DNA of 64,000 nt. Origin: Siphonodentalium dalli (Eukaryota; Mollusca; Scaphopoda; Gadilida; Siphonodentaliidae). A model generated the notes under the pieces. It saw only the letters and a list, made by a program, of their open reading frames with translations, did not search any database and was not told the origin of the DNA. The DNA is taken from the NCBI GenBank assembly GCA_032622095.1, contig CP136067.1, forward strand, positions 94,852,707 to 94,916,706, written 5' to 3'. The translations under genes and the position numbers were made by a program. Shown here piece after piece: positions 1 through 64,000 of this stretch; position 1 is the first letter of the stretch, and each line of letters starts with the position of its first letter.

Positions 1-7
1 GGTGTCT

Positions 8-167
8 AACATTATTGATGCAGCATACATGGGCTTACATGCAGAAATAATATAAGCTGCCCGATCAGTGTCAGATACGTCGTATACAAATGAAAATTAC
101 CGTTCAACGAGTCGCACAATCGTCGTTGTCATGGTCGAACGCGGGCGTTGCCAAATAATTAACATTG
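8..167. repeat. dispersed repeat, inverted partner at 20520-20665
   Basis: This block reads, on the opposite strand, almost like 20520-20665; both contain a run matching GTTGCCAAA...CGACTCGTTG...GATCAGTGTCAGA. The match is imperfect (many substitutions) and has no visible coding content. It is most simply two copies of one interspersed repeat in opposite orientation. Confidence 0.7.
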
Positions 168-1380
168 TTGCTGCATTTCTGCGTCGAGTTTAATCGAATA
201 TTGCGTCAACTGAGTTACGAATTTGACAAATCCTATATTTATGCTTATTAAAGCTTACGTTGGATGTTAATTGTCGCACTGTTAATATCCCATTGTAACC
301 CAAGAATTTACTTTTTGCGATCGATTCGCGGTTTGATCTGATGGTCCCGATTTGACCGAGACGATTGTGACTCATTTTATGTATAGATCTCATCCCCGTA
401 TGTATTCCGTGAGTCAACCTGGTGGACATGCAAAGTGTGCTCCATACAATTAAAACAAGAAGAAGCCCACCTTTGTCGTCCCAATTCAGTAAAAAGCACC
501 TTTAACTAAGTTTGTCATAAAATATCACGTATAATAAGGTCGCAGAATCGTTAAATTACCGTAGCACCGTGGTTGTCAAGCCGCAGAATCATGGAATTGG
601 TCGCAGAATCGTGAAAACGATTGTGTCGTGTGAACATGTTGATAAATAACACGTTTTGGGAAATTTTTATACCATAGTTGACAGTGGTTAGAATTATATA
701 TTTGTATTTAATCGATTCTGATAACTAAAGCGTATTTTGAATAAATGTTGCTGTTATAACTTGATGATATGGGGACCGCTTGATTGGATTGAGTACCTTA
801 ATTGAAAATACCAATATAAAGTTAATTAAAGGTGTATGATTCGAAGTACTGTTTTCTCCTATTAAACTGATTCTCGGCTTTCAAAGGATCATGTTGTGTA
901 ATTCGAAGAGGTCTCTTTGATGCTGGCTCCAGATTTCAAGCAATTGTAGATTTGATATTAAAATAAATACTTCTACATTATTCTTCCCCACAACTTGGGG
1001 AATGTGTATCCAACTTCGAATTTTCTTTAATGGCTCCAGAATTATAGATTTGAAATGAAAACAAATATTATAAATTATTCTTCTCCACAAGCAAGCCTGA
1101 GTTTAGTGTGTCTGTCATAGCGGGCTAGAATAATCAAATTCACCCCCATGGGACCTCATTCTGCATGGCCTCAATTGCTATGGGGGGGGGACTCAGATTG
1201 AGGTTACCAAATGGTGACTATTGTGATGTGCACCCCCATTGGGAACATCGATTATGCAACGACACGTCTGCCAATGTGGGATATGGAGAAACTAAACTAA
1301 AAAAGAACTAGATTCTATGTGAAGAAGTTTATATAGAAATGTTTATAATAAAGAAACTTTTCACAGAAGATGAGGCCTAA
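168..1380. other. non-coding stretch with decayed repeats
   Basis: No gene is supportable. A block at about 540-650 resembles 21855-21975 and, inverted, 19600-19745: all read GTCGC(A/T)GAATCGT...ACCGT...TTGTCAAG. The stretch 636-745 is the inverted counterpart of 58660-58770. A poly-G run lies near 1182-1190. Small ORFs here show no recognisable domain. Confidence 0.6.
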
Positions 1381-1394
1381 TCGTCACTAAATTC

Positions 1395-1500
1395 ACCCTC
1401 TGTGGGCCTCCTTCTGCAAATGACAGGCACACTAAATAAACTCAGGCTTGTCCACAAGATGTGTCTAACTTCGAATTTCAAAATCCTAGCTGCACCCAGA
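1395..1500. repeat. direct repeat copy 1 (partner 2390-2500)
   Basis: The blocks at 1395-1500 and 2390-2500 share the phrases CACTAAATTCACCCTCTG, GCAAATGACAGGCACACTA and ATCCTAGCTGCACCCAGA in the same order. A more decayed copy begins near 1132. The two copies flank the inverted-repeat structure at 1585-2075, so they could be the ends of one composite repeat. Confidence 0.7.
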
Positions 1501-1584
1501 AAAATGATCCAAAATCTCGTAAAGTATCATTCACATTCCTTGATAACATCACATTTGTGACAGTTTACATTGAGGGTAGATCAT

Positions 1585-2075
1585 GCCATGAATATCTATT
1601 CTGGCTAACGCCCGTGGAGATCATATTCCATCAGTATAAAACCTGGGAACTATTTGAAGTTTTGACAGGGAACCTTATATGAAGTCGAAAGAATAACGCG
1701 GGGATTATATATCTTAGTTATTATCTGGGTCTTAATAATGTAATTCACTGTATAGGTGATGGTCCCAACTCGAAATTTCACGATTTAAGTGCATGACTTT
1801 AAAAGCGATTTTGCTTCGCGTCGCTTACAATTATGGAATTTCTCCTGGGTAATTAATTCAATGTTTATTGCGATATCGGCTCACGAGTGATGGAAAAGCA
1901 TGCAATTTCGAGTTGGGACCTTCACCTACATCGAAGTATATTATTAAGGAAGAGAAAATAACTAAGAAATATATTCCTCGCGTTATTTTTTCGACTTTAT
2001 AAGTTTCCCTGTCAAAACTTTGTACTGATGGAAAATGATATCTACGGCCGGGCGTTAGCCAGAGTAGAGATTCAT
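1585..2075. repeat. inverted repeat (foldback) with about 105-bp loop
   Basis: The arm 1585-1792 pairs with 1899-2075. Both read, in opposite orientation, CTGGCTAACGCCCG, CATCAGTA, TTTTGACAGGGAA, AATAACGCG and GGTCCCAACTCGAAATT. Mismatches and small indels are scattered through the arms. It looks like an old palindromic MITE or a small foldback element and has no coding content. Confidence 0.75.
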
Positions 2076-2499
2076 GAAATTATCTACATTGAGGGTACTT
2101 GAGCATTAGACCTATATGTATATAGTTCCCCTAATTAGTGCTATTACTTTCATGGGGGACTTTTGTGTTTGGGGTACATAAAGCTCACCCTCTGTCGCCA
2201 GACACCTGACTCAATGTTGTGACTATAATAGACAGTCCAAATCATATCACAGCTTTTGACAACATGACTTATTGTAATAATTCGCTTGCTTCTTTGGCAT
2301 CGACGATAAATTACTATAGATGTATGTGTGCATGTATATGTATGTATGTATGTATGTATGTACATACGTACGCTATGCGGGATAGCGTCACTAAATTCAC
2401 CCTCTGGGGACCTCATTCTGCAAATGACAGGCACACTAGACTCAGGGTTGTCCACAAGAGTTGTCTAACTTCGAATTTAAAAATCCTAGCTGCACCCAG

Positions 2500-3153
2500 A
2501 TCCGGGGAACAACATGGGCGGGTCCAATTGCACGTGCGACCGTATCCTTGATGTTGACCATATACGCTCATATAGGCATGTTTCTGCATGGACCTCGACA
2601 GATCCGGCTCAAATGTCTACCTAGTTCCCCGTATATCATATAATTGGGTGTACTAGATTTCATTCCGAGTATTATCTTACAAAATTTCATAGGGATTCCA
2701 ATCCCGCGAACAATATATGGGCGGGTCCAATTCCACATGCGACCTTGGCCTTGACCTCGCTAATATACGCTGATATAGGCATGTTTCTGGACCTCGACCG
2801 ATCCTACTCAAATTTGGTATGTAGGCCTACTTTAATCCCGGGCACAATATGGGCGGGTCCAGTTTCACGTGCGACTGTGTCCTTGGCCTTGAACTCGCTC
2901 ATATACCCTGATATAGGCATGTTTCTGGATCTTAACCGATCCGACTCAAATTTGGTATGTATGCCTACTTTGATCCTGGGAAAAATATGGGCGGGTCCAA
3001 TTTCACGTGCGACCGCGTCCTTGACCTCGCTCACATACGCTCATATAGGCATGTTTCTGGACCGATCTAACAATAGTTTTTTTTTCTTTTCAACGTTGAC
3101 TTTTCACAAAGAAATCCATAAATAGCCCGGACGAAGTCGGGCACATCAGCTAG
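2500..3153 (+). mobile_element. Helitron-like element, 3' part with ~136-bp tandem units
   Basis: At least three units of about 134-138 bp start near 2701, 2835 and 2973, with a more distant one near 2504. Each carries ATATGGGCGGGTCCA and ATATAGGCATGTTTCTG. The block ends with a short hairpin (GCCCGGAC/GTCGGGC arms at about 3124-3141), then CTAG at 3150-3153 followed by T. A hairpin about 10 bp before a CTRR terminus is the known 3' signature of Helitrons, and tandem repeats are common inside non-autonomous ones. The 5' TC end was not located and no Rep/helicase gene is visible, so this would be a non-autonomous copy. Confidence 0.6.
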
Positions 3154-5160
3154 TATATATGGATGTACATAACGTAAAATGTGTACAATTTATAGCTTGC
3201 TAATATAAAAGTGTGTTGGAATCCTTTTCTTGTCATCTTCGCCAATAACACCACACATATGAATATCATTGCATTCGTCGCCATTTTGGCGCTATCATGT
3301 TTAATGTTTAGGATACTTGTATGTGTAAATAAGAATGCATTCATTACACAGTTTATGTTATATATTTAAAAAAAAGTTGATTTGAAGAATTATCATATTC
3401 AGAAAAGAGATCGTCGTTGTTAGAGACACCGAGAAGTCGCTCGTATTTGATCCAAAGATCCTCGTGTTGTGTTATTTGGAGAGGTTGTTCTTATGCGGGG
3501 TCGAGAATGCTTCTAAATTCTTGTTATTCGCAACTTCTATAACAGGACTCATCATATCAATCCTCGCAAAATGCAGCCTTGAACTCGGACTTCGTCAAGA
3601 TTAAGTCCCCGTAAAAGATCACAGCATGACAACAAAACAACTCAATAAATAGAGTTTTTTTTAAAACAAATGTAATGTTTTTTTATATATTAAAGCCCCC
3701 TTTTCATGACCTGTGCAATGTTTTAGAGCATATTGGCAGACATGTGTCTGTATTATATGTGTAAGTGGTTGAGTCAATCTTATCCTCTATGTGATAAATA
3801 ATCGTACTTAATACACTTTCATAATAATCAATATCATCATCACCATCATCACCAGCAGCATCAGTCATCATCACCGTCAAGTTCTATTTTGACTTGTAAT
3901 CTCTACTCAAGCATCTGCATCAGCACGATCGTTTGGCTCCAGATAACATATTGCATTCAGAACGTTTAGTTCTGATATGAATTACGATAATATTATTATG
4001 TCTGGCACCATTATGTAACCAACCAGTCGTAGGGGTCAGATGCACGTTTGGCCAAACTTTCCTGGTATTTCTATATGGATTTGTGAAATTTGGTACAAGC
4101 GATTATTGTGATACAATATATAAGAACCATCGAACAATTGGTTATTATAATCTCATTTATTTCACTTTTATGGCATGGAAAATATTTAAAATTTCACCAT
4201 TTTCAGGTAACAAGAACTTCTGTAAATTTGATTTGTTTGAAAAGTGAAGTAAATATATCCATGATATCATATCTGAAGATCACGAGAGGAGACTTAGTTT
4301 TTCTTGATTCATGAAATGTTATGATTATTTTCACTTAGAAAAACAACTAGCCACAAATAATGTTCCATACTTAAGAATTTTCAATGTCATTCACGTTGTT
4401 CAATGAAATATTGGGCTGAGATGAGTTCTGGGTCATGGCTTTATTACCAAGTTAAGCTGACCAGCATATCTCTTATCACTGTGGCCTAATTTCCAGTTGA
4501 TTGTGCACTGCTTGAGTAGACCCTACTACATATCAACATTTGTTTTTCCTGGGCTGGAATATTTGTGACTGCTTTATTCTTCATTATAATATATGGGGGT
4601 ATGACACAATATTATGCAATTAAATATCTAACACCACAAAATGAGACAAATGAAGCTTCATCTCATGGAGCCAAGACAGTAAGCTGCTTGGTGATTGGAG
4701 TGCTGTGTGAAATTATTAATTATTCTAGCAGTTCTTCGTACCGAAAGGGACAACAAAGAAAGTTATATTTTCAACATCCCAAATGTATTATAATGCATTG
4801 TCTTAAGTCACCTCTTAATAATTGCTCAGATTCTGCAAATAATGAAGATGATGATATGTGAAATTCAAGATTTTTCGCCAGATAGATCCAGAGAAATTCT
4901 TTGTTGAAAATATCTCGCCATATTTGGCTGTATTTATGCAAAACGAACATCTCCATCTTAATAAAGCATCTACGTAATGAACTACACTTTTGTGTAGAAT
5001 TAATTCTATCTATTTGTCTAGCTCATGTGTACTCAATAAAGCGAAGGCAAGTGTAAAATTCAACTATCTATAAAAGTGTAGCCATACCCACATAACTAGT
5101 CTAAATATTTTCTCTACACAATATCTGCAATGTAATGGATTGGATAAACTTTTAGTCATT
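3154..5160. other. intergenic, no supportable gene
   Basis: The sequence is AT-rich. A short TCATCATCACC-type simple repeat lies at about 3828-3875. The open stretches at 4090-4314 and 4565-4861 have low-complexity, AT-driven composition and no recognisable domain. Upstream control sequence for the DUF1917-like gene that follows may lie here, but I could not assign a promoter. Confidence 0.5.
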
Positions 5161-5219
5161 ACAGAGTAAAATTGCGACTCTTTTGTGTAGAATTCGTACA
5201 CTTTGTTTGTATTTCAGTG

Positions 5220-5944
5220 ATGGTTTGTGTGACAGAACAGTCAGAAGGTGCCTGCCGGCCAAGTTCTTCGAGTGACCGCTGGCTATTCTGTGACGACGAG
5301 GTGCAGATGATGAGATATCCATACAACGAAGATGACGAATACTGGGGTAAATGGATGACCTACCACAGCCCTGGATCTATCGATGAATCATGGGAAAAGG
5401 CAAAATCCTACTATTGCGCGGGATTGCTGGACGGGGTCAGCAGCATGAAGGTGAGTGGCGTCAGGACAGAGCCTGAACATACAGACAACCATGTCATCAT
5501 CTACTACTGCGCTTACAATGCATATGACCCTTCTTTGTGCAAGGCTATCGGGGAGCGTATTGTTAATGAGATGAAATACAACAGACCGTGCTATTACAAA
5601 ACTGACGCCAAGTCCCATACCGGCGAGTATCGCAAAGACGGGTTCAAGAATATATCGGTAATTACGGTTGCGCCATTTCAGTCGTCACTTGAAGCGCCAG
5701 GTTCTACCGCTTCCGCCTGGCTATTTTGCAGAGACGAACTGCAGATGATGCAGTATCCAGATAACTACGACAAAGACCATTGGGGCAAATGGATGACCTT
5801 CCACAGACCTTCATCTATCGATGAAGCATGGTCAAACGCAAAATCCTACTATTGCGCGGGATTGCTCGACGGGGTTAACAGCATGGAGGTGAGTGGCGTC
5901 GTGCCAGAGCCTGATCATACACGTACAGACAAACATGTCATCAT
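5220..5944 (+). CDS. DUF1917/C11orf68-like repeat protein, N-terminal part (interrupted)
   Basis: The open frame runs from upstream of 5220 and contains one complete and one incomplete copy of a domain of about 130 residues. Copy 1 (about 5275-5680) reads WLFC, GKWMTYH, SIDESWEKAK, a GLLDGV...MKVS segment, VIIYYC and a C-terminal YKTDAKSHTGEY. Copy 2 (about 5715-5944) repeats this as far as HVII. The order GKWM, AW, G-L, KVS, VI-Y, YK-D, G-Y fits what I remember of the DUF1917 family (human C11orf68, an eIF4E-like fold of unknown function); this is recall, not a search. TTTGTATTTCAG just before 5217 could be a splice acceptor, so an upstream exon is likely and the ATG at 5220 may be internal. 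The frame leaves the domain at 5944, where foreign sequence begins. The missing half of copy 2 reappears at 9709. Confidence 0.6.
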
Positions 5945-6000
5945 TACGCCACCTAGTGTGGTGTTTCTAGCATTTGTTTTTTTTATATCGCATGGAGTAC

Positions 6001-6470
6001 AGGGCGAATGTATTCTTGGAGATTGTTTGTACCTTACTGAATCGTACCGATATAATGACGTAGATGCCGAAATTGTAAAGTTAACGGCAGCGGTGTATAA
6101 TACGTTTATGAAAATATGATAAATCCTATCGATAGAGTCAGGACAGGCTCAAATTGTAAACTTAAAGTCACCGGTGTAATAATATGTTGTTGAAAATATA
6201 AATAATCTGATAGCCTGAAAATATTGTATAACCTATTGGGAGCCCATAATAAATGGGAATAACCTATTGGGAGCCCCTGCATGTAGTGAACTGAATTGTG
6301 GGTATTTTATGGAGATTGTTTGTACCTTACTGAATCGTACCGATATAATCACGTAGATGCCGAAGTTGTAAAGTTAACGCCACTGGTGTATAATATGTTT
6401 ATGATAAATCGTATCGATAGAGTGAGGACAGGCTCAAATTGTAAACTTAAAGTCGAAAATATAAATAATC
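6001..6470. repeat. direct duplication, two copies ~300 bp apart
   Basis: The segment 6010-6180 (GGAGATTGTTTGTACCTTAC...GACAGGCTCAAATTG) recurs at about 6310-6460 with few changes. Both copies carry short open frames over the same phrase, which explains the similar small ORFs; I do not consider them genes. Confidence 0.75.
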
Positions 6471-6815
6471 TGATAGCCTGAAAATAATATATAACCCATT
6501 GGGAGCCTCCTGGTATAGTGAGGTGAATTATGGGTAAGCCCCCTGGTGTAGTGAGGTGAATTATGGGTAATATTATGCCTGTTCTATTGTGATAACCGCC
6601 ATCTTTTATCTTCTGGAATTATCGGCGATGTCACCAAGATTTCTACACTCGATTCTTTTAAAATGCACCCTGATCGGTCAAATTCTTTTGATAATTCTAT
6701 CTAAATACATCTTAGCTACTATTCGGATCTGCTTTCCCGGTCGAAAAAGGTTTAGTTTGACCAAAACGGCTTTTGACAAAAGTTTGTTTATAAAATAGCG
6801 TACTCGATAAACCCG

Positions 6816-7165
6816 TAAATTTTATCATCGAAAAAAATTCATTTCTTTCACCTAAAACATAATTATGTGCTGTATCCTATCATTTTAGGAATATATACGT
6901 ATCCCACTCAGACACACCAAGTCTCAGCTTAAAATTTTGAAAAATAAGAGATTTATCAACATAAATCGATTTGTATGGCAGATCCCATGTTAAATTTTAT
7001 CATCGAAAAAAATTCATTTCTTCCACCTAAAACATAATTATGTGCTGTATCCTATCATTTTAGGAATATATACGTATCCCACTCAGACACACCAAGTCTG
7101 AGCTTAAAATTTTGAAAAATAAGAGATTTATCAACATAAATCGATTTGTATGGCAGATCCCATGT
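6816..7165. repeat. exact-looking 175-bp tandem duplication
   Basis: The unit starting TAAATTTTATCATCG at 6816 starts again at 6991, a period of 175 bp. The copies differ at only a few positions (CTTTCACC versus CTTCCACC; GTCTCAGC versus GTCTGAGC). The near-identity points to a recent duplication. Confidence 0.85.
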
Positions 7166-7239
7166 TAAATAAATTTTAGGGCCCTTCAAATGTTTTCTGA
7201 GATGTTCCATATTGGCACCAGAGTCCATATTTGACTGGT

Positions 7240-8110
7240 TCTACATGATAATTGTGCAACAGTACAGTCGCGTTACTTTATACGTCAAAATTGGTCATTA
7301 TCACTCGACAAATTTATTTCGGTCTATCGTATCAACCCCTATTTCCCCCGCGTAGCCTGACTAAGTGTCAACCTTGGTCTTTATCGCTCCACTAATTTGT
7401 ATCATTTCATCGGTATGAATTCCATATCCAATTATCCACATATAACCAACCCAATCTCTAATCCCAGTCCAATTTATTAATTTTTTTCATCGATATAGTC
7501 ACGTTACGAAATATTTTATTGCGTGATACTTGTACTTATATGTCTATGGTATTACTATAGTATACCGTATACGTATATCAATTGCTATTCCTTTCTATAT
7601 AATTCTGGTGTCATCTATAGAGATACAGATAATTTCTGACACCCCCCCCCTAATTTTATATCATTGCTGCTTTAGTACATTCGCGATGCATTACATGGCA
7701 ACATCGCTCCACTAATTTATGTCAGTTCATCGGTACGAACCCCTTTTTCTCCGAGTCCATATAACCAACCCAACATCTTATCCCGGCTTAAATTATTATT
7801 TTTATTTTCATCGGTATAGTTGTGTTACATACATATTTTTATCATTTGATTCTAATTTGTATTGTACCACTATAGAAGTCCATAAATGACTATTCTGGCA
7901 CTATATAGAGATGACTAATATTCTGACACCCCCCCCCCCCCTATTTTATAACCTTGTTGCAACAGTAGAGTTGAGATGCATAATATGTCAACATTGGTCG
8001 TTATCGCTCTACATATGTATATCGGTTCAACCCTTAGTTCCCTGTAATGCCCACCCCCCCTCAATTTATTTTTTCATTTGTATTATAGTCTCGTTACGTA
8101 CACATTTTTC
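7240..8110. repeat. imperfect repeats of ~290 bp with poly-C tracts
   Basis: Three related blocks begin near 7240, 7680 and 7970. Each has a phrase like TCGCTC(C/T)AC followed by TCGGTNNNAACCC, and a preceding CTGACACCCCCCCC tract (7638-7651 and 7925-7941). They look like decayed tandem copies of one interspersed repeat, with no coding potential. Confidence 0.55.
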
Positions 8111-8340
8111 TTTTATAACTTTTGCTTCAACGCGCCGAGTTCTAGCTGCTGCAGACAATACAAAACTGAAAACATATTGAAATGTAAGCAGGCTTCAAAC
8201 TCATATTATCCAATAAAAACTCTGGCTACATCAGAAATTTGTGTATAAGGTGTACTCGCATTTGTTGCGTTAAAAACCAAAGGTCCCAAGTCAAGGTCCA
8301 AATCCCCAACAAACTGATGTGAGGCTTAACTCCATCTAAA

Positions 8341-8739
8341 TACAGTAATGTCCAAAGTAATTGACCACTTAACCACAGCAGAATTATGGGTAATTTTTCA
8401 AGATTTTAAATCCTGAAAAATTACCCATAATTCTGCTGTGGTTAATTTGTCAATTACTTTAGGCATTACTGTAGCCCATATAAGGATGTGAGGTCTAATG
8501 ATAACTCCATCCACATACAGTAATGTCCAAAGTAATTGACCATTTAACCACAGCAGAATTGTGGGTAATTTTTCCGGATTTTAAATCCTGAAAAATTACC
8601 CATAATTCTGCTGTGGTTAAGTGGTCAATTACTTTGGGCATTACTGTATCCCATATAAGGATGTGAGGTCTAATGATAACTCCATCTACATACAGTAATG
8701 TCCAAAGTAATTGACCACTTAACCACAGCAGAATTATGG
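8341..8739. mobile_element. head-to-tail array of palindromic mariner-like MITEs
   Basis: The unit 8341-8473 is a near-perfect palindrome that begins TACAGTAATG and ends CATTACTGTA. The unit 8516-8648 repeats it, also 133 bp long, and a third half copy starts at 8691 and breaks off at about 8739. The period is 175 bp, made of the palindrome plus a 42-bp spacer (CCCATATAAGGATGTGAGG...). TA at both ends with CAGTAATG termini fits Tc1/mariner-type MITEs with TA target duplications. No transposase is present. Confidence 0.75.
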
Positions 8740-9084
8740 CGTTCAATATGGTCTACCTAATTCTGCTCCAAAAACATGTATATTGAATATATGGATGTTT
8801 ATTGGGGGGAGACCGATTATTTCAATGATATTTTCATTAAATGGGATCCAAACACCGACCTACGGGAGCGCGCTTTGCGCGCGACTGTTTCTTAAGTATA
8901 TGTGCATATTGTCAACAATTGGAATCACAACAAATAAGATTGTCGGGGGTCCCTTGCGCTTGCGCGATCTGTCCATCAAAACATATTTAGACATCTCAAG
9001 ACACGTAAGACCCAATAACTTAATATACAGAATAGATACATCTATTGCCTGAGTGACTAATATTTATATTTGTTACAATGGGGT

Positions 9085-9310
9085 CAAATAGTTGCGAAGC
9101 CAGCACCACAATTCTTTCCCTCCATAGTAAATATTAAAACAACTTCTAAAGAATTATTTATTTACCTTATATTTGGTATGGAGCGTCCTTGGTTTACTGG
9201 AGTTCAGATTTGTTAACATCACGTCACCAAGTCAATTACTTGCGAAGCCACAGCCATAACTATTTCCCTCCATAGTAATTCTCAAAACAACTTCTTAAGA
9301 ACAATTGACC
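9085..9310. repeat. duplicated ~70-bp phrase
   Basis: TTGCGAAGCCA...TTTCCCTCCATAGTAA...AAAACAACTTCT occurs at about 9090-9150 and again at about 9240-9300. A third, weaker echo (GCGCAATTATTGGAAGAGCCA) follows near 9318. No gene content. Confidence 0.6.
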
Positions 9311-9708
9311 AGGTCAGTCGCGCAATTATTGGAAGAGCCACGGTCAATCATTTTTTTAAACCAAATTTTACATTTAAATTATTCCTTTATTTAACCAAAA
9401 AAAAAAAATTAAATGAGAAAATTAACTTTTACTACTTGCTAAATTTTATCTTTTAATTATTTCATTTAAATTTTAGACTAAAATTTAAAAATATACATTC
9501 CCAGTATTTACAGTATACTAAGTCCAAGTCTTTATAATCTGTTGAGTGACCCCACAGTCATTTACTTCCTTTGTTAGTAATAATTTGAAGGATTACTTGT
9601 TTAAACGCAATTGTTATCAAAATATTTTATGTATTTTTTATAATTTCTATTTATATGTAATACTATAATCTTGGTGGCGTTACCATTTCTGACTATGGTT
9701 TTCTTGTC

Positions 9709-10326
9709 TACTACTGCGCTTACAATGACCGTTCTTTGTGCAAGGCTATCGGGGAGCGTGTTGTTAATATGATGAAATACCACAGTCCATGCCATTACAA
9801 AACTGACGCCATGTCCCTTGCCGGCGTGTATGTCAGAAACGGGTTCAAGTGTGCATCGGTAATGAAGGTAGCACCATATGAGGCGTCATGTTCTCAGAGT
9901 TATCATGGCCGCTTGCTATTCTGCAGAGACAAGCTGCAGATGAGGAAGTATCCATACAAACACGACGCCGAACATTGGGGTAAATGGATGACCACCCACA
10001 GCCGTGCATCAATCAATGAAGCATGGGAAAAAGCAAAGGAATACTATTGCGCGGGATTGCTCGACGGCGTTAGTTGCATGAAGGTGAGTCTCGTCCGGAC
10101 TGAGTCCGAGCATACAGACAGCCATACAGACACCATCTACCTCAGGACAGATACTGAACATACAGACCGTGCCATCATCTACTACTGTGCTTACAATGAC
10201 TCTTCTTTGTGCAAGGCTATCGGGGAGCGTATTGTTAATATGATGGAATATGACAGACCATTATATTATAACACTGACTCCCATGACCCCCAGGTAATGA
10301 CGATTGCGCCATTTGAGGCGGCGTGA
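9709..10326 (+). CDS. DUF1917/C11orf68-like repeat protein, C-terminal part
   Basis: From 9709 the frame supplies the missing C-terminal half of domain copy 2 (YYCAYND, SLCKAIGERVV, HYKTDAMSLAGVY; to about 9890). A full copy 3 follows (about 9905-10320) with LLFCRDKLQM, HWGKWMTTH, INEAWEKAK, AGLLDGV, MKVS, AIIYYCAYND and YYNTDS, and the frame stops at TGA 10324-10326. Copy 3 has an extra acidic/HTD-rich insert between KVS and AIIYYC. Each copy carries AAGGTGAGT, which imitates a splice donor but lies inside the conserved KVS motif. If the 5945-9708 interruption were absent the three domains would form one protein of about 450 residues. Family assignment is by motif order only. Confidence 0.55.
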   Translation, partial: YYCAYNDRSLCKAIGERVVNMMKYHSPCHYKTDAMSLAGVYVRNGFKCASVMKVAPYEASCSQSYHGRLLFCRDKLQMRKYPYKHDAEHWGKWMTTHSRASINEAWEKAKEYYCAGLLDGVSCMKVSLVRTESEHTDSHTDTIYLRTDTEHTDRAIIYYCAYNDSSLCKAIGERIVNMMEYDRPLYYNTDSHDPQVMTIAPFEAA

Positions 10327-10349
10327 GGAGCAACATTGAAAAGCCATCG

Positions 10350-10495
10350 GCTATTTTCTATTACTCTATGGGTACACACTGAGACACAAACGTTCCAAAT
10401 GGTGATGAATTATAGTATTTTAATCATATTAAAGCCGTATATCAAGGCACTTAAAAAAAAGTAATCGGTGACTCAAAAATTAAGTGGGCCTTTAA
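10350..10495. mobile_element. 3' half of a TTAA-type MITE
   Basis: The sequence from GTTCCAAATGGTGATGAATT to AAGTGGGCCTTTAA at 10495 matches the right halves of the full-length elements at 55182-55649 and 61780-62221. The left terminus (TTAAAGGCCCACTTAATTTT) is missing, so the copy is truncated or replaced by the 3' flank of the preceding gene. Confidence 0.7.
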
Positions 10496-10499
10496 ACAA

Positions 10500-12225
10500 T
10501 ATATGATCAGGTTCATGATTAGATAGCGATTACTATTAAATATTAGTAACCGGTGTCACGCGATATTTGGATTGTATTTTAAAAAATGAGTATCCAGATT
10601 TAATGGAAGGGGGATGTTTATATATTAACTAGATAACTGAGATATTAAGAAATTAAATTAAATATATTTTCTTAAAGAGCATTATTTTAAGAGCATTTAT
10701 TTTTTTAATGTGTTTTAGCCGAAGACGTGATTTCTATCGACCTATTTTTCATGGCAGGAAAAACAGGGAATATTACAGGGGGGGGGGGGGGGTTCAGGAA
10801 AAAAATTACGGATACAAGGTGGAAATTTTGTGTTTTTCAGTTTTGGGGACCCACCACCCCGGGAGCATAAGTTTTTTCCACCCAGGTTTGGGACACCCAC
10901 CCGGGACCGTAAGTTTTTTTCCACTCAGGTCTGGAACACCCACCCCCAAAATTGATGAAAATCTCTCATTGTGTCTGCACCGGAACCGAGAGAACGCTGA
11001 TCAAGTACACCCACAAAAAATAAACAAACAAAGCATGCACATGGCTAAAAAATATGTCAACAAAACCAGTGACAAAACCTTTAAAGACATATTATGGACT
11101 TGTTCGTGTTCATGAAACTGGTAAGTTAGTATTCAGGCGCTATGACAACTGGGGGAATGTAGCATTCTACTAACATAGTCGAAAATCTGAAGCAATTCGA
11201 CCGTACGACTCCAAAGAAAGCATCGTCTGAACTGCGCTCAATTGTAAATATTTACTACTCGATTCGGGACGCATCTATCTGCGATAAACTAACGAAAACT
11301 ATTTCGCCATCGAGAGTCACTGCATTTAATTCATATATAAGAATGACGGTGTGTGCATGTTGTCAATTTGGATATAATATTTGTAAAAAATTACTACTTT
11401 GACAAGATTATTCTCCATTTCTATTTGATCACCATGGAGTGTTTCACATCACTTAAAAAACCCAAATAGTTATGGTTATAAAGGTAAAATACCCACTTTA
11501 ACAGGATAGTTATGTCCCTTATTAGCAATAGGTTAAAATATGTGCATGTGTAAAGTAAAAACACCATCAATTTGATTAAATAAACGCAGTTCCAATCCTC
11601 TCCATGTGGGAAATCACTGGTGAGCAATGAGGAGCTCCCCTTAAAATCATTCTAGGGGAGTGGCGAGTAGCTCTCCTACAAAATGTCGAAGCGAGTAGTA
11701 TCCCAGCAGGAGATGCCGAAGGCCTGAGAGGGAGAGTATAGGAGGGGGTAAGGGTGCCTCCCCCTGAAACTTTTGAAAATTAGATGCTCTGAGATTTAAC
11801 CTGGAGCCTTTTAATGCTCCAATCGGTGAACACAAGTTATAATGTGACTTAAGTCACTGTAGTCATGTATCGACATCGACCATGTACTTCGACCACGTGG
11901 TCACTGTATTTATCGTTTTTTCAATATCTTGACTGATATCATTAATATAAATAAATGAGGCCAATGGTTTTTCGTCTTTTTGACAGCTGGCCACATTGCT
12001 AATAGTACACAAGCAAGTAAGTTGGTATATTTGAAATAAAGTTATCTGATATATTACACACATTTGAAGCATGTGTATTCTGAGTTATCGACAGTATTTT
12101 ATTGAACCACATGGTCTCTCTGTTTGTTGTGCAGAAATTGTATTGCCGATGTGAATCGGAATCAGTTCGATTTTTAATTAATTCCTCGATCTATTTTAGT
12201 AAATAGCGCATATAATAAAAAGAAA
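10500..12225. other. repeat-derived, no supportable gene
   Basis: The stretch 11095-11400 is the inverted counterpart of 55885-56215 (shared phrases include AGTAAATATTTACAATTGA, CGATGGCGAAAT and ATTCTTATATA). A poly-G tract at 10779-10794 sits in a block (10755-10815) resembling, inverted, 12680-12735. Open frames across 10708-11115 are low-complexity P/G-rich readings of this repeat and show no domain. Confidence 0.5.
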
Positions 12226-12358
12226 ACCTTCGTGTTTTGAGTGAATACCAGAATGACCTCATTCGTGGTCACAGTGAGATACTGCCACTTGTGATGATTC
12301 CAGTATCTCACTGTGACCACTCATGAGATACTTCCGGTATTCACTCAAAACACGAAGG
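12226..12358. repeat. hairpin-type MITE, ~59-bp arms
   Basis: The arm 12226-12285 (CCTTCGTGTTTTGAGTGAAT ... GTGGTCACAGTGAGATACTG) pairs with 12300-12358 in inverted orientation around a loop of about 14 bp. A few mismatches are present. No coding content. Confidence 0.8.
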
Positions 12359-12359
12359 T

Positions 12360-13846
12360 ATCCCTGTGTATCCTCTATGTATAATAAGTTTAAAAAGCCA
12401 TGATAAACTATGAGAAAAGATGAGAATGGATTTTTTTCATTGCAATTTTTTTCCTCGACCAAAACCGGACCCACCCCATGGTTTCAACTGTTAAAGGGAG
12501 AAATTGTGGACAAAACATTAAAATATAGAGCCCCCCTCACTTGTATAAGGCTATAGCATGCACTACTATGTGAATCTAATTAATTTTGAAGCTGTAATTT
12601 GTCTTAGAAATGAATTTGGAAAAAAATTGCATGACATCAGAAAAAATCTGCATTCCGGGCTCGGGGACACCCACCCACCCGGTCCTTGTATCCTGTAATT
12701 TTTTTTCGACCCCCCCCCCCCCCTGGAATATTAGGCGATTTTTGTTATCACAAACCGCCAAGTCGAATTTTCTGCGATTTGAGACTTTCAAAAGGAAAAT
12801 CCGATGTAGATCTTCTAAATATTGGTATAACAAAACACCCACAATTCTTGAAAAAAATGTACGTCGTATACTGAAAAGCAAAATGTTGATAAGATGGTGA
12901 TCTATTTAGTGATAGGTCAATGTGACCATGCATTGCCATATATCGCTGCTTAGAAAGGTATCACGTTACGCTCAACACTGTAATACTGTGATGGTGGCTT
13001 TATTCGGACCCAGCCCGTGATTGCCTTATATACTCCCATTATGGTCCTTGAAATGACTCGAATTTCTCCAGATTATTCTAATGTTTACCCATGGATGGCC
13101 CCATTCGCCATGACATGGTTATTTAGCGTGAGAATAGAGCAACTATATATGGGCGTCGGCTCCCTATCAGACTGTGCGTATATGGCGTCATTCCTTGTGA
13201 ATGTGTAAAACAGACAACTTCGGTGAATTTGTTCTTAGACGTATCAGAGATTCGATTGCTTCTGAAAAGTTTTGTCAGAACAATGGTTGTGGAACTGATG
13301 GTTGGTTTGTTATGCTCTCAGAGCTGCAGAACTCAACTTCATATAATTCGTAAACACCATAGTTTTTCTATTGACAGCAAGCATAGATACAATCAGCGTT
13401 AATAGAAATCACAACTATATATGCGGACGGAAACTGAGTAACTAGGGGATAAAAATTTGGCAACTATGCGGACACTGAAATGAAATTATGTGCTACATTT
13501 CTATGTTTTGATTTTCCTTGAGTTCTCGAGTAATTATAAACGATAAGTTTACTAGTGAATTATGTCACTTTCAGCTATATATACACACACCTACGTATTA
13601 TCGTATGCGTTAATACGTATGCGTAGAACGTATGCGAATTTACGGACGAAAACGATACGATATTCAGGCAAGTATATATGTCGCTATCGTAATAATTCAG
13701 GTGTTTTTTGTCGATTTGGATATATTATTTGCAAAAAAACAAAAAACTACCTTAGATTGCACGCAGCGAGGAGGAAGATGCATGCCAAATATTACGTCAT
13801 AAATTCGAATTTCTTGATTATTCATATGCCACACTATTTTTCAAAC
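12360..13846. other. intergenic, low-complexity patches
   Basis: A poly-C tract at about 12710-12723 marks the inverted relative of the 10755-10815 block. The open frames between 12576 and 12940 overlap on both strands around this tract and are not credible genes. The rest is AT-rich with no recognised element. Confidence 0.5.
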
Positions 13847-14050
13847 AAGCTGATACCTCATTTGTGTCCAAGTTCACAGTTTGCTATAACATTCGGACCA
13901 AAGTTGTCAGTCGAAGGATTCTACTAGATGTACATGGACTGGTATATTCACGAACCTCCGACTGGCAACTTCGGTCAGAATCGTATAGAAAACTACCGCG
14001 TATTTCGAAAAAAATAAGGTATGAACTTGTTTTAAAAATAAACTGGCATA
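13847..14050. repeat. direct repeat, partner 56562-56765
   Basis: Both copies share, in the same orientation, ACAAGCTGATACCTCATTTG, AAGTTGTCAGTCGAAGGATT, CAGAATCGTATAGAAAACTA and AGGTATGAACTTGTTTTAAA. Differences are a few small indels. Overlapping open frames on both strands in the two copies are by-products of the repeat. Confidence 0.8.
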
Positions 14051-15180
14051 TGCTCTTAATATTATTTTCAATTGACCAAGACACATACCTGCGGCAACTA
14101 TTATTTGATACGACAATCGAATGGGAATAACTCATACTACCAAAATGTTGGTACAGTTGGGCGGATATGTGCAAAATCGTTACTTTTAATGAATAAATTG
14201 TGAAATTTGGCCCAGACATTCCTGGTTGTGCCCTTTGAAAATATTTTCGGTAGGCAACTAGATCGGACCATTTTAGGGTTTTTTGGGGATTTCCATAGCA
14301 ACGAAAACCATTTCAGCCTACTTGTCGCAAAAACATGTATACAGTATCAGAGAATGTGGGTAGATCAGAGGTATTTCCTTCTCAAAATTCCACGCTAGTG
14401 GCAGAAGTATTATCCGACAACTTTTAGGCAACAACGGCACTGATTGGTTGCTATGGCAACAAAATATACACAATCACGTGGCCATTGTGTAGCTGAATGG
14501 TGCGAGGGTATTCAAAGAGATGAACTTCAACTCAATTGGTATTTATAACTAAATCGTGGTTACTCCTACGGGAATGTAGTCATATTAAATATTGTTTGAC
14601 CTTATGCTGCTATAATAACGGAAACCATATAAAATTGGACATTTCTAGAAATAAGTTTTCCACCCATATATTTTTATCAACACACATGCGCTAGATTTAT
14701 GCTGGGTAATGTAACCATCTGACATCAAATAAGTTATGTGATATCTCAAACCTGTCTAATAAGTGTGTAGCTTGACATTTCTCGTAATGGATGGATTCCA
14801 AGATGGTTGCAAAATTACTCAAGATGGCTTCCAAAATGCAACCAATTTGTTTTTAAAATGATTTGTCACATATATCCCGAACATTATTCTCTACTGTTCC
14901 GAAAAAAAGACAGCATAGATTGTAGCTCATCTGGCTATTAACCAAGTTATATAATTGACTGACACTAAATGTTCTATTCTGGTTGTCCCAGTACCTTCTG
15001 GGGATGGCAAATTCATTTTAAAGATGCAGTATGGAATTCTGACAAATCGTCTTTTGTGTTATGGTCAAATTTCTGAACGGAAATGGGAAAAACTTCGAAA
15101 CAGAACTGAGAGGAACCATATTATGTGGCTACTCTTGTCCATTAGCTTCACAATTGATCAAATTAATACATGATGTAAGT
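14051..15180. other. no supportable feature
   Basis: AT-rich non-coding sequence. Short open frames at 14207-14398 and 14955-15173 have no recognisable motif. The phrase ATGGATTCCAAGATGGTTGC with nearby AAGATGGCTTCC resembles decayed interspersed repeats. Confidence 0.4.
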
Positions 15181-15184
15181 CAAA

Positions 15185-16965
15185 ATGGCAGCCAGTGTGT
15201 GACTGCATGTGAATATGTTTAGAGGGAGTTATTGTATGACCATGAACGATGTGAATAGTTATACAAGGAGTGGATATATGGTCATGGGTGGAGTGTCCAT
15301 GAGATGCATATGTATACAAGAAGTGGTTGTATGGTCATGTGTGAAGTGAATAGGAATACAGGGAGTGGCTGCATGATAAATGATGTGGTGTATGGGTATA
15401 GCGAGAGTAGCTACATGGTCATCGGTGTGTTTATGTATATATGAAGTGACTAGATAGCCATGTGTGGGATTTACAGGTGTATCTAGGGTGGCTATTTTAT
15501 GGATGGATGTACATGTATACATGTGTTGGCTGTATGATCATGGGTGGATGTATGGACAAATGGGGAGTGGTTGTATGCTTATGGGTAATGTATATAGGTG
15601 TACATTGAATGAATGTACGGTCATGATTGATAAAGTGTATATGCATACACGGAGTACATGTATAGCTGGGTATTCATTGGCGGGCTTGTGGGTATATATG
15701 AAGTGTCATTGTGGCCATGTGTGTATATGGTATGTATATGCATATCTGCTGTGTCTGTATTGTCATGGATGTGTGTAACAGTATACAGCGAGTCGATGGG
15801 TTGTCATGGGTAATGTGTATATGCAAGTTTGGAGTGTACACATGGCCGTATGCGCCGGATATTGGTATATCTATTTATGAGGTGTAATTGTCTACATGCT
15901 ATGGTAATATTCGGGGTGAATATGTATATGTTGAGTCGCTATATGGGTAATGGGTGGGTAAATAGGTATACAAGTAGTCATTAATTCGGTGTGTGAGTAT
16001 ACAGCGAGTGTCTAAATTGCCATTGGTGATGTGTATATGTAAGTCTGGAGTGTATGGATGACCGTGTGATCAGGGTATTGGTATATATTGAAGGGCTCCA
16101 TGGTCATTGGTGAGGTGCAGATGTATACCCAGATAGACTATATGACCATGAGTGGGATGTATATGAATATATTGAGTGGCTATATGGTAATGGGTGTGGC
16201 CAATAGGTATACCAGGAGTTACTGTATGGCCAATGTTGATATGATATGCGGTGTTTTGGTATATCTATGGTTGTTTGGCCATTGGTGATGTGTTTATGTA
16301 TACATAGAGTGACTATATATGCATGGGTGTGGTTTATATGTATGTTTTGAGTGGATATATGTCCATATGTGTGGGCAATAGGTGTACAGGGAGCAACAAT
16401 ATGGCAAATGGCGGAGTGAATATGTATACAAGGAGTTACTGTATGACTACGAATGTGATGTGTGAGTATACAGCGAGAGTCTGAATTGCCATGAGTGAGA
16501 TGTACGTTCAAGTCTGGCCTGTATGAATGGCCGTGTGCAGATTATGGGGATATATAGTGAGGTGTATATGTATACCTGGAGTGACTATGGTTATGGTTGG
16601 TTGTAGTGTATATGTATATATTGAGTGGCTATATGGCCATGGTGTGGCAAATAAATATACATGGAGTGATTCTATGGCCACTGATGAGGTGAATATGTAT
16701 ACAAGAAGTGACTGTATGATAATCGATGTGGTGAACAAGTACACATGGAGTGACAATATGGTCATGGTTATGTGTAGGGTTATACCTGGTGTGCCTGCAT
16801 GACTGTATAGTCATGTGTGGATGTATGGGTATACAAGGTGTGGCTGTATTGTCATGCGTGAGATGTATGTGTATAAAGCGAGTGGCTACATGGTCAGTTG
16901 TGTGGTGTTCGTGTATATATGAAGTGATTGCATGTTCATGTGTGGGTTGTACAGGTGTACATTTG
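15185..16965. repeat. degenerate minisatellite, monomers of ~45-60 bp
   Basis: The whole stretch is built from variants of a monomer containing GTATACA-GGAGTGGCTATATGG followed by TCATGGGTG-GTGTATATG. Clear starts lie at 15269, 15321, 15362, 16410, 16575, 16620, 16668 and 16745. Monomers vary in length and sequence, so the array is old. The strand bias (G/T on plus) leaves long open frames on both strands, none with a domain. Confidence 0.8.
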
Positions 16966-16969
16966 GGTG

Positions 16970-18430
16970 ACTATCGCTTTCCACAATAACTCATGGACAT
17001 GTTAATCGAATTTGTTATGGATCGGAAGAGACGGGGACCACGTGAAAGGCATATTTCATTGATCCAACGATCACTTAAATGAACAGTAGAAAATAAAGTC
17101 ACAATTATCACCAAGTTCCATACAGCAGAAACTGATTTTCCACTTCCGTCTACCATTTTGGCGACCATCTTGAACGGGGAGTTCCCATTTTACTATGAAA
17201 AGTGGAATTATATCTTAGCTTCACAAAAATATATACATTTGTATACATATGACAAGATTTTCTCACTATAATTTGCATCAAACTGACTTAGTGACCGTAT
17301 GAATAAACGGCGGCCTTGTTGGACGCCATCTGGTCTGGTGTCTACACAACCACTTTTTTTCGTGTTAACATTGATTAAATGTTTAGGGACATCATGCGGA
17401 GGAAAATGAGTCAGGTGAAGTTAAATCCTGGGGTGCCTGGATACCTACATCTCCTGGACTAGTGTATGTATTGGCAGAGTTAATAGGGGAAATCTTGTTC
17501 CCATGGCAACTAGGGCCTAAATGTGGGTATGGGGAAACCTGCTTTGATGATCTATACATATATATATCATATTTCAGAGCTGCGAATGTAATCTTATAGC
17601 AGGAATTCCCATTCTTAACATGTGCACCAAAGCTACTACCTGAACTTCAATTTGTCAACAACCATCCAATCTCGAAACTGCCAATTCGCGCCAACCAATG
17701 TTCATATAAAAGTTCGTTTATTGTGGTCAATCACTAGCTAAATGCGAAAAATCTGTTATATTGTCTTTATGGATTACCGAAGATGATATTATCTTAAATT
17801 GAAACTTATCACATTAAGTTTGTGCTGACAGGTACAAACTAAGTCCAAATTTTAATTTTTTTACTCAGTTTTTGAAGAAAATCCATTAGTTTCCATGGCA
17901 ACAAGCTAAATTTTGGTAATCTGGGCCCAAATTTTACAGTCTTTTATATATATTGGTATTTTCTCTATTGGATAAAGCAATGCCTACATCGATATGGCTG
18001 ATACTATTCACATAGTTGGCCGTCAAATAAACTGCCATATACCGTAAATTATCAAAGGGGCTGGTTGCTATGGCAACTGATTAATCACCCTAACTGACCT
18101 CGGATTTTTGTGCCTACCGATTTTTTAAAACCGAGACATACCAAAGATTAAGTGTGTAAAATATCGTAATTTATTCACAAAGTGTAACGATTGGCCTATT
18201 TCTGGCACATATCCGCTCCACTATTAGCGGTTTTGTGCACTGTAGTAAGTCCATATTATGGCTTTAAATGAGCATTTAGATTTGATTTTCAACGATATTT
18301 TGACATCAAGTTGTATTCGTACAGTATGAAAGCAAGTTGAGACTCGCACGGGGCGTCACAAGACGCGATTTCAACCAACCAACATTCAAGTTCCACAGCG
18401 CGAATGCAATTAAGAGTGTACACATAGTAA
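16970..18430. other. no supportable feature
   Basis: AT-rich non-coding sequence with repeated short phrases (for example TTGCTATGGCAAC near 18068, CCATGGCAACAAG near 17894). No ORF or structure here is convincing. Confidence 0.4.
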
Positions 18431-18539
18431 AAAGTCAAATGTTTTTAAATGCATGTACAGGAATTTCTTCATGTGCTCCGGGCCTGCACATGACTTTCCG
18501 ACTATATCCATTAACGTCTATGTATACAAACACGCTACT

Positions 18540-18985
18540 TCCGATTCGACAACCCGATCCTACGTGTAGATATGGCAAGAAACTTGGCCAACAGAAAATA
18601 GATAGGCATTTTTCTCTCTGTAATAAGTCCTGTGACAGACCGTGACAGTAGAATTTTCGCGTACTGAGATTCCATTTCAGAAACATGTGATTTCTAAACT
18701 TCATATTCAAAAACATTAAGTAGATTTACTGAGAGAACAGGGACCAAACTGATTATACTGGGACCGGAGCGAGACAGAAAAAACAACAACAAGTAGACAT
18801 TATCAGACAACAGTGAACAAACTGAGTGTGTTGGGGCAGGAGCAAGACAAACTATATACTTTATTTTGTTCTGTCTCGCCTGTCTCGGCTTGTCCCAGGA
18901 ATTATTACTGAGACAAAAATGCCTACCTATTTTCTGTTGGCCACGTGTCTTGCCATATATGCCTACGTGGGTCACTTTTTCCTCA
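18540..18985. repeat. inverted repeat around 18.6-18.9 kb
   Basis: The arm 18550-18640 (ATATGGCAAGAAACTTGGCC, ACAGAAAATAGATAGGCATT) pairs with 18880-18980 read on the other strand (TATGGCAAGACACGTGGCC, ACAGAAAATAGGTAGGCATT). The central 240 bp include GACAGAAAAAACAACAACAA. It resembles an old palindromic element. Confidence 0.65.
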
Positions 18986-19784
18986 AGGATGGAGATGTTC
19001 TATCTCGACACCGGAATTCCATTCCTCGATACACCGATTTATCAGCAATACGAACAAAGTTTACCGAACTTCCTTGATTGAAAATGTAGATATATAGGGG
19101 ATGTGAAGTTAGGAAAGTCCAACAGTGCGAAGGGTTGAGAAAAATCCTATACACTAGGAGGGATGACTTGTTTATTTGGAACTGGTTCAAGGGAGTTATA
19201 AATTGAGCACCCCGCACCAAAAGAAGGACAATCTAGCCACGTTCCTGGCACAGGATATGCGAGCCGATTTGTTGGGTTATGTGCCAAGAATGCGGACGAT
19301 TAGATGTCCCTTTGTAAATCGGTACACGTGCATAGACTGTGGACGGGTTTCCAATTTCAAGGCGTCTATTAACAAATTCTCTGAAATGATATAACGACAT
19401 ATCTGTCATGCATTGTATCACATATTCTATCAGTGTCGTTTTACTTTTTGAGTCCGTCTCGCACTTTTACTACGAAAGACTTCCTTGTCTGAATTGGTAC
19501 ACATATACCTTGGATATTTACCCCACCAGTCATAGATAACAAACAGTGTGTCTTTTGGGTGACGGATGTGGTGAATTTCCAATGTAATTGTGATCACACG
19601 CCACAATCATTTTGACGATACAGCTACAAATTTCACGATTCAGTAGCTTGACAACGGTGCAGCGGCATTTTAACGATTCGGCGACTGTGTTATACATAAT
19701 ATTTTGTGACAAACTTAGACGAGAAATTCCATCGCTGTAGCTCAATTTGACACGACCAGATTAGCCTTCCTACAATATCCTAAA

Positions 19785-20135
19785 ACAATAAAGCTTCTCG
19801 AATCATCAGCATAGTCAACAGAACTTTCACGAACTTGGACATCGACACTTTCTTATCGCTCTACATAAGCATGGTCAGACCTATCATCGAATACTGTAAC
19901 TATGCATGGTGCCCACATCACAAATATCAAAGCATTGTGTTAGAAAAGCAACGAAACTAGTTCGTCAAATCAAGACTATATGCTACCGATACCGAATGGT
20001 AAGACTCAATCTGATGTCTTTAAAATATCGAATATTTAGAGGAGATCTAATCGAAGTATATAAACTGTTGAATGGTCATTACAATATCAATACATGTGGA
20101 CTCTCTGCCAGACTTCGCTGTTGAGGCTCCAACAC
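19785..20135 (+). pseudogene. CR1/L2-like LINE reverse transcriptase fragment
   Basis: Reading forward from 19790, the peptides LSLYISMVRPIIEYCNYAWC and, after a frameshift near 19950, RLNLMSLKYR and FRGDLIEVYKLLNGHYNI appear. These are the familiar segments of CR1/L2-type reverse transcriptases that follow the YADD core (LVRP-LEY, then LxLxSLxYRRxRGDxIExYKIL). The fragment is frameshifted, has stops, and lacks the catalytic palm domain and endonuclease. It is a dead 5'-truncated copy, with no visible relation to LINE-A at 28288 beyond belonging to the same broad group. Confidence 0.7.
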
Positions 20136-22320
20136 TCGATCAATTCAAAATATACATAGACTCATTCTTCTATTATATAAAATACGAGTTCGACGACAAG
20201 TAATATGTTCAAGTGACTCACAAGTAAATATCGAATTACGATACATATATTTGTAAACAAGCATTGCAAATAATGTTATTGGGACGAAAAGTCGCAAGAC
20301 TTGTTCCGTATTATGATGATGATGATGATAATGATTATGATATGATTGATAGAACAAACCACCGCAAATAGAACTCCGCAAATAGGGACCTACTGCGAAT
20401 TGTCACAACCGGAAAAAAAACCATTATCTATAAATAAAATGCCCAGCGAACCATAGCTTTCTAGAATATCTAGGACAGTATACACCCGAGGGCGTGAATA
20501 AAATGGCTTTTTACTTCAGTAACAATGTCGACTGTTTGGCAACGCCCCGGTTCAACCATGACAAAGACGATTATGCGACTCGTTGTTTTATTTGTAAGAC
20601 GTGTCTGACACTGATCTGACAGCTTAGTTCTGCATGTAAAGCCCATGCTACATCAATAATTTTAGGCATCGTTCCCTCGTAATGAGAATATCATGTATTC
20701 AATACTGTGCAGAGACTGCATGATCCACACCAGGTCCTGTGATGCCATAGAGACCAAGTTAATTGCCCAGCATGCATACCTGAACATCATCCCTCATAGT
20801 GAACGCATTGGTTTTGTAATTTTTGGAAAGTTGACTTGTCATTCGAAAATGTCGCCACTCGCCATAGCATAAGTTATAAGCTATTTTAGTCATATTCTGA
20901 TTAGCTGGTATGCCCTACATATAAAGATATCCTCGAAAAAACATTGACTGTCGAGTTACTCTTATAAAGGTGTTTATATGAAAGTATTAGCGAAAATTCT
21001 TCGAAAGAGTGGGTGGGCGTGGGTGTTTGAAACTGAAAATAATGAGCAACAATTAAGTCGTGCACAATCATGCATACATGTACATCGATATTCCGACTAA
21101 AACTATTATATGGGAGGCAATCGTGTGCATGCCTCTCAGTTTCAAGGGATGTGTGACCAAACATCTTTCCATTTAATTTTTGTTATTTAGAAACGTCATA
21201 TGGAATTTCACCTATATGGTATACGATTCGACACACGCTTTATTTTCCTCACCTGGCTCTAAATAAAGAGTCTTAATCTCGTATTCGTAAGCTCTCGAGG
21301 TATGATTGACGTGCCATGATACTGCCATATCAGTACCATGCATATAACACAAACTAACAACGTGTGTCTCATATGTAAATATCTAGCGAGCATGACTTTC
21401 ATTGGAAAACGACTTCTCATGAACACAAGTGAATGACATTTAAAATGCTTGTCGCATAATCGGCTTTGTCACAGTCTCATACTCGATGTTGTCAATTGAA
21501 TGCGACTGTAGCCCGCGAAAGTATGGTTATCAAGTGATCAATCACACAACTGAGGTGAACATTAGTTGTGAAAAATCACCCATGGCCTCATGGTTATGTT
21601 AATATTTGGTTTCCACTAAAATATAATGGGACATTATAAAGACGAATTGCACACAGTGTTGTGTGTAAAACCAGAACAACCGGCATATTTATGTCAAGGA
21701 TTATGTATTGTTGTGCTAACCTTCCAGTGCTGATCTCTTTACAGATTACCGTATGGAAGATCGCCGTACCTAATATAAATATAATATATGGTACATATCT
21801 ATCATATTTCGAGAAATATTCATTTCTTTATATGTTATCTGGTTTCTTCGACATCAGTTTGGTCGCTGAATCGTTAAAATGCCGTTGCACCGTTGTTGTC
21901 AAGACACAGAGCGTGAAATTGGTCGCTGAATAGTCAAAACGATTGTGCCATGTGTGTGATATAGCATGTTGATGTGGCGATAAAACAAAACAATGGATGC
22001 TTTGGTATCTCAATTGGGCGAAGTAATCTGTTAAAGTCTGATGAGAGAAATGATTGATATCTTGGTATAATGCGATTAACGTTAATCTCCGATATGTTTG
22101 GCTACGACAACCATGCTGGTCATAATATAATATGTTGTGTCAAACTGTTCAGCATATTCACAGGTCTTGCTGATTCTTCTGGGCGTTGCATATACGAAAA
22201 TTGAAAATTTCCCTCTAGCTTTATAAAATGCCAGCCGGCCATTGGATCAGTTGAAACGAAAGGCACGATCATTTTTAGCCCAACATTATTTTGTAATGTT
22301 TGAGCTATTGACATGAGTTG
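20136..22320. other. repeat remnants, no supportable gene
   Basis: A GAT microsatellite lies at about 20309-20345. The inverted partner of 8-167 lies at 20520-20665. The 21855-21975 block is a relative of 540-650 and of 19600-19745. The open frames have no recognisable motif. Confidence 0.5.
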
Positions 22321-22324
22321 GCGT

Positions 22325-22800
22325 CCGTCGTCCGTCCGTCCGCCGGGACGTGCGTCCGTCAACAATTTTTGTTAGCACACCCTACATGTCACATCTCTAT
22401 TCCGATTGTCACCAAGCTTCATATCGATCTTCGGGGTGACCTCTAGATGGGAGCCATCGATTTTTTCTGAAATTCGTTAAAAAAAACATGGCCGTCAGCA
22501 GCCATCTTGGATTTCAAAATCTATCGGCACACCCTGCAGGCCGCACTTATTCGAGATTTGTTTTGAAAATTTACAGGCATGTTTAGGATCACTTCTAGAT
22601 GTGATATGGCTATCGAATTTGAACAATTTTCGATGAAAAACAAGGCCGCCGGCAGCCATTTTGGATTTTACTCGGTGCATGACCCTACATCCGTTGATAC
22701 ACCATACAGACCACTGTTGACCACATCCCTCATCCGGTCGTTACCAAACTTCATACGGATCTTCGGGGTGATCTCTAGATGGAAGTTATCAATTTTTCCC
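22325..22800. repeat. decayed tandem repeat of ~190 bp (TCTTCGGGGTGA family)
   Basis: CTTCATA-(C/G)GATCTTCGGGGTGA-CTCTAGATGG occurs near 22415-22448 and 22750-22783. Related phrases (AGGATCACTTCTAGATG, GGCCG-C-GCAGCCAT-TTGGATTT) lie between. A GTCC microsatellite (22325-22350) precedes it. This looks like an interspersed repeat made of diverged tandem units. Confidence 0.6.
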
Positions 22801-23089
22801 CCGAATTTTGTTGAAAATGATGACAATGCTATTCCTTTACTGCAACTTTTGACGTTCCGTCTTTATCATTCTAATGACTGTTCAGCACAAAATTAACGCC
22901 ACCCCAAGTTGAGCTACAGTGTCATTGACACTTTCATTTGAGGTCGATATTACTCGATCAGTCAGGTGATTTAACAGGAATTCGCCTACGCTATTACATT
23001 ATCGAGGCTTATATTATTCAACACATTATCACACTCCCCGCTCAAATAGCTGCATTTGTAATTGTATAGTATACGTCCTAGTTTATCAG

Positions 23090-23850
23090 TGGTGTCTCAC
23101 CCGACTCTATACACTCCAAGAAAACAGCTCCAAATTTGGTTCCCATGAGAACCAAACACCAACATAGAACCAGACACTTTGATACCGCACTGCTTTGTTG
23201 CATCTGGAACCAATTTTCTAAGTTTGGTTCTTCAAAGAACCCGCAGAATTCAAGGTTTGTGAGAAATCGGCCTGGCGTAAATGTCCTAGTCAAGACTGTA
23301 TCAATAGGTCCAGGCGTTTTGGGTTAAGGTGATATGGGGATAACTAACTCAAGCGGGATTGAAATACCAATGCACACAATCATGCGCATACACTGTTTCG
23401 AGTCATATGTATAGACTTTGATCATTTGATGCTGGCGGGGGTAACTCTATTGTTGATATCACAAATAAGGTGGGAAGTATGTAACAATAACTTTATTGAT
23501 ATAATTCGATATCTCCTTCAGACAACAGAACATCTTCCGATCTTCGGGGTGTATTTACTAAATAATATAATAGAACATTCAGAAACAAAGACACATCAAA
23601 CGTGCTTATAACCTACAGATAGTGTCACGGGCCATTGTTTCTACAAACACTCATCGTTGTATCCTAGTAGGCATTTATTGAACTATTTGGTTCCATGTTC
23701 TGGTTCTATTCATGGAACCAGATAGAGAACCAAAGCAGGTCACATTATTTTGATTCTTCGTGAAGAACCAACACATGTATGTTTGGTTCTTCGTTTGGTT
23801 CCCCTACTGATACAAACATGGGAACCAATTTTCTCTGTGTGTATAGCTAA
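23090..23850. mobile_element. small element with inverted termini (GGTTC-rich)
   Basis: The left end near 23098 (CTATACACTCCAAGAAAA) is mirrored at the right end near 23848 (TTTTCTCTGTGTGTATAG). TTTGGTTCCCATG-GAACCAA also appears at 23130-23155 and, inverted, at 23790-23830. The interior has repeated GGTTCTTC/GAAGAACC words. No transposase is visible. It is a non-autonomous element of about 0.75 kb; the superfamily was not determined. Confidence 0.5.
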
Positions 23851-24602
23851 ACAATCGCATATGTTTAATGTGAACTACCGCATTCAGTCGGCGGTGAAAT
23901 CCTGACAAATAAGTGCACATGTAGACACGAGTAGTTCTACTCATCTACTGCGTTTGACAACACGACATCTCCCCGTAAGCACCATTTTATTGCACCAAAC
24001 AGTTCTCATTTCTAATTACGCATTCGAATACAGCCCCCATGCGCTACCTCTGTGGTGGACATTGGACACCGTGCCATATGAGGTGGAACGTCACTTTTTA
24101 TTACGCGCACCGCGCGTATACTAATGTACAAATTCTTGTTTCGCCTGGGCGCTGCCATAGCGATGGGTGTTCTATTTATAGAATGTTAATTATTGGGACA
24201 CATTAAAAGTTGTAGTGCGACCCCCTCGCCCGGTAAACTTAGTTGAGAATTTCAATTTCGTTTATTGGCGTTTGCATTATGTCAATAATGTTGATTTTTG
24301 GTTTGTGATAAGCCATGCCAATTGCAAATAACAGAAATGAAAAAGATAATTACAATCATGGGTATATAATATATGATCTTGAGCGCGTTACCATTTCTGA
24401 CTATGGTTTTCTTGTAATTGTATGTTGAACATAAAGTTTTAATGCTTTTACATTATCGCCCCGTTTATTGTGCTTGGCAATTCACGCAAGGCAGTATACA
24501 CACAGGTGTCAAATGACAACAATCCGCCAAGATAGACGCACAATGGACAGAAGCATTGGATTGCATCCACAATAGTGAAGCGGACGGAACCGATTTCAGA
24601 AA

Positions 24603-26274
24603 GTTTAGTCCATCGGCACCACATACGGGCTTGTGATACATCATTTTGAAGGTTATGACATTCCGCATCGGATAGGACCCGGTGTGAAATATACAAATGA
24701 TGCAAAAGATGATTTTTAGCTGATTAAGTGCCAAAATTCAGCAAAAATCCCTGTTTTTGTAAAATACGGCAAAATGAGAAATAAAAGTATAGAAACGCGA
24801 ACATTTTGCGCTAAAATATTGTAGTCTATATACCTCTAGATATTTACTATGATAGTGGTACGTTTTCTCTGATATAATGAAGATTTTTTTTTAGATTTAT
24901 TGTAAAAATAGACAAAACGGCGCAATTTTTCAAATTGTTTACCTCACTTAATGGGCAATAGATCAATATTGTTTTGACCGGGGATATCGTATATAGTCTA
25001 GAAAAGTGCGTATATATATACCGCATACGACAGTATGCTGAATATGTCATCATATTTAACACGTGATGTGTTATGTAAGATTATTTCAACCCTCACACCA
25101 AAATTCCGCAAAAAGTCACTGTTTTAGGGAAATTCGGCACAAATGAATACAAAAGAACAGGTATTCGGGATATGTTTGTGCTACGATATAGCAGGTTACA
25201 CACTTATAAATACAAAGTAATGAAATGCCATGATTGCGGTGATAGATGGAAAATAGACAAAAAATCATTCATTTTCAGTTGTTTCGCCCCTCTTAATAGG
25301 CGATTATTCAGTATTGCATTGAATGGAGATCCCGTATATAATATAGAAACTCGTGGAAATATATACTGCATATGATTGTAGGATAAGGATGTCATTCTTT
25401 GCCATAGGTGCTATGTGGTGGTAGATTGTGTCACCCCACCCCAAAATTCAAAAGAAACAAAATCAGTTTTAGAAATTTCGGTATGGCAGAATACAAAAGC
25501 ACAACTCCGATTATTTTGTGCTATTATATTGAAGTGTACCCACTTCGAGATATACATTATGATAAAGCCATGGTATAATTCACAGATGGCAACATTTCGG
25601 AGTTTTCTGATGAAAGTAGACCGAAAATCGTGAAATATAAACTTGTTTTGCCCCTCTACATGGGTGATAATTCAATTCCATTTTGAACAATAATCCAGGA
25701 CAAACTCTCAAGAGTTGACGAGACACATAATGCATATGAATGTTTTCGGATTGTATCATCTTCTGTCGCATTTGTTTGGTTACGTTATTGCACCCATCGC
25801 CCCAACAATACAATACATTGCAAGATGAGACAAACACGGAATATTCCTATACACATTTATGCATTATACACATACCTTATCAAGCTGAGGCTTTTGATAG
25901 TTACTTGAGTTGAAGAAATTACATCATTGTATATGTTTACTTCGCATAATATAGCTTCACAGTTGTATAATATTATACATATTTGGAGGTTTAGTGATTG
26001 TTAATAACCAGGTTCAGCCACAGTACATGTAACTTGTAACGTGTGTTGCCATTACCAACGGAATCACCTGACTCACATGACCATTCCGCTTACACGTACA
26101 CCATCAAACAACCGTTTAGACGTTTTGTGTCAAATGTGCAGCATTGCGAAATGTGTATCAGAGGGGTGTCCAATCTTTATATCAATCGACGAACCTGTGC
26201 TTAGTGAACTTTTGTTAGATTCTTCAGCAGCGGTGACCACGCCGTTACTTTTCCCAAATTTGTTGTTGGTACGA
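24603..26274. repeat. left arm of a long inverted repeat (foldback-like element)
   Basis: This arm of about 1.67 kb is the inverted counterpart of three separated pieces to its right: 27995-28287, 32874-33006 and 52967-54233. Together these make a contiguous right arm of similar length. The two arms share blocks such as CGCGAACATTTTGCGCTAAA and ATATCGTATATAGTCTAGA. The outer part is itself a tandem array of three diverged units of about 340-370 bp starting near 24730, 25099 and 25440, each opening CCAAAATTC and later TAGAC(A/C)(A/G)AAA. Weak similarity continues outward to about 24475 and 54320. Long arms built of subrepeats are typical of foldback elements; two independent inverted insertions are the alternative. 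Confidence 0.7.
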
Positions 26275-27994
26275 CAACCTTTATACCGTAGGTCGTCTGC
26301 ACCCTGGAACCGATGGAAGCCAAAGTTTGTTTGTATCTGGGTGCAGAAATGTCCTCCAATGCGGTCGCATAGCCTACTCTTCTTCGATACACATAGAGGG
26401 TTTTTAGCGGCCAATGGGCATGAACTACCCACGAGACGGCACAGCCATTAATTAAGGTGAGCTCGCGATCTCACCACATCTATTCGTGGCTCAACCCTGC
26501 AAGGGGTCGTGTTTGGAATGAACCTGCAGCAACCCGGGACTTGATGTCCCCCCATGGCTGCCACTTCCCTTTAATCATATAATAGAATATTTGTTTTACA
26601 TCAACAGTACTGTACAAACAGTATATACATTGTATTTCTGTGGCTCTCCTATCTGGGAGTCATCATCCACGACTTTGCCCTATGGGGACTTTCCCACAGT
26701 ATTTTGGGTTTTAATGCGTCACGATCTTCTTGGTCACAGCCATCAATTCGAGCCTTGTTATCAACCTTGCGATGTTCTTTAATTCTATATATCGTCCTTG
26801 AATCCCCCTTGGGGTACCATGGCGCCATTTTTGGGTTGGGCCATATTTCTTGGAATATGATGCGGAACAGATGCCGTAATACTCCAAGGCCTTGGTCATT
26901 ACATGTCGAATTTATCTGACAATGTATGTCTGCCAATGTGTCAGGAAGAATATATTTCTCCTGTGCATTTGGTTTCACTTCAGGATAGGGTGGTTTTGGT
27001 TCAGCTCTTTGAAACCCATCCTCATTGCTTATATGGTAGCAGAAACTACTGCTGTATTGCCATGTGATCATATAGACACATAATAGGTTCGTTAAGCTTT
27101 CTGAGCATTTGTGAATTTCCAGACCTTCCAGGATTCACATATGACATATTTTGCCAATATATGTGTTCTCCACCATAGCTGGTGCCTGATCCGTGCTGCT
27201 TATCGCGGTATAAGTGGGCTCTTGATAATCAGTTTCAATAGTTCCAATTCCTTCTGGGGAATTTGTGTTGATGTGCTCTGACAAGTGACGAGAATATACT
27301 ATCTCTGGCAGAGTTTCCGATGAGTTAGATGATACAACTCGGTATGCCTTATTCGTTTCGTTGGACTCAATGATCAGCAGCTCGTGTGCTACATCATTTA
27401 TGTAACATATGGTATTTATCTTCCGATACGTAGTCATACAGTTTCTTGAGAGCATGGAAACTGTTGCTCCAGTACCAATCAGAAACCTCACTGGCTGCCC
27501 ATACAGATTGCAATCTAAATACAGCCCCCCCCCTTCAGAAGAGCTGTATCTAACAAACTCGTTGGAGTTACGATGTCCACTTTGTGTTCTGCTGGTCTCC
27601 CCTACCACGATATGCATTATGGCACATGTCGCGTGGATTGTGAGAAGTTCTGCATCTGATGCGTTCTTTGTATTCGTTTGTGTTATAATCAGGATTATCA
27701 TAACGATTACGGATTCGAGAAACCCAAGTATATGGGCACGCGAGTTTTGCATGCATTCATCTTGTGTACAACTAACAATATTTATCATGTTAACAACATA
27801 ATTAAATACAAACATAACTATATCACAATAATGTGTGTGGCAAGAAGATTGAATGCAATGAACGGCACTATTTTCTCCCAAATTGACTCGCAATCGTCAC
27901 ATCTGTAACAATGTGTTTAGACCGTACGAAACACATACGCCTACTATAAGCTATACTCGTAATTCTTATATGTATAGTACTACCATAATGGTAG
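26275..27994. other. central spacer of the foldback-like element
   Basis: The 1.72 kb between the two inverted arms holds a decayed minus-strand reading frame with a retropepsin-like segment (annotated separately). It also holds a palindrome-poor region at 26280-26580 without clear genes. The open frame at 26649-27071 minus follows the protease frame on the same strand but has no motif I recognise. Confidence 0.5.
27135..27893 (-). pseudogene. retropepsin-like fragment of an LTR retroelement
   Basis: A 252-residue open frame contains, at about residues 125-150, GLYLDCNLYGQPVRF followed by LIGTGATVSMLS. This is the flap-proximal part of a retroviral-type aspartic protease (usual motif L-x-DTGA). 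The catalytic aspartate position reads G, so the enzyme could not work as written. I see no flanking zinc knuckle and no reverse transcriptase. The N-terminal 80 residues are hydrophobic and look non-coding. It is probably a remnant of a Ty3/Gypsy-like element captured in, or belonging to, the foldback-like element around it. Confidence 0.55.
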
Positions 27995-28287
27995 TTCGTA
28001 CCAACAACCCGTTTTGGAAAAGTAACGACGTGGTCATCGCTACTGAAGAATTTAACAAAAGTTCACTAAGCACAGGTTCGTCGATTGATATCAAGATTGG
28101 ACACCCCTCTGATACACATTTCGCAATGCTGCACATCTGACACAAAACGTCTAAACGGCTGTTTGGTGGTGTACGTGTAAGCGGAATGGTCATGTGAGTC
28201 AGGTGATTTCGTTGGTAATGACAACACATGTTACAAGTTACATGCATGTACTGTGGATGAACCTAGTTATTAACAAACACTAAACCT
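27995..28287. repeat. right arm of the long inverted repeat, inner piece
   Basis: The inverse of 26274-25985; it includes TCGTCGATTGATATCAAGAT, AGACGTTTTGTGTCA on the opposite strand and GTTATTAACAA at the outer side. The arm is cut at 28287 by LINE-A and resumes at 32874 after the second copy of the 12-bp target duplication. Confidence 0.8.
28276..28287. repeat. target-site duplication of LINE-A, left copy
   Basis: AACACTAAACCT at 28276-28287 recurs at 32862-32873. The uninterrupted opposite arm (about 25985-26005) reads a single copy of the corresponding site (ATCACTAAACCT on the other strand), so the insertion point and empty site are both visible in this window. Confidence 0.9.
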
Positions 28288-29139
28288 AAGATAATACATG
28301 TATGTATAACTAGACCATATAGGCCTACTGGCTACGAGCCCAAATGAACGCACGCGTAGATCTCAAGCAAGGTCGCCCATATGCACAATCGTAAGACTAC
28401 ATGTAATATGCGCAATAAAGATAAACTGATATTTGCCTCACGATATTTCACGATATCATAACTAAATTGTGTCATTACAACCATATACTCAGGTATAAAC
28501 CTTACTAGGTCCGGATCTGAGGGAGCCTTATTAAATCTTAATGGCTATAAATTGAATAGTGACTATATAATCCGACTAAAATTCATTTTCACTCAGAAAC
28601 TTAAGGTCCGGACCGTACATCCTGTCTATCATCCCCGTCCCAAACAAAAACAAAAGCACACGTCAGTCGAAAAATGATGGAACCTCACCGCAATCGCACC
28701 ATCCTGCACCATAACTATCATCACACACTTGTTATTTTCATTTACATATATGTTTGTGTAGTTAAAACCTTTCATGTTGTTTCCATGTTATGTACATATC
28801 AGAGGTTCCAAAACCTATTCACACATACAGCTCCGATACACTGTCTGTCTCACAACTGTGCAAAGTCTAAGTGTCAGGTGCCAACGTTGAAATTGACAAA
28901 CACAATGTCCTCTTCTCCAGTCACGAAGCCCACTTGTTGCTCATTACTCATTTCGAATCACCGACTAAAATATAATGACCTGTTCGATACAGCAGTATAG
29001 AGCAGCAATTGGACTTTTTGACTCGAAGAAGAAGACACCCAAGATCCTTGTGGCTCACGGCGAAACTCTGAAATATAGTTTCCGGACACAAAATTTTAAA
29101 TTATTATTCATTTCAACCTTTCTCATCTTGATACTATCA

Positions 29140-29166
29140 GGTGACATTGAGATTAACCCCGGACCT
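29140..29166 (+). promoter_or_regulatory. 2A-like translational recoding site
   Basis: The codons for GDIEINPGP match the 2A consensus D-x-E-x-N-P-G-P, preceded by a leucine/isoleucine-rich stretch. In known 2A peptides the ribosome fails to join the last G and P and releases the upstream peptide. Here that would free a short N-terminal leader of 63 residues from the endonuclease-RT polyprotein. The location just before the endonuclease matches 2A-bearing LINEs described in invertebrates. Activity in this copy is inferred from sequence only. Confidence 0.85.
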
Positions 29167-31337
29167 GCCATGAATCAAATCAATCACACAATTTCAATTT
29201 TCCAGTATAATATCAGAAGTATTCGAAATAAACTAGAACAAATTGTTCATATGATCAATGATTTCGATGTTCTGTGTTTCAGCGAAACTCACCTGGACCC
29301 ATCTTTCTCTTCAGAAAAAATAAAATTTCCTGGTTACCAAGATCCTGTTCGAAAGGATCGCGACTCTCGCGGTGGAGGAATATGTGTAATGTTCGCGACA
29401 CACATCATATATAGGCGTAGATATGAACTAGAATTTGACTCATCAATATTATGGTTTGAAATATTCTCTAAGAAAAGTCATATCCTACTGGGAATGTCAT
29501 ATAGATCAGACCAGTACTGTGATCCAAACTATTGGGTGTACTTAGAATCATCGATATCAGACGCACTTGATATAACCGAAAATATTATTATCACGGGTGA
29601 CTACAATTCCAACCTTCTAGACAATTCATCGAAGTTGAAGGAAATAATAGACCGATATAGCATCAAAAACGTTATAACTTCCCCTACAAGAGTGGCAAAT
29701 TCATCGAGTACATTATTAGACCCAATTATTATCGGCAATTCCCTTCTTGTACTAGAAGCTGAAGTAATAAACCCGGGAGTCTCTGACCACTTAGGTGTAT
29801 ATGTGTCACTAGCTTATGATTATTCACAAGTAACTTCGTTCCAGAGAGTAGTATGGAACTACTCCAGAGCAAATTTTGAAAGAGCCAACGAAATACTCGG
29901 AAACACAAACTGGGATGATCTCCTTAAGTGCCTCGACACCGATTCAGCTACCATACTTTTCCAAAATAAATTTATGTCAGTAATGAACGATACAATTCCC
30001 GAATCCACTGTTACGGTTCGGCCCAAGGATAAAATCTGGTTTAACTCAGAAATCCGAAGAGAAATTCGCAAACGCGAAAGGCTACGTACCAAAGCCATAA
30101 AAAATAATAATCCCAACACATGGCAAAAATATAAGCAATGTCGAAATAAAGTAAATAACATGAAAAAGTTCGCGAAATCGAAATTTGATGAAAAATTGGA
30201 AGACCGCATGAAAGAATCATCATCTCCCCGCGAATTCTGGCAACTAATGAATTACCTACTATGTAAAAAGAAAACAACGAATGTTCCACCCCTATACTGC
30301 TCGAATGCCCATATAAATACCATACACGTAAATGGAACCGTGTACGCGACTGATGATCTTGACAAGGCTAACATATTAAACCAGAGCTTCATTTCTAACT
30401 CATCAATAAACGACTCAAACCACAGTTTACCTGTGTTCAATTCTCGTTGTAACAACACGATGGAGGACTTTGAGTTCACCGAAGATGAAATAATTTTGGC
30501 AATTAAATCACTTAAATTAAACAAAGCCCATGGCTACGATGGAATTAGTGCAAAAATGCTCCTAGCTACCGCAGAATCAATTGCTCGTCCATTAGTTTTA
30601 ATCTTCAGAAAATCTCTTGATAGCATGACATTTCCATCTGTATGGAAAAAGGCTAATGTTGTCCCCATCTTTAAAAAAGACGACCCCGCTGATAGCAAGA
30701 ACTATCGTCCTATTTCCCTTCTACCCTGCTTGGGAAAAATATTTGAGAAAGTTGTATTAAAACAGATCAGGGATTTCTTTAAAAAAAACGAACTATTCTT
30801 ACGTCAATCGGGTTTCATGCCAGGGCAAAGCACTTCTCATCAACTCATAGATCTATACAATCACCTGTGTCAATCTCTCGACAATGGACTGTATACATGT
30901 TCTATTTTTTTGTGATATATCAAAGGCATTCGAGAGAGTTTGGCACAGGGGACTAATACATAAACTTTCAAGTTATGGAGTTCGTGGTAAATCTTTGAAA
31001 TGGCTAGGAGACTATTTAAATAACCGACAGCAGCGCGTATTAGTTAACAACAGCTTTTCTAGCTATGCGATCATCCCAGCGGGCGTGCCACAATGCTCAA
31101 TCCTAGGCCCGTTTCTATTTTTGGTTTACATCAATGATTTAGCAGACAACATCTGTTCTGTTACGAGAATGTACGCTGACGACACTTGCATTACTAACGC
31201 GCACCACGACCTAAATGAATTGGCGCAAACCATGAACAAGGATCTTTAAAACATATCAAGATGGTCAAACAATTGGCTAGTCAATTTTAATCCCTCAAAA
31301 ACGATGGGCATGTCGTACTCTTTGACTGGCACATCCG

Positions 31338-31695
31338 GCGATACTCCTAATTTAACCTTTAATAATGATACTATATCCTTTGTTGAGACACATAAACACC
31401 TCGGTCTTGAACTCCAATCAAATATGTCATGGAACAATCATATCAATGCAACTATTAAAAGAATAGCCTCGCGTTTATCACAACTAAGAAGATTTAAATA
31501 CCAGCTCGATAGGAAGGCGATACTCCTAATTTAACCTTTAATAATGATACTATATCCTTTGTTGAGACACATAAACACCTCGGTCTTGAACTCCAATCAA
31601 ATATGTCATGGAACAATCATATCAATGCAACTATTAAAAGAATAGCCTCGCGTTTATCACAACTAAGAAGATTTAAATACCAGCTCGATAGGAAG
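31338..31695 (+). repeat. exact 179-bp tandem duplication inside LINE-A RT
   Basis: The segment from GCGATACTCCTAATTTAACC to CAGCTCGATAGGAAG is repeated head to tail at an offset of 179 bp (31338-31516 and 31517-31695). I see no difference between the copies. Since 179 is not a multiple of three, the duplication shifts the frame. It is younger than the LINE-A insertion or came with it. Confidence 0.9.
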
Positions 31696-32861
31696 ACCCT
31701 AGAAAACATATATAAAACGTATATTTTACCATTATACGATTATGCCGATGTAGTATGGGCAAATGCACCTAAATATCAAATGGATAAACTTGAACGGTTA
31801 CACATTGATGCAGCCAGAATAGTCAGTGGACTCACACGATCAGTCTCTGATATAAACACAATGAAAGAAGTAGGCTGGCCCCCACTGATGAGAAGGCGTG
31901 AATTACACAAATTACAAACTATGTACAACATTATCAATCGGAATGCCCCTATTTATCTCACAAACATATTACCACCCAGAATAGCTGACATATCAGAGTA
32001 TGAATTCAGATATCCCGATTTTTTTACACATATTTCAGTAACACTGAGAATTACAAAAAGTCATTTTTCCCTTCAACCATAAAAGCGTGGAATGACATGC
32101 CGTCCGTAATAACAGATGCCCCCACAATTTCAGATATCAAAAAGAATAATTGACCCCGTCACTAGACCCCCGAGGTATTTCTACACGGGACGCAGGCAAT
32201 GTAACGTACTTCACGCAAAATTACGGAACTATTGCAGTGATCTAAAGTCTGATAAATTCCAAAACTACATATCTGACAGCCCACGTTGCGCATGCGGCAA
32301 CCAATGCGAAGATGCATATCATTACCTTTTCATGTGTTCCCTGTACCAATCAGAACGAATAGAAATGTATCATTCGCTACACAGAGAAGGACTCAAATTA
32401 ACACATATGAATGATTTACTTTCTGGCATCCAAAACATAGATATAAAACAAAATGTGAAATTGTTCAAAATAGTACAACATTTTATCACGGAAACTAAAC
32501 GTTTCTGACAAATGATATTAACTTAATTAATAAGTAGGACATAAATATGTTTATTGTTGTTTATTGCTTTTTTCGACCTGGTACTTGCTCGGCCATAACA
32601 ATGTTTTAAATAAACACAATCGACGTTGGCAACCCCACCACCTTACATTATCCTTTCATAACGATCCGCAAGATCATCCTTCACCAGTCACCATTCTCTC
32701 ACATTCCACACAGCTGTAAATAAGTTACTTATTGTGCCACTTTGTCAATTATGTAATTTTGTAACAATGTATACTGGAGAGGGGCTCATTAAGTTATGTA
32801 ACTTGTGCCCCAATCCACTTTGTATTATTACAAATAAAATATGTTTAAAGTAAAAAAAAGT

Positions 32862-32873
32862 AACACTAAACCT
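32862..32873. repeat. target-site duplication of LINE-A, right copy
   Basis: Second copy of AACACTAAACCT, directly followed by the resumed inverted arm (CCAAATATGTATAATCTTAT). Confidence 0.9.
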
Positions 32874-33006
32874 CCAAATATGTATAATCTTATACAACTG
32901 TGAAGCTATATTATGCGAAGTAAACATATACAATGATGTAATTTCTTCAACTCAATTAACTATTAAACGCCCCAGCTTGATAAGGTATGTGTATATTGCA
33001 TAAATG
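32874..33006. repeat. right arm of the long inverted repeat, middle piece
   Basis: The inverse of about 25854-25985 (CAAATATGTATAAT, GAAGCTATATTATGCGAAGT, GATAAGGTATGTGTATA). It ends at 33006 with TAAATG, where LINE-B begins. The arm resumes at 52967 with GAATATTCCGTG. About seven bases present in the uninterrupted left arm between these points are missing. Confidence 0.8.
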
Positions 33007-33150
33007 CGCGAGGTGCTGGACGTTTTTTGAAAAAGCTGACGTCTATTTCTGAAAATTATCAATTAAAAGGCCGAAAGTTGATTCTAAAGGACCCTAAATG
33101 GTTTGAGATATTAGTCTGACTGTATTGCTTCCGAACTACCAAGAAAAATT

Positions 33151-33216
33151 ATGCAAACGGACCGCGAGAAGAGGAAAGCTAGCAACGAACTTACTTCACC
33201 TCCACCACCACCACAG
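33151..33216 (+). pseudogene. LINE-B ORF1, N-terminal 22 codons (severed)
   Basis: ATG at 33151 opens a frame (MQTDREKRKASNEL, then a proline run) that is cut at 33216 by the LTR element. It continues in the same frame at 39848-39870 (APGERVV) and then, past the DNA transposon, at 47337 into MAAENSDFDG. The three pieces join without any frame change, so this is the true ORF1 start and not a separate gene. The intact ORF1 would have been about 396 residues. Confidence 0.85.
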
Positions 33217-33439
33217 TGTAGCATCTTTTGGTCGCCATCTGACGCCGGTGACTTTGACACAGATGTCAAAGGTCACGAACGAATGGCCCGACACTTGAAA
33301 CTGACCGATCGAACTATAGAGACGTACAATGAAGGAAGCAAACGCTGATAAAAGGACTTGCCGGCCAAATGATACGGATCCAACTCAATGTAAGTAGATC
33401 TAGGACATGGCGGGCAAGAGTTGTGGTAACGACACCACA
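33217..33439 (+). repeat. left LTR (223 bp)
   Basis: Matches 39621-39843 except for A/G near 33342 and G/C near 33399. It contains an inverted pair GTGACTTTGACA (33248-33259) and TGTCAAAGGTCA (33264-33275). The second half resembles a DR1-type nuclear receptor site. Confidence 0.9.
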
Positions 33440-34350
33440 AATGGCGCTGCTAGCAATCGAATTTGCTGGTGAAATTCTTGCGGTAATTTAGCGTTTTCAC
33501 CGCTCAATGGCTGTCAGTGTCAAGTCATGATCGCTGGGATTATTTCTGAGTCCCGTTTTTAAATCCGGGGACATCCGTCCCGTCTTGAATCGCTGGTTGA
33601 TTCCTATATAATTTTGGTATTTACCAATACATTTTCTGCTAGATTACAGCAGTTTGGCGCAAATATACTTGCCCGTTATTTCCAGATTTACTTGCAAAAT
33701 TTTGAGATAGATTTTGTCGGGAATCTTAAATCGTCGTGTTCACACACTTCGTCGTTGTTCACACATCGTTTCGGGAGCTTCCTTGGATATAGTCCAAGTT
33801 TCCTCCCAGAATTGTCTGTTTTTGTTGTTTCTTTGTGGCATTTTTGTCAAATTATTTTGGACATTTTTTGCCCGCCGATTTTTTCATTTTTTTGGGGTTC
33901 TGGCCCGTTACATTTGCATTTTAGGGCATCATTGTTAGTGAAGCCCTCTTACTTCAGGTATTTCCATTTTTTGACGGAAAATGAATGACATTTTGCGATT
34001 TTCACACAAATGTTAGTTTTTGGTGAACTTAGCCATTTTTTGCATCATTTTTTGAATGAAAATGTGGCATCCTGCTATTATATGTCGAATTTCAATGAAA
34101 TGGAGCTACTATTCAGAGTAACTGCCATTTAGAATATTAAACTGGCAATTTTGGTTCCAATTTGGAAACATTTTCCATCGCTGGCACTTAGAAATTTTGC
34201 CAAGTGTGTTTGATCATACAATATTTTGGGGTTTTCTGAAATTAGTAGAACAGCCTCTTGCACTCATTAGTTGGTCATTTTGTTTATTCGGTCGTGTACT
34301 CTTTCTTTCATGCCAGGTGTCATTTTTGAAGGGAGGGTGAGTAGACTTAA

Positions 34351-37300
34351 ATGACCCAAAGCAATATTTATTTACCCTCAACTAGGGTAGGGGTAGGGGA
34401 TCAAAGGATACCGTGTCATAGTGAGGCCTTCACTGGCCCGAAGAAACAAATGTCTCTGGTTCCTATCAACAATCAGTCTGATGATTTCGCCCAGAACGAT
34501 GGCGACCGACATTCTCGCCGCTTGTATCGAGACACATACCGTGCAAATTATAATGCCGAGGTTTCGGGGAGGGGGCATGGAGGGGCAAATAGGGCTACGA
34601 GCCCAGTTGATTTCGACATTGAACAAGATTTCCGCGATCTTCGCGTTGATCGTAACTCTCGACCATCACGGGGTCGTGATAGTAGAAATCGCGACCACCC
34701 ACAGCGACGCGATAGATCAAATGTTCATTCTCGTAGTGGTCGGCAACATAGCCCAGTAAACAGGGCTGTGGAAAATCAAGGGGGGCGACAACAATCAAAT
34801 AATGCCCAACCCAATCAGCATGGCCAGCACGACAGTGGGCGACGAGTTCATGATACGCGTGATTTCAGGGATGATCTCGTACAGGATGGGTTTCCATGGG
34901 GACAGTCTCAGTCCCGTGACAATCATTCAAATAGGCAACTCAGATATAGAGATCGGGAGGGTTCGGCTGAAAATAACCGTGATAGGTTTCCAAGTGGACA
35001 GTCTCAGTCCCGTAACGATCGTCCAAATAGGCGACCCAGATATAGAGTTCGGGGTGGGTCGGATGGTTATGATCGTTATAAGGGGTTTCGCAGGGGCCGG
35101 TCTCCATCCGAGGAGGACCGTACAAATAGACACCCCCGAAATAGAAATCGCGACAACTATAACAATCGCGCTGATTCAGATTTTGAGGACCGTCCGCCAG
35201 AAAGACAGGCCCAATTTGATGGCAGTCGTCCCCAAAACAATAATTATAATCATTCGGATCAGGAAAGGGGTCGGCCTGGCCCAGCCTTTCATATGGGCCG
35301 GTGCCCGCAAGATATCAGATTAAATGATAACAATCCTTTCGACGCAAACACCAATAATAGGGATGCTAGACCACGACTGTCTCCAAGAGTTCCCAACACT
35401 TTGGAGTACGATGGCAGCCAAAGCTGGCAGCCCTCTCAATTTCAGGAATTATTTCTAAATCAGTTAGATAGATACAATTTCCGCACACAAGATGAAGAAG
35501 TACGTTATTTGGGAAACTGTCTATATGGATGGGCCAAAAAGTGTTTTGTTGAAATGTTGAACAGTGATCCCTCAATGGGGGTAGATGATTTGTTGGTTGA
35601 GTTACAATGGGAATCTTCACAAAGGGATGCATCCCGAAATAACTCCAAATGCAGCAATAGGGATTATGGCCCGTCGTTTGCCTCTGATAGTTACCTTTCA
35701 GAATCTGAGCAGTCATACAGTTCCAATGATAATTACTTGAATGTCAGTCACGAGTTTGATTATAACATAAATACAAGCTGGGACATTGACTATGATTTGT
35801 CCCGTCAGTATAATAATTATTCCACTGCCGTCTGGGAAAATGCAGACTGGAAAATAACTTCGGATGGCCAAGAGTATTTTGACAATGAAACTTCTGTATC
35901 GGATTCAGTATTGAAATCACAGCCGTTTGAGAATTCTGTGTACACAATTTCGGAGGGAGCATCAAATAAATATGTGAGGCCAAAACACAGGGCTCATAAG
36001 AAATTGGAAGCACATCAGTATACTATTGGTGCCAGCACTAGTACTTGCCAAACGCTTTCTTGGGATCCTGGTGACTCGATGGGCGACTATAGGTCTGCCC
36101 AGTTATACAAATCGACCAAACTAGCAGATCCCAGATTTTGTAATCTGGCACAGTATAAAAGTAGTAAATATAATTGCAATATTGTTGATGTACAGAATCA
36201 AAATGCAAAAGGCTCATCCTCTGGGTACTTGCCTCCTGAATCATCATGCAAGGGTGCTTTTCAATTGAGTGCTCAGTACAATCGTCCTGTGTTCACTTCT
36301 GAATCAAATTCTGGGAATATTTTTCCCACTAATCAACTGACAAAGCTTGATACAGTTAACGTCAGATCACAAGACAATTCATTTGGCACTTGCCAAGTGA
36401 GCACAGTGGAAAATAGGAAAGTTTCTCTTTCCTATGAACACCACTTGAACACAAGGGAATCGTCACAGTCGTCACCCAATGATTGTGTGAGTGTTCCCGG
36501 TAACCCAGTGTGTCAGAACAATTCAAATGCACTTGAGTCACAAAGCGAAATGGGCGTGTTGAATGACCGCACGGCTCATGATTATGGGAGTTTTGATTCC
36601 CAATTTCATGTGAGTGAGAATTCAGTTACGCCCTGTTCAGCCTCTGGTGATGACCAGAGAGAAATTGCAGTCACACAATTAAATCATGCAGAAAACCTTT
36701 CTAATTGTGGTGATAACTCGGAAGTGATTTGTTCCAAAATAAATCCACTTGCACCCAACTCAATTTCACATGAACATCTTTGCACATTCAGTGTAAATGG
36801 AACTTGTGAAACAGACTGCCACATTATTGCAGGATCACATGTATTCTCAAGTCATGTCAAAAGTGAACCCAGCTACACAGGGAATCCATTAGTTCCCATT
36901 AGGGGGGTCACGGAATTGCAAGATACATGTGATTTCCAAAGTATTCCAACATTTGACAAATTTTGTGAAGAAATTGAAAGTTGCAATGAAGTTGTGCATT
37001 CAGATGGGAGATCACTCCCAGTAACAGAAAGTAAAGAACCTCTGTTTTGGAAAGCATGGATGAATGGCACATCACTGTCTTCAGACATGGTTAATGCTAA
37101 TTTGGAAATTGCACACTCTTCAAATATCCATAGAAGTACAGGGACACATGTAAATATGGATTCTAATTTTGTAGAAGTTGATCTTGCATGTAATAGGGCA
37201 CATTGCCCTGTACCTCCTGGTGTCACTTCATCGGAATTGCATGTAAATCATTCTGTCCCTGCAGACGGGCTCACTGGCCCGACACATCTGAATGCAATTG

Positions 37301-37953
37301 TCGTGTCGCATTCTGAAAACAATACTCTGGTATCTGAAGGCAGAAATGAAACAAAACATATAACATTAGGTACAGATTCATCAAACTCTCAGTCTTGCAA
37401 TTGTACTGAGGTTGATCAAATAACATACAGGGATTATAATCCCTCTGGTACACCCATCAATGCACACATCACTGCATTGGATAGCAATACCGATACTTTC
37501 CAACAAGATAACAAGTTTATCTCACAAAGTGACAAGTACATGTACATCACACAATCCAAACAGTGGGCTGACTGTGGTGAGCCCAATTCAACTGCTGTGA
37601 CCAACAGCATACATTTACATCACCTTGACACTCCTCATATGACCATAGCAGTTGAAGAGATTGGAAATGTTGACTATGGTTTTCTGGCAGGGTTGTCAAA
37701 TGAGAATAACCCAATAGTTGTGGATCATAAGAAGTCCTGTAAATGTAGCTTTCATGGCGACAGACCGCTGTCAGATACACTGTTTCTGTCAGATGGTAAA
37801 GACAATCTGACAGGTGGCATTCACTTCAGAATTAATGTGGGCCACAAATATCGAACATCGCATTTTGGGCTTTCAGATTGGATCGGGCAGATGGTTCTTG
37901 CCCGAATGACAAGCCCGCAAGCACTTTTGATGGCCACAATTCATCATAACTAA
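34351..37953 (+). CDS. long gag-like protein of a non-autonomous LTR element
   Basis: A 1200-residue frame without interruption. Residues about 70-300 are rich in R, D, S, G and N with an imperfect repeat (GQSQSRD-N--NR--RYR-R-GS at about residues 185, 215 and 245), likely an RNA-binding or disordered tract. Residues about 348-405 read NTLEYDGSQSWQPSQFQELF, LNQLDRYNF, YLGNCLYGWAKKCF. This resembles the N-terminal capsid region of Ty3/Gypsy Gag (YDG-x-SW-x-x-F, then a helix ending GxA), but only the first part of a capsid. The remaining 800 residues are S/N/T-rich with dispersed cysteines; I recognise no zinc knuckle, protease or polymerase. That such a long frame stays open argues for recent selection or recent birth of the copy. 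An unrelated host-derived ORF captured by the element is the alternative. Confidence 0.6.
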   Translation: MTQSNIYLPSTRVGVGDQRIPCHSEAFTGPKKQMSLVPINNQSDDFAQNDGDRHSRRLYRDTYRANYNAEVSGRGHGGANRATSPVDFDIEQDFRDLRVDRNSRPSRGRDSRNRDHPQRRDRSNVHSRSGRQHSPVNRAVENQGGRQQSNNAQPNQHGQHDSGRRVHDTRDFRDDLVQDGFPWGQSQSRDNHSNRQLRYRDREGSAENNRDRFPSGQSQSRNDRPNRRPRYRVRGGSDGYDRYKGFRRGRSPSEEDRTNRHPRNRNRDNYNNRADSDFEDRPPERQAQFDGSRPQNNNYNHSDQERGRPGPAFHMGRCPQDIRLNDNNPFDANTNNRDARPRLSPRVPNTLEYDGSQSWQPSQFQELFLNQLDRYNFRTQDEEVRYLGNCLYGWAKKCFVEMLNSDPSMGVDDLLVELQWESSQRDASRNNSKCSNRDYGPSFASDSYLSESEQSYSSNDNYLNVSHEFDYNINTSWDIDYDLSRQYNNYSTAVWENADWKITSDGQEYFDNETSVSDSVLKSQPFENSVYTISEGASNKYVRPKHRAHKKLEAHQYTIGASTSTCQTLSWDPGDSMGDYRSAQLYKSTKLADPRFCNLAQYKSSKYNCNIVDVQNQNAKGSSSGYLPPESSCKGAFQLSAQYNRPVFTSESNSGNIFPTNQLTKLDTVNVRSQDNSFGTCQVSTVENRKVSLSYEHHLNTRESSQSSPNDCVSVPGNPVCQNNSNALESQSEMGVLNDRTAHDYGSFDSQFHVSENSVTPCSASGDDQREIAVTQLNHAENLSNCGDNSEVICSKINPLAPNSISHEHLCTFSVNGTCETDCHIIAGSHVFSSHVKSEPSYTGNPLVPIRGVTELQDTCDFQSIPTFDKFCEEIESCNEVVHSDGRSLPVTESKEPLFWKAWMNGTSLSSDMVNANLEIAHSSNIHRSTGTHVNMDSNFVEVDLACNRAHCPVPPGVTSSELHVNHSVPADGLTGPTHLNAIVVSHSENNTLVSEGRNETKHITLGTDSSNSQSCNCTEVDQITYRDYNPSGTPINAHITALDSNTDTFQQDNKFISQSDKYMYITQSKQWADCGEPNSTAVTNSIHLHHLDTPHMTIAVEEIGNVDYGFLAGLSNENNPIVVDHKKSCKCSFHGDRPLSDTLFLSDGKDNLTGGIHFRINVGHKYRTSHFGLSDWIGQMVLARMTSPQALLMATIHHN

Positions 37954-39620
37954 ACTGGATAGTACAGATTGAACTCTCACCTCTCACTGGTACCAGTATT
38001 ATAGACACACAAACTAGGTTAAAGGACATGTATTTTTTGCCCTGTGAAATTTGGTCTCATAAAAAGTCATATTTTTGAGAAGTCATATTGCAAATTTATA
38101 CAGTGAAATATTTGTATTTGATGGGTGATAGTGATTGTGCTATAATACCCTATATTATTATATAAGGCCTAGTTTTAAGAGTAGAGGGAGGGGGTGCGAG
38201 GTCTATATTAATAGTACATAGAAAATCGGATGGGGACTCGGTCCCCGGGAACCAGATCCCTAGTTATCAGGTTCAAAATTAGAGGGAGTAGTGACCATGT
38301 GTACATGCAGTGGGTACTTGTACTGTTTTCTGTAAATGCAGATATCTGCTTCGGTGGTTGAGTGGGGAGTTTGTTCCCAGTTGTTACGTTTAGGGTGGGA
38401 TACATCAGATATCACCCACCACACAGGGGGCGTCACGTTGGAAAGTGATCCCAGATTCTGGTTAGTAGGCTGCAGTTGGGTCCCTGACCTGGGATTTGTT
38501 AGCGTTAAACTTTACCTATTGAAAATTGGGTTTTGGGCGTGATGTACCCGTATCTCTACTAATGAACGGTGGTTAGTGGTTATATCGCCCGTTATGACTC
38601 ATGACATCAATATGGAGAACCGGATTTGGATATGTATGCATTCTACATTTTAGGGGTGGGAACTCTGTCCCCAGTTAGCAAATATGACCATATTTTGTTG
38701 GGCATTGCCCATAACTAATATTCAAGTATTGTTGTGGGCTGACAAGCTAAAAGCGCAACCATCTACTACTCAATGGAGTAATGCTAAATAAGGTCCCATG
38801 GGATGTTTATATATGTCTACGCCATGGGGCCTGCATAAGTGTGGCATGGTGTGGAAAGTGGGCTATGGCCCAGAGTTGGACTATTTACCCTCACAAGTCT
38901 ATTTTCTGCATACAAGTAGATGTACAGTACCTGGTAATTTATATGCATTTGTTTAGTTTATAGTGTATATATCATACATTTTTGGGGTCATGGAGTACAC
39001 CATACCTCGTTGATATAGCAATTTCGTGGTTTGTTGATCCAAGTTTTGTGGAATCAGCATACCAGTATGTCCTGTAAATAGGAGGGTTGTGTTTTTGAAT
39101 AATTATAACTAATTTCTGATATCATTCTAGCTGCAATGCTTATATTATACTGGTATACACAAAAGCCTACTAAAGTCTGTCCAAAACCTCTGTAAATGTT
39201 TCTGATAAAGCCGGATAGTAGTATATACACATATGGGTCAAGGTGTGTAGTGCGTGGTAGAGGGTGCGAATATCAAGGTAGGTGGGCTCCGAAGCTGTGA
39301 GCCCAGAAGGCTGTTCCAGAGTGTAAAGGGTAGCAGGTTCCATATTTAGGAGGCTGTATGTGTGGGTATGTCGGTGGGACCTGTGCGGGTCCCGATACGG
39401 GACCTTCGGAGGTGCCAATGCTTATGTTTATTTTTATATCTGTATATGTCAATGCTAGTCATTTTGGGGGTGGTCATTTATAGTAGTTCGAAAGATATTT
39501 TGTATTTGGGGGGTGGACATTTTTATCAAAGATAAATTAATTGGAATTAAACCCCAAAAGCTGGCCCATGAAAACCCTAGTCCTTAAAAGGGGGGCCTTA
39601 GTTTGAAAACTTGGGGGATT
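37954..39620. other. 3' non-coding region of the LTR element
   Basis: Between the gag-like stop and the right LTR there is no credible frame. In autonomous relatives this is where pol would lie, so pol has been deleted or replaced here. G-rich runs near 39585-39618 precede the right LTR. Confidence 0.6.
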
Positions 39621-39843
39621 TGTAGCATCTTTTGGTCGCCATCTGACGCCGGTGACTTTGACACAGATGTCAAAGGTCACGAACGAATGGCCCGACACTT
39701 GAAACTGACCGATCGAACTATAGAGACGTACAATGAAGGGAGCAAACGCTGATAAAAGGACTTGCCGGCCAAATGATACGGATCCAACTCAATGTAAGTA
39801 GATCTAGCACATGGCGGGCAAGAGTTGTGGTAACGACACCACA
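39621..39843 (+). repeat. right LTR (223 bp)
   Basis: Second LTR copy. It is followed by the target duplication ACAG (39844-39847) and then 23 bp of LINE-B ORF1 before the next insertion. Confidence 0.9.
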
Positions 39844-39865
39844 ACAGGCACCAGGTGAGCGAGTA

Positions 39866-39870
39866 GTTAT
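39866..39870. repeat. target-site duplication GTTAT, left copy
   Basis: GTTAT at 39866-39870 and again at 47332-47336, immediately outside the terminal inverted repeats. Removing the element and one copy restores the LINE-B ORF1 frame across the site, which independently supports these boundaries. Confidence 0.9.
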
Positions 39871-40132
39871 CAGGTCTGGCAAATGTGAGAATACAGCTAC
39901 AATAGCTGTATTCAGCTAACCTAGCTGTATTCAGCTATATATTATACTCTCAAAGCGGCTGTTTTTCGATAATAAACTAGAAGCGCTAATTTGCGCATCG
40001 AAATTAGGCTACCATATTTTCCGGCCACCCTAAACCAAATCAAAACCGTCACTTGTTTTCTGACAAAGTGTTGCATTTTCTCGACACGGCGATGCTGATT
40101 TTGGGTGAAAACTTACTACGGCGGTCGATGTC
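39871..40132 (+). repeat. left terminal inverted repeat (262 bp)
   Basis: Identical by eye to the reverse complement of 47070-47331; divergence begins after CGGTCGATGTC. The outer 90 bp contain a repeated word around AGCTGTATTCAGCTA, a possible subterminal transposase-binding motif. Confidence 0.92.
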
Positions 40133-40686
40133 GGTCATAACGGTATAAAAACTCTCTTATGCAATGCGGAATACCCTGAAAAGTACATTAAATACAATAT
40201 TTATCACCGAAGATGGAACGTCTGGATCATTTCCGGAAGTATCGATAGGATGCAGCTAAAACGCAGTTTGGTTGGTGCGATGAAACCGGTAAAAAAGGGA
40301 ACATCTCGAGTCAGAGATTAACCGAGCGAGTACCACTCACTGCTTGAGCTGACTTTCCCCAAAAATACGGAAACGCATATCTGTCAATGCAAATCGTGAA
40401 AATACAAATAACAATTTTATATTCACAACGGTGTTTAAAGTGACATTTGTCTTCGTATTTGTTCAATCCGACTGCAAATGCGATTTGTAACTTAGTACGA
40501 ATCTCAGTGCTAATAAAGTGAACTAAATGGTGGGCATGCATGGTTGGAATATCGCTCACATGGGCGTTACTCACGCACCATATTAATCCGATTCAGTTCA
40601 TGGTTTTGGGGTATTTAATGGCACGTTTCCTCTGGATTGTCACACCACAACTTGAACACAAGACACAGAAAAGAATTATTACGACA

Positions 40687-43600
40687 ATGGTATGTTAATT
40701 TTGAACATTGCATGATTTTGTTTATTATTATACTCGACGTTTTAGAACTTCAAAATGTTACCCAGAGTTCAGCTAAAGCATTAAAAAATTTGTAGATAAT
40801 ATATCTATATGTCCGTGTATTTGTTTATTACATGTACATTGTATTATATGTTCGTGTAGATCCATCAATATTTTGATCACTCAATGTTCGCATTCTATAA
40901 TAAGCGGGTATATATATGTACCAGTGCGTCTATATATAACCAGAATCGGATCCTTTAATGGAATATATATATATATATACAAATACAGACCAAAAATCCA
41001 ATGAACTATATATCAACGGCATACGATCCAGGTTATACCACAGTGTCGGAAGTATGTGCAGGTATTAGTACAGCATCATTATCTACATTGTCGGATATTT
41101 CTGAAAATATAACATTTATCATGAGCAATCAAATGTCGTACCCTAAATTAATAAAGAATATTGTCATAAAATAATAATTTCTAGATGAACAATAAACATC
41201 CTGTCTTATATTTCAGTCTAAGCGAAACTATGATGTTCAGATGTTTGACAGTTCCAAGAAACCCAGGAAGACAAACCCAGGAAACAATGTTAAGGGACAA
41301 GAACCCCGAGCCAAACAACAGGCCACTGGTCCCAGGAAAATAGATTACATCGACAATAGCTCGAGGCGGGCACAGTGCCTGAACAAGCGTTTGAAAACTC
41401 TGTTTAAAAACGTAAGTATATACATTCATGCCAATGACCGACATTTAATATAATATGAGCTACCAAGTCATGATGGAATGAAATTGCAAGATGCATACAA
41501 TTTAAGCATAATTTATACAATCATGTAGGTATAACTACATATCCGTAACACGTGATTCATGCATGCTGTGTTTGTGGATAGCACTTAAACTTACCAGTCT
41601 TACTTGAGTCACGGTCAGTAGCAGAGCGTCGCCTCAGTTCATCACATGAATCTTCTATATCCATCAACAATTTTACGAGGACTTCCTTTTTGGCGCGTTT
41701 GGCTGATGTCCATGTTACTATGTACTGTTGGTGGTGGTCGTCTGCGCCACTTGACTTCAACAACTCCATTTTTTCTTTAATGATAAAGTTAATTTCGGCT
41801 TTTGTTTTGCTATGTACACTTTCAGCCCTCGCCCTGTCTTCCTCCGTCACTAATATTTTCTGTATTGTGGCGCCTCTGAAATTACACTGGTCGCGTACAT
41901 GTTTTATGAAAATGTTTCTGTTTTCGACGCACGATCGTTGAATAATAGCAACGTCTCCATCAAGTATAGATGCGGTCACCCCAATGGCATGAACTGGTCG
42001 TGTTATCTACAAAATGAAACATCTTTGACAACAATATACTGACACTACCACCCTGATTAAATGCCTGACATACTATCAAATGAAGACACACCTGTCTGTT
42101 GTTAGGAAGAAATTTGGAATGTTAATCTACTTTAGTGATGCCCACATGTGCGTGGTACACAACATAGATTTGACATAAACGGGACAAAGTTAAAGAAAAT
42201 ATGAACAGGGAGAATAACTTGTGGATATAAAATGATATTAGGGATATATATAGAGAAATACGACACAAAACATAAATCAAAAAATAACTGCCATATGAAT
42301 GTGACAAAGATGGGTTCCAAAATGGCCATCCGATAATTTACATTCTGCTTGAGTCAAGACCATGTTTAAATTTTGGTAAAATTGGGGGAAGTATCTTAGT
42401 TTTACATAAAGGCATGGTAAATGATGTTAACTTGTAACAACATACATGTGAATCGGTGACATAATGTTCACTCCTGAGGATTTGTCGCCAGTGAGATATC
42501 TCTTTGTCGAGATCAGTTTTCCTCAACCCTGTGCGTTGTCCGTCACATCCTTTCCCAGTCTGTTCTTCGAGGTTTTGTCTTATCTGTCAAGTGGAGTATA
42601 ATAAATACATGTATATTCAAGTCGAAATTGCTTTTCAGTTGAATGAAATTTGCACACAAACGGGTATTGAAGCCTATCTTGAAATTAAAACACCAAGTTT
42701 GGCGGGTTACTACTGGGCTACGCCGGAGTTAGGCAGGCAGCATGGAGTCCAGGTCAGTACTTTCGACATTTCTTTATTATATATTTTTTGTCGTGATTTT
42801 CTTGTGAGAAATATTTAAATAGATTAACTGTCACATCTCAATGAAAGTTTCCAATTCAAATATATATACATGTACATACCTGTACATATTCGTTTTGATA
42901 ATATGTCTTTAGAATGGTATCTGTACACGCTGTCGTCTAAACTATCCAGGCATATGTTTGTTCAATAAACGAGATCACTGAGTCGCTAACATATTGGATC
43001 CATCCAGCCGCGTTCCGCGCATCCAGTGCCACACTTCAAAGTTATAGAGTAGCATTCCATATAGTAGCATTCCATATATGGAATGATATTCAAGAACTTT
43101 AAATGGCAGCACTTAAACCGTGGAGTGGATCCAATATATGCGACTCAGTTATTTCGCTTATAAAGGAATGCATGTATATCCTCATATCTACATTCAATAT
43201 GGAAACAAAGAATAAAATTTCATAATGTCATAACTCATAAAGTGTTGTCAACTTGTCATGTTCTGTCAAATAGGTGCAGAACAACTCCATAAATAGAGAG
43301 GAGACGCCGTTGGAGGTTCCTGCAATTCCGGACTTAACAGATTTCAGCCAGCACCTGGAGCAGCCTCCATCGCCAAGTAACATTACCACAATGATCGATG
43401 TCCATACCCAATGGAATGAAAGTGCACTTGCTGGACCAAAAATATGCCGAGAATGCGCTGATTTGTGGCCAACAGAAACCATTGTAGAAGAGAGGTGGCT
43501 TGGGTGTGACCGCAGAACACCGGAAGGGGAGTGCCAATATTGGGTGCACGCTGAATGTGTCGGATTGCCTATGCTGACTGATCCACAAACAGAACAAATA

Positions 43601-44280
43601 GACTTCTTCTGCCCTGCTCATAGGTAAATACAACATGTCTTTATACATTGAGAATATAATGTGCAAAATGTATGAGAGGAGAAAATATTGTTCAACTCAT
43701 TGCAAGTTTTCAAAAACAGTTTAAACTACATTGTCATTTGCACTGCATTGCCTAAAGTATTATTAGGAAATGCTACTCCATATGAATAATCAATTGCAGA
43801 CTGCTGGTGCATATGTATAAAATCATTAAACAATTTTGTTCTATTTTTTTTCATTTACTGGTGTGTGTGTATGTGTGTGTGCATGGGGGGGGGGGGGGGT
43901 GCACGCTGTAAACCCATAACTATTCATCGAATTGGTTCTAATGTAACCATATACTCATTCCAAATACTTAACAATAAGTTTAGAGCCCAATAATATATAA
44001 CGATTTACTGAAAGATGGCTTCCAGAATGGCCGCAAAATGATGCATTATCATTACAATAAAGTGTGTTATTATGTTCTCTCATTTCCAAGAGATCGGGAA
44101 TCATATGAGGCAGTACAGGCAGGAAGACAGGAGAGTCCGCACTTGATTAAAGATACCGTCGTGGTAGCGGCAGGGGGAGATGGCGGGAAAGGACGAGGTG
44201 GTTGCAACGCAACACGAGGTGGTGGTGGTAACAGAGGAAGGGGTCGTCGCGGACGACGACCAACTATCCGAGGGAAATGA
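40687..44280 (+). CDS. MADS-box / PHD-finger / RGG protein of the DNA transposon
   Basis: Five exons, all with GT-AG borders: 40687-40689 (ATG only; 5' UTR upstream), 41217-41411, 42639-42752, 43274-43623, 44091-44280 (TGA). The frame stays open across every junction, giving 283 residues. Residues 41-99 align without gaps to the SRF-type MADS box: KIDYIDN..RR (42-52), KR (58-59), LFKN at the exon junction, then NEI..QTG, YYWATPEL. An intron cuts the box in half. Residues 162-220 form a PHD-like finger: C162, C165, C182, C191, H196, C199, C217, H220, with WVH before the sixth ligand. The tail (about 245-283) is RGG-rich. AATAAA follows at 44283. Exon 4 could instead begin at 43280 in the same frame. 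MADS boxes bind DNA as dimers and PHD fingers read histone tails, so a role in target choice or expression control is plausible but inferred. Exon 1 is the least certain. Confidence 0.75.
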
Positions 44281-46470
44281 TAAATAAATATTCTTCAATA
44301 TAAAATACTTAGTTTATATAACATACCTTATCCAGGTCATCCACGCCGCGACAAACCTCCAGCCACGTTTCCTTTGTCGGGACACCTGGTGGCAGCCAAG
44401 CTTTTATTTTTTTATTTTTGGCTTCCAACACGAAGTCGCCGCCTTCCGCTTTGCTAGAGTGACCAGAAAGTGAGAATGAAATATTCTTTTCTGTGAGAAT
44501 TCGAACATCTTTTGGCATCAATACTCGCAAAAGACTGTATCTAACATATATCTCTCTATAATTTGGTGCATTTGTACAAAAGAATAACAAACACAATTTT
44601 GTTAAGGCCGCGTGTGCTATTGAACTGTTGTTCCTCCTGATACCAGCTCGAAACAGCTTAAATGCAAATAAAAATGTTAATGACATGGTGAACATTGTCT
44701 TCAAATTGGAATTTCGACTATTTTGTATGTAATTATATAGTCCATTTTCCGATATAGTTTCGTTAGACGCAGAACAATATGTGACATAATTATGAAAAAT
44801 TTCATCCTTGGTTCCTTCAAATACAATTTGAAACATTTGCCACGCCTTATGGTGATCGGCACATCTAAGACAGCTGGCGATGGCTTTCGGTGATCTGAAT
44901 CCTAACATGTTAGCAACACGACTCAGAATTATATCCCAATATATTTAAAAAAATGCTTTCACTAGGTTCAGTTCAAAATGGCCAAATCCAGGTAACACAA
45001 ATATGTCCCCATATTTCATGTCAGCAGCTTTAATTTTATAGTTACATATACCATGACTTTCCAACTGGTGCCGTATGAACACTTCCTCTCCAATATAGTT
45101 GTTAGAACATTGTATACAAATGAAAGAAGTGTCAATCAGTCTATGAGCCAGGGTGAATGGCGACCCATCACAACCTAGAATGTTCCATTTCCGACCACTA
45201 GACGCTGATAAATCATGATTCAATTTGTCAAGTATAGTTGTTACCGACTCATAACCATTCGGATTTTCGAAAATGGGCTCACCGACTACAGCTGTGGGCG
45301 GCGAACAAGATTGGCAGCCATCAACAAAAGCATAGTGATCTGATTTATTGTCATTTGTTTGTTTCAAAATAGGATTTGAATCACTGAACTCAACAAATTG
45401 TCCTTTATCGTCTGTGCTCATCAACACCGAATTTTCATGCACAATCTCTTTTAAAACAGAATTAATATACTTAGAGCGTTCTGTGCGAAACACAGCTTCA
45501 TCATTTTCAATAAGGGTCGTTAGCGAATAAAAAAATATTTTGGCGATCTTCTGCTTTAATAAAATTCCAGTGTCGTGGGGATAGATCCTCATTCCACTGA
45601 ATATTAGAAAGAGGTCCAGGAAATAAATGTAAAATGTTTGTTGTGATGCTTATATCTGGCTTAGAATCGTCCTCCACACGCCATCTTTTCCCAATAACCT
45701 GATTATTATCAAAAAATGTAAAGCAATCTCCTTCATCGGGAACGACATTCGGTACATTGCCATTATCACTTATCAATTTCCGAATGCTTGTGTGGGAACT
45801 GGAAGGTCTAAGAGTTCCATTTAGTGCACATATTGTCTTGCTTCCAGTGAGATAGTGAGTTAATAAATTTATTATGAAAGAACAAGGGCCAACATAGTTT
45901 CAAGTGCCTCGCGTGTAACACATGTTCCATTGCCAAGCACAAGGAGTTAATTTTCTTTGTATTATTTTCCGCGTCAGTTATTCCAAGAAGAAATTTAGTC
46001 ATAACCTCATTTTGCGACGTAAACCACACCGAAGTGGAGAAATATTTCAAATAGTCAACATTGTAATTATCAATAATACCGTTCTTTGTCCCATCCAAAA
46101 CTTCATCACATTGACTCCTCCCTAACTCAAATGCTAACATTTGAAGTTCATCGTTTGAAAGCCGACAATCCCTTATAGCACTCAATACTTCCCTGAATGC
46201 AGCATGTTGTACACTTTCATTAGAAGCTTGGTTACACGTCGTCGCATGCTGTGAGTATTCCACACACGCAGTACACAACCATCGAAATCGATCTGGTAAC
46301 AGCCCTTCAGAAATGAGACCCTCAGTTTCCGATTTTTTTTAACTTTTTGTGTTCTCTCCCGTGAATGGTGAACTTTTTGTTACTTGAAAATTCTTCATGT
46401 TTGATGCAAGAACAGTTTCTTGAAGGAGGCATATTTTAGTGCAACAATATTCCTCCACATAAGTTTGATA
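41033..46470 (-). pseudogene. large transposase-like protein (possibly DUF6589-related), broken
   Basis: Reads right to left. The main coding block, 46470 down to 44327, gives VEEYCCTKICLLQ, LLPDRFRWLCTACVEY, FELGRSQCDEV, LCLAMEHVLHARH, GSKTICALNGTLRP, FDNNQVIGKRW, WNILGCDGSPF, VLPGFGHFELNLVKAFF, MLGFRSPKAIASCL, FRAGIRRNN, SGHSSKAEGGDFVLEAKNKK and WLPPGVPTKETWLEVC. A donor at 44326 joins in frame to exon 41595-42006, then exon 41033-41100 ending TAA. I remember many uncharacterised invertebrate proteins with these segments, possibly DUF6589-related; that is recall, not a search. Conserved acidic residues in GCDG, GHFELN and EGGDF could be catalytic (speculative). Breaks: TAA near 46343, a shift near 45862, a shift in a T run near 45540, TAA at 44945-44947. 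The 5' end was not resolved. Confidence 0.65.
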
Positions 46471-47069
46471 TCGAATGGGGAAAAATTCATTGTGACAGTC
46501 CCATTTTTTGTATCAATCAACGAATTAGCCAATCGTGTAGCAATATTTGAGGAACTCATAGGATATTGTGTATGCATGTGGTGAGTTATTATTTCATACC
46601 CTGAAGAATGTTTTGTGTAGTATGCAGATATGATTGGCTGTCATTTGCCCTTACCCAGAAAATCGGATTACACACGAGACACCAAGCATGCTTCAGCATG
46701 AATTGTGTGGAGTATTGGGTACTCGTGTACTATTATTTGTTTTTCCGCCAGAATAGGTCTGACTCGCTATCGACCAGGACTTCATGTTTAAAATACTTCA
46801 AAAATGATATAAGTCGCATTTTCATTTCAGTTGTCTCTCTGCTGTGCCATACATTTGCAATATACCGCACAATATCTGTATATACCGTTATAAATAGTAT
46901 CGCTCACAAACCGCAATTTTAAATGCTTGAGATAGGTACACCATTATAACGCCCCCCTATCGGTTTAACACCGGGAAGAAGGAAACGAATGTTTGCGGTG
47001 AAGTTTATCTTTGTTTTAGAAGTTAGCAAGTTCATGCTTTCGCAGAAAATAGTCCCCAGATTATTGCCT

Positions 47070-47331
47070 GACATCGACCGCCGTAGTAAGTTTTCACCCA
47101 AAATCAGCATCGCCGTGTCGAGAAAATGCAACACTTTGTCAGAAAACAAGTGACGGTTTTGATTTGGTTTAGGGTGGCCGGAAAATATGGTAGCCTAATT
47201 TCGATGCGCAAATTAGCGCTTCTAGTTTATTATCGAAAAACAGCCGCTTTGAGAGTATAATATATAGCTGAATACAGCTAGGTTAGCTGAATACAGCTAT
47301 TGTAGCTGTATTCTCACATTTGCCAGACCTG
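47070..47331 (-). repeat. right terminal inverted repeat (262 bp)
   Basis: Mirror of 39871-40132. The minus-strand open frame 46919-47149 starts inside it and is more likely leader or chance than a separate gene. Confidence 0.92.
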
Positions 47332-47336
47332 GTTAT
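47332..47336. repeat. target-site duplication GTTAT, right copy
   Basis: Second copy of the duplicated target. The following G completes the ATG codon of MAAENSDFDG in LINE-B ORF1, but the original start lies upstream at 33151. Confidence 0.9.
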
Positions 47337-48438
47337 GGCGGCCGAAAACAGTGATTTTGATGGACCCATTTCACAAGTTATTTCTCAGTCCCTGGGTGTT
47401 TTGAATGAAGATAACTTCAATGACTCTATTTTCCACAAATATAACGACGATCGAAATGCGGAACTTCCAAAATCCGGGACTGAACACGACTTTGAAAAAG
47501 CAAATTCCACTTCAGCTAGTGCAAATAAGGGCCAAAATAGCGGAAATAAACCGAATTCTTTCACACAAATTTTGAATTCGTTTGGAATCTCACCTGATGA
47601 TATGAATCCAGGGGGTAATCCAGATGCAAACCATAATCCACAATTCAGTGCTATTCTCATGATGCTTCACACTATGAACAGTAAACTGGATACCTTAGAT
47701 GACTTGAAATGTGAATTTAGTGCCGTGAAATCTCGGTTGGAAAAGGTTGAGTCCAGTGTTGACACTATGGACAAATGTGTAAATACCGCCAAGGAAACGT
47801 ACGAATCAGCTGTGCAAAAAGTTAATGAGGTGATCACAAATCAGGACGACTTCGCCAAGACGATTGACCGCATGGAGCGTAAACAAAATAGTATGGTGAC
47901 CGAACTTAACGCTCTCCGTGTCGAGAATGCTAAATCCGAGGTACGAATTATAGACATGCAAACACGGTCCATGAAATATAATCTGATTTTCTCGGGGATT
48001 GAAGAAACGGATAGCGACCAACGGCCTGCCGAAAGTGTTCTTCGAGGGTTCATTAAGGACACCCTGAAAATTAAAGACCATATGTCATTTGGAAATGTGC
48101 ATCGATTGGGCGACAGCAAGAAAGCCAAACCCGGCAAGCCTCGCCAGCTAATTGCCAAATTCGTGCACCATAACCAATTAGTAGCTGTTAAAAGAGCAAT
48201 CGGTGACCTTGGCAACCAAAATTACTATGTCAACGAACAATATCCAAAGGAAATAGCCGATTACAGAAAGTCAGTTCTTCTCCCATTGAGAAAGCAGGTC
48301 AAAGCTGCGGGTAAAAAAGTTCGTGTAGTAGCGGACAAAATATTTGTTAACAACGAGCAGTTGACCCCAGATGAACAACCATCTTACCGATATGTTGATG
48401 GGATGATTCCTTCCCTTAACGAGGAAGTGATGAAATAG
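47337..48438 (+). CDS. LINE-B ORF1 (coiled coil + RRM-like), main part
   Basis: The C-terminal 367 codons of ORF1 (counting from the ATG at 47335). About the first 110 residues are acidic and S/N-rich. Residues about 115-205 have heptad-like leucines and charged residues (MLHTMNSKLDTLDDLK, VKSRLEKVESSVDTM, IDRMERKQNSMVTELNALR), a likely trimerising coiled coil. Residues about 215-320 (RSMKYNLIFSGI, FGNVHRLGDSKK, RQLIAKFVHHNQ) look like the RRM-type RNA-binding region of L1-like ORF1 proteins, followed by a C-terminal segment (YYVNEQYPKEIADYRKS). As a class these bind LINE RNA and act as chaperones. The frame is intact, unlike ORF2, but it lacks its first 29 codons because of the two insertions. 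Confidence 0.8.
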
Positions 48439-48462
48439 CACCAAGGGGAGTGTGAACCTGAT

Positions 48463-51400
48463 GTGTGTTCCAACTTACAAATATTATCGCTCAATGTAGG
48501 TGGTATTCTGATAAAACTGATTGACCCCGAATTCCATGATTTTGTATCCTCGTATGATATATTATGTTTTCAGGAAACCAAACAGATGATGCCGATGATA
48601 TTAATATACCTGGTTTTCAAATATTATTCATACAGAATAGAAAAACTATTTCTAGATATAGATCAGGCGGAATTTCAGTCTTAGTTCAAAACGAACTACA
48701 TGGGTTAGTTCAGAGAGTAGATGGTTTCTGTGATTATGTTGCCTGGTTCAAAATTAATGGAACTAACCCAGTTGTTGTCGGTAATGTGTATATCCCACCA
48801 GAAGGTAGTGCCTATAGCTCATCAGATTGCTTTCAGAAAATATACAGCTCCATTGTGGATGTTAAATCGAAATGGGATTCATTAATTATAATTGGGGATT
48901 TCAACTCCAGAACTGCTAAACTTATTGACCATATTCCTTCAGAAAATGAATTTGCCAAATCACTCGACCCAAGAGCCTCACAAGATAAAAAAACTAATAA
49001 TTTCGGATACCAGTTAATTGATTTATGCAAATCCGCCGACCTATATATTGGAAATGGTAGACTGGGTTCAGACACAGGTATTGGCCATGTGACATGTAGA
49101 AATGTGAGTGTTGTTGATTACCTCCTATTCAACGAGAGCTCTCTAACACACATCACAGATTTTTCGGTCCAAGAACACAATAATCTCCTGTCCGATGTAC
49201 ATGGATCGATCACATTCAGAATGTCGTTGTCCCAGAATTCTGGTGACACCGGAAATGTCCCTGATGAAATAGCCACATCAGACCAAATAAATCTTATATC
49301 GCCTAATCAAATTAACTCATGGGAACCTGGAATGTCTGGTGATTTTGTAAACTCTCTTGATTACGAAGCCATAGATAGACTGGTAATTCATCTAGATGAC
49401 CTTGAGGATAGACATTGTGTTGTACCATCGGACATTTCTGAAGTAAATGATAGACTTAAATGTTTATACATCGATGCCGCATCTTCCACTCTTGGCACAC
49501 AAACTGCATCAAGCAAAAAATCTAAAACTAAAGCTCGAAATAATTTACCATGGTTCTCAAAAGATTGTAACAATTCAAGGCGACAGTATCGAAAAACGCG
49601 GAAACAGTTTAGAACTAACCCAACAGCCAATAATAGCCATAGAATGATTGAAGCCAGAAAGGCAGAAACAATTACAAACGAATTTTGCGTCTAAATAAAC
49701 GTAATTTTGATACAAGTATGACAAATAAGATAAAACAGTCAAAATCTGAAAATGTCCGCGACTACTGGAAACTGATCAATTCCGTTAATGGCAAAAATAC
49801 ATCAGAAAAAATGCCACCATTAACAGAGTTCTGTCATTATTTTAAACATAAGAATGAGGCTGTCCCAGTCGTGAATGTAGTACAAAATCAGAACTCAAAA
49901 TAACTAGATATATCCCTAGACCAATCACCACTCAACAGTGACTTCACGTTACAAGAAATAGAAAATGTGTTTAAAAGCCTAAAAAGCGGTAAGTCACCAG
50001 GTGTGGATGGTATCAGAAACGAGTATATCAAGACAACGTTCGATCAATTGGCCCCAGTTTATTTTCGACTCTTTAACTTGATACTCAGGACCGGGGCGAT
50101 TCCAGAAGAATGGGGTACCGGTATTATTCACCCAATTTTCAAATCAAAGGACCCAAAACAACCCGATAATTACAGACCCATAACGCTAGTTAGTTGTATT
50201 TCAAAGCTATTCTCGGCTATCTTGAGCAAACGAATCTACTCATTCCTCCAAATAAATGACCTTTTATCGGAAAATCAAGCCGGCTTTCGAGAAAACTACT
50301 CCACTACAGATCACATTTTTACACTTCACTGCTTAATATATATGGTTAAGAAGAAATCAAAACAAAGCCTATACTGCGCATTTATAGACCTTTCGAATGC
50401 GTTCGATAGTGTTTGGAGGATAGGTCTTTGGACAAAGCTTTTTGATATCGGAATAAACGGCCGTATCCTCAGAGTGATCATGAATATGTACAATGGAATA
50501 AAGTCATGTGTCTCCGTTGGAAACCAGTTTTCACCCCCTTCCCATGTGATACTGGAGTAAGACAAGGAGACAACCTCTCTCCTATCCTGTTCTCGATCTA
50601 CCTCAATGATCTTGAAATATTTCTGTCCCGTACGAAACAGAAAGGAATTTCCCTATCCCGCCTAAATGAAACTACTTTTTTTAATTCGAAATTATTTTGC
50701 CTGTTATATGCAGATGATACTGTTCTTTTTGCAGAAAGTCCAACTGAAATGCAAAATATATTAGATGCATATTCATCTTATTGCCATGAATGGAAACTGA
50801 CTGTTAACAACAGCAAGAGTAATGTAGTCATCTTTGGGAAAGATAAAAACATTTAAACGGTTTTTTTCGATTAGATGGACAACAGATAATTGTGGCGGAC
50901 GAATATAAGTATTTGGGCGTAACATTTACGAATAATGGTTTGTTCAACATAGAAAAGAAGCGACGATGTGAAATAGCAAAAAAGGCTATGTTCTCAATCA
51001 TATGTAAGGCTAGGAAACTAAAACTGCAACTAACATGCATCATTGATCTTTATGAGAAAACTATTATACCTATATTGACTTATGGTTGTGAGATTTGGGG
51101 TGTAAGCAATAATATAATTATTCAGCGCACAGAGCTCTGGTTCCTTAAATTCGTTTTTAAGTTAAAAAAATCAACTCCCACATCAATGATATATGGTGAA
51201 CTAGGTTTGCTCCCAATAACTGAAAAAATAAAACACAGAGTGTTGAACTACTGGTCACGAATAATAAATGGCAATAAGTCGAAATTATCATATGTACTAT
51301 ATGCTAATATTCATAATATGCTCGATAGGCATAAATCAGGTTTTACTTGGATCCGGTATGTAAGAAACTTATTAAATGGACTAGGTATGTCAGACGTATG

Positions 51401-51875
51401 GCTATCCCACAACACAATTAGCGAGAAATGGTTCAACAATGCAACACGACTTAAAATTCGAGATCAATATTTACATAATTGGCGGTCCTCGTTGCAATCA
51501 TCTGATAAATATAATTTTTATAAAACTATTAAAGATGAGTTCCTGACAGAAGAATACCTATCGATATTATCAACTAAAGAAGCACTGACACTTATGAAGT
51601 TCAGAACGCGAAACCATCACCTACCCATAGAAACTACGAGCTGGGCAAATATGTCTAACAACAAATCCTGCACCTTTTGTAGCAACGGAATCGGTGACGA
51701 GTATCATGTGATGTTGATCTGCGAGAAATTCGATGAAAATCGTGCTAAACTAATCCCCAAATACTACTATAAATACCCAAACAATTTAAAATTACGCCAA
51801 TTGATGGAAACTACTAAAATACAGGTAATGCGCAATGTCTATCGTCTGATCAAAGCAATAATGTCTTCTATCTGA
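48463..51875 (+). pseudogene. LINE-B ORF2: AP endonuclease and reverse transcriptase, frameshifted
   Basis: The endonuclease opens with LQILSLNVGG and CFQETKQ, shifts frame near 48585, and continues with RSGGISVLVQN, VVGNVYIPPEG, IIIGDFNSRT and a late VVDYLLFNE. A second shift lies near 49680 and an in-frame TAA at 49901-49903. The reverse transcriptase follows: SGKSPGVDGIRNEY, NYRPITLVSCISKLF, ENQAGFRENYSTTDH, CAFIDLSNAFDSV, then a shift near 50545, TGVRQGDNLSPILFS, YADDTVLF (50707), and a shift near a T run at 50860. The distal part reads YKYLGVTFTNNG, LTYGCEIWG, FLKFVFKLKKSTP, ending in a zinc-like CTFC...H..LIC (51671-51723). The stop is at 51873. No RNase H motif was recognised. Several breaks fall in homopolymers. 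Confidence 0.85.
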
Positions 51876-52966
51876 ACGCTCTTTATCATCATTTCACCCC
51901 CCCCCCACACATTGTCACAAGGAAGTACGCCCCACTAATCTCAGTGGGAGAACCATCATATACCTCCTACTGCGCCATGATGGTCTTTTTATTGTCTACT
52001 TAGACACCCCTAATGCACACGACAGTGTGCAAATTGGCGAGTCGGACTATTTTCCATCGATGACCCCCCCCCCCCCGACACACAGGGCGTTCGCGTCCCT
52101 GTGTGGACTCACCAAATGTCGTGGATATTATGCTCCATCACGCTTACGATATTTATCACGAATATTTTGAAGGATTAAAGCCTGGTGTATATAATAGTTA
52201 CTGTAAAATGTACCGTTGATTTATTATAATGAACACCATACTCACGGTGGTGCAACTTGAAGCATTCCAGCGTTTTCACCCTAACCTCCCGACTTTCGTG
52301 AACACAGCCACAACATACCACTGACCCATATTTCAGACGGTGATTCCCCGAACAACTCGAATGCAATCACGTGACATTGATATTTTATTGTGGGATCATC
52401 GAATGCGTGAAACAGTACCTGACGCGTGCCACTCAGTTGACCTGAGCACGATTTTGACAGGATTCGCTTGATCCTCACTGAGCACGCAGGATTTACTTGA
52501 TGTGGACATGCACTTGATGCGATGGGGTCTATTAGCAACGGTGTCTCTGTCTGTTTATTTGAAGCCCGGCTTTATTCTAAACATTATTATTCGAATACAT
52601 CCACAACTTCGACCTCAAGTTATATGCTGATTAAAACATACAATGCAGATTTTGTCCATACGTTTTTTTTTTTTTTTTTCAAAATTCAAAGTTATATCTG
52701 TGGCTCATGTGCCCCATCGTATCAAGTCAACATTTATGTATATGCATGTCGCTATGACAGTATTCCTGTGTAAATGACGCGAGTATCAAAGTATCAAATA
52801 AATAGATAGTCTTATATATAGTATCGGGCACATCCACCCTGTTTTTGGGTGGATGTGCCTTCAATGTATGCATTAACATAATGTGCTTTTGTCATATATT
52901 TGTATTTGAATCTTGTATATCTCATATATCATGATTATTGATTTATTGAGATTAAAGAATTGAATT
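51876..52966. other. LINE-B 3' UTR
   Basis: Non-coding, with C-runs at about 51898-51907 and 52065-52076 and a T-run at 52664-52679. A small inverted GGGCACATCCACCC/GGGTGGATGTGCC hairpin lies at 52827-52859. The end is the ATTGA-type tail. A hairpin and a short repeat at the 3' end are common recognition features for LINE reverse transcriptases. Confidence 0.65.
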
Positions 52967-54233
52967 GAATATTCCGTGTTGTCTCATCTTGCAATGTATT
53001 GTACTGTTGGGGCGATGGGTGCAATAAAGTAACCAAACAAATGTGACAGAAGATGATACAATCCGAAAACATTCATATGCATTATGTGTCTCGTCAACTC
53101 TTGAGAGTTTGTCCTGGATTATTGTTCAAAATGGAATTGAATTATCACCCATCTAGAGGGGCAAAACAAGTTTATATTTCACGATTTTCGGTCTACTTTC
53201 ATCAGAAAACTCCGAAATGTTGCCATCTGTAAATTATACCATGGCGTTATTATAATGTATATCTCGCAGTGGGTAGACTTCAATATAATAGCAAAAAATA
53301 ATCGGAGTTGTGCTTTTGTATTCTGCCATACCTAAATTTCTAAAACTGATTTTGTTTCTTCTGAATTTTGGGGTGGGGGTGACGCAATCTACCACCACCT
53401 ATGGCAAAGAATGACATCCTTATCCTACACTCATATGCAGTATATATTTCCACAAGTTGTCTATATTATATACGGGATCTCCATTCAATGCAATACTGAA
53501 TAATCGCCTATTAAGAGGGGCGAAACAACTGAAAATGAATGATTTTTTGTCTATTTTCTACGTAAATTTAAGAATTTTTCACATTTATCACCGCAATCAT
53601 GGCATTTCATTACTTTGTATTTATAAGTGTGTAACCTGCTATATCGTAGCACAAACATATCCCGAATACCTGTGCGTTTGTATTCATTTGTGCCGAATTT
53701 CCCTAAAACGGTGACTTTTTGATGAATTTTGGGGTGAGGGTTGAAATAATCTTACATAACACATCACGTGTTAAATATTATGACATATTCAGCATACTGT
53801 CGTATGCGGTATATATATATATATACGCACTTTTCTAGACTATATACGATATCCCCGGTCAAAACAATATTGATCTATCGCCCATTAAGTGAGGCAAACA
53901 AATTGAAAAATTGCGCCGTTTTGTCTATTTTTACAATAAATCTAAAAAAAATCTTTGTTATATAAGAGAAATCGTACCACTATCATAGTAAATATCTAGA
54001 GGTATATAGACTACAATAGTTTAGCGCAAAATGTTCGCGTTTCTATACTTTTATTTCTCATTTTGCCGAATTTTACAAAAACAGGGATTTTTGCTGAATT
54101 TTGGCACTTAATCAGCTAAAAATCATCTTTTGCATCATTTGTATATTTTACACCGGGTCCTATCCGATGCGGAATGTCATAACCTTCAAAATGATGTATC
54201 ACAAGTCTGTGTGTGGTGCCGATGGACTAAACT
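52967..54233. repeat. right arm of the long inverted repeat, outer piece
   Basis: The inverse of about 25848-24603, including the three diverged tandem units seen in the left arm. Small differences (for example an added CATCTAG versus CTACATG near 53150, and TA-dinucleotide length at 53811-53825) show that the arms have diverged by a few percent. Confidence 0.8.
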
Positions 54234-54649
54234 CCTACTTCTAGTGAGCTTTTTGAGTTTGTCCGCTCTACTACAATGGAATGCGCGGGTATCGTTTCTA
54301 TCTATATTGCCTCGTGAATTGTGCATTTTATCACAAACATTCGCTACACGGTTGTTGTGATGGAATTGCGGAGTATTACTTAAATAATGGTTGAGCAGGA
54401 AATTCCGTTACACATTTTCATGACCAAAATATTCCATCAAAGGAAGGTAAAGTATGGAATTTTGAGCACTTTTGATTATATGTTTTATCATATTAATATC
54501 CATTGGGCAATATCGTACGACTTCCCCGTTTTTTAAAGAAATATAACTCTAACATACCCGTTATTTATTAAAAAAAAAATCACCTTTGCTAAAAACGGGC
54601 ACACAAAATGAGAGTTCTGACGCGTCGCATGTAAATTCAGTATTGCACT

Positions 54650-54938
54650 AAAGTTCACTAAATTCGATTTTAGCCGAGGTTTACCGAGGCTCAAATAGAA
54701 TTTAGAGGACGAGGTTGATAAATTACGTATAAAATAGGACGAGTGTGAGATACATTTTATCACATGATCAAATAAACCCGAAGCAACGCGAAATATTCAT
54801 CGAAAACAACAATCATAAACTACAGCGATCGCAAGTTATTTGAAGAACGCCGTGACGTCATCGCACGCGCTGATATTAAACGTGTCTATTACCGATAATT
54901 ATGAAACTGCTTTTATGGCCAAATTATGTGATAAATTG
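54650..54938 (+). repeat. ~290-bp repeat with CRE palindrome, copy 1
   Basis: The direct partner is 59043-59325. Shared phrases include ACTAAATTCGATTT, GCCGAGGTTTACCGAGGCTC, AGGACGAGTGTGAGATAC and CATCGCACGCGCTGATATTA. A perfect TGACGTCA lies at 54853-54860. The copies differ by only a few bases. Confidence 0.85.
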
Positions 54939-55181
54939 ACATATTTTACCTGACAACAAACAAATTCAAACTAGGAACCACGTATGCGTCTTTCGGATAC
55001 GAAAAATTTTGATAGTATGCGTTTTTCGCATCCGATTGTCGTATCAAATAATCGTTGTCGCAGGTGTGTGTCCTGGTCAATTTAAAATCATATGTTGGTA
55101 GTCGACGAAAACGGATGTGACTTACTCATTCATTAATCGGATGCGTTTTACGTAGGGATGTGTACCTAGCTTTATCTATGC

Positions 55182-55649
55182 TTAAAGGCCCACTTAATTT
55201 TCGAGCACCCAGATCACATATACATGTATAAAATATATGCCATAATTATTATATTCCATTTGAAAGAGGAAGCTCCAAAACATTGTATTATCAACTTATT
55301 CGGTGTGATAAACTGTGAACATGTTGTTTTTGTCATCTAGATTGTAGTAACAAGTGTATTATTTTAAATGGAGGAGGAATAACTATATATCTTAAAGATT
55401 CCCCTTCCATTGAAAATTCATATTTATTTTGAATTCTGTTGCATTCTGGGAGCCAAAACGGTGGGAATCTTTCTATGATTACAGCTGTTTTCTATTTCTT
55501 TACGGGCATCTTCTGAGACACAGATGTTTCAAATGGTGATGAATTCTAGTATTTTAATCATATTTTATGACATAGATTGTTATTAAAACCGTATATCAAG
55601 TCACTATAAAAAAAATAATCGGGGACTCGAAAATTGAGTAGGCCTTTAA
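55182..55649. mobile_element. TTAA-type MITE, full length (copy 1)
   Basis: Starts TTAAAGGCCCACTTAATTTT... and ends with an imperfect mirror ending GGCCTTTAA. The mirror symmetry extends through the TTAA, which fits a TTAA target duplication (piggyBac- or Kolobok-like). The interior has no coding content. Related to 61780-62221 and to the fragment at 10350-10495. Confidence 0.8.
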
Positions 55650-55884
55650 AACGCATCAGGAAAACGGACAAGTGGGAAAGATGCTATATGTTGCTTTGAA
55701 AATAGAATCTCCGTGGCGTGCGTTGACCCTTTCAGTGCCAAGTCAGATGTTAGAGCTCTTTCAATCAATGTATCACATTATTATAATCAATAAATTTGAA
55801 AAATGATCAAGGAAATTGATACAAAAATCGAACATGAACTGAACTTGGCACTCCGGTGGGGTGATCAAATAGAAATGTAGATTT

Positions 55885-56215
55885 ATCTTGTTCGAAGTAG
55901 GTATTTGTTTTACAAATATTATATCCAAATTAACAATAAACACCGTCATTCTTATATATTAATTAAACGCAGTGACTATATATCGATGGCGAAATTATTT
56001 TCGTCAGTTTATCGCCGATTGATGCGTCCCGAATAGAGCAGTAAATATTTACAATTGAGGCTTATTGAGCATTGTTCAGATGATGTTTTCTATGGAGTGG
56101 TACAGTCGATTTGCTTCAGATTTACGGTGATGTTAGTAGAATGCTAAATTCCTACAGTTGGCATAGCTCCTGGATACTATCTTATCAGTTTCACGTACCC
56201 GAACAAGTACATATG
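55885..56215. repeat. dispersed repeat, inverted partner at 11095-11400
   Basis: On the opposite strand it matches 11095-11400 (GTTTCACGTACCCGAACAAG, ATAGAGCAGTAAATATTTAC, ACCGTCATTCTTATATA). Divergence is moderate. Confidence 0.7.
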
Positions 56216-56561
56216 TATTTAACGGGTATAACTTAACGCACGCATTGCAGCCGTCTGCTGAACGACTTATCGGAGACCCCATCTCACCTGAGCCAGAAGG
56301 TCAGGGGCGACTTGAATTGCTCAACACAATTACGTATTATGGTAATGAATTTGAGTGGTGCTTATTGTTGAAATTGTATGCTACTTGGCTCGGCTCCATT
56401 GATACTGTGTGGAATCACGTGGAATCGAGTTGATGAGTATCACGCATTAAAATTGGCCGAGACGATCGAAAACGCGGCGACCAGAAACGAGGAATAGGGT
56501 AATAACCTAGGATATTACATAGTATTTTGGCAGCTACGAGCATATGCCACAATATTGTTCA

Positions 56562-56765
56562 AACAAGCTGATACCTCATTTGTGTCCAAGTTCACAGTTG
56601 TTTGCTATAACATTCTGACCAAAGTTGTCAGTCGAAGGATTCTACTAGATGTATATATGGACTGGTATATTCACGAACCTCCGACTGACAACTTCGGTCA
56701 GAATCGTATAGAAAACTACCGCGTATTTCGGAAAAAAATAGGTATGAACTTGTTTTAAAAATAAA
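56562..56765. repeat. direct repeat, partner 13847-14050
   Basis: Same orientation and nearly the same sequence as 13847-14050. Neither copy carries a credible gene. Confidence 0.8.
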
Positions 56766-57945
56766 CTAGGATATGATCTTAATAGACAAAATGTTATGTT
56801 TTGTGTCAGTTCCTCATACATTATGTTTTTGTGCGTTTGCATATTTTGAATGCGTCAGAATGCTAATGGGTCAAAGGACGATAAAAAAACAATTTAATTA
56901 TCTCTATCGTACCGTGGTAGTTAAAGGGCGCGAAAGAGTGGCACATCACATTTTGCGCCGCTTGTTACAGGAAGTATCGGTCGCGTCAGTCACACAGAGT
57001 GTCTCTCAGCATGCTCATTGACAACGATGACTAGACATGTCCATATTGAGAAGGGAATTGAATCACCCCTGGTCAAGTGGTGCTGCTAATATGCTATGAT
57101 GCTGGTGTTCCTGCTGATTTATATGATGCGGGTATGGCACACTGATGCCGTTACGAAAAAGTGCCGTTATTTTTTCTAAAGTTGTCATGTTCGCGGCATT
57201 TGGCTAATCCGAGCGTTTGAGAAAAAAAAAAGTGTGTAACAAACATCCAAGAACATATATATTTTTGAATGGTGTTTCTAAAACGACATAATATACCATC
57301 TTGATTATAATCGATTTTCAACAACTAATATAACCAGTATTAAAAATATTTCGCAATAAATATATTTGTTTAATGTCTGATGCGCATAATGGCTTTTCTT
57401 GGATATGTTCAGATTGAAGGAACAGCGCGAAAAAGACAAATTAACAAAATATAACGGTACTTTTTGTCAACAGCAACAATTTGCCCTAACATCATCATAG
57501 CAATTCAGTAGGACCCAACCGCATCATAGCACATTAGCGGGGCCACTTGACCAGGGGTGTGAATAAGGCCATTTGAAAAAGAAATTTGGCCGGATTGTCA
57601 AATATCTAAGAATCAGAGCCACTTGATTTTAGAGTTATCTATCATCATCCATAATTGGTTCAAGAACGTCGGCTTGTCGACTTTTTGCCAGGCTGCCAAA
57701 AAGTACCGGTGGTGAAAATAAATAGATTTCAAAAATCGATATCTGATTACTCTGAGCTTTTATGGGTGCGTTCCTCGACTTGAATCAAATATTATTTACC
57801 CCCGAAGCCAAAGAAATAGTACTGTGGGAGCGTTAATTCGGATTATGCATCTTTAAGGGTTATCGTGGGACCAGAAGAATCTGGTATGACCCTCTCCCAA
57901 TCGAAATTAGTAAAGGGGAAAACAACACACATGATATTTGTGCTA
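56766..57945. other. no supportable gene; one dispersed repeat
   Basis: The part 57620-57865 resembles 63157-63340 (AATCGATATCTGAT-ACTCTGAGCTTT, GGGAGCGTTAATTCGGATTA). The rest is AT-rich and unassigned. Confidence 0.5.
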
Positions 57946-57949
57946 GTGA

Positions 57950-58345
57950 GTGATGGTCATGATGATGATGACTGCATGGTAGTGGTGATGGTCATGATGA
58001 TGATGACTGCATGATAGTGATGATGATGATGATGATGATGACGATGATGCCGATGACGGTGACACAAATACGTACTGATGGCGGGATCTGATGACGAGGA
58101 TATTGATGGTGATAGTTGAAGATGATGATGATGATAGCGGCGAAGATGTTGTTGATGATGATGATGATGCGAATGATAAACCTTCTACTGATGACGGGTG
58201 TGATGACAACGAAGAAGATGATGATTATGATTATTATGATGATGATTATGCTAATGGGTGATGATGATGAAAATTAGCATTATAATACATATGACGATTA
58301 TAGTGATGATGAGGATGATGATGAGGACAAATTGAAGATGACGAT
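57950..58345. repeat. GAT-rich microsatellite block
   Basis: Imperfect (GATGAT)n with GAC and GGT variants, including a duplicated phrase TGGTCATGATGATGATGACT. The serine/histidine-rich reading on the minus strand is an artefact of the repeat. Confidence 0.9.
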
Positions 58346-58437
58346 GACTATGTTGTAAATAGTGTATACATGTTTCTTATTCATCTCTAATTTCATGTTA
58401 ATTCATGATTGAGTTATTAAAGCATTCAAAGCCAACT

Positions 58438-58660
58438 CCACTTTCTTCTAATATTGCAGATAGCGCCACTCCAAAGAGCCACATTTCTTATAGTATTGCA
58501 GATAGCGCCACTCCAAAGATCCATATTTCTTATGTTATTCATACATTTAAAGGTTCTCAATCAGACCAGACGGTCCCAATATAATTAGGATACAACAACA
58601 ACAACAACAACAACATCATCATCATCATCAACAACAACAACAACAACAATATTTCTTCAA
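58438..58660. repeat. 60-bp duplication plus AAC/ATC microsatellite
   Basis: ATTGCAGATAGCGCCACTCC at 58455 recurs at 58494. AAC and ATC trinucleotide runs follow at 58596-58650. No gene. Confidence 0.8.
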
Positions 58661-59042
58661 AATACGCTTTAGTTATCAGAATCGATTATTTGCAACAAAA
58701 TTATGCAAACCATTGTCAACTATGGTATCAAATTTCCCAAAACGTGTTATTTATCAACATTTTGATCAACTAAATCAGGGACGTGGCTAGAGGGTCTCCG
58801 TTGGGGGTGTCCACCTTGGAAAATTCCAACTGCACCCGCCTTGAATCAGACCGAATGCAGGTTTTGCATAATTCCATTTGCACCCCCTTGCAACCCGGTA
58901 CTCTGACAACGTCAGGTGCAAAAACAAAGGATGTCCTGATTGCCCCCACAACAACTGATATTAAATTAATAATATTCGATTAAAGACATAATAAATAGAG
59001 GATCTCACATGAGTTTCTATTTTATACGGAATTTATCAACCG

Positions 59043-59325
59043 AGTTCACTAAATTCGATTTGAGCCGAGGTTTACCGAGGCTCAAATAGAATTTAGAGGA
59101 CGAGGTGGATAAATTACGTATAAAATAGGACGAGTGTGAGATACCTTTTATCACATGATCAAATAAAACCGAAGCAACGCGAAATATTCATCGAAAACAA
59201 CAATTATAAACTACAGCGATCGCAAGTTATTTGACGAACGCCGTGACGTCATCGCACGCGCTGATATTAAACGTGTCTATTACCGATAATTATGAAAGTG
59301 CTTTTATGGCCAAATTATGTGATAA
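59043..59325 (+). repeat. ~290-bp repeat with CRE palindrome, copy 2
   Basis: Direct partner of 54650-54938, with TGACGTCA at 59244-59251. The copy ends where the TATG microsatellite begins (about 59326-59440). Confidence 0.85.
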
Positions 59326-59440
59326 AAATGTATATACATGTACGTATAAGTGTGTGTATATGTATCTATATACGCGTATATATATGTATATGTGTGTATA
59401 TGTGTGGATATGTATGTATATGTATGCATATGTGCATTTA
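59326..59440. repeat. TATATG/TGTGTA microsatellite
   Basis: Alternating purine-pyrimidine simple repeat. The small Y/C/M-rich open frames over it are artefacts. Confidence 0.9.
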
Positions 59441-59804
59441 TTATACTAGAAGATTATCCCTTAACCTCATCCATTATTATACTGCTCGACACCCAGAATT
59501 AATAATGATAAATTCAATCACCTTCGTCGAGTAGTAACCATTCTTACACAATTTCGAAGCCAACACAAAGCCCAGCTATATATACCTGGTTCGTACACGG
59601 CTTATCCTACAGCCATCTAATATGTATTACACTCATTAAACAGGGGGTGGCAGGAAGACAGTCTATATTGGACTAAGCCGCCCCCTCTCAGTATACCACA
59701 TGAATTTGTGATTGTTTATCTTGTTCTTTCTATGTTAAGTATGTATACTATATCATGTATATTGGAAATACATTATCCTATCCTATCATATCAGTGATCA
59801 GGCC

Positions 59805-61440
59805 TATAATGAGGGGGACCACCCCACCCCCTCTGGCATCCGGCATCCGGCCTAAAATGGGGGGTGGCATCTGGAATACTCCATAACAGAGGGTGGCATC
59901 CGGAATACTATTTATACCAATTTAACCCATTGTTGCCAAACGTTTATAGCTAAAACAACGGATCGGTAGTATCAAATGTGCAATTCATTCTATATATGAC
60001 CATATATACTCAAAGAAAGAATGAGACGTGGGAGTGCTATGCAACTATCCCTTTACGTTGCTCCATTCCGTCTCCGTGTCACAGCATAAAAACCTTCCAT
60101 GGCGGAATTCTGGGTCGGGTTTTAGCCTCTTCAATGATATTTTTGTTTTGAAATTCGTCACACCCAACGATGCGGCCCACTGAGTAACACCATACTCATT
60201 GATGGGGAGGGTTTTTAGGACCGATAATGAAATATTGGTTCCATTTGACAGAGATGAACAAAAACTCCGCTGTTTCGGGCGGCGTGATGAACTGAATTCC
60301 ATCCGGAATGATTAGTCCAGGAGATATTGGTCGACCTCTTCACCTCCCCAGGACTCAATTTCACCCCACTAATTTTCTTTCTTAATATCTCCTCTAATTT
60401 TTTTCTGTTGTTAACAGGAAAAAAAAGTGACCGCAGAGATTCCAGACAAGATGGCGTCCATCATGGCGTCCATTTTTTTTATATGCACCAGATATCTTTG
60501 ATCACCATTATAGTAAAGATGATATCACATGCGGTCTTGTTTCCGCTCGATTCGTTATGCTAATATACAACCATTACAACTTAGCCAAAAATCCGACACC
60601 AGTATCCAATATGGCGGTCAAGATGGCCACCTTTCGTTTGTCTCTGTGGGAAAATCTTGGCGTAAATTTATACATTTATCGTATATTTTCCCACAGAGAC
60701 AAACGAAAGGTGGTGAAATGTCAGAAAAATAGCATATTTTCACATTTCGGCGGCCATCTTTGCCGCCATATTGGATACTGGTGTCGGATTTTTTGCTAAT
60801 TTGTAATGGTTGTATATTAGCATAACGAATCGAGCAGAAAACAAGACCGCACGTGATATCATCTTTACTATAACGGCGATCAAAGAGACCTGGTGCATAT
60901 AAAAAAAATGGCCGCCATGATGGACGCCATCTTGTCTGGAGTATCCGCGGTCACTTTTTTTCTGGTTAACAACCGAAACAAATTAGAGGAGGCATTAAGA
61001 AAGAAAATTAGTGGGGTGAAGTTGAGTCCTGTGGGTGCAGAGGTCGACCAATATCTCCTGGACTATAGATGCCTCAAATGTTTACTAAGTTAGATTTTCA
61101 AGGTTGCAGGTCGAAGTCTCGAAAGCGATGGAGTTATCTCTCGTACTATACATTTTGCGTTCACCGTCTACACTATTGTTGTCATTGTTTCTATTGACGC
61201 GGGACTATTGTGAAATGCCGTCGTTCGACGGGTAGGAAAATTAAATATGTGACAACCATAGTTAATTATGAATGTAAAAAACAACACTAAATAAAATCTG
61301 TCATTGTAATTTCGGCATCCGGAATACGAAATATACAGGTTTCGGCATCCGGCGTACTGACACTCGGCATCCGGAATACTCTATATTAACCCCGGAATCC
61401 GGCGTACGAAAAGGGGGTGGTCCCCCTCTATAATAGCCTA
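59805..61440. mobile_element. composite element: CATCCGGAATAC repeats around a 750-bp palindrome
   Basis: Clusters of GGCATCCGGAATAC lie at 59838-59910 and, in inverted context, 61313-61415. The outer words GAGGGGGACCACCCC (59813) and GGGGGTGGTCCCCCTC (61414) mirror each other. Between them sits the palindrome 60314-61064. This resembles a small element carrying or hit by another palindromic one; no transposase is present. Confidence 0.5.
60314..61064. repeat. ~750-bp near-perfect palindrome (arms ~345-375 bp)
   Basis: The arm 60314-60657 (from AGTCCAGGAGATATTGGTCG) pairs with 60687-61064 (to CGACCAATATCTCCTGGACT) around a loop of about 29 bp. Arms share ATGGCGTCCATCATGGCG-type, CATTACAACTTAGC-type and TCTCTGTGGGAAAAT words with few mismatches. 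It is likely a palindromic MITE. Open frames on each arm (60327-60800, 60893-61093) are mirror by-products. Confidence 0.85.
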
Positions 61441-61779
61441 TATATTCATAAACCATGTTCTGTATACCCAGTATGAGTACATTCAGATATATGAACATGA
61501 AAATTGCATAAATCCTAACATCTAGTGGTATAACTCCAGACCAATGCATGAGGCTACGGGCAAGAGACCAGGACACACCGAGCCGACCATTCATGGTTGT
61601 TCGGCCCGGTGTGAGAAAATTTTGAAAACTAAAAAAGAAAGTCGGAAAATCCTAGCATCTAGACTGGCATCAAGGTTTCCTAGTGTTGGAAATTTCAAAC
61701 CTCATACTCTCCCTTAGGTTGGACCATTATGACCATTTCAGTCCACACTTTTGACGAAATGTAGTAAAATATTGTTTTC

Positions 61780-62221
61780 TTAAAGGCCCACTTAATTTTC
61801 TAACCCCCAGATCACATTATATAAAATATATGCCATTTGAAAGAGGAAGCTCAAAAACATTGTATTATCAACTTATCCGCTGTAATGAACTGTGGACATG
61901 TTGTTTTTGTTGAGTTGTCATCAAGATTGAAGTAAAAATCAGTATTATTTTCAATGCAGGGGGAATAACTCTATATATTAAAGATAGAGTTCTTCCCCTT
62001 TCATTGAAAAAGTTTGAATTCTGTTGTATTCTGGGTGCCAGAGGGGGGAAGTCTTCAGAAGTTTTCTATTTCTCTGTGGGCATCTTCTGAGACACAGATG
62101 TTTCAAATGGTGATGAATTATAGTATTCTAATAATATTTTATGGGATAGCTTGTTATTAAAACCGTATATCAAGTCACTATAAAAAAAAAATCGGAGACT
62201 CGAAAATTAAGTGGGCCTTTA
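61780..62221. mobile_element. TTAA-type MITE, full length (copy 2)
   Basis: Begins TTAAAGGCCCACTTAATTTT at 61780 and ends AAAATTAAGTGGGCCTTTAA at 62221, a perfect mirror over the outer 20 bp. The interior matches copy 1 (GGAAGCTC-AAAACATTGTAT, GGTGATGAATT-TAGTATT). It separates two related repeats at about 61565-61770 and 62250-62760. Confidence 0.85.
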
Positions 62222-62248
62222 AACTAATTAGCAGGTTTTATTGGCCAA

Positions 62249-62568
62249 GGGGAGGAACCATGACACACCGGGCCGACCACGGGGAGGAACCATGACACAC
62301 CGGGCCGACCACGGGGAGGAACCATGACACACCGGGCCGACCACGGGGAGGAACCATGACACACCGGGCCGACCACGGGGAGGAACCATGACACACCTGG
62401 CCGACCACGGGGAGGAACCATGACACACCGGGCCGACCACGGGGAGGAACCATGACACACCGGGCCGACCACGGGGAGGAACCATGACACACCGGTCCGA
62501 CCACGGGGAGGAACCATGACACATCGGGCCGACCACGGGGAGGAACCATGACGCACCGGGCCGACTAT
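62249..62568. repeat. 32-bp minisatellite, ten units
   Basis: Ten head-to-tail copies of a 32-bp unit (GGGGAGGAACCATGACACAC, then CGGGCCGACCAC). Units 5, 8, 9 and 10 carry single-base changes. A related single unit lies at about 61560-61595. All three minus frames stay open because the unit is not a multiple of three and lacks stops; this is not a protein repeat. Confidence 0.95.
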
Positions 62569-64000
62569 CGTTCGGCACTGTGTGCGAAAAGTTTGAAATC
62601 TGAACAAGAAAATCGCAAAATACTAGCATCGAGACTAGCATCAAGCCTTCCAAAAGTACGAATTTCAAACCTGACATCCCCACTTAGGTTGGAAAATTCA
62701 CAACTAATGACGGTTCCAATGACAATGTTGACCAAATGAAGGACAATAGTGTTTTCTTAAATTACTAGTAACTAGCAGTTTTTGACTTGCCCTGGGGGGG
62801 GGGGGGGGACCAGGACATAAACTTTCCAAGTGTTGTAAATTTCCAACCTGACATTCCCCCTAAGGTTGGAAAATTTCCAGCTGATGGCCATTTCAGTCCA
62901 AAATTTTGACCAAATGTAGGAAAATATGCAAATATTGGTCAAAAAACAACAAATTCCCCCAATAATTTGTTTGAAAATCAAACTACATGAACATTTCAAC
63001 CTATTGTTGTTGTGAAATTTCCAACTAATGTTGTGTCAGGTATGAAATTTCCAACTGTTGAGACCCCCCAAACCCCCCTGTCGCCACGTCTCTGAACGAA
63101 ATATGGCCGTATTATCACTTGAGTATCACGAAATTTTGCCGTATTACCACTTATTTTTAGAGTTATCATCTGCATCCGCAATGTTGTCACAGACAGTCAG
63201 TTTTACGACTTTTTATGGACCCAAATAAGTGCATATCTCGAGATATATCAAACTTCAGAAATCGATATCTGATCACTCTGAGCTTTGAAGTGAAAGAAAT
63301 TGTAATTTGGGAGCGTTAATTCGGATTATGATCTTTAAATAAAGTGTATGTAGTATTGGTCTGCATCATCATGACTTTCTTGACTTAAGAGTATTTTCGA
63401 TACAACATGGTAATATGCTTGAATTTATTAAATTACATGAACTTGCGCATAGGTCCGGCGTCCACAATTTTTAACACTTGCCGTCCAATTTGAATATCAA
63501 GTTCTGGCGGTCAATTATGGAGTCAACCAATTACGACGACAGCAGGATATGTGTTCTTCTAGAATGTGGGTTTCCTAACGGATGAACAGGCGAACTCTCC
63601 GCCTTTGGAAAAATACTAATGAACCACGCCTGGGTTAGGGATTTTCTTAATCACATTCAGAGTTATTTGAAAGAGCATGCCTATAATAGTATCATTGGGT
63701 CATTAAACAGAACCATTTTAAATCCACATGTCTGTTAACATCACCCCTAAATACTGTCCCAAAACCGGTTCAGAGGAACGCAGGGTCATTTTTAGACCTC
63801 AGCTTGATACCAATAAAGAGAAGGACATATGAGAGCTCACACCCAGAAAGAGGCGCAACTGAAAACCAGTGATTATTAAGTAAACTAATCTAACCCAACA
63901 ATCTAACCCAGCAATTTAAGCCCAATTTCTGGAATTTAACTCAACCATTAAAGGGGTACTTTACACAGAGATAGGCAATTTTGTTTTTACTCCCATGGAA
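62569..64000. other. repeat remnants, no supportable gene
   Basis: Phrases such as AATTTCAAACCTGACAT...CTTAGGTTGG recur at 62660, 62845 and 61690. A poly-G run lies at about 62795-62808. The part 63157-63340 is related to 57620-57865. From 63350 to the window end I see no gene or structure. Confidence 0.5.

Follow-up and report, generated by a model that had tools for sequence, protein, structure and literature searches.

A disabled DNA transposon in Siphonodentalium dalli with a probable DUF6589-related transposase and an antisense MADS/PHD gene

Within a 64,000-nucleotide stretch of contig CP136067.1 of the scaphopod Siphonodentalium dalli (hereafter the window) lies a 7,461-bp copy of a mobile element (positions 39871-47331, termini CAGGTCTGG...CCAGACCTG). 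We consider it very probable that this is a broken cut-and-paste DNA transposon with a DUF6589-related transposase and an antisense MADS/PHD partner or regulator, in what looks like a superfamily of its own, distantly related to the P element. The initial annotation had reported identical 262-bp terminal inverted repeats (TIRs) and a 5-bp duplication, GTTAT, and both proved exact on sequence comparison: the left TIR (39871-40132, plus strand) and the right TIR (47070-47331, minus strand) are identical from end to end over exactly 262 bases, and comparison of the flanks places GTTAT on either side as the target site duplication (TSD; 39866-39870 and 47332-47336, plus strand). Three copies of the 10-bp subterminal repeat AATACAGCTA, in both orientations, occupy positions 39889-39932 and are putative transposase-binding sites; this stretch is unchanged in a sister family, B, described below.

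An empty-site query was built by joining the left flank to the right flank with a single GTTAT between them, and this was searched in the same genome. The query matched without a break over the junction in four LINE copies, three at 98-99% identity and one at 92% (query 117-274), and six further LINE copies matched at 80-81% over a shorter stretch (query ~117-226). Because these LINE copies continue over the junction, the insertion site occurs empty elsewhere, which, with the perfect TIRs and TSD, fixes the extent of the element. The initial annotation held that removal of the element restores the frame of LINE ORF1; by eye, the insertion point is the ORF1 start codon itself (GTTATG) and not a position within the frame, so that the element parts ORF1 from its leader and leaves the frame itself in one piece. 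Beyond about 34 bp, the left flank (window 39721-39844, query bases 1-124) consists of a different dispersed repeat, which has another match about 6 kb upstream in the window (C7:94886023, window ~33317); the LINE apparently sits in or beside an older repeat.

A search of the 2.23-Gb genome (nine contigs) with the first 301 bp of the element matched at least 40 places (40 scored of 1,743 candidates). Twenty regions (L009-L028), representing 19 copies, were examined. Five copies (L009, L010, L011, L012 and L013+L014) are near full length and 96-98% identical to the window copy. The remaining 14 are shorter, having positions 1-553 and parts of 6881-7461 in common at 82-92% identity, and since they keep only the two end regions at that identity, we take them to be shortened members of the same or a very close family, which we call family A; the six shortened copies with both ends measure 1.17-1.22 kb. 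TSDs were counted in the 16 of 20 copies, the window copy included, that have two recognised ends, leaving aside L019, L020, L025 and L027, which have no clean second end. An exact 5-bp TSD was present in 13 of the 16 (assessed by eye in L013/L014), the exceptions being L012 (4 bp), L015 (four of five positions matching) and L018 (none), and no consensus among the TSD sequences was seen by eye. Paired TIRs with a TSD of constant length in many copies are the mark of TIR cut-and-paste (DDE) transposition. Separately, the L013/L014 copy carries about 8 kb of inserted sequence between part of its right TIR and the remainder.

The minus strand encodes a transposase in two modelled exons: exon 1 (44327-46432), which is related to DUF6589 and carries an N-terminal zinc-binding pattern and the D/D/E residues, and a C-terminal exon (41595-42006) derived from a splice-site model. 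Three single-base length changes found in the window copy alone disable its exon 1, as does an in-frame stop that also occurs in three of the other five near-full-length copies; the transposase frame is uninterrupted in L010 and in family B. Tblastn found relatives of the C-terminal exon in families B, C and F and none of significance in D, and none of the scripted candidates for a third, C-terminal exon was convincing. Read through its lesions, the window protein scores 15.4 bits with DUF6589 (PF20231; E 0.0077), where the cut-off is 27; the model is matched by 17 of 36 family members (E <= 0.1), at best with 4e-13, and the relatives P0001, P0002 and P0004, which carry DUF6589, are 34-35% identical to the read-through. 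A Bro-N match in the read-through (16.4 bits) fell below its cut-off of 25.6 and was taken as chance.

Thirty-nine homologous proteins were collected, and all 11 with a named organism are molluscan (Haliotis, Mizuhopecten, Saccostrea, Argopecten, Mytilus, Ruditapes and Mercenaria), where they are annotated as uncharacterised proteins. No relatives of P0005 were found in viral contigs. Pfam states no function for DUF6589; here, related genes lie inside defined transposons.

A search of the same genome with the homologue P0001 returned at least 98 matches (65 of 583 candidates scored) and led to three two-ended sister families, B, C and D, and to families E and F; the transposases of these five are 63% (B), 35% (C), 34% (D), 32% (E) and 35% (F) identical to that of family A. 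Family B is represented by a 7,380-bp copy (L030) with TIRs of 241 bp and the TSD TTGGA, and by a second copy, L029, over 99% identical to it, which shows one end only and was kept out of the TSD count; these near-identical copies, together with the open transposase frame in L030, suggest recent mobility. The two copies of family C (L031 and L032, 97% identical) have TIRs of about 225 bp and TSDs of TTAAT and GTAAA, and the two copies of family D have TSDs of ATAAC and GTGAC, one of them with a 65-bp TIR and the other with a damaged one. Thus all five two-ended copies of B, C and D carry a 5-bp TSD, and all three families begin with CAGGTC(T/G)GG. TIRs of families E (L037/L038) and F (L033/L034) were not found within the stretches examined. 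For the initial annotation, a failure of TIRs and genes to recur together in further copies would have counted against its reading; in families B, C and D the CAGG termini, the 5-bp TSDs and the PHD gene all recur, as does the MADS exon in B and C and, doubtfully, in D.

The second gene lies on the plus strand, and its MADS box and PHD finger, unnamed in the initial annotation, emerged in the present analysis. It comprises an exon with an SRF-type MADS box (41217-41411; PF00319 at 29.5 bits, cut-off 26), exon 2 with the end of the MADS region and a conserved linker (42639-42752), an exon with a PHD finger (43274-43623; PF00628 at 20.0 bits against a cut-off of 24; by eye, Cx2Cx16Cx8Cx4Hx2Cx17Cx2H) and a last exon with a basic glycine/arginine-rich tail running to the stop (44091-44280), the least certain of the four, its acceptor having been placed by frame. 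A by-eye search of the sequence led to no assignment of a first exon. The two genes are interleaved: transposase exon 2 falls within the first modelled intron of the plus-strand gene, and three plus-strand exons fall within the transposase intron. This antisense arrangement, already described in the initial annotation, holds up in family B, where the exon borders and proteins recur. At the first three plus-strand exons, A and B have their acceptor AG and donor GT in identical places, protein identity is 68% for the MADS exon, 84% for exon 2 and 52% for the PHD exon, and the MADS box of family B scores 27.8, above the cut-off.

Shadow frames opposite long genes are common, and the plus-strand exons could in principle be chance open frames antisense to the transposase gene. 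We find this hardly credible: the exons lie in the transposase intron or past its last modelled exon, with no overlap, and they combine a Pfam-significant MADS box and conserved splice borders with a bias of changes toward third positions (41 of 70 within family A).

A less remote alternative is that the plus-strand gene was captured from the host as a MADS/PHD gene and is carried as a passenger, without a role in transposition. Both L010 and L012 have one-base deletions that interrupt it, so that both genes are intact in no examined copy of family A, and none of 620 candidate homologues of its protein reached E <= 0.001 among 5.8 billion sequences, in a search that spliced exons would escape; both observations would fit such a passenger. 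The gene nevertheless keeps its company. In families A, B, C, F and D, exons encoding a PHD stand close to the transposase, in antisense in A, B and C, where orientation was checked; their scores exceed the cut-off of 24 in F (29.7 bits) and D (27.1), fall just under it in C (23.2) and reach 20.7 in B, and family E gave a PHD match without significance (E 0.25). A MADS exon is plainly recognisable in A, B, C and F, with tblastn values of 2e-8 in C and 1e-12 in F and a doubtful match in D; by Pfam, F is below the cut-off and C gives no match. Within family A, the gene has accumulated 35 synonymous changes and 34 nonsynonymous ones, of which two are stops, where the expected weights are 846:2538. 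Between A and B, pN/pS is 0.24 in a comparison of 200 ungapped codons whose synonymous sites are saturated. Judging from these substitution patterns, the MADS/PHD protein is kept by purifying selection both within A and between A and B. We therefore regard the passenger explanation as unlikely and favour a partner or regulator of the transposase.

The initial annotation had also called for a search for an RNase H-like DDE fold in the minus-strand protein, and such a fold, with conserved D, D and E, was indeed obtained in the predicted structures of the relatives P0001 and P0003. The top fold match of both models is the P element transposase, with Hermes, HzTransib and RAG1 as further matches, Transib and RAG1 scoring below P and Hermes. 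KDZ, Kolobok and CACTA structures were not among the fold matches, which carries no weight against those groups. By sequence, no named transposase family was found with Pfam (36 members) or NCBIfam (three relatives).

Two accounts of the P superfamily give TSDs of 7-8 bp, a THAP domain and a D(2)H motif after the second catalytic D (PMC4168063, PMC10983969), and the first reports that long TIRs occur in Galileo (PMC4168063). The present transposases resemble this superfamily (P element, Galileo, THAP9) in cut-and-paste movement with TIRs, in the best fold match of the predicted models and, as it seems, in an RNase H core into which a largely helical domain is inserted. They differ in the 5-bp TSD, in a GxxH that replaces D(2)H (among rows with a letter, 32 of 33 have the G and 31 of 32 the H) and in the extra antisense MADS/PHD gene. 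In the P superfamily the helical insertion binds GTP, which serves as a cofactor. The element could thus be a very divergent P branch that lost THAP and changed its TSD length, and the position of GxxH, comparable with that of D(2)H in P elements (PMC4168063), speaks for this together with the fold of the two relatives. Against it, no sequence similarity to the P superfamily was detected: THAP and P-transposase Pfam families had no match in any of 36 members (E <= 0.1), 20 of which reach the N-terminal zinc pattern, C.C..H, and profile searches of PDB sequences did not find P transposase at E <= 10. The TSD is 5 bp rather than 7-8 bp, and Hermes, Transib and RAG1 are likewise among the fold matches. 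On balance we judge descent from within the P superfamily improbable, though worth keeping in mind, and since neither its TSD length nor its THAP domain is found here, we do not file the element as a P element. It probably works like one. As a distant relative standing apart, it also leaves the proposal of an undescribed or poorly described superfamily partly intact: the lack of a named transposase family in Pfam or NCBIfam agrees with it, whereas the fold points to a relationship with the P element.

For the two-gene arrangement, RAG-like transposons are, by analogy, the closest parallel. A published account describes 5-bp TSDs and a convergent RAG2L gene with a PHD (PMC7204232), and like RAG1L/RAG2L and ProtoRAG the present element combines a 5-bp TSD with a transposase gene opposed by one for a PHD product. 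Unlike them, its TIRs begin with CAGG (CAGGTC in A, B, C and D) instead of the CAC heptamer of Transib and RAG-like elements, the genes are interleaved, the partner has a MADS box beside its PHD and no Pfam kelch match in its exons (E <= 1), and the transposase model scores higher with the P element.

Membership in the wider CMCT clade (CACTA/Mirage/Chapaev/Transib, including RAG-like transposons), which has mostly CA..TG ends and TSDs of 2-5 bp and is marked by zinc motifs (PMC12730594), seems very unlikely to us. The CA..TG ends and the short, 5-bp TSD fit the clade, as do the convergent PHD partner of RAG-like elements and the presence of HzTransib and RAG1 among the fold matches. Between the second D and the E, however, these proteins are not characterised by the defining C(2)C and H(3-4)H, which roughly half of the members lack: the C(2)C that follows the second D is inconstant (C405 in 16 of 36 rows, a gap in 20) and forms part of a C2H2-like finger that the others lack. 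The absence of a CAC start, the lack of a kelch match in the partner and the ranking of Transib and RAG1 below P and Hermes weigh in the same direction.

The same source gives 8-bp TSDs for Zisupton (KDZ) and has in its references a title on hAT5 with 5-bp TSDs (PMC12730594). Unlike hAT elements such as Hermes, the present proteins have no hAT Pfam domain (neither a hAT dimerisation domain nor a BED finger in 36 members, E <= 0.1), and their structural score with Hermes is lower than with P.

Novelty was judged against Pfam, NCBIfam and open-licence PMC papers. The word DUF6589 was not found in the latter, nor was the combination of MADS-box, PHD finger, transposase and TSD, and none of the titles and abstract openings among the papers listed describes an element of the kind.

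Taking the element as a cut-and-paste transposon of its own superfamily, we propose that the transposase would bind the subterminal AATACAGCTA repeats in the TIRs and then pair the ends, cleave at the CAGG termini with D233/D388/E631 (P0001 numbering) and join the 3' ends to the target with a stagger of 5 bp; the short copies of ~1.2 kb may be mobilised in trans. The MADS/PHD protein would most likely bind DNA and chromatin and act in transposition as a partner or regulator, a role we liken to that of the RAG2-like protein in RAG-like transposons. A scan with SRF/MEF2 consensus sequences found no exact site in the TIR; the rest of the element has three sites for SRF and two for MEF2. A broader proposal, held tentatively and falling somewhat short of probable, is that DUF6589 marks an undescribed animal transposon superfamily, sister to the P element, with an independently evolved RAG1/RAG2-like design in which the PHD (and MADS) protein reads chromatin and steers transposition. 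If true, a Pfam family of unknown function would gain a transposase function, and there would be an explanation for proteins that the annotations of oyster, scallop, mussel, clam and abalone genomes leave uncharacterised; a P-related fold would operate with a different integration stagger; and there would be a second natural transposase with an opposite-strand PHD partner, besides RAG-like elements, making the origin of the partner testable.

Three further observations concern the sister families and their surroundings. The two family-F loci, L033 and L034, lie on different contigs and are 99.6% identical over nearly the whole of their 8.9-kb regions, and no TIR was found there; the element may be longer than these regions, or a large stretch may have been duplicated recently. 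On contig C6, at least seven DUF6589 matches lie on the same strand within 1.5 Mb (~70.0-71.5 Mb), perhaps a local duplication or a domesticated gene cluster. The family-B copy L029 contains, at ~6014-7584, an insertion of about 1.56 kb with 16-bp inverted ends starting TTAACCC, which we take to resemble a non-autonomous element of piggyBac type.
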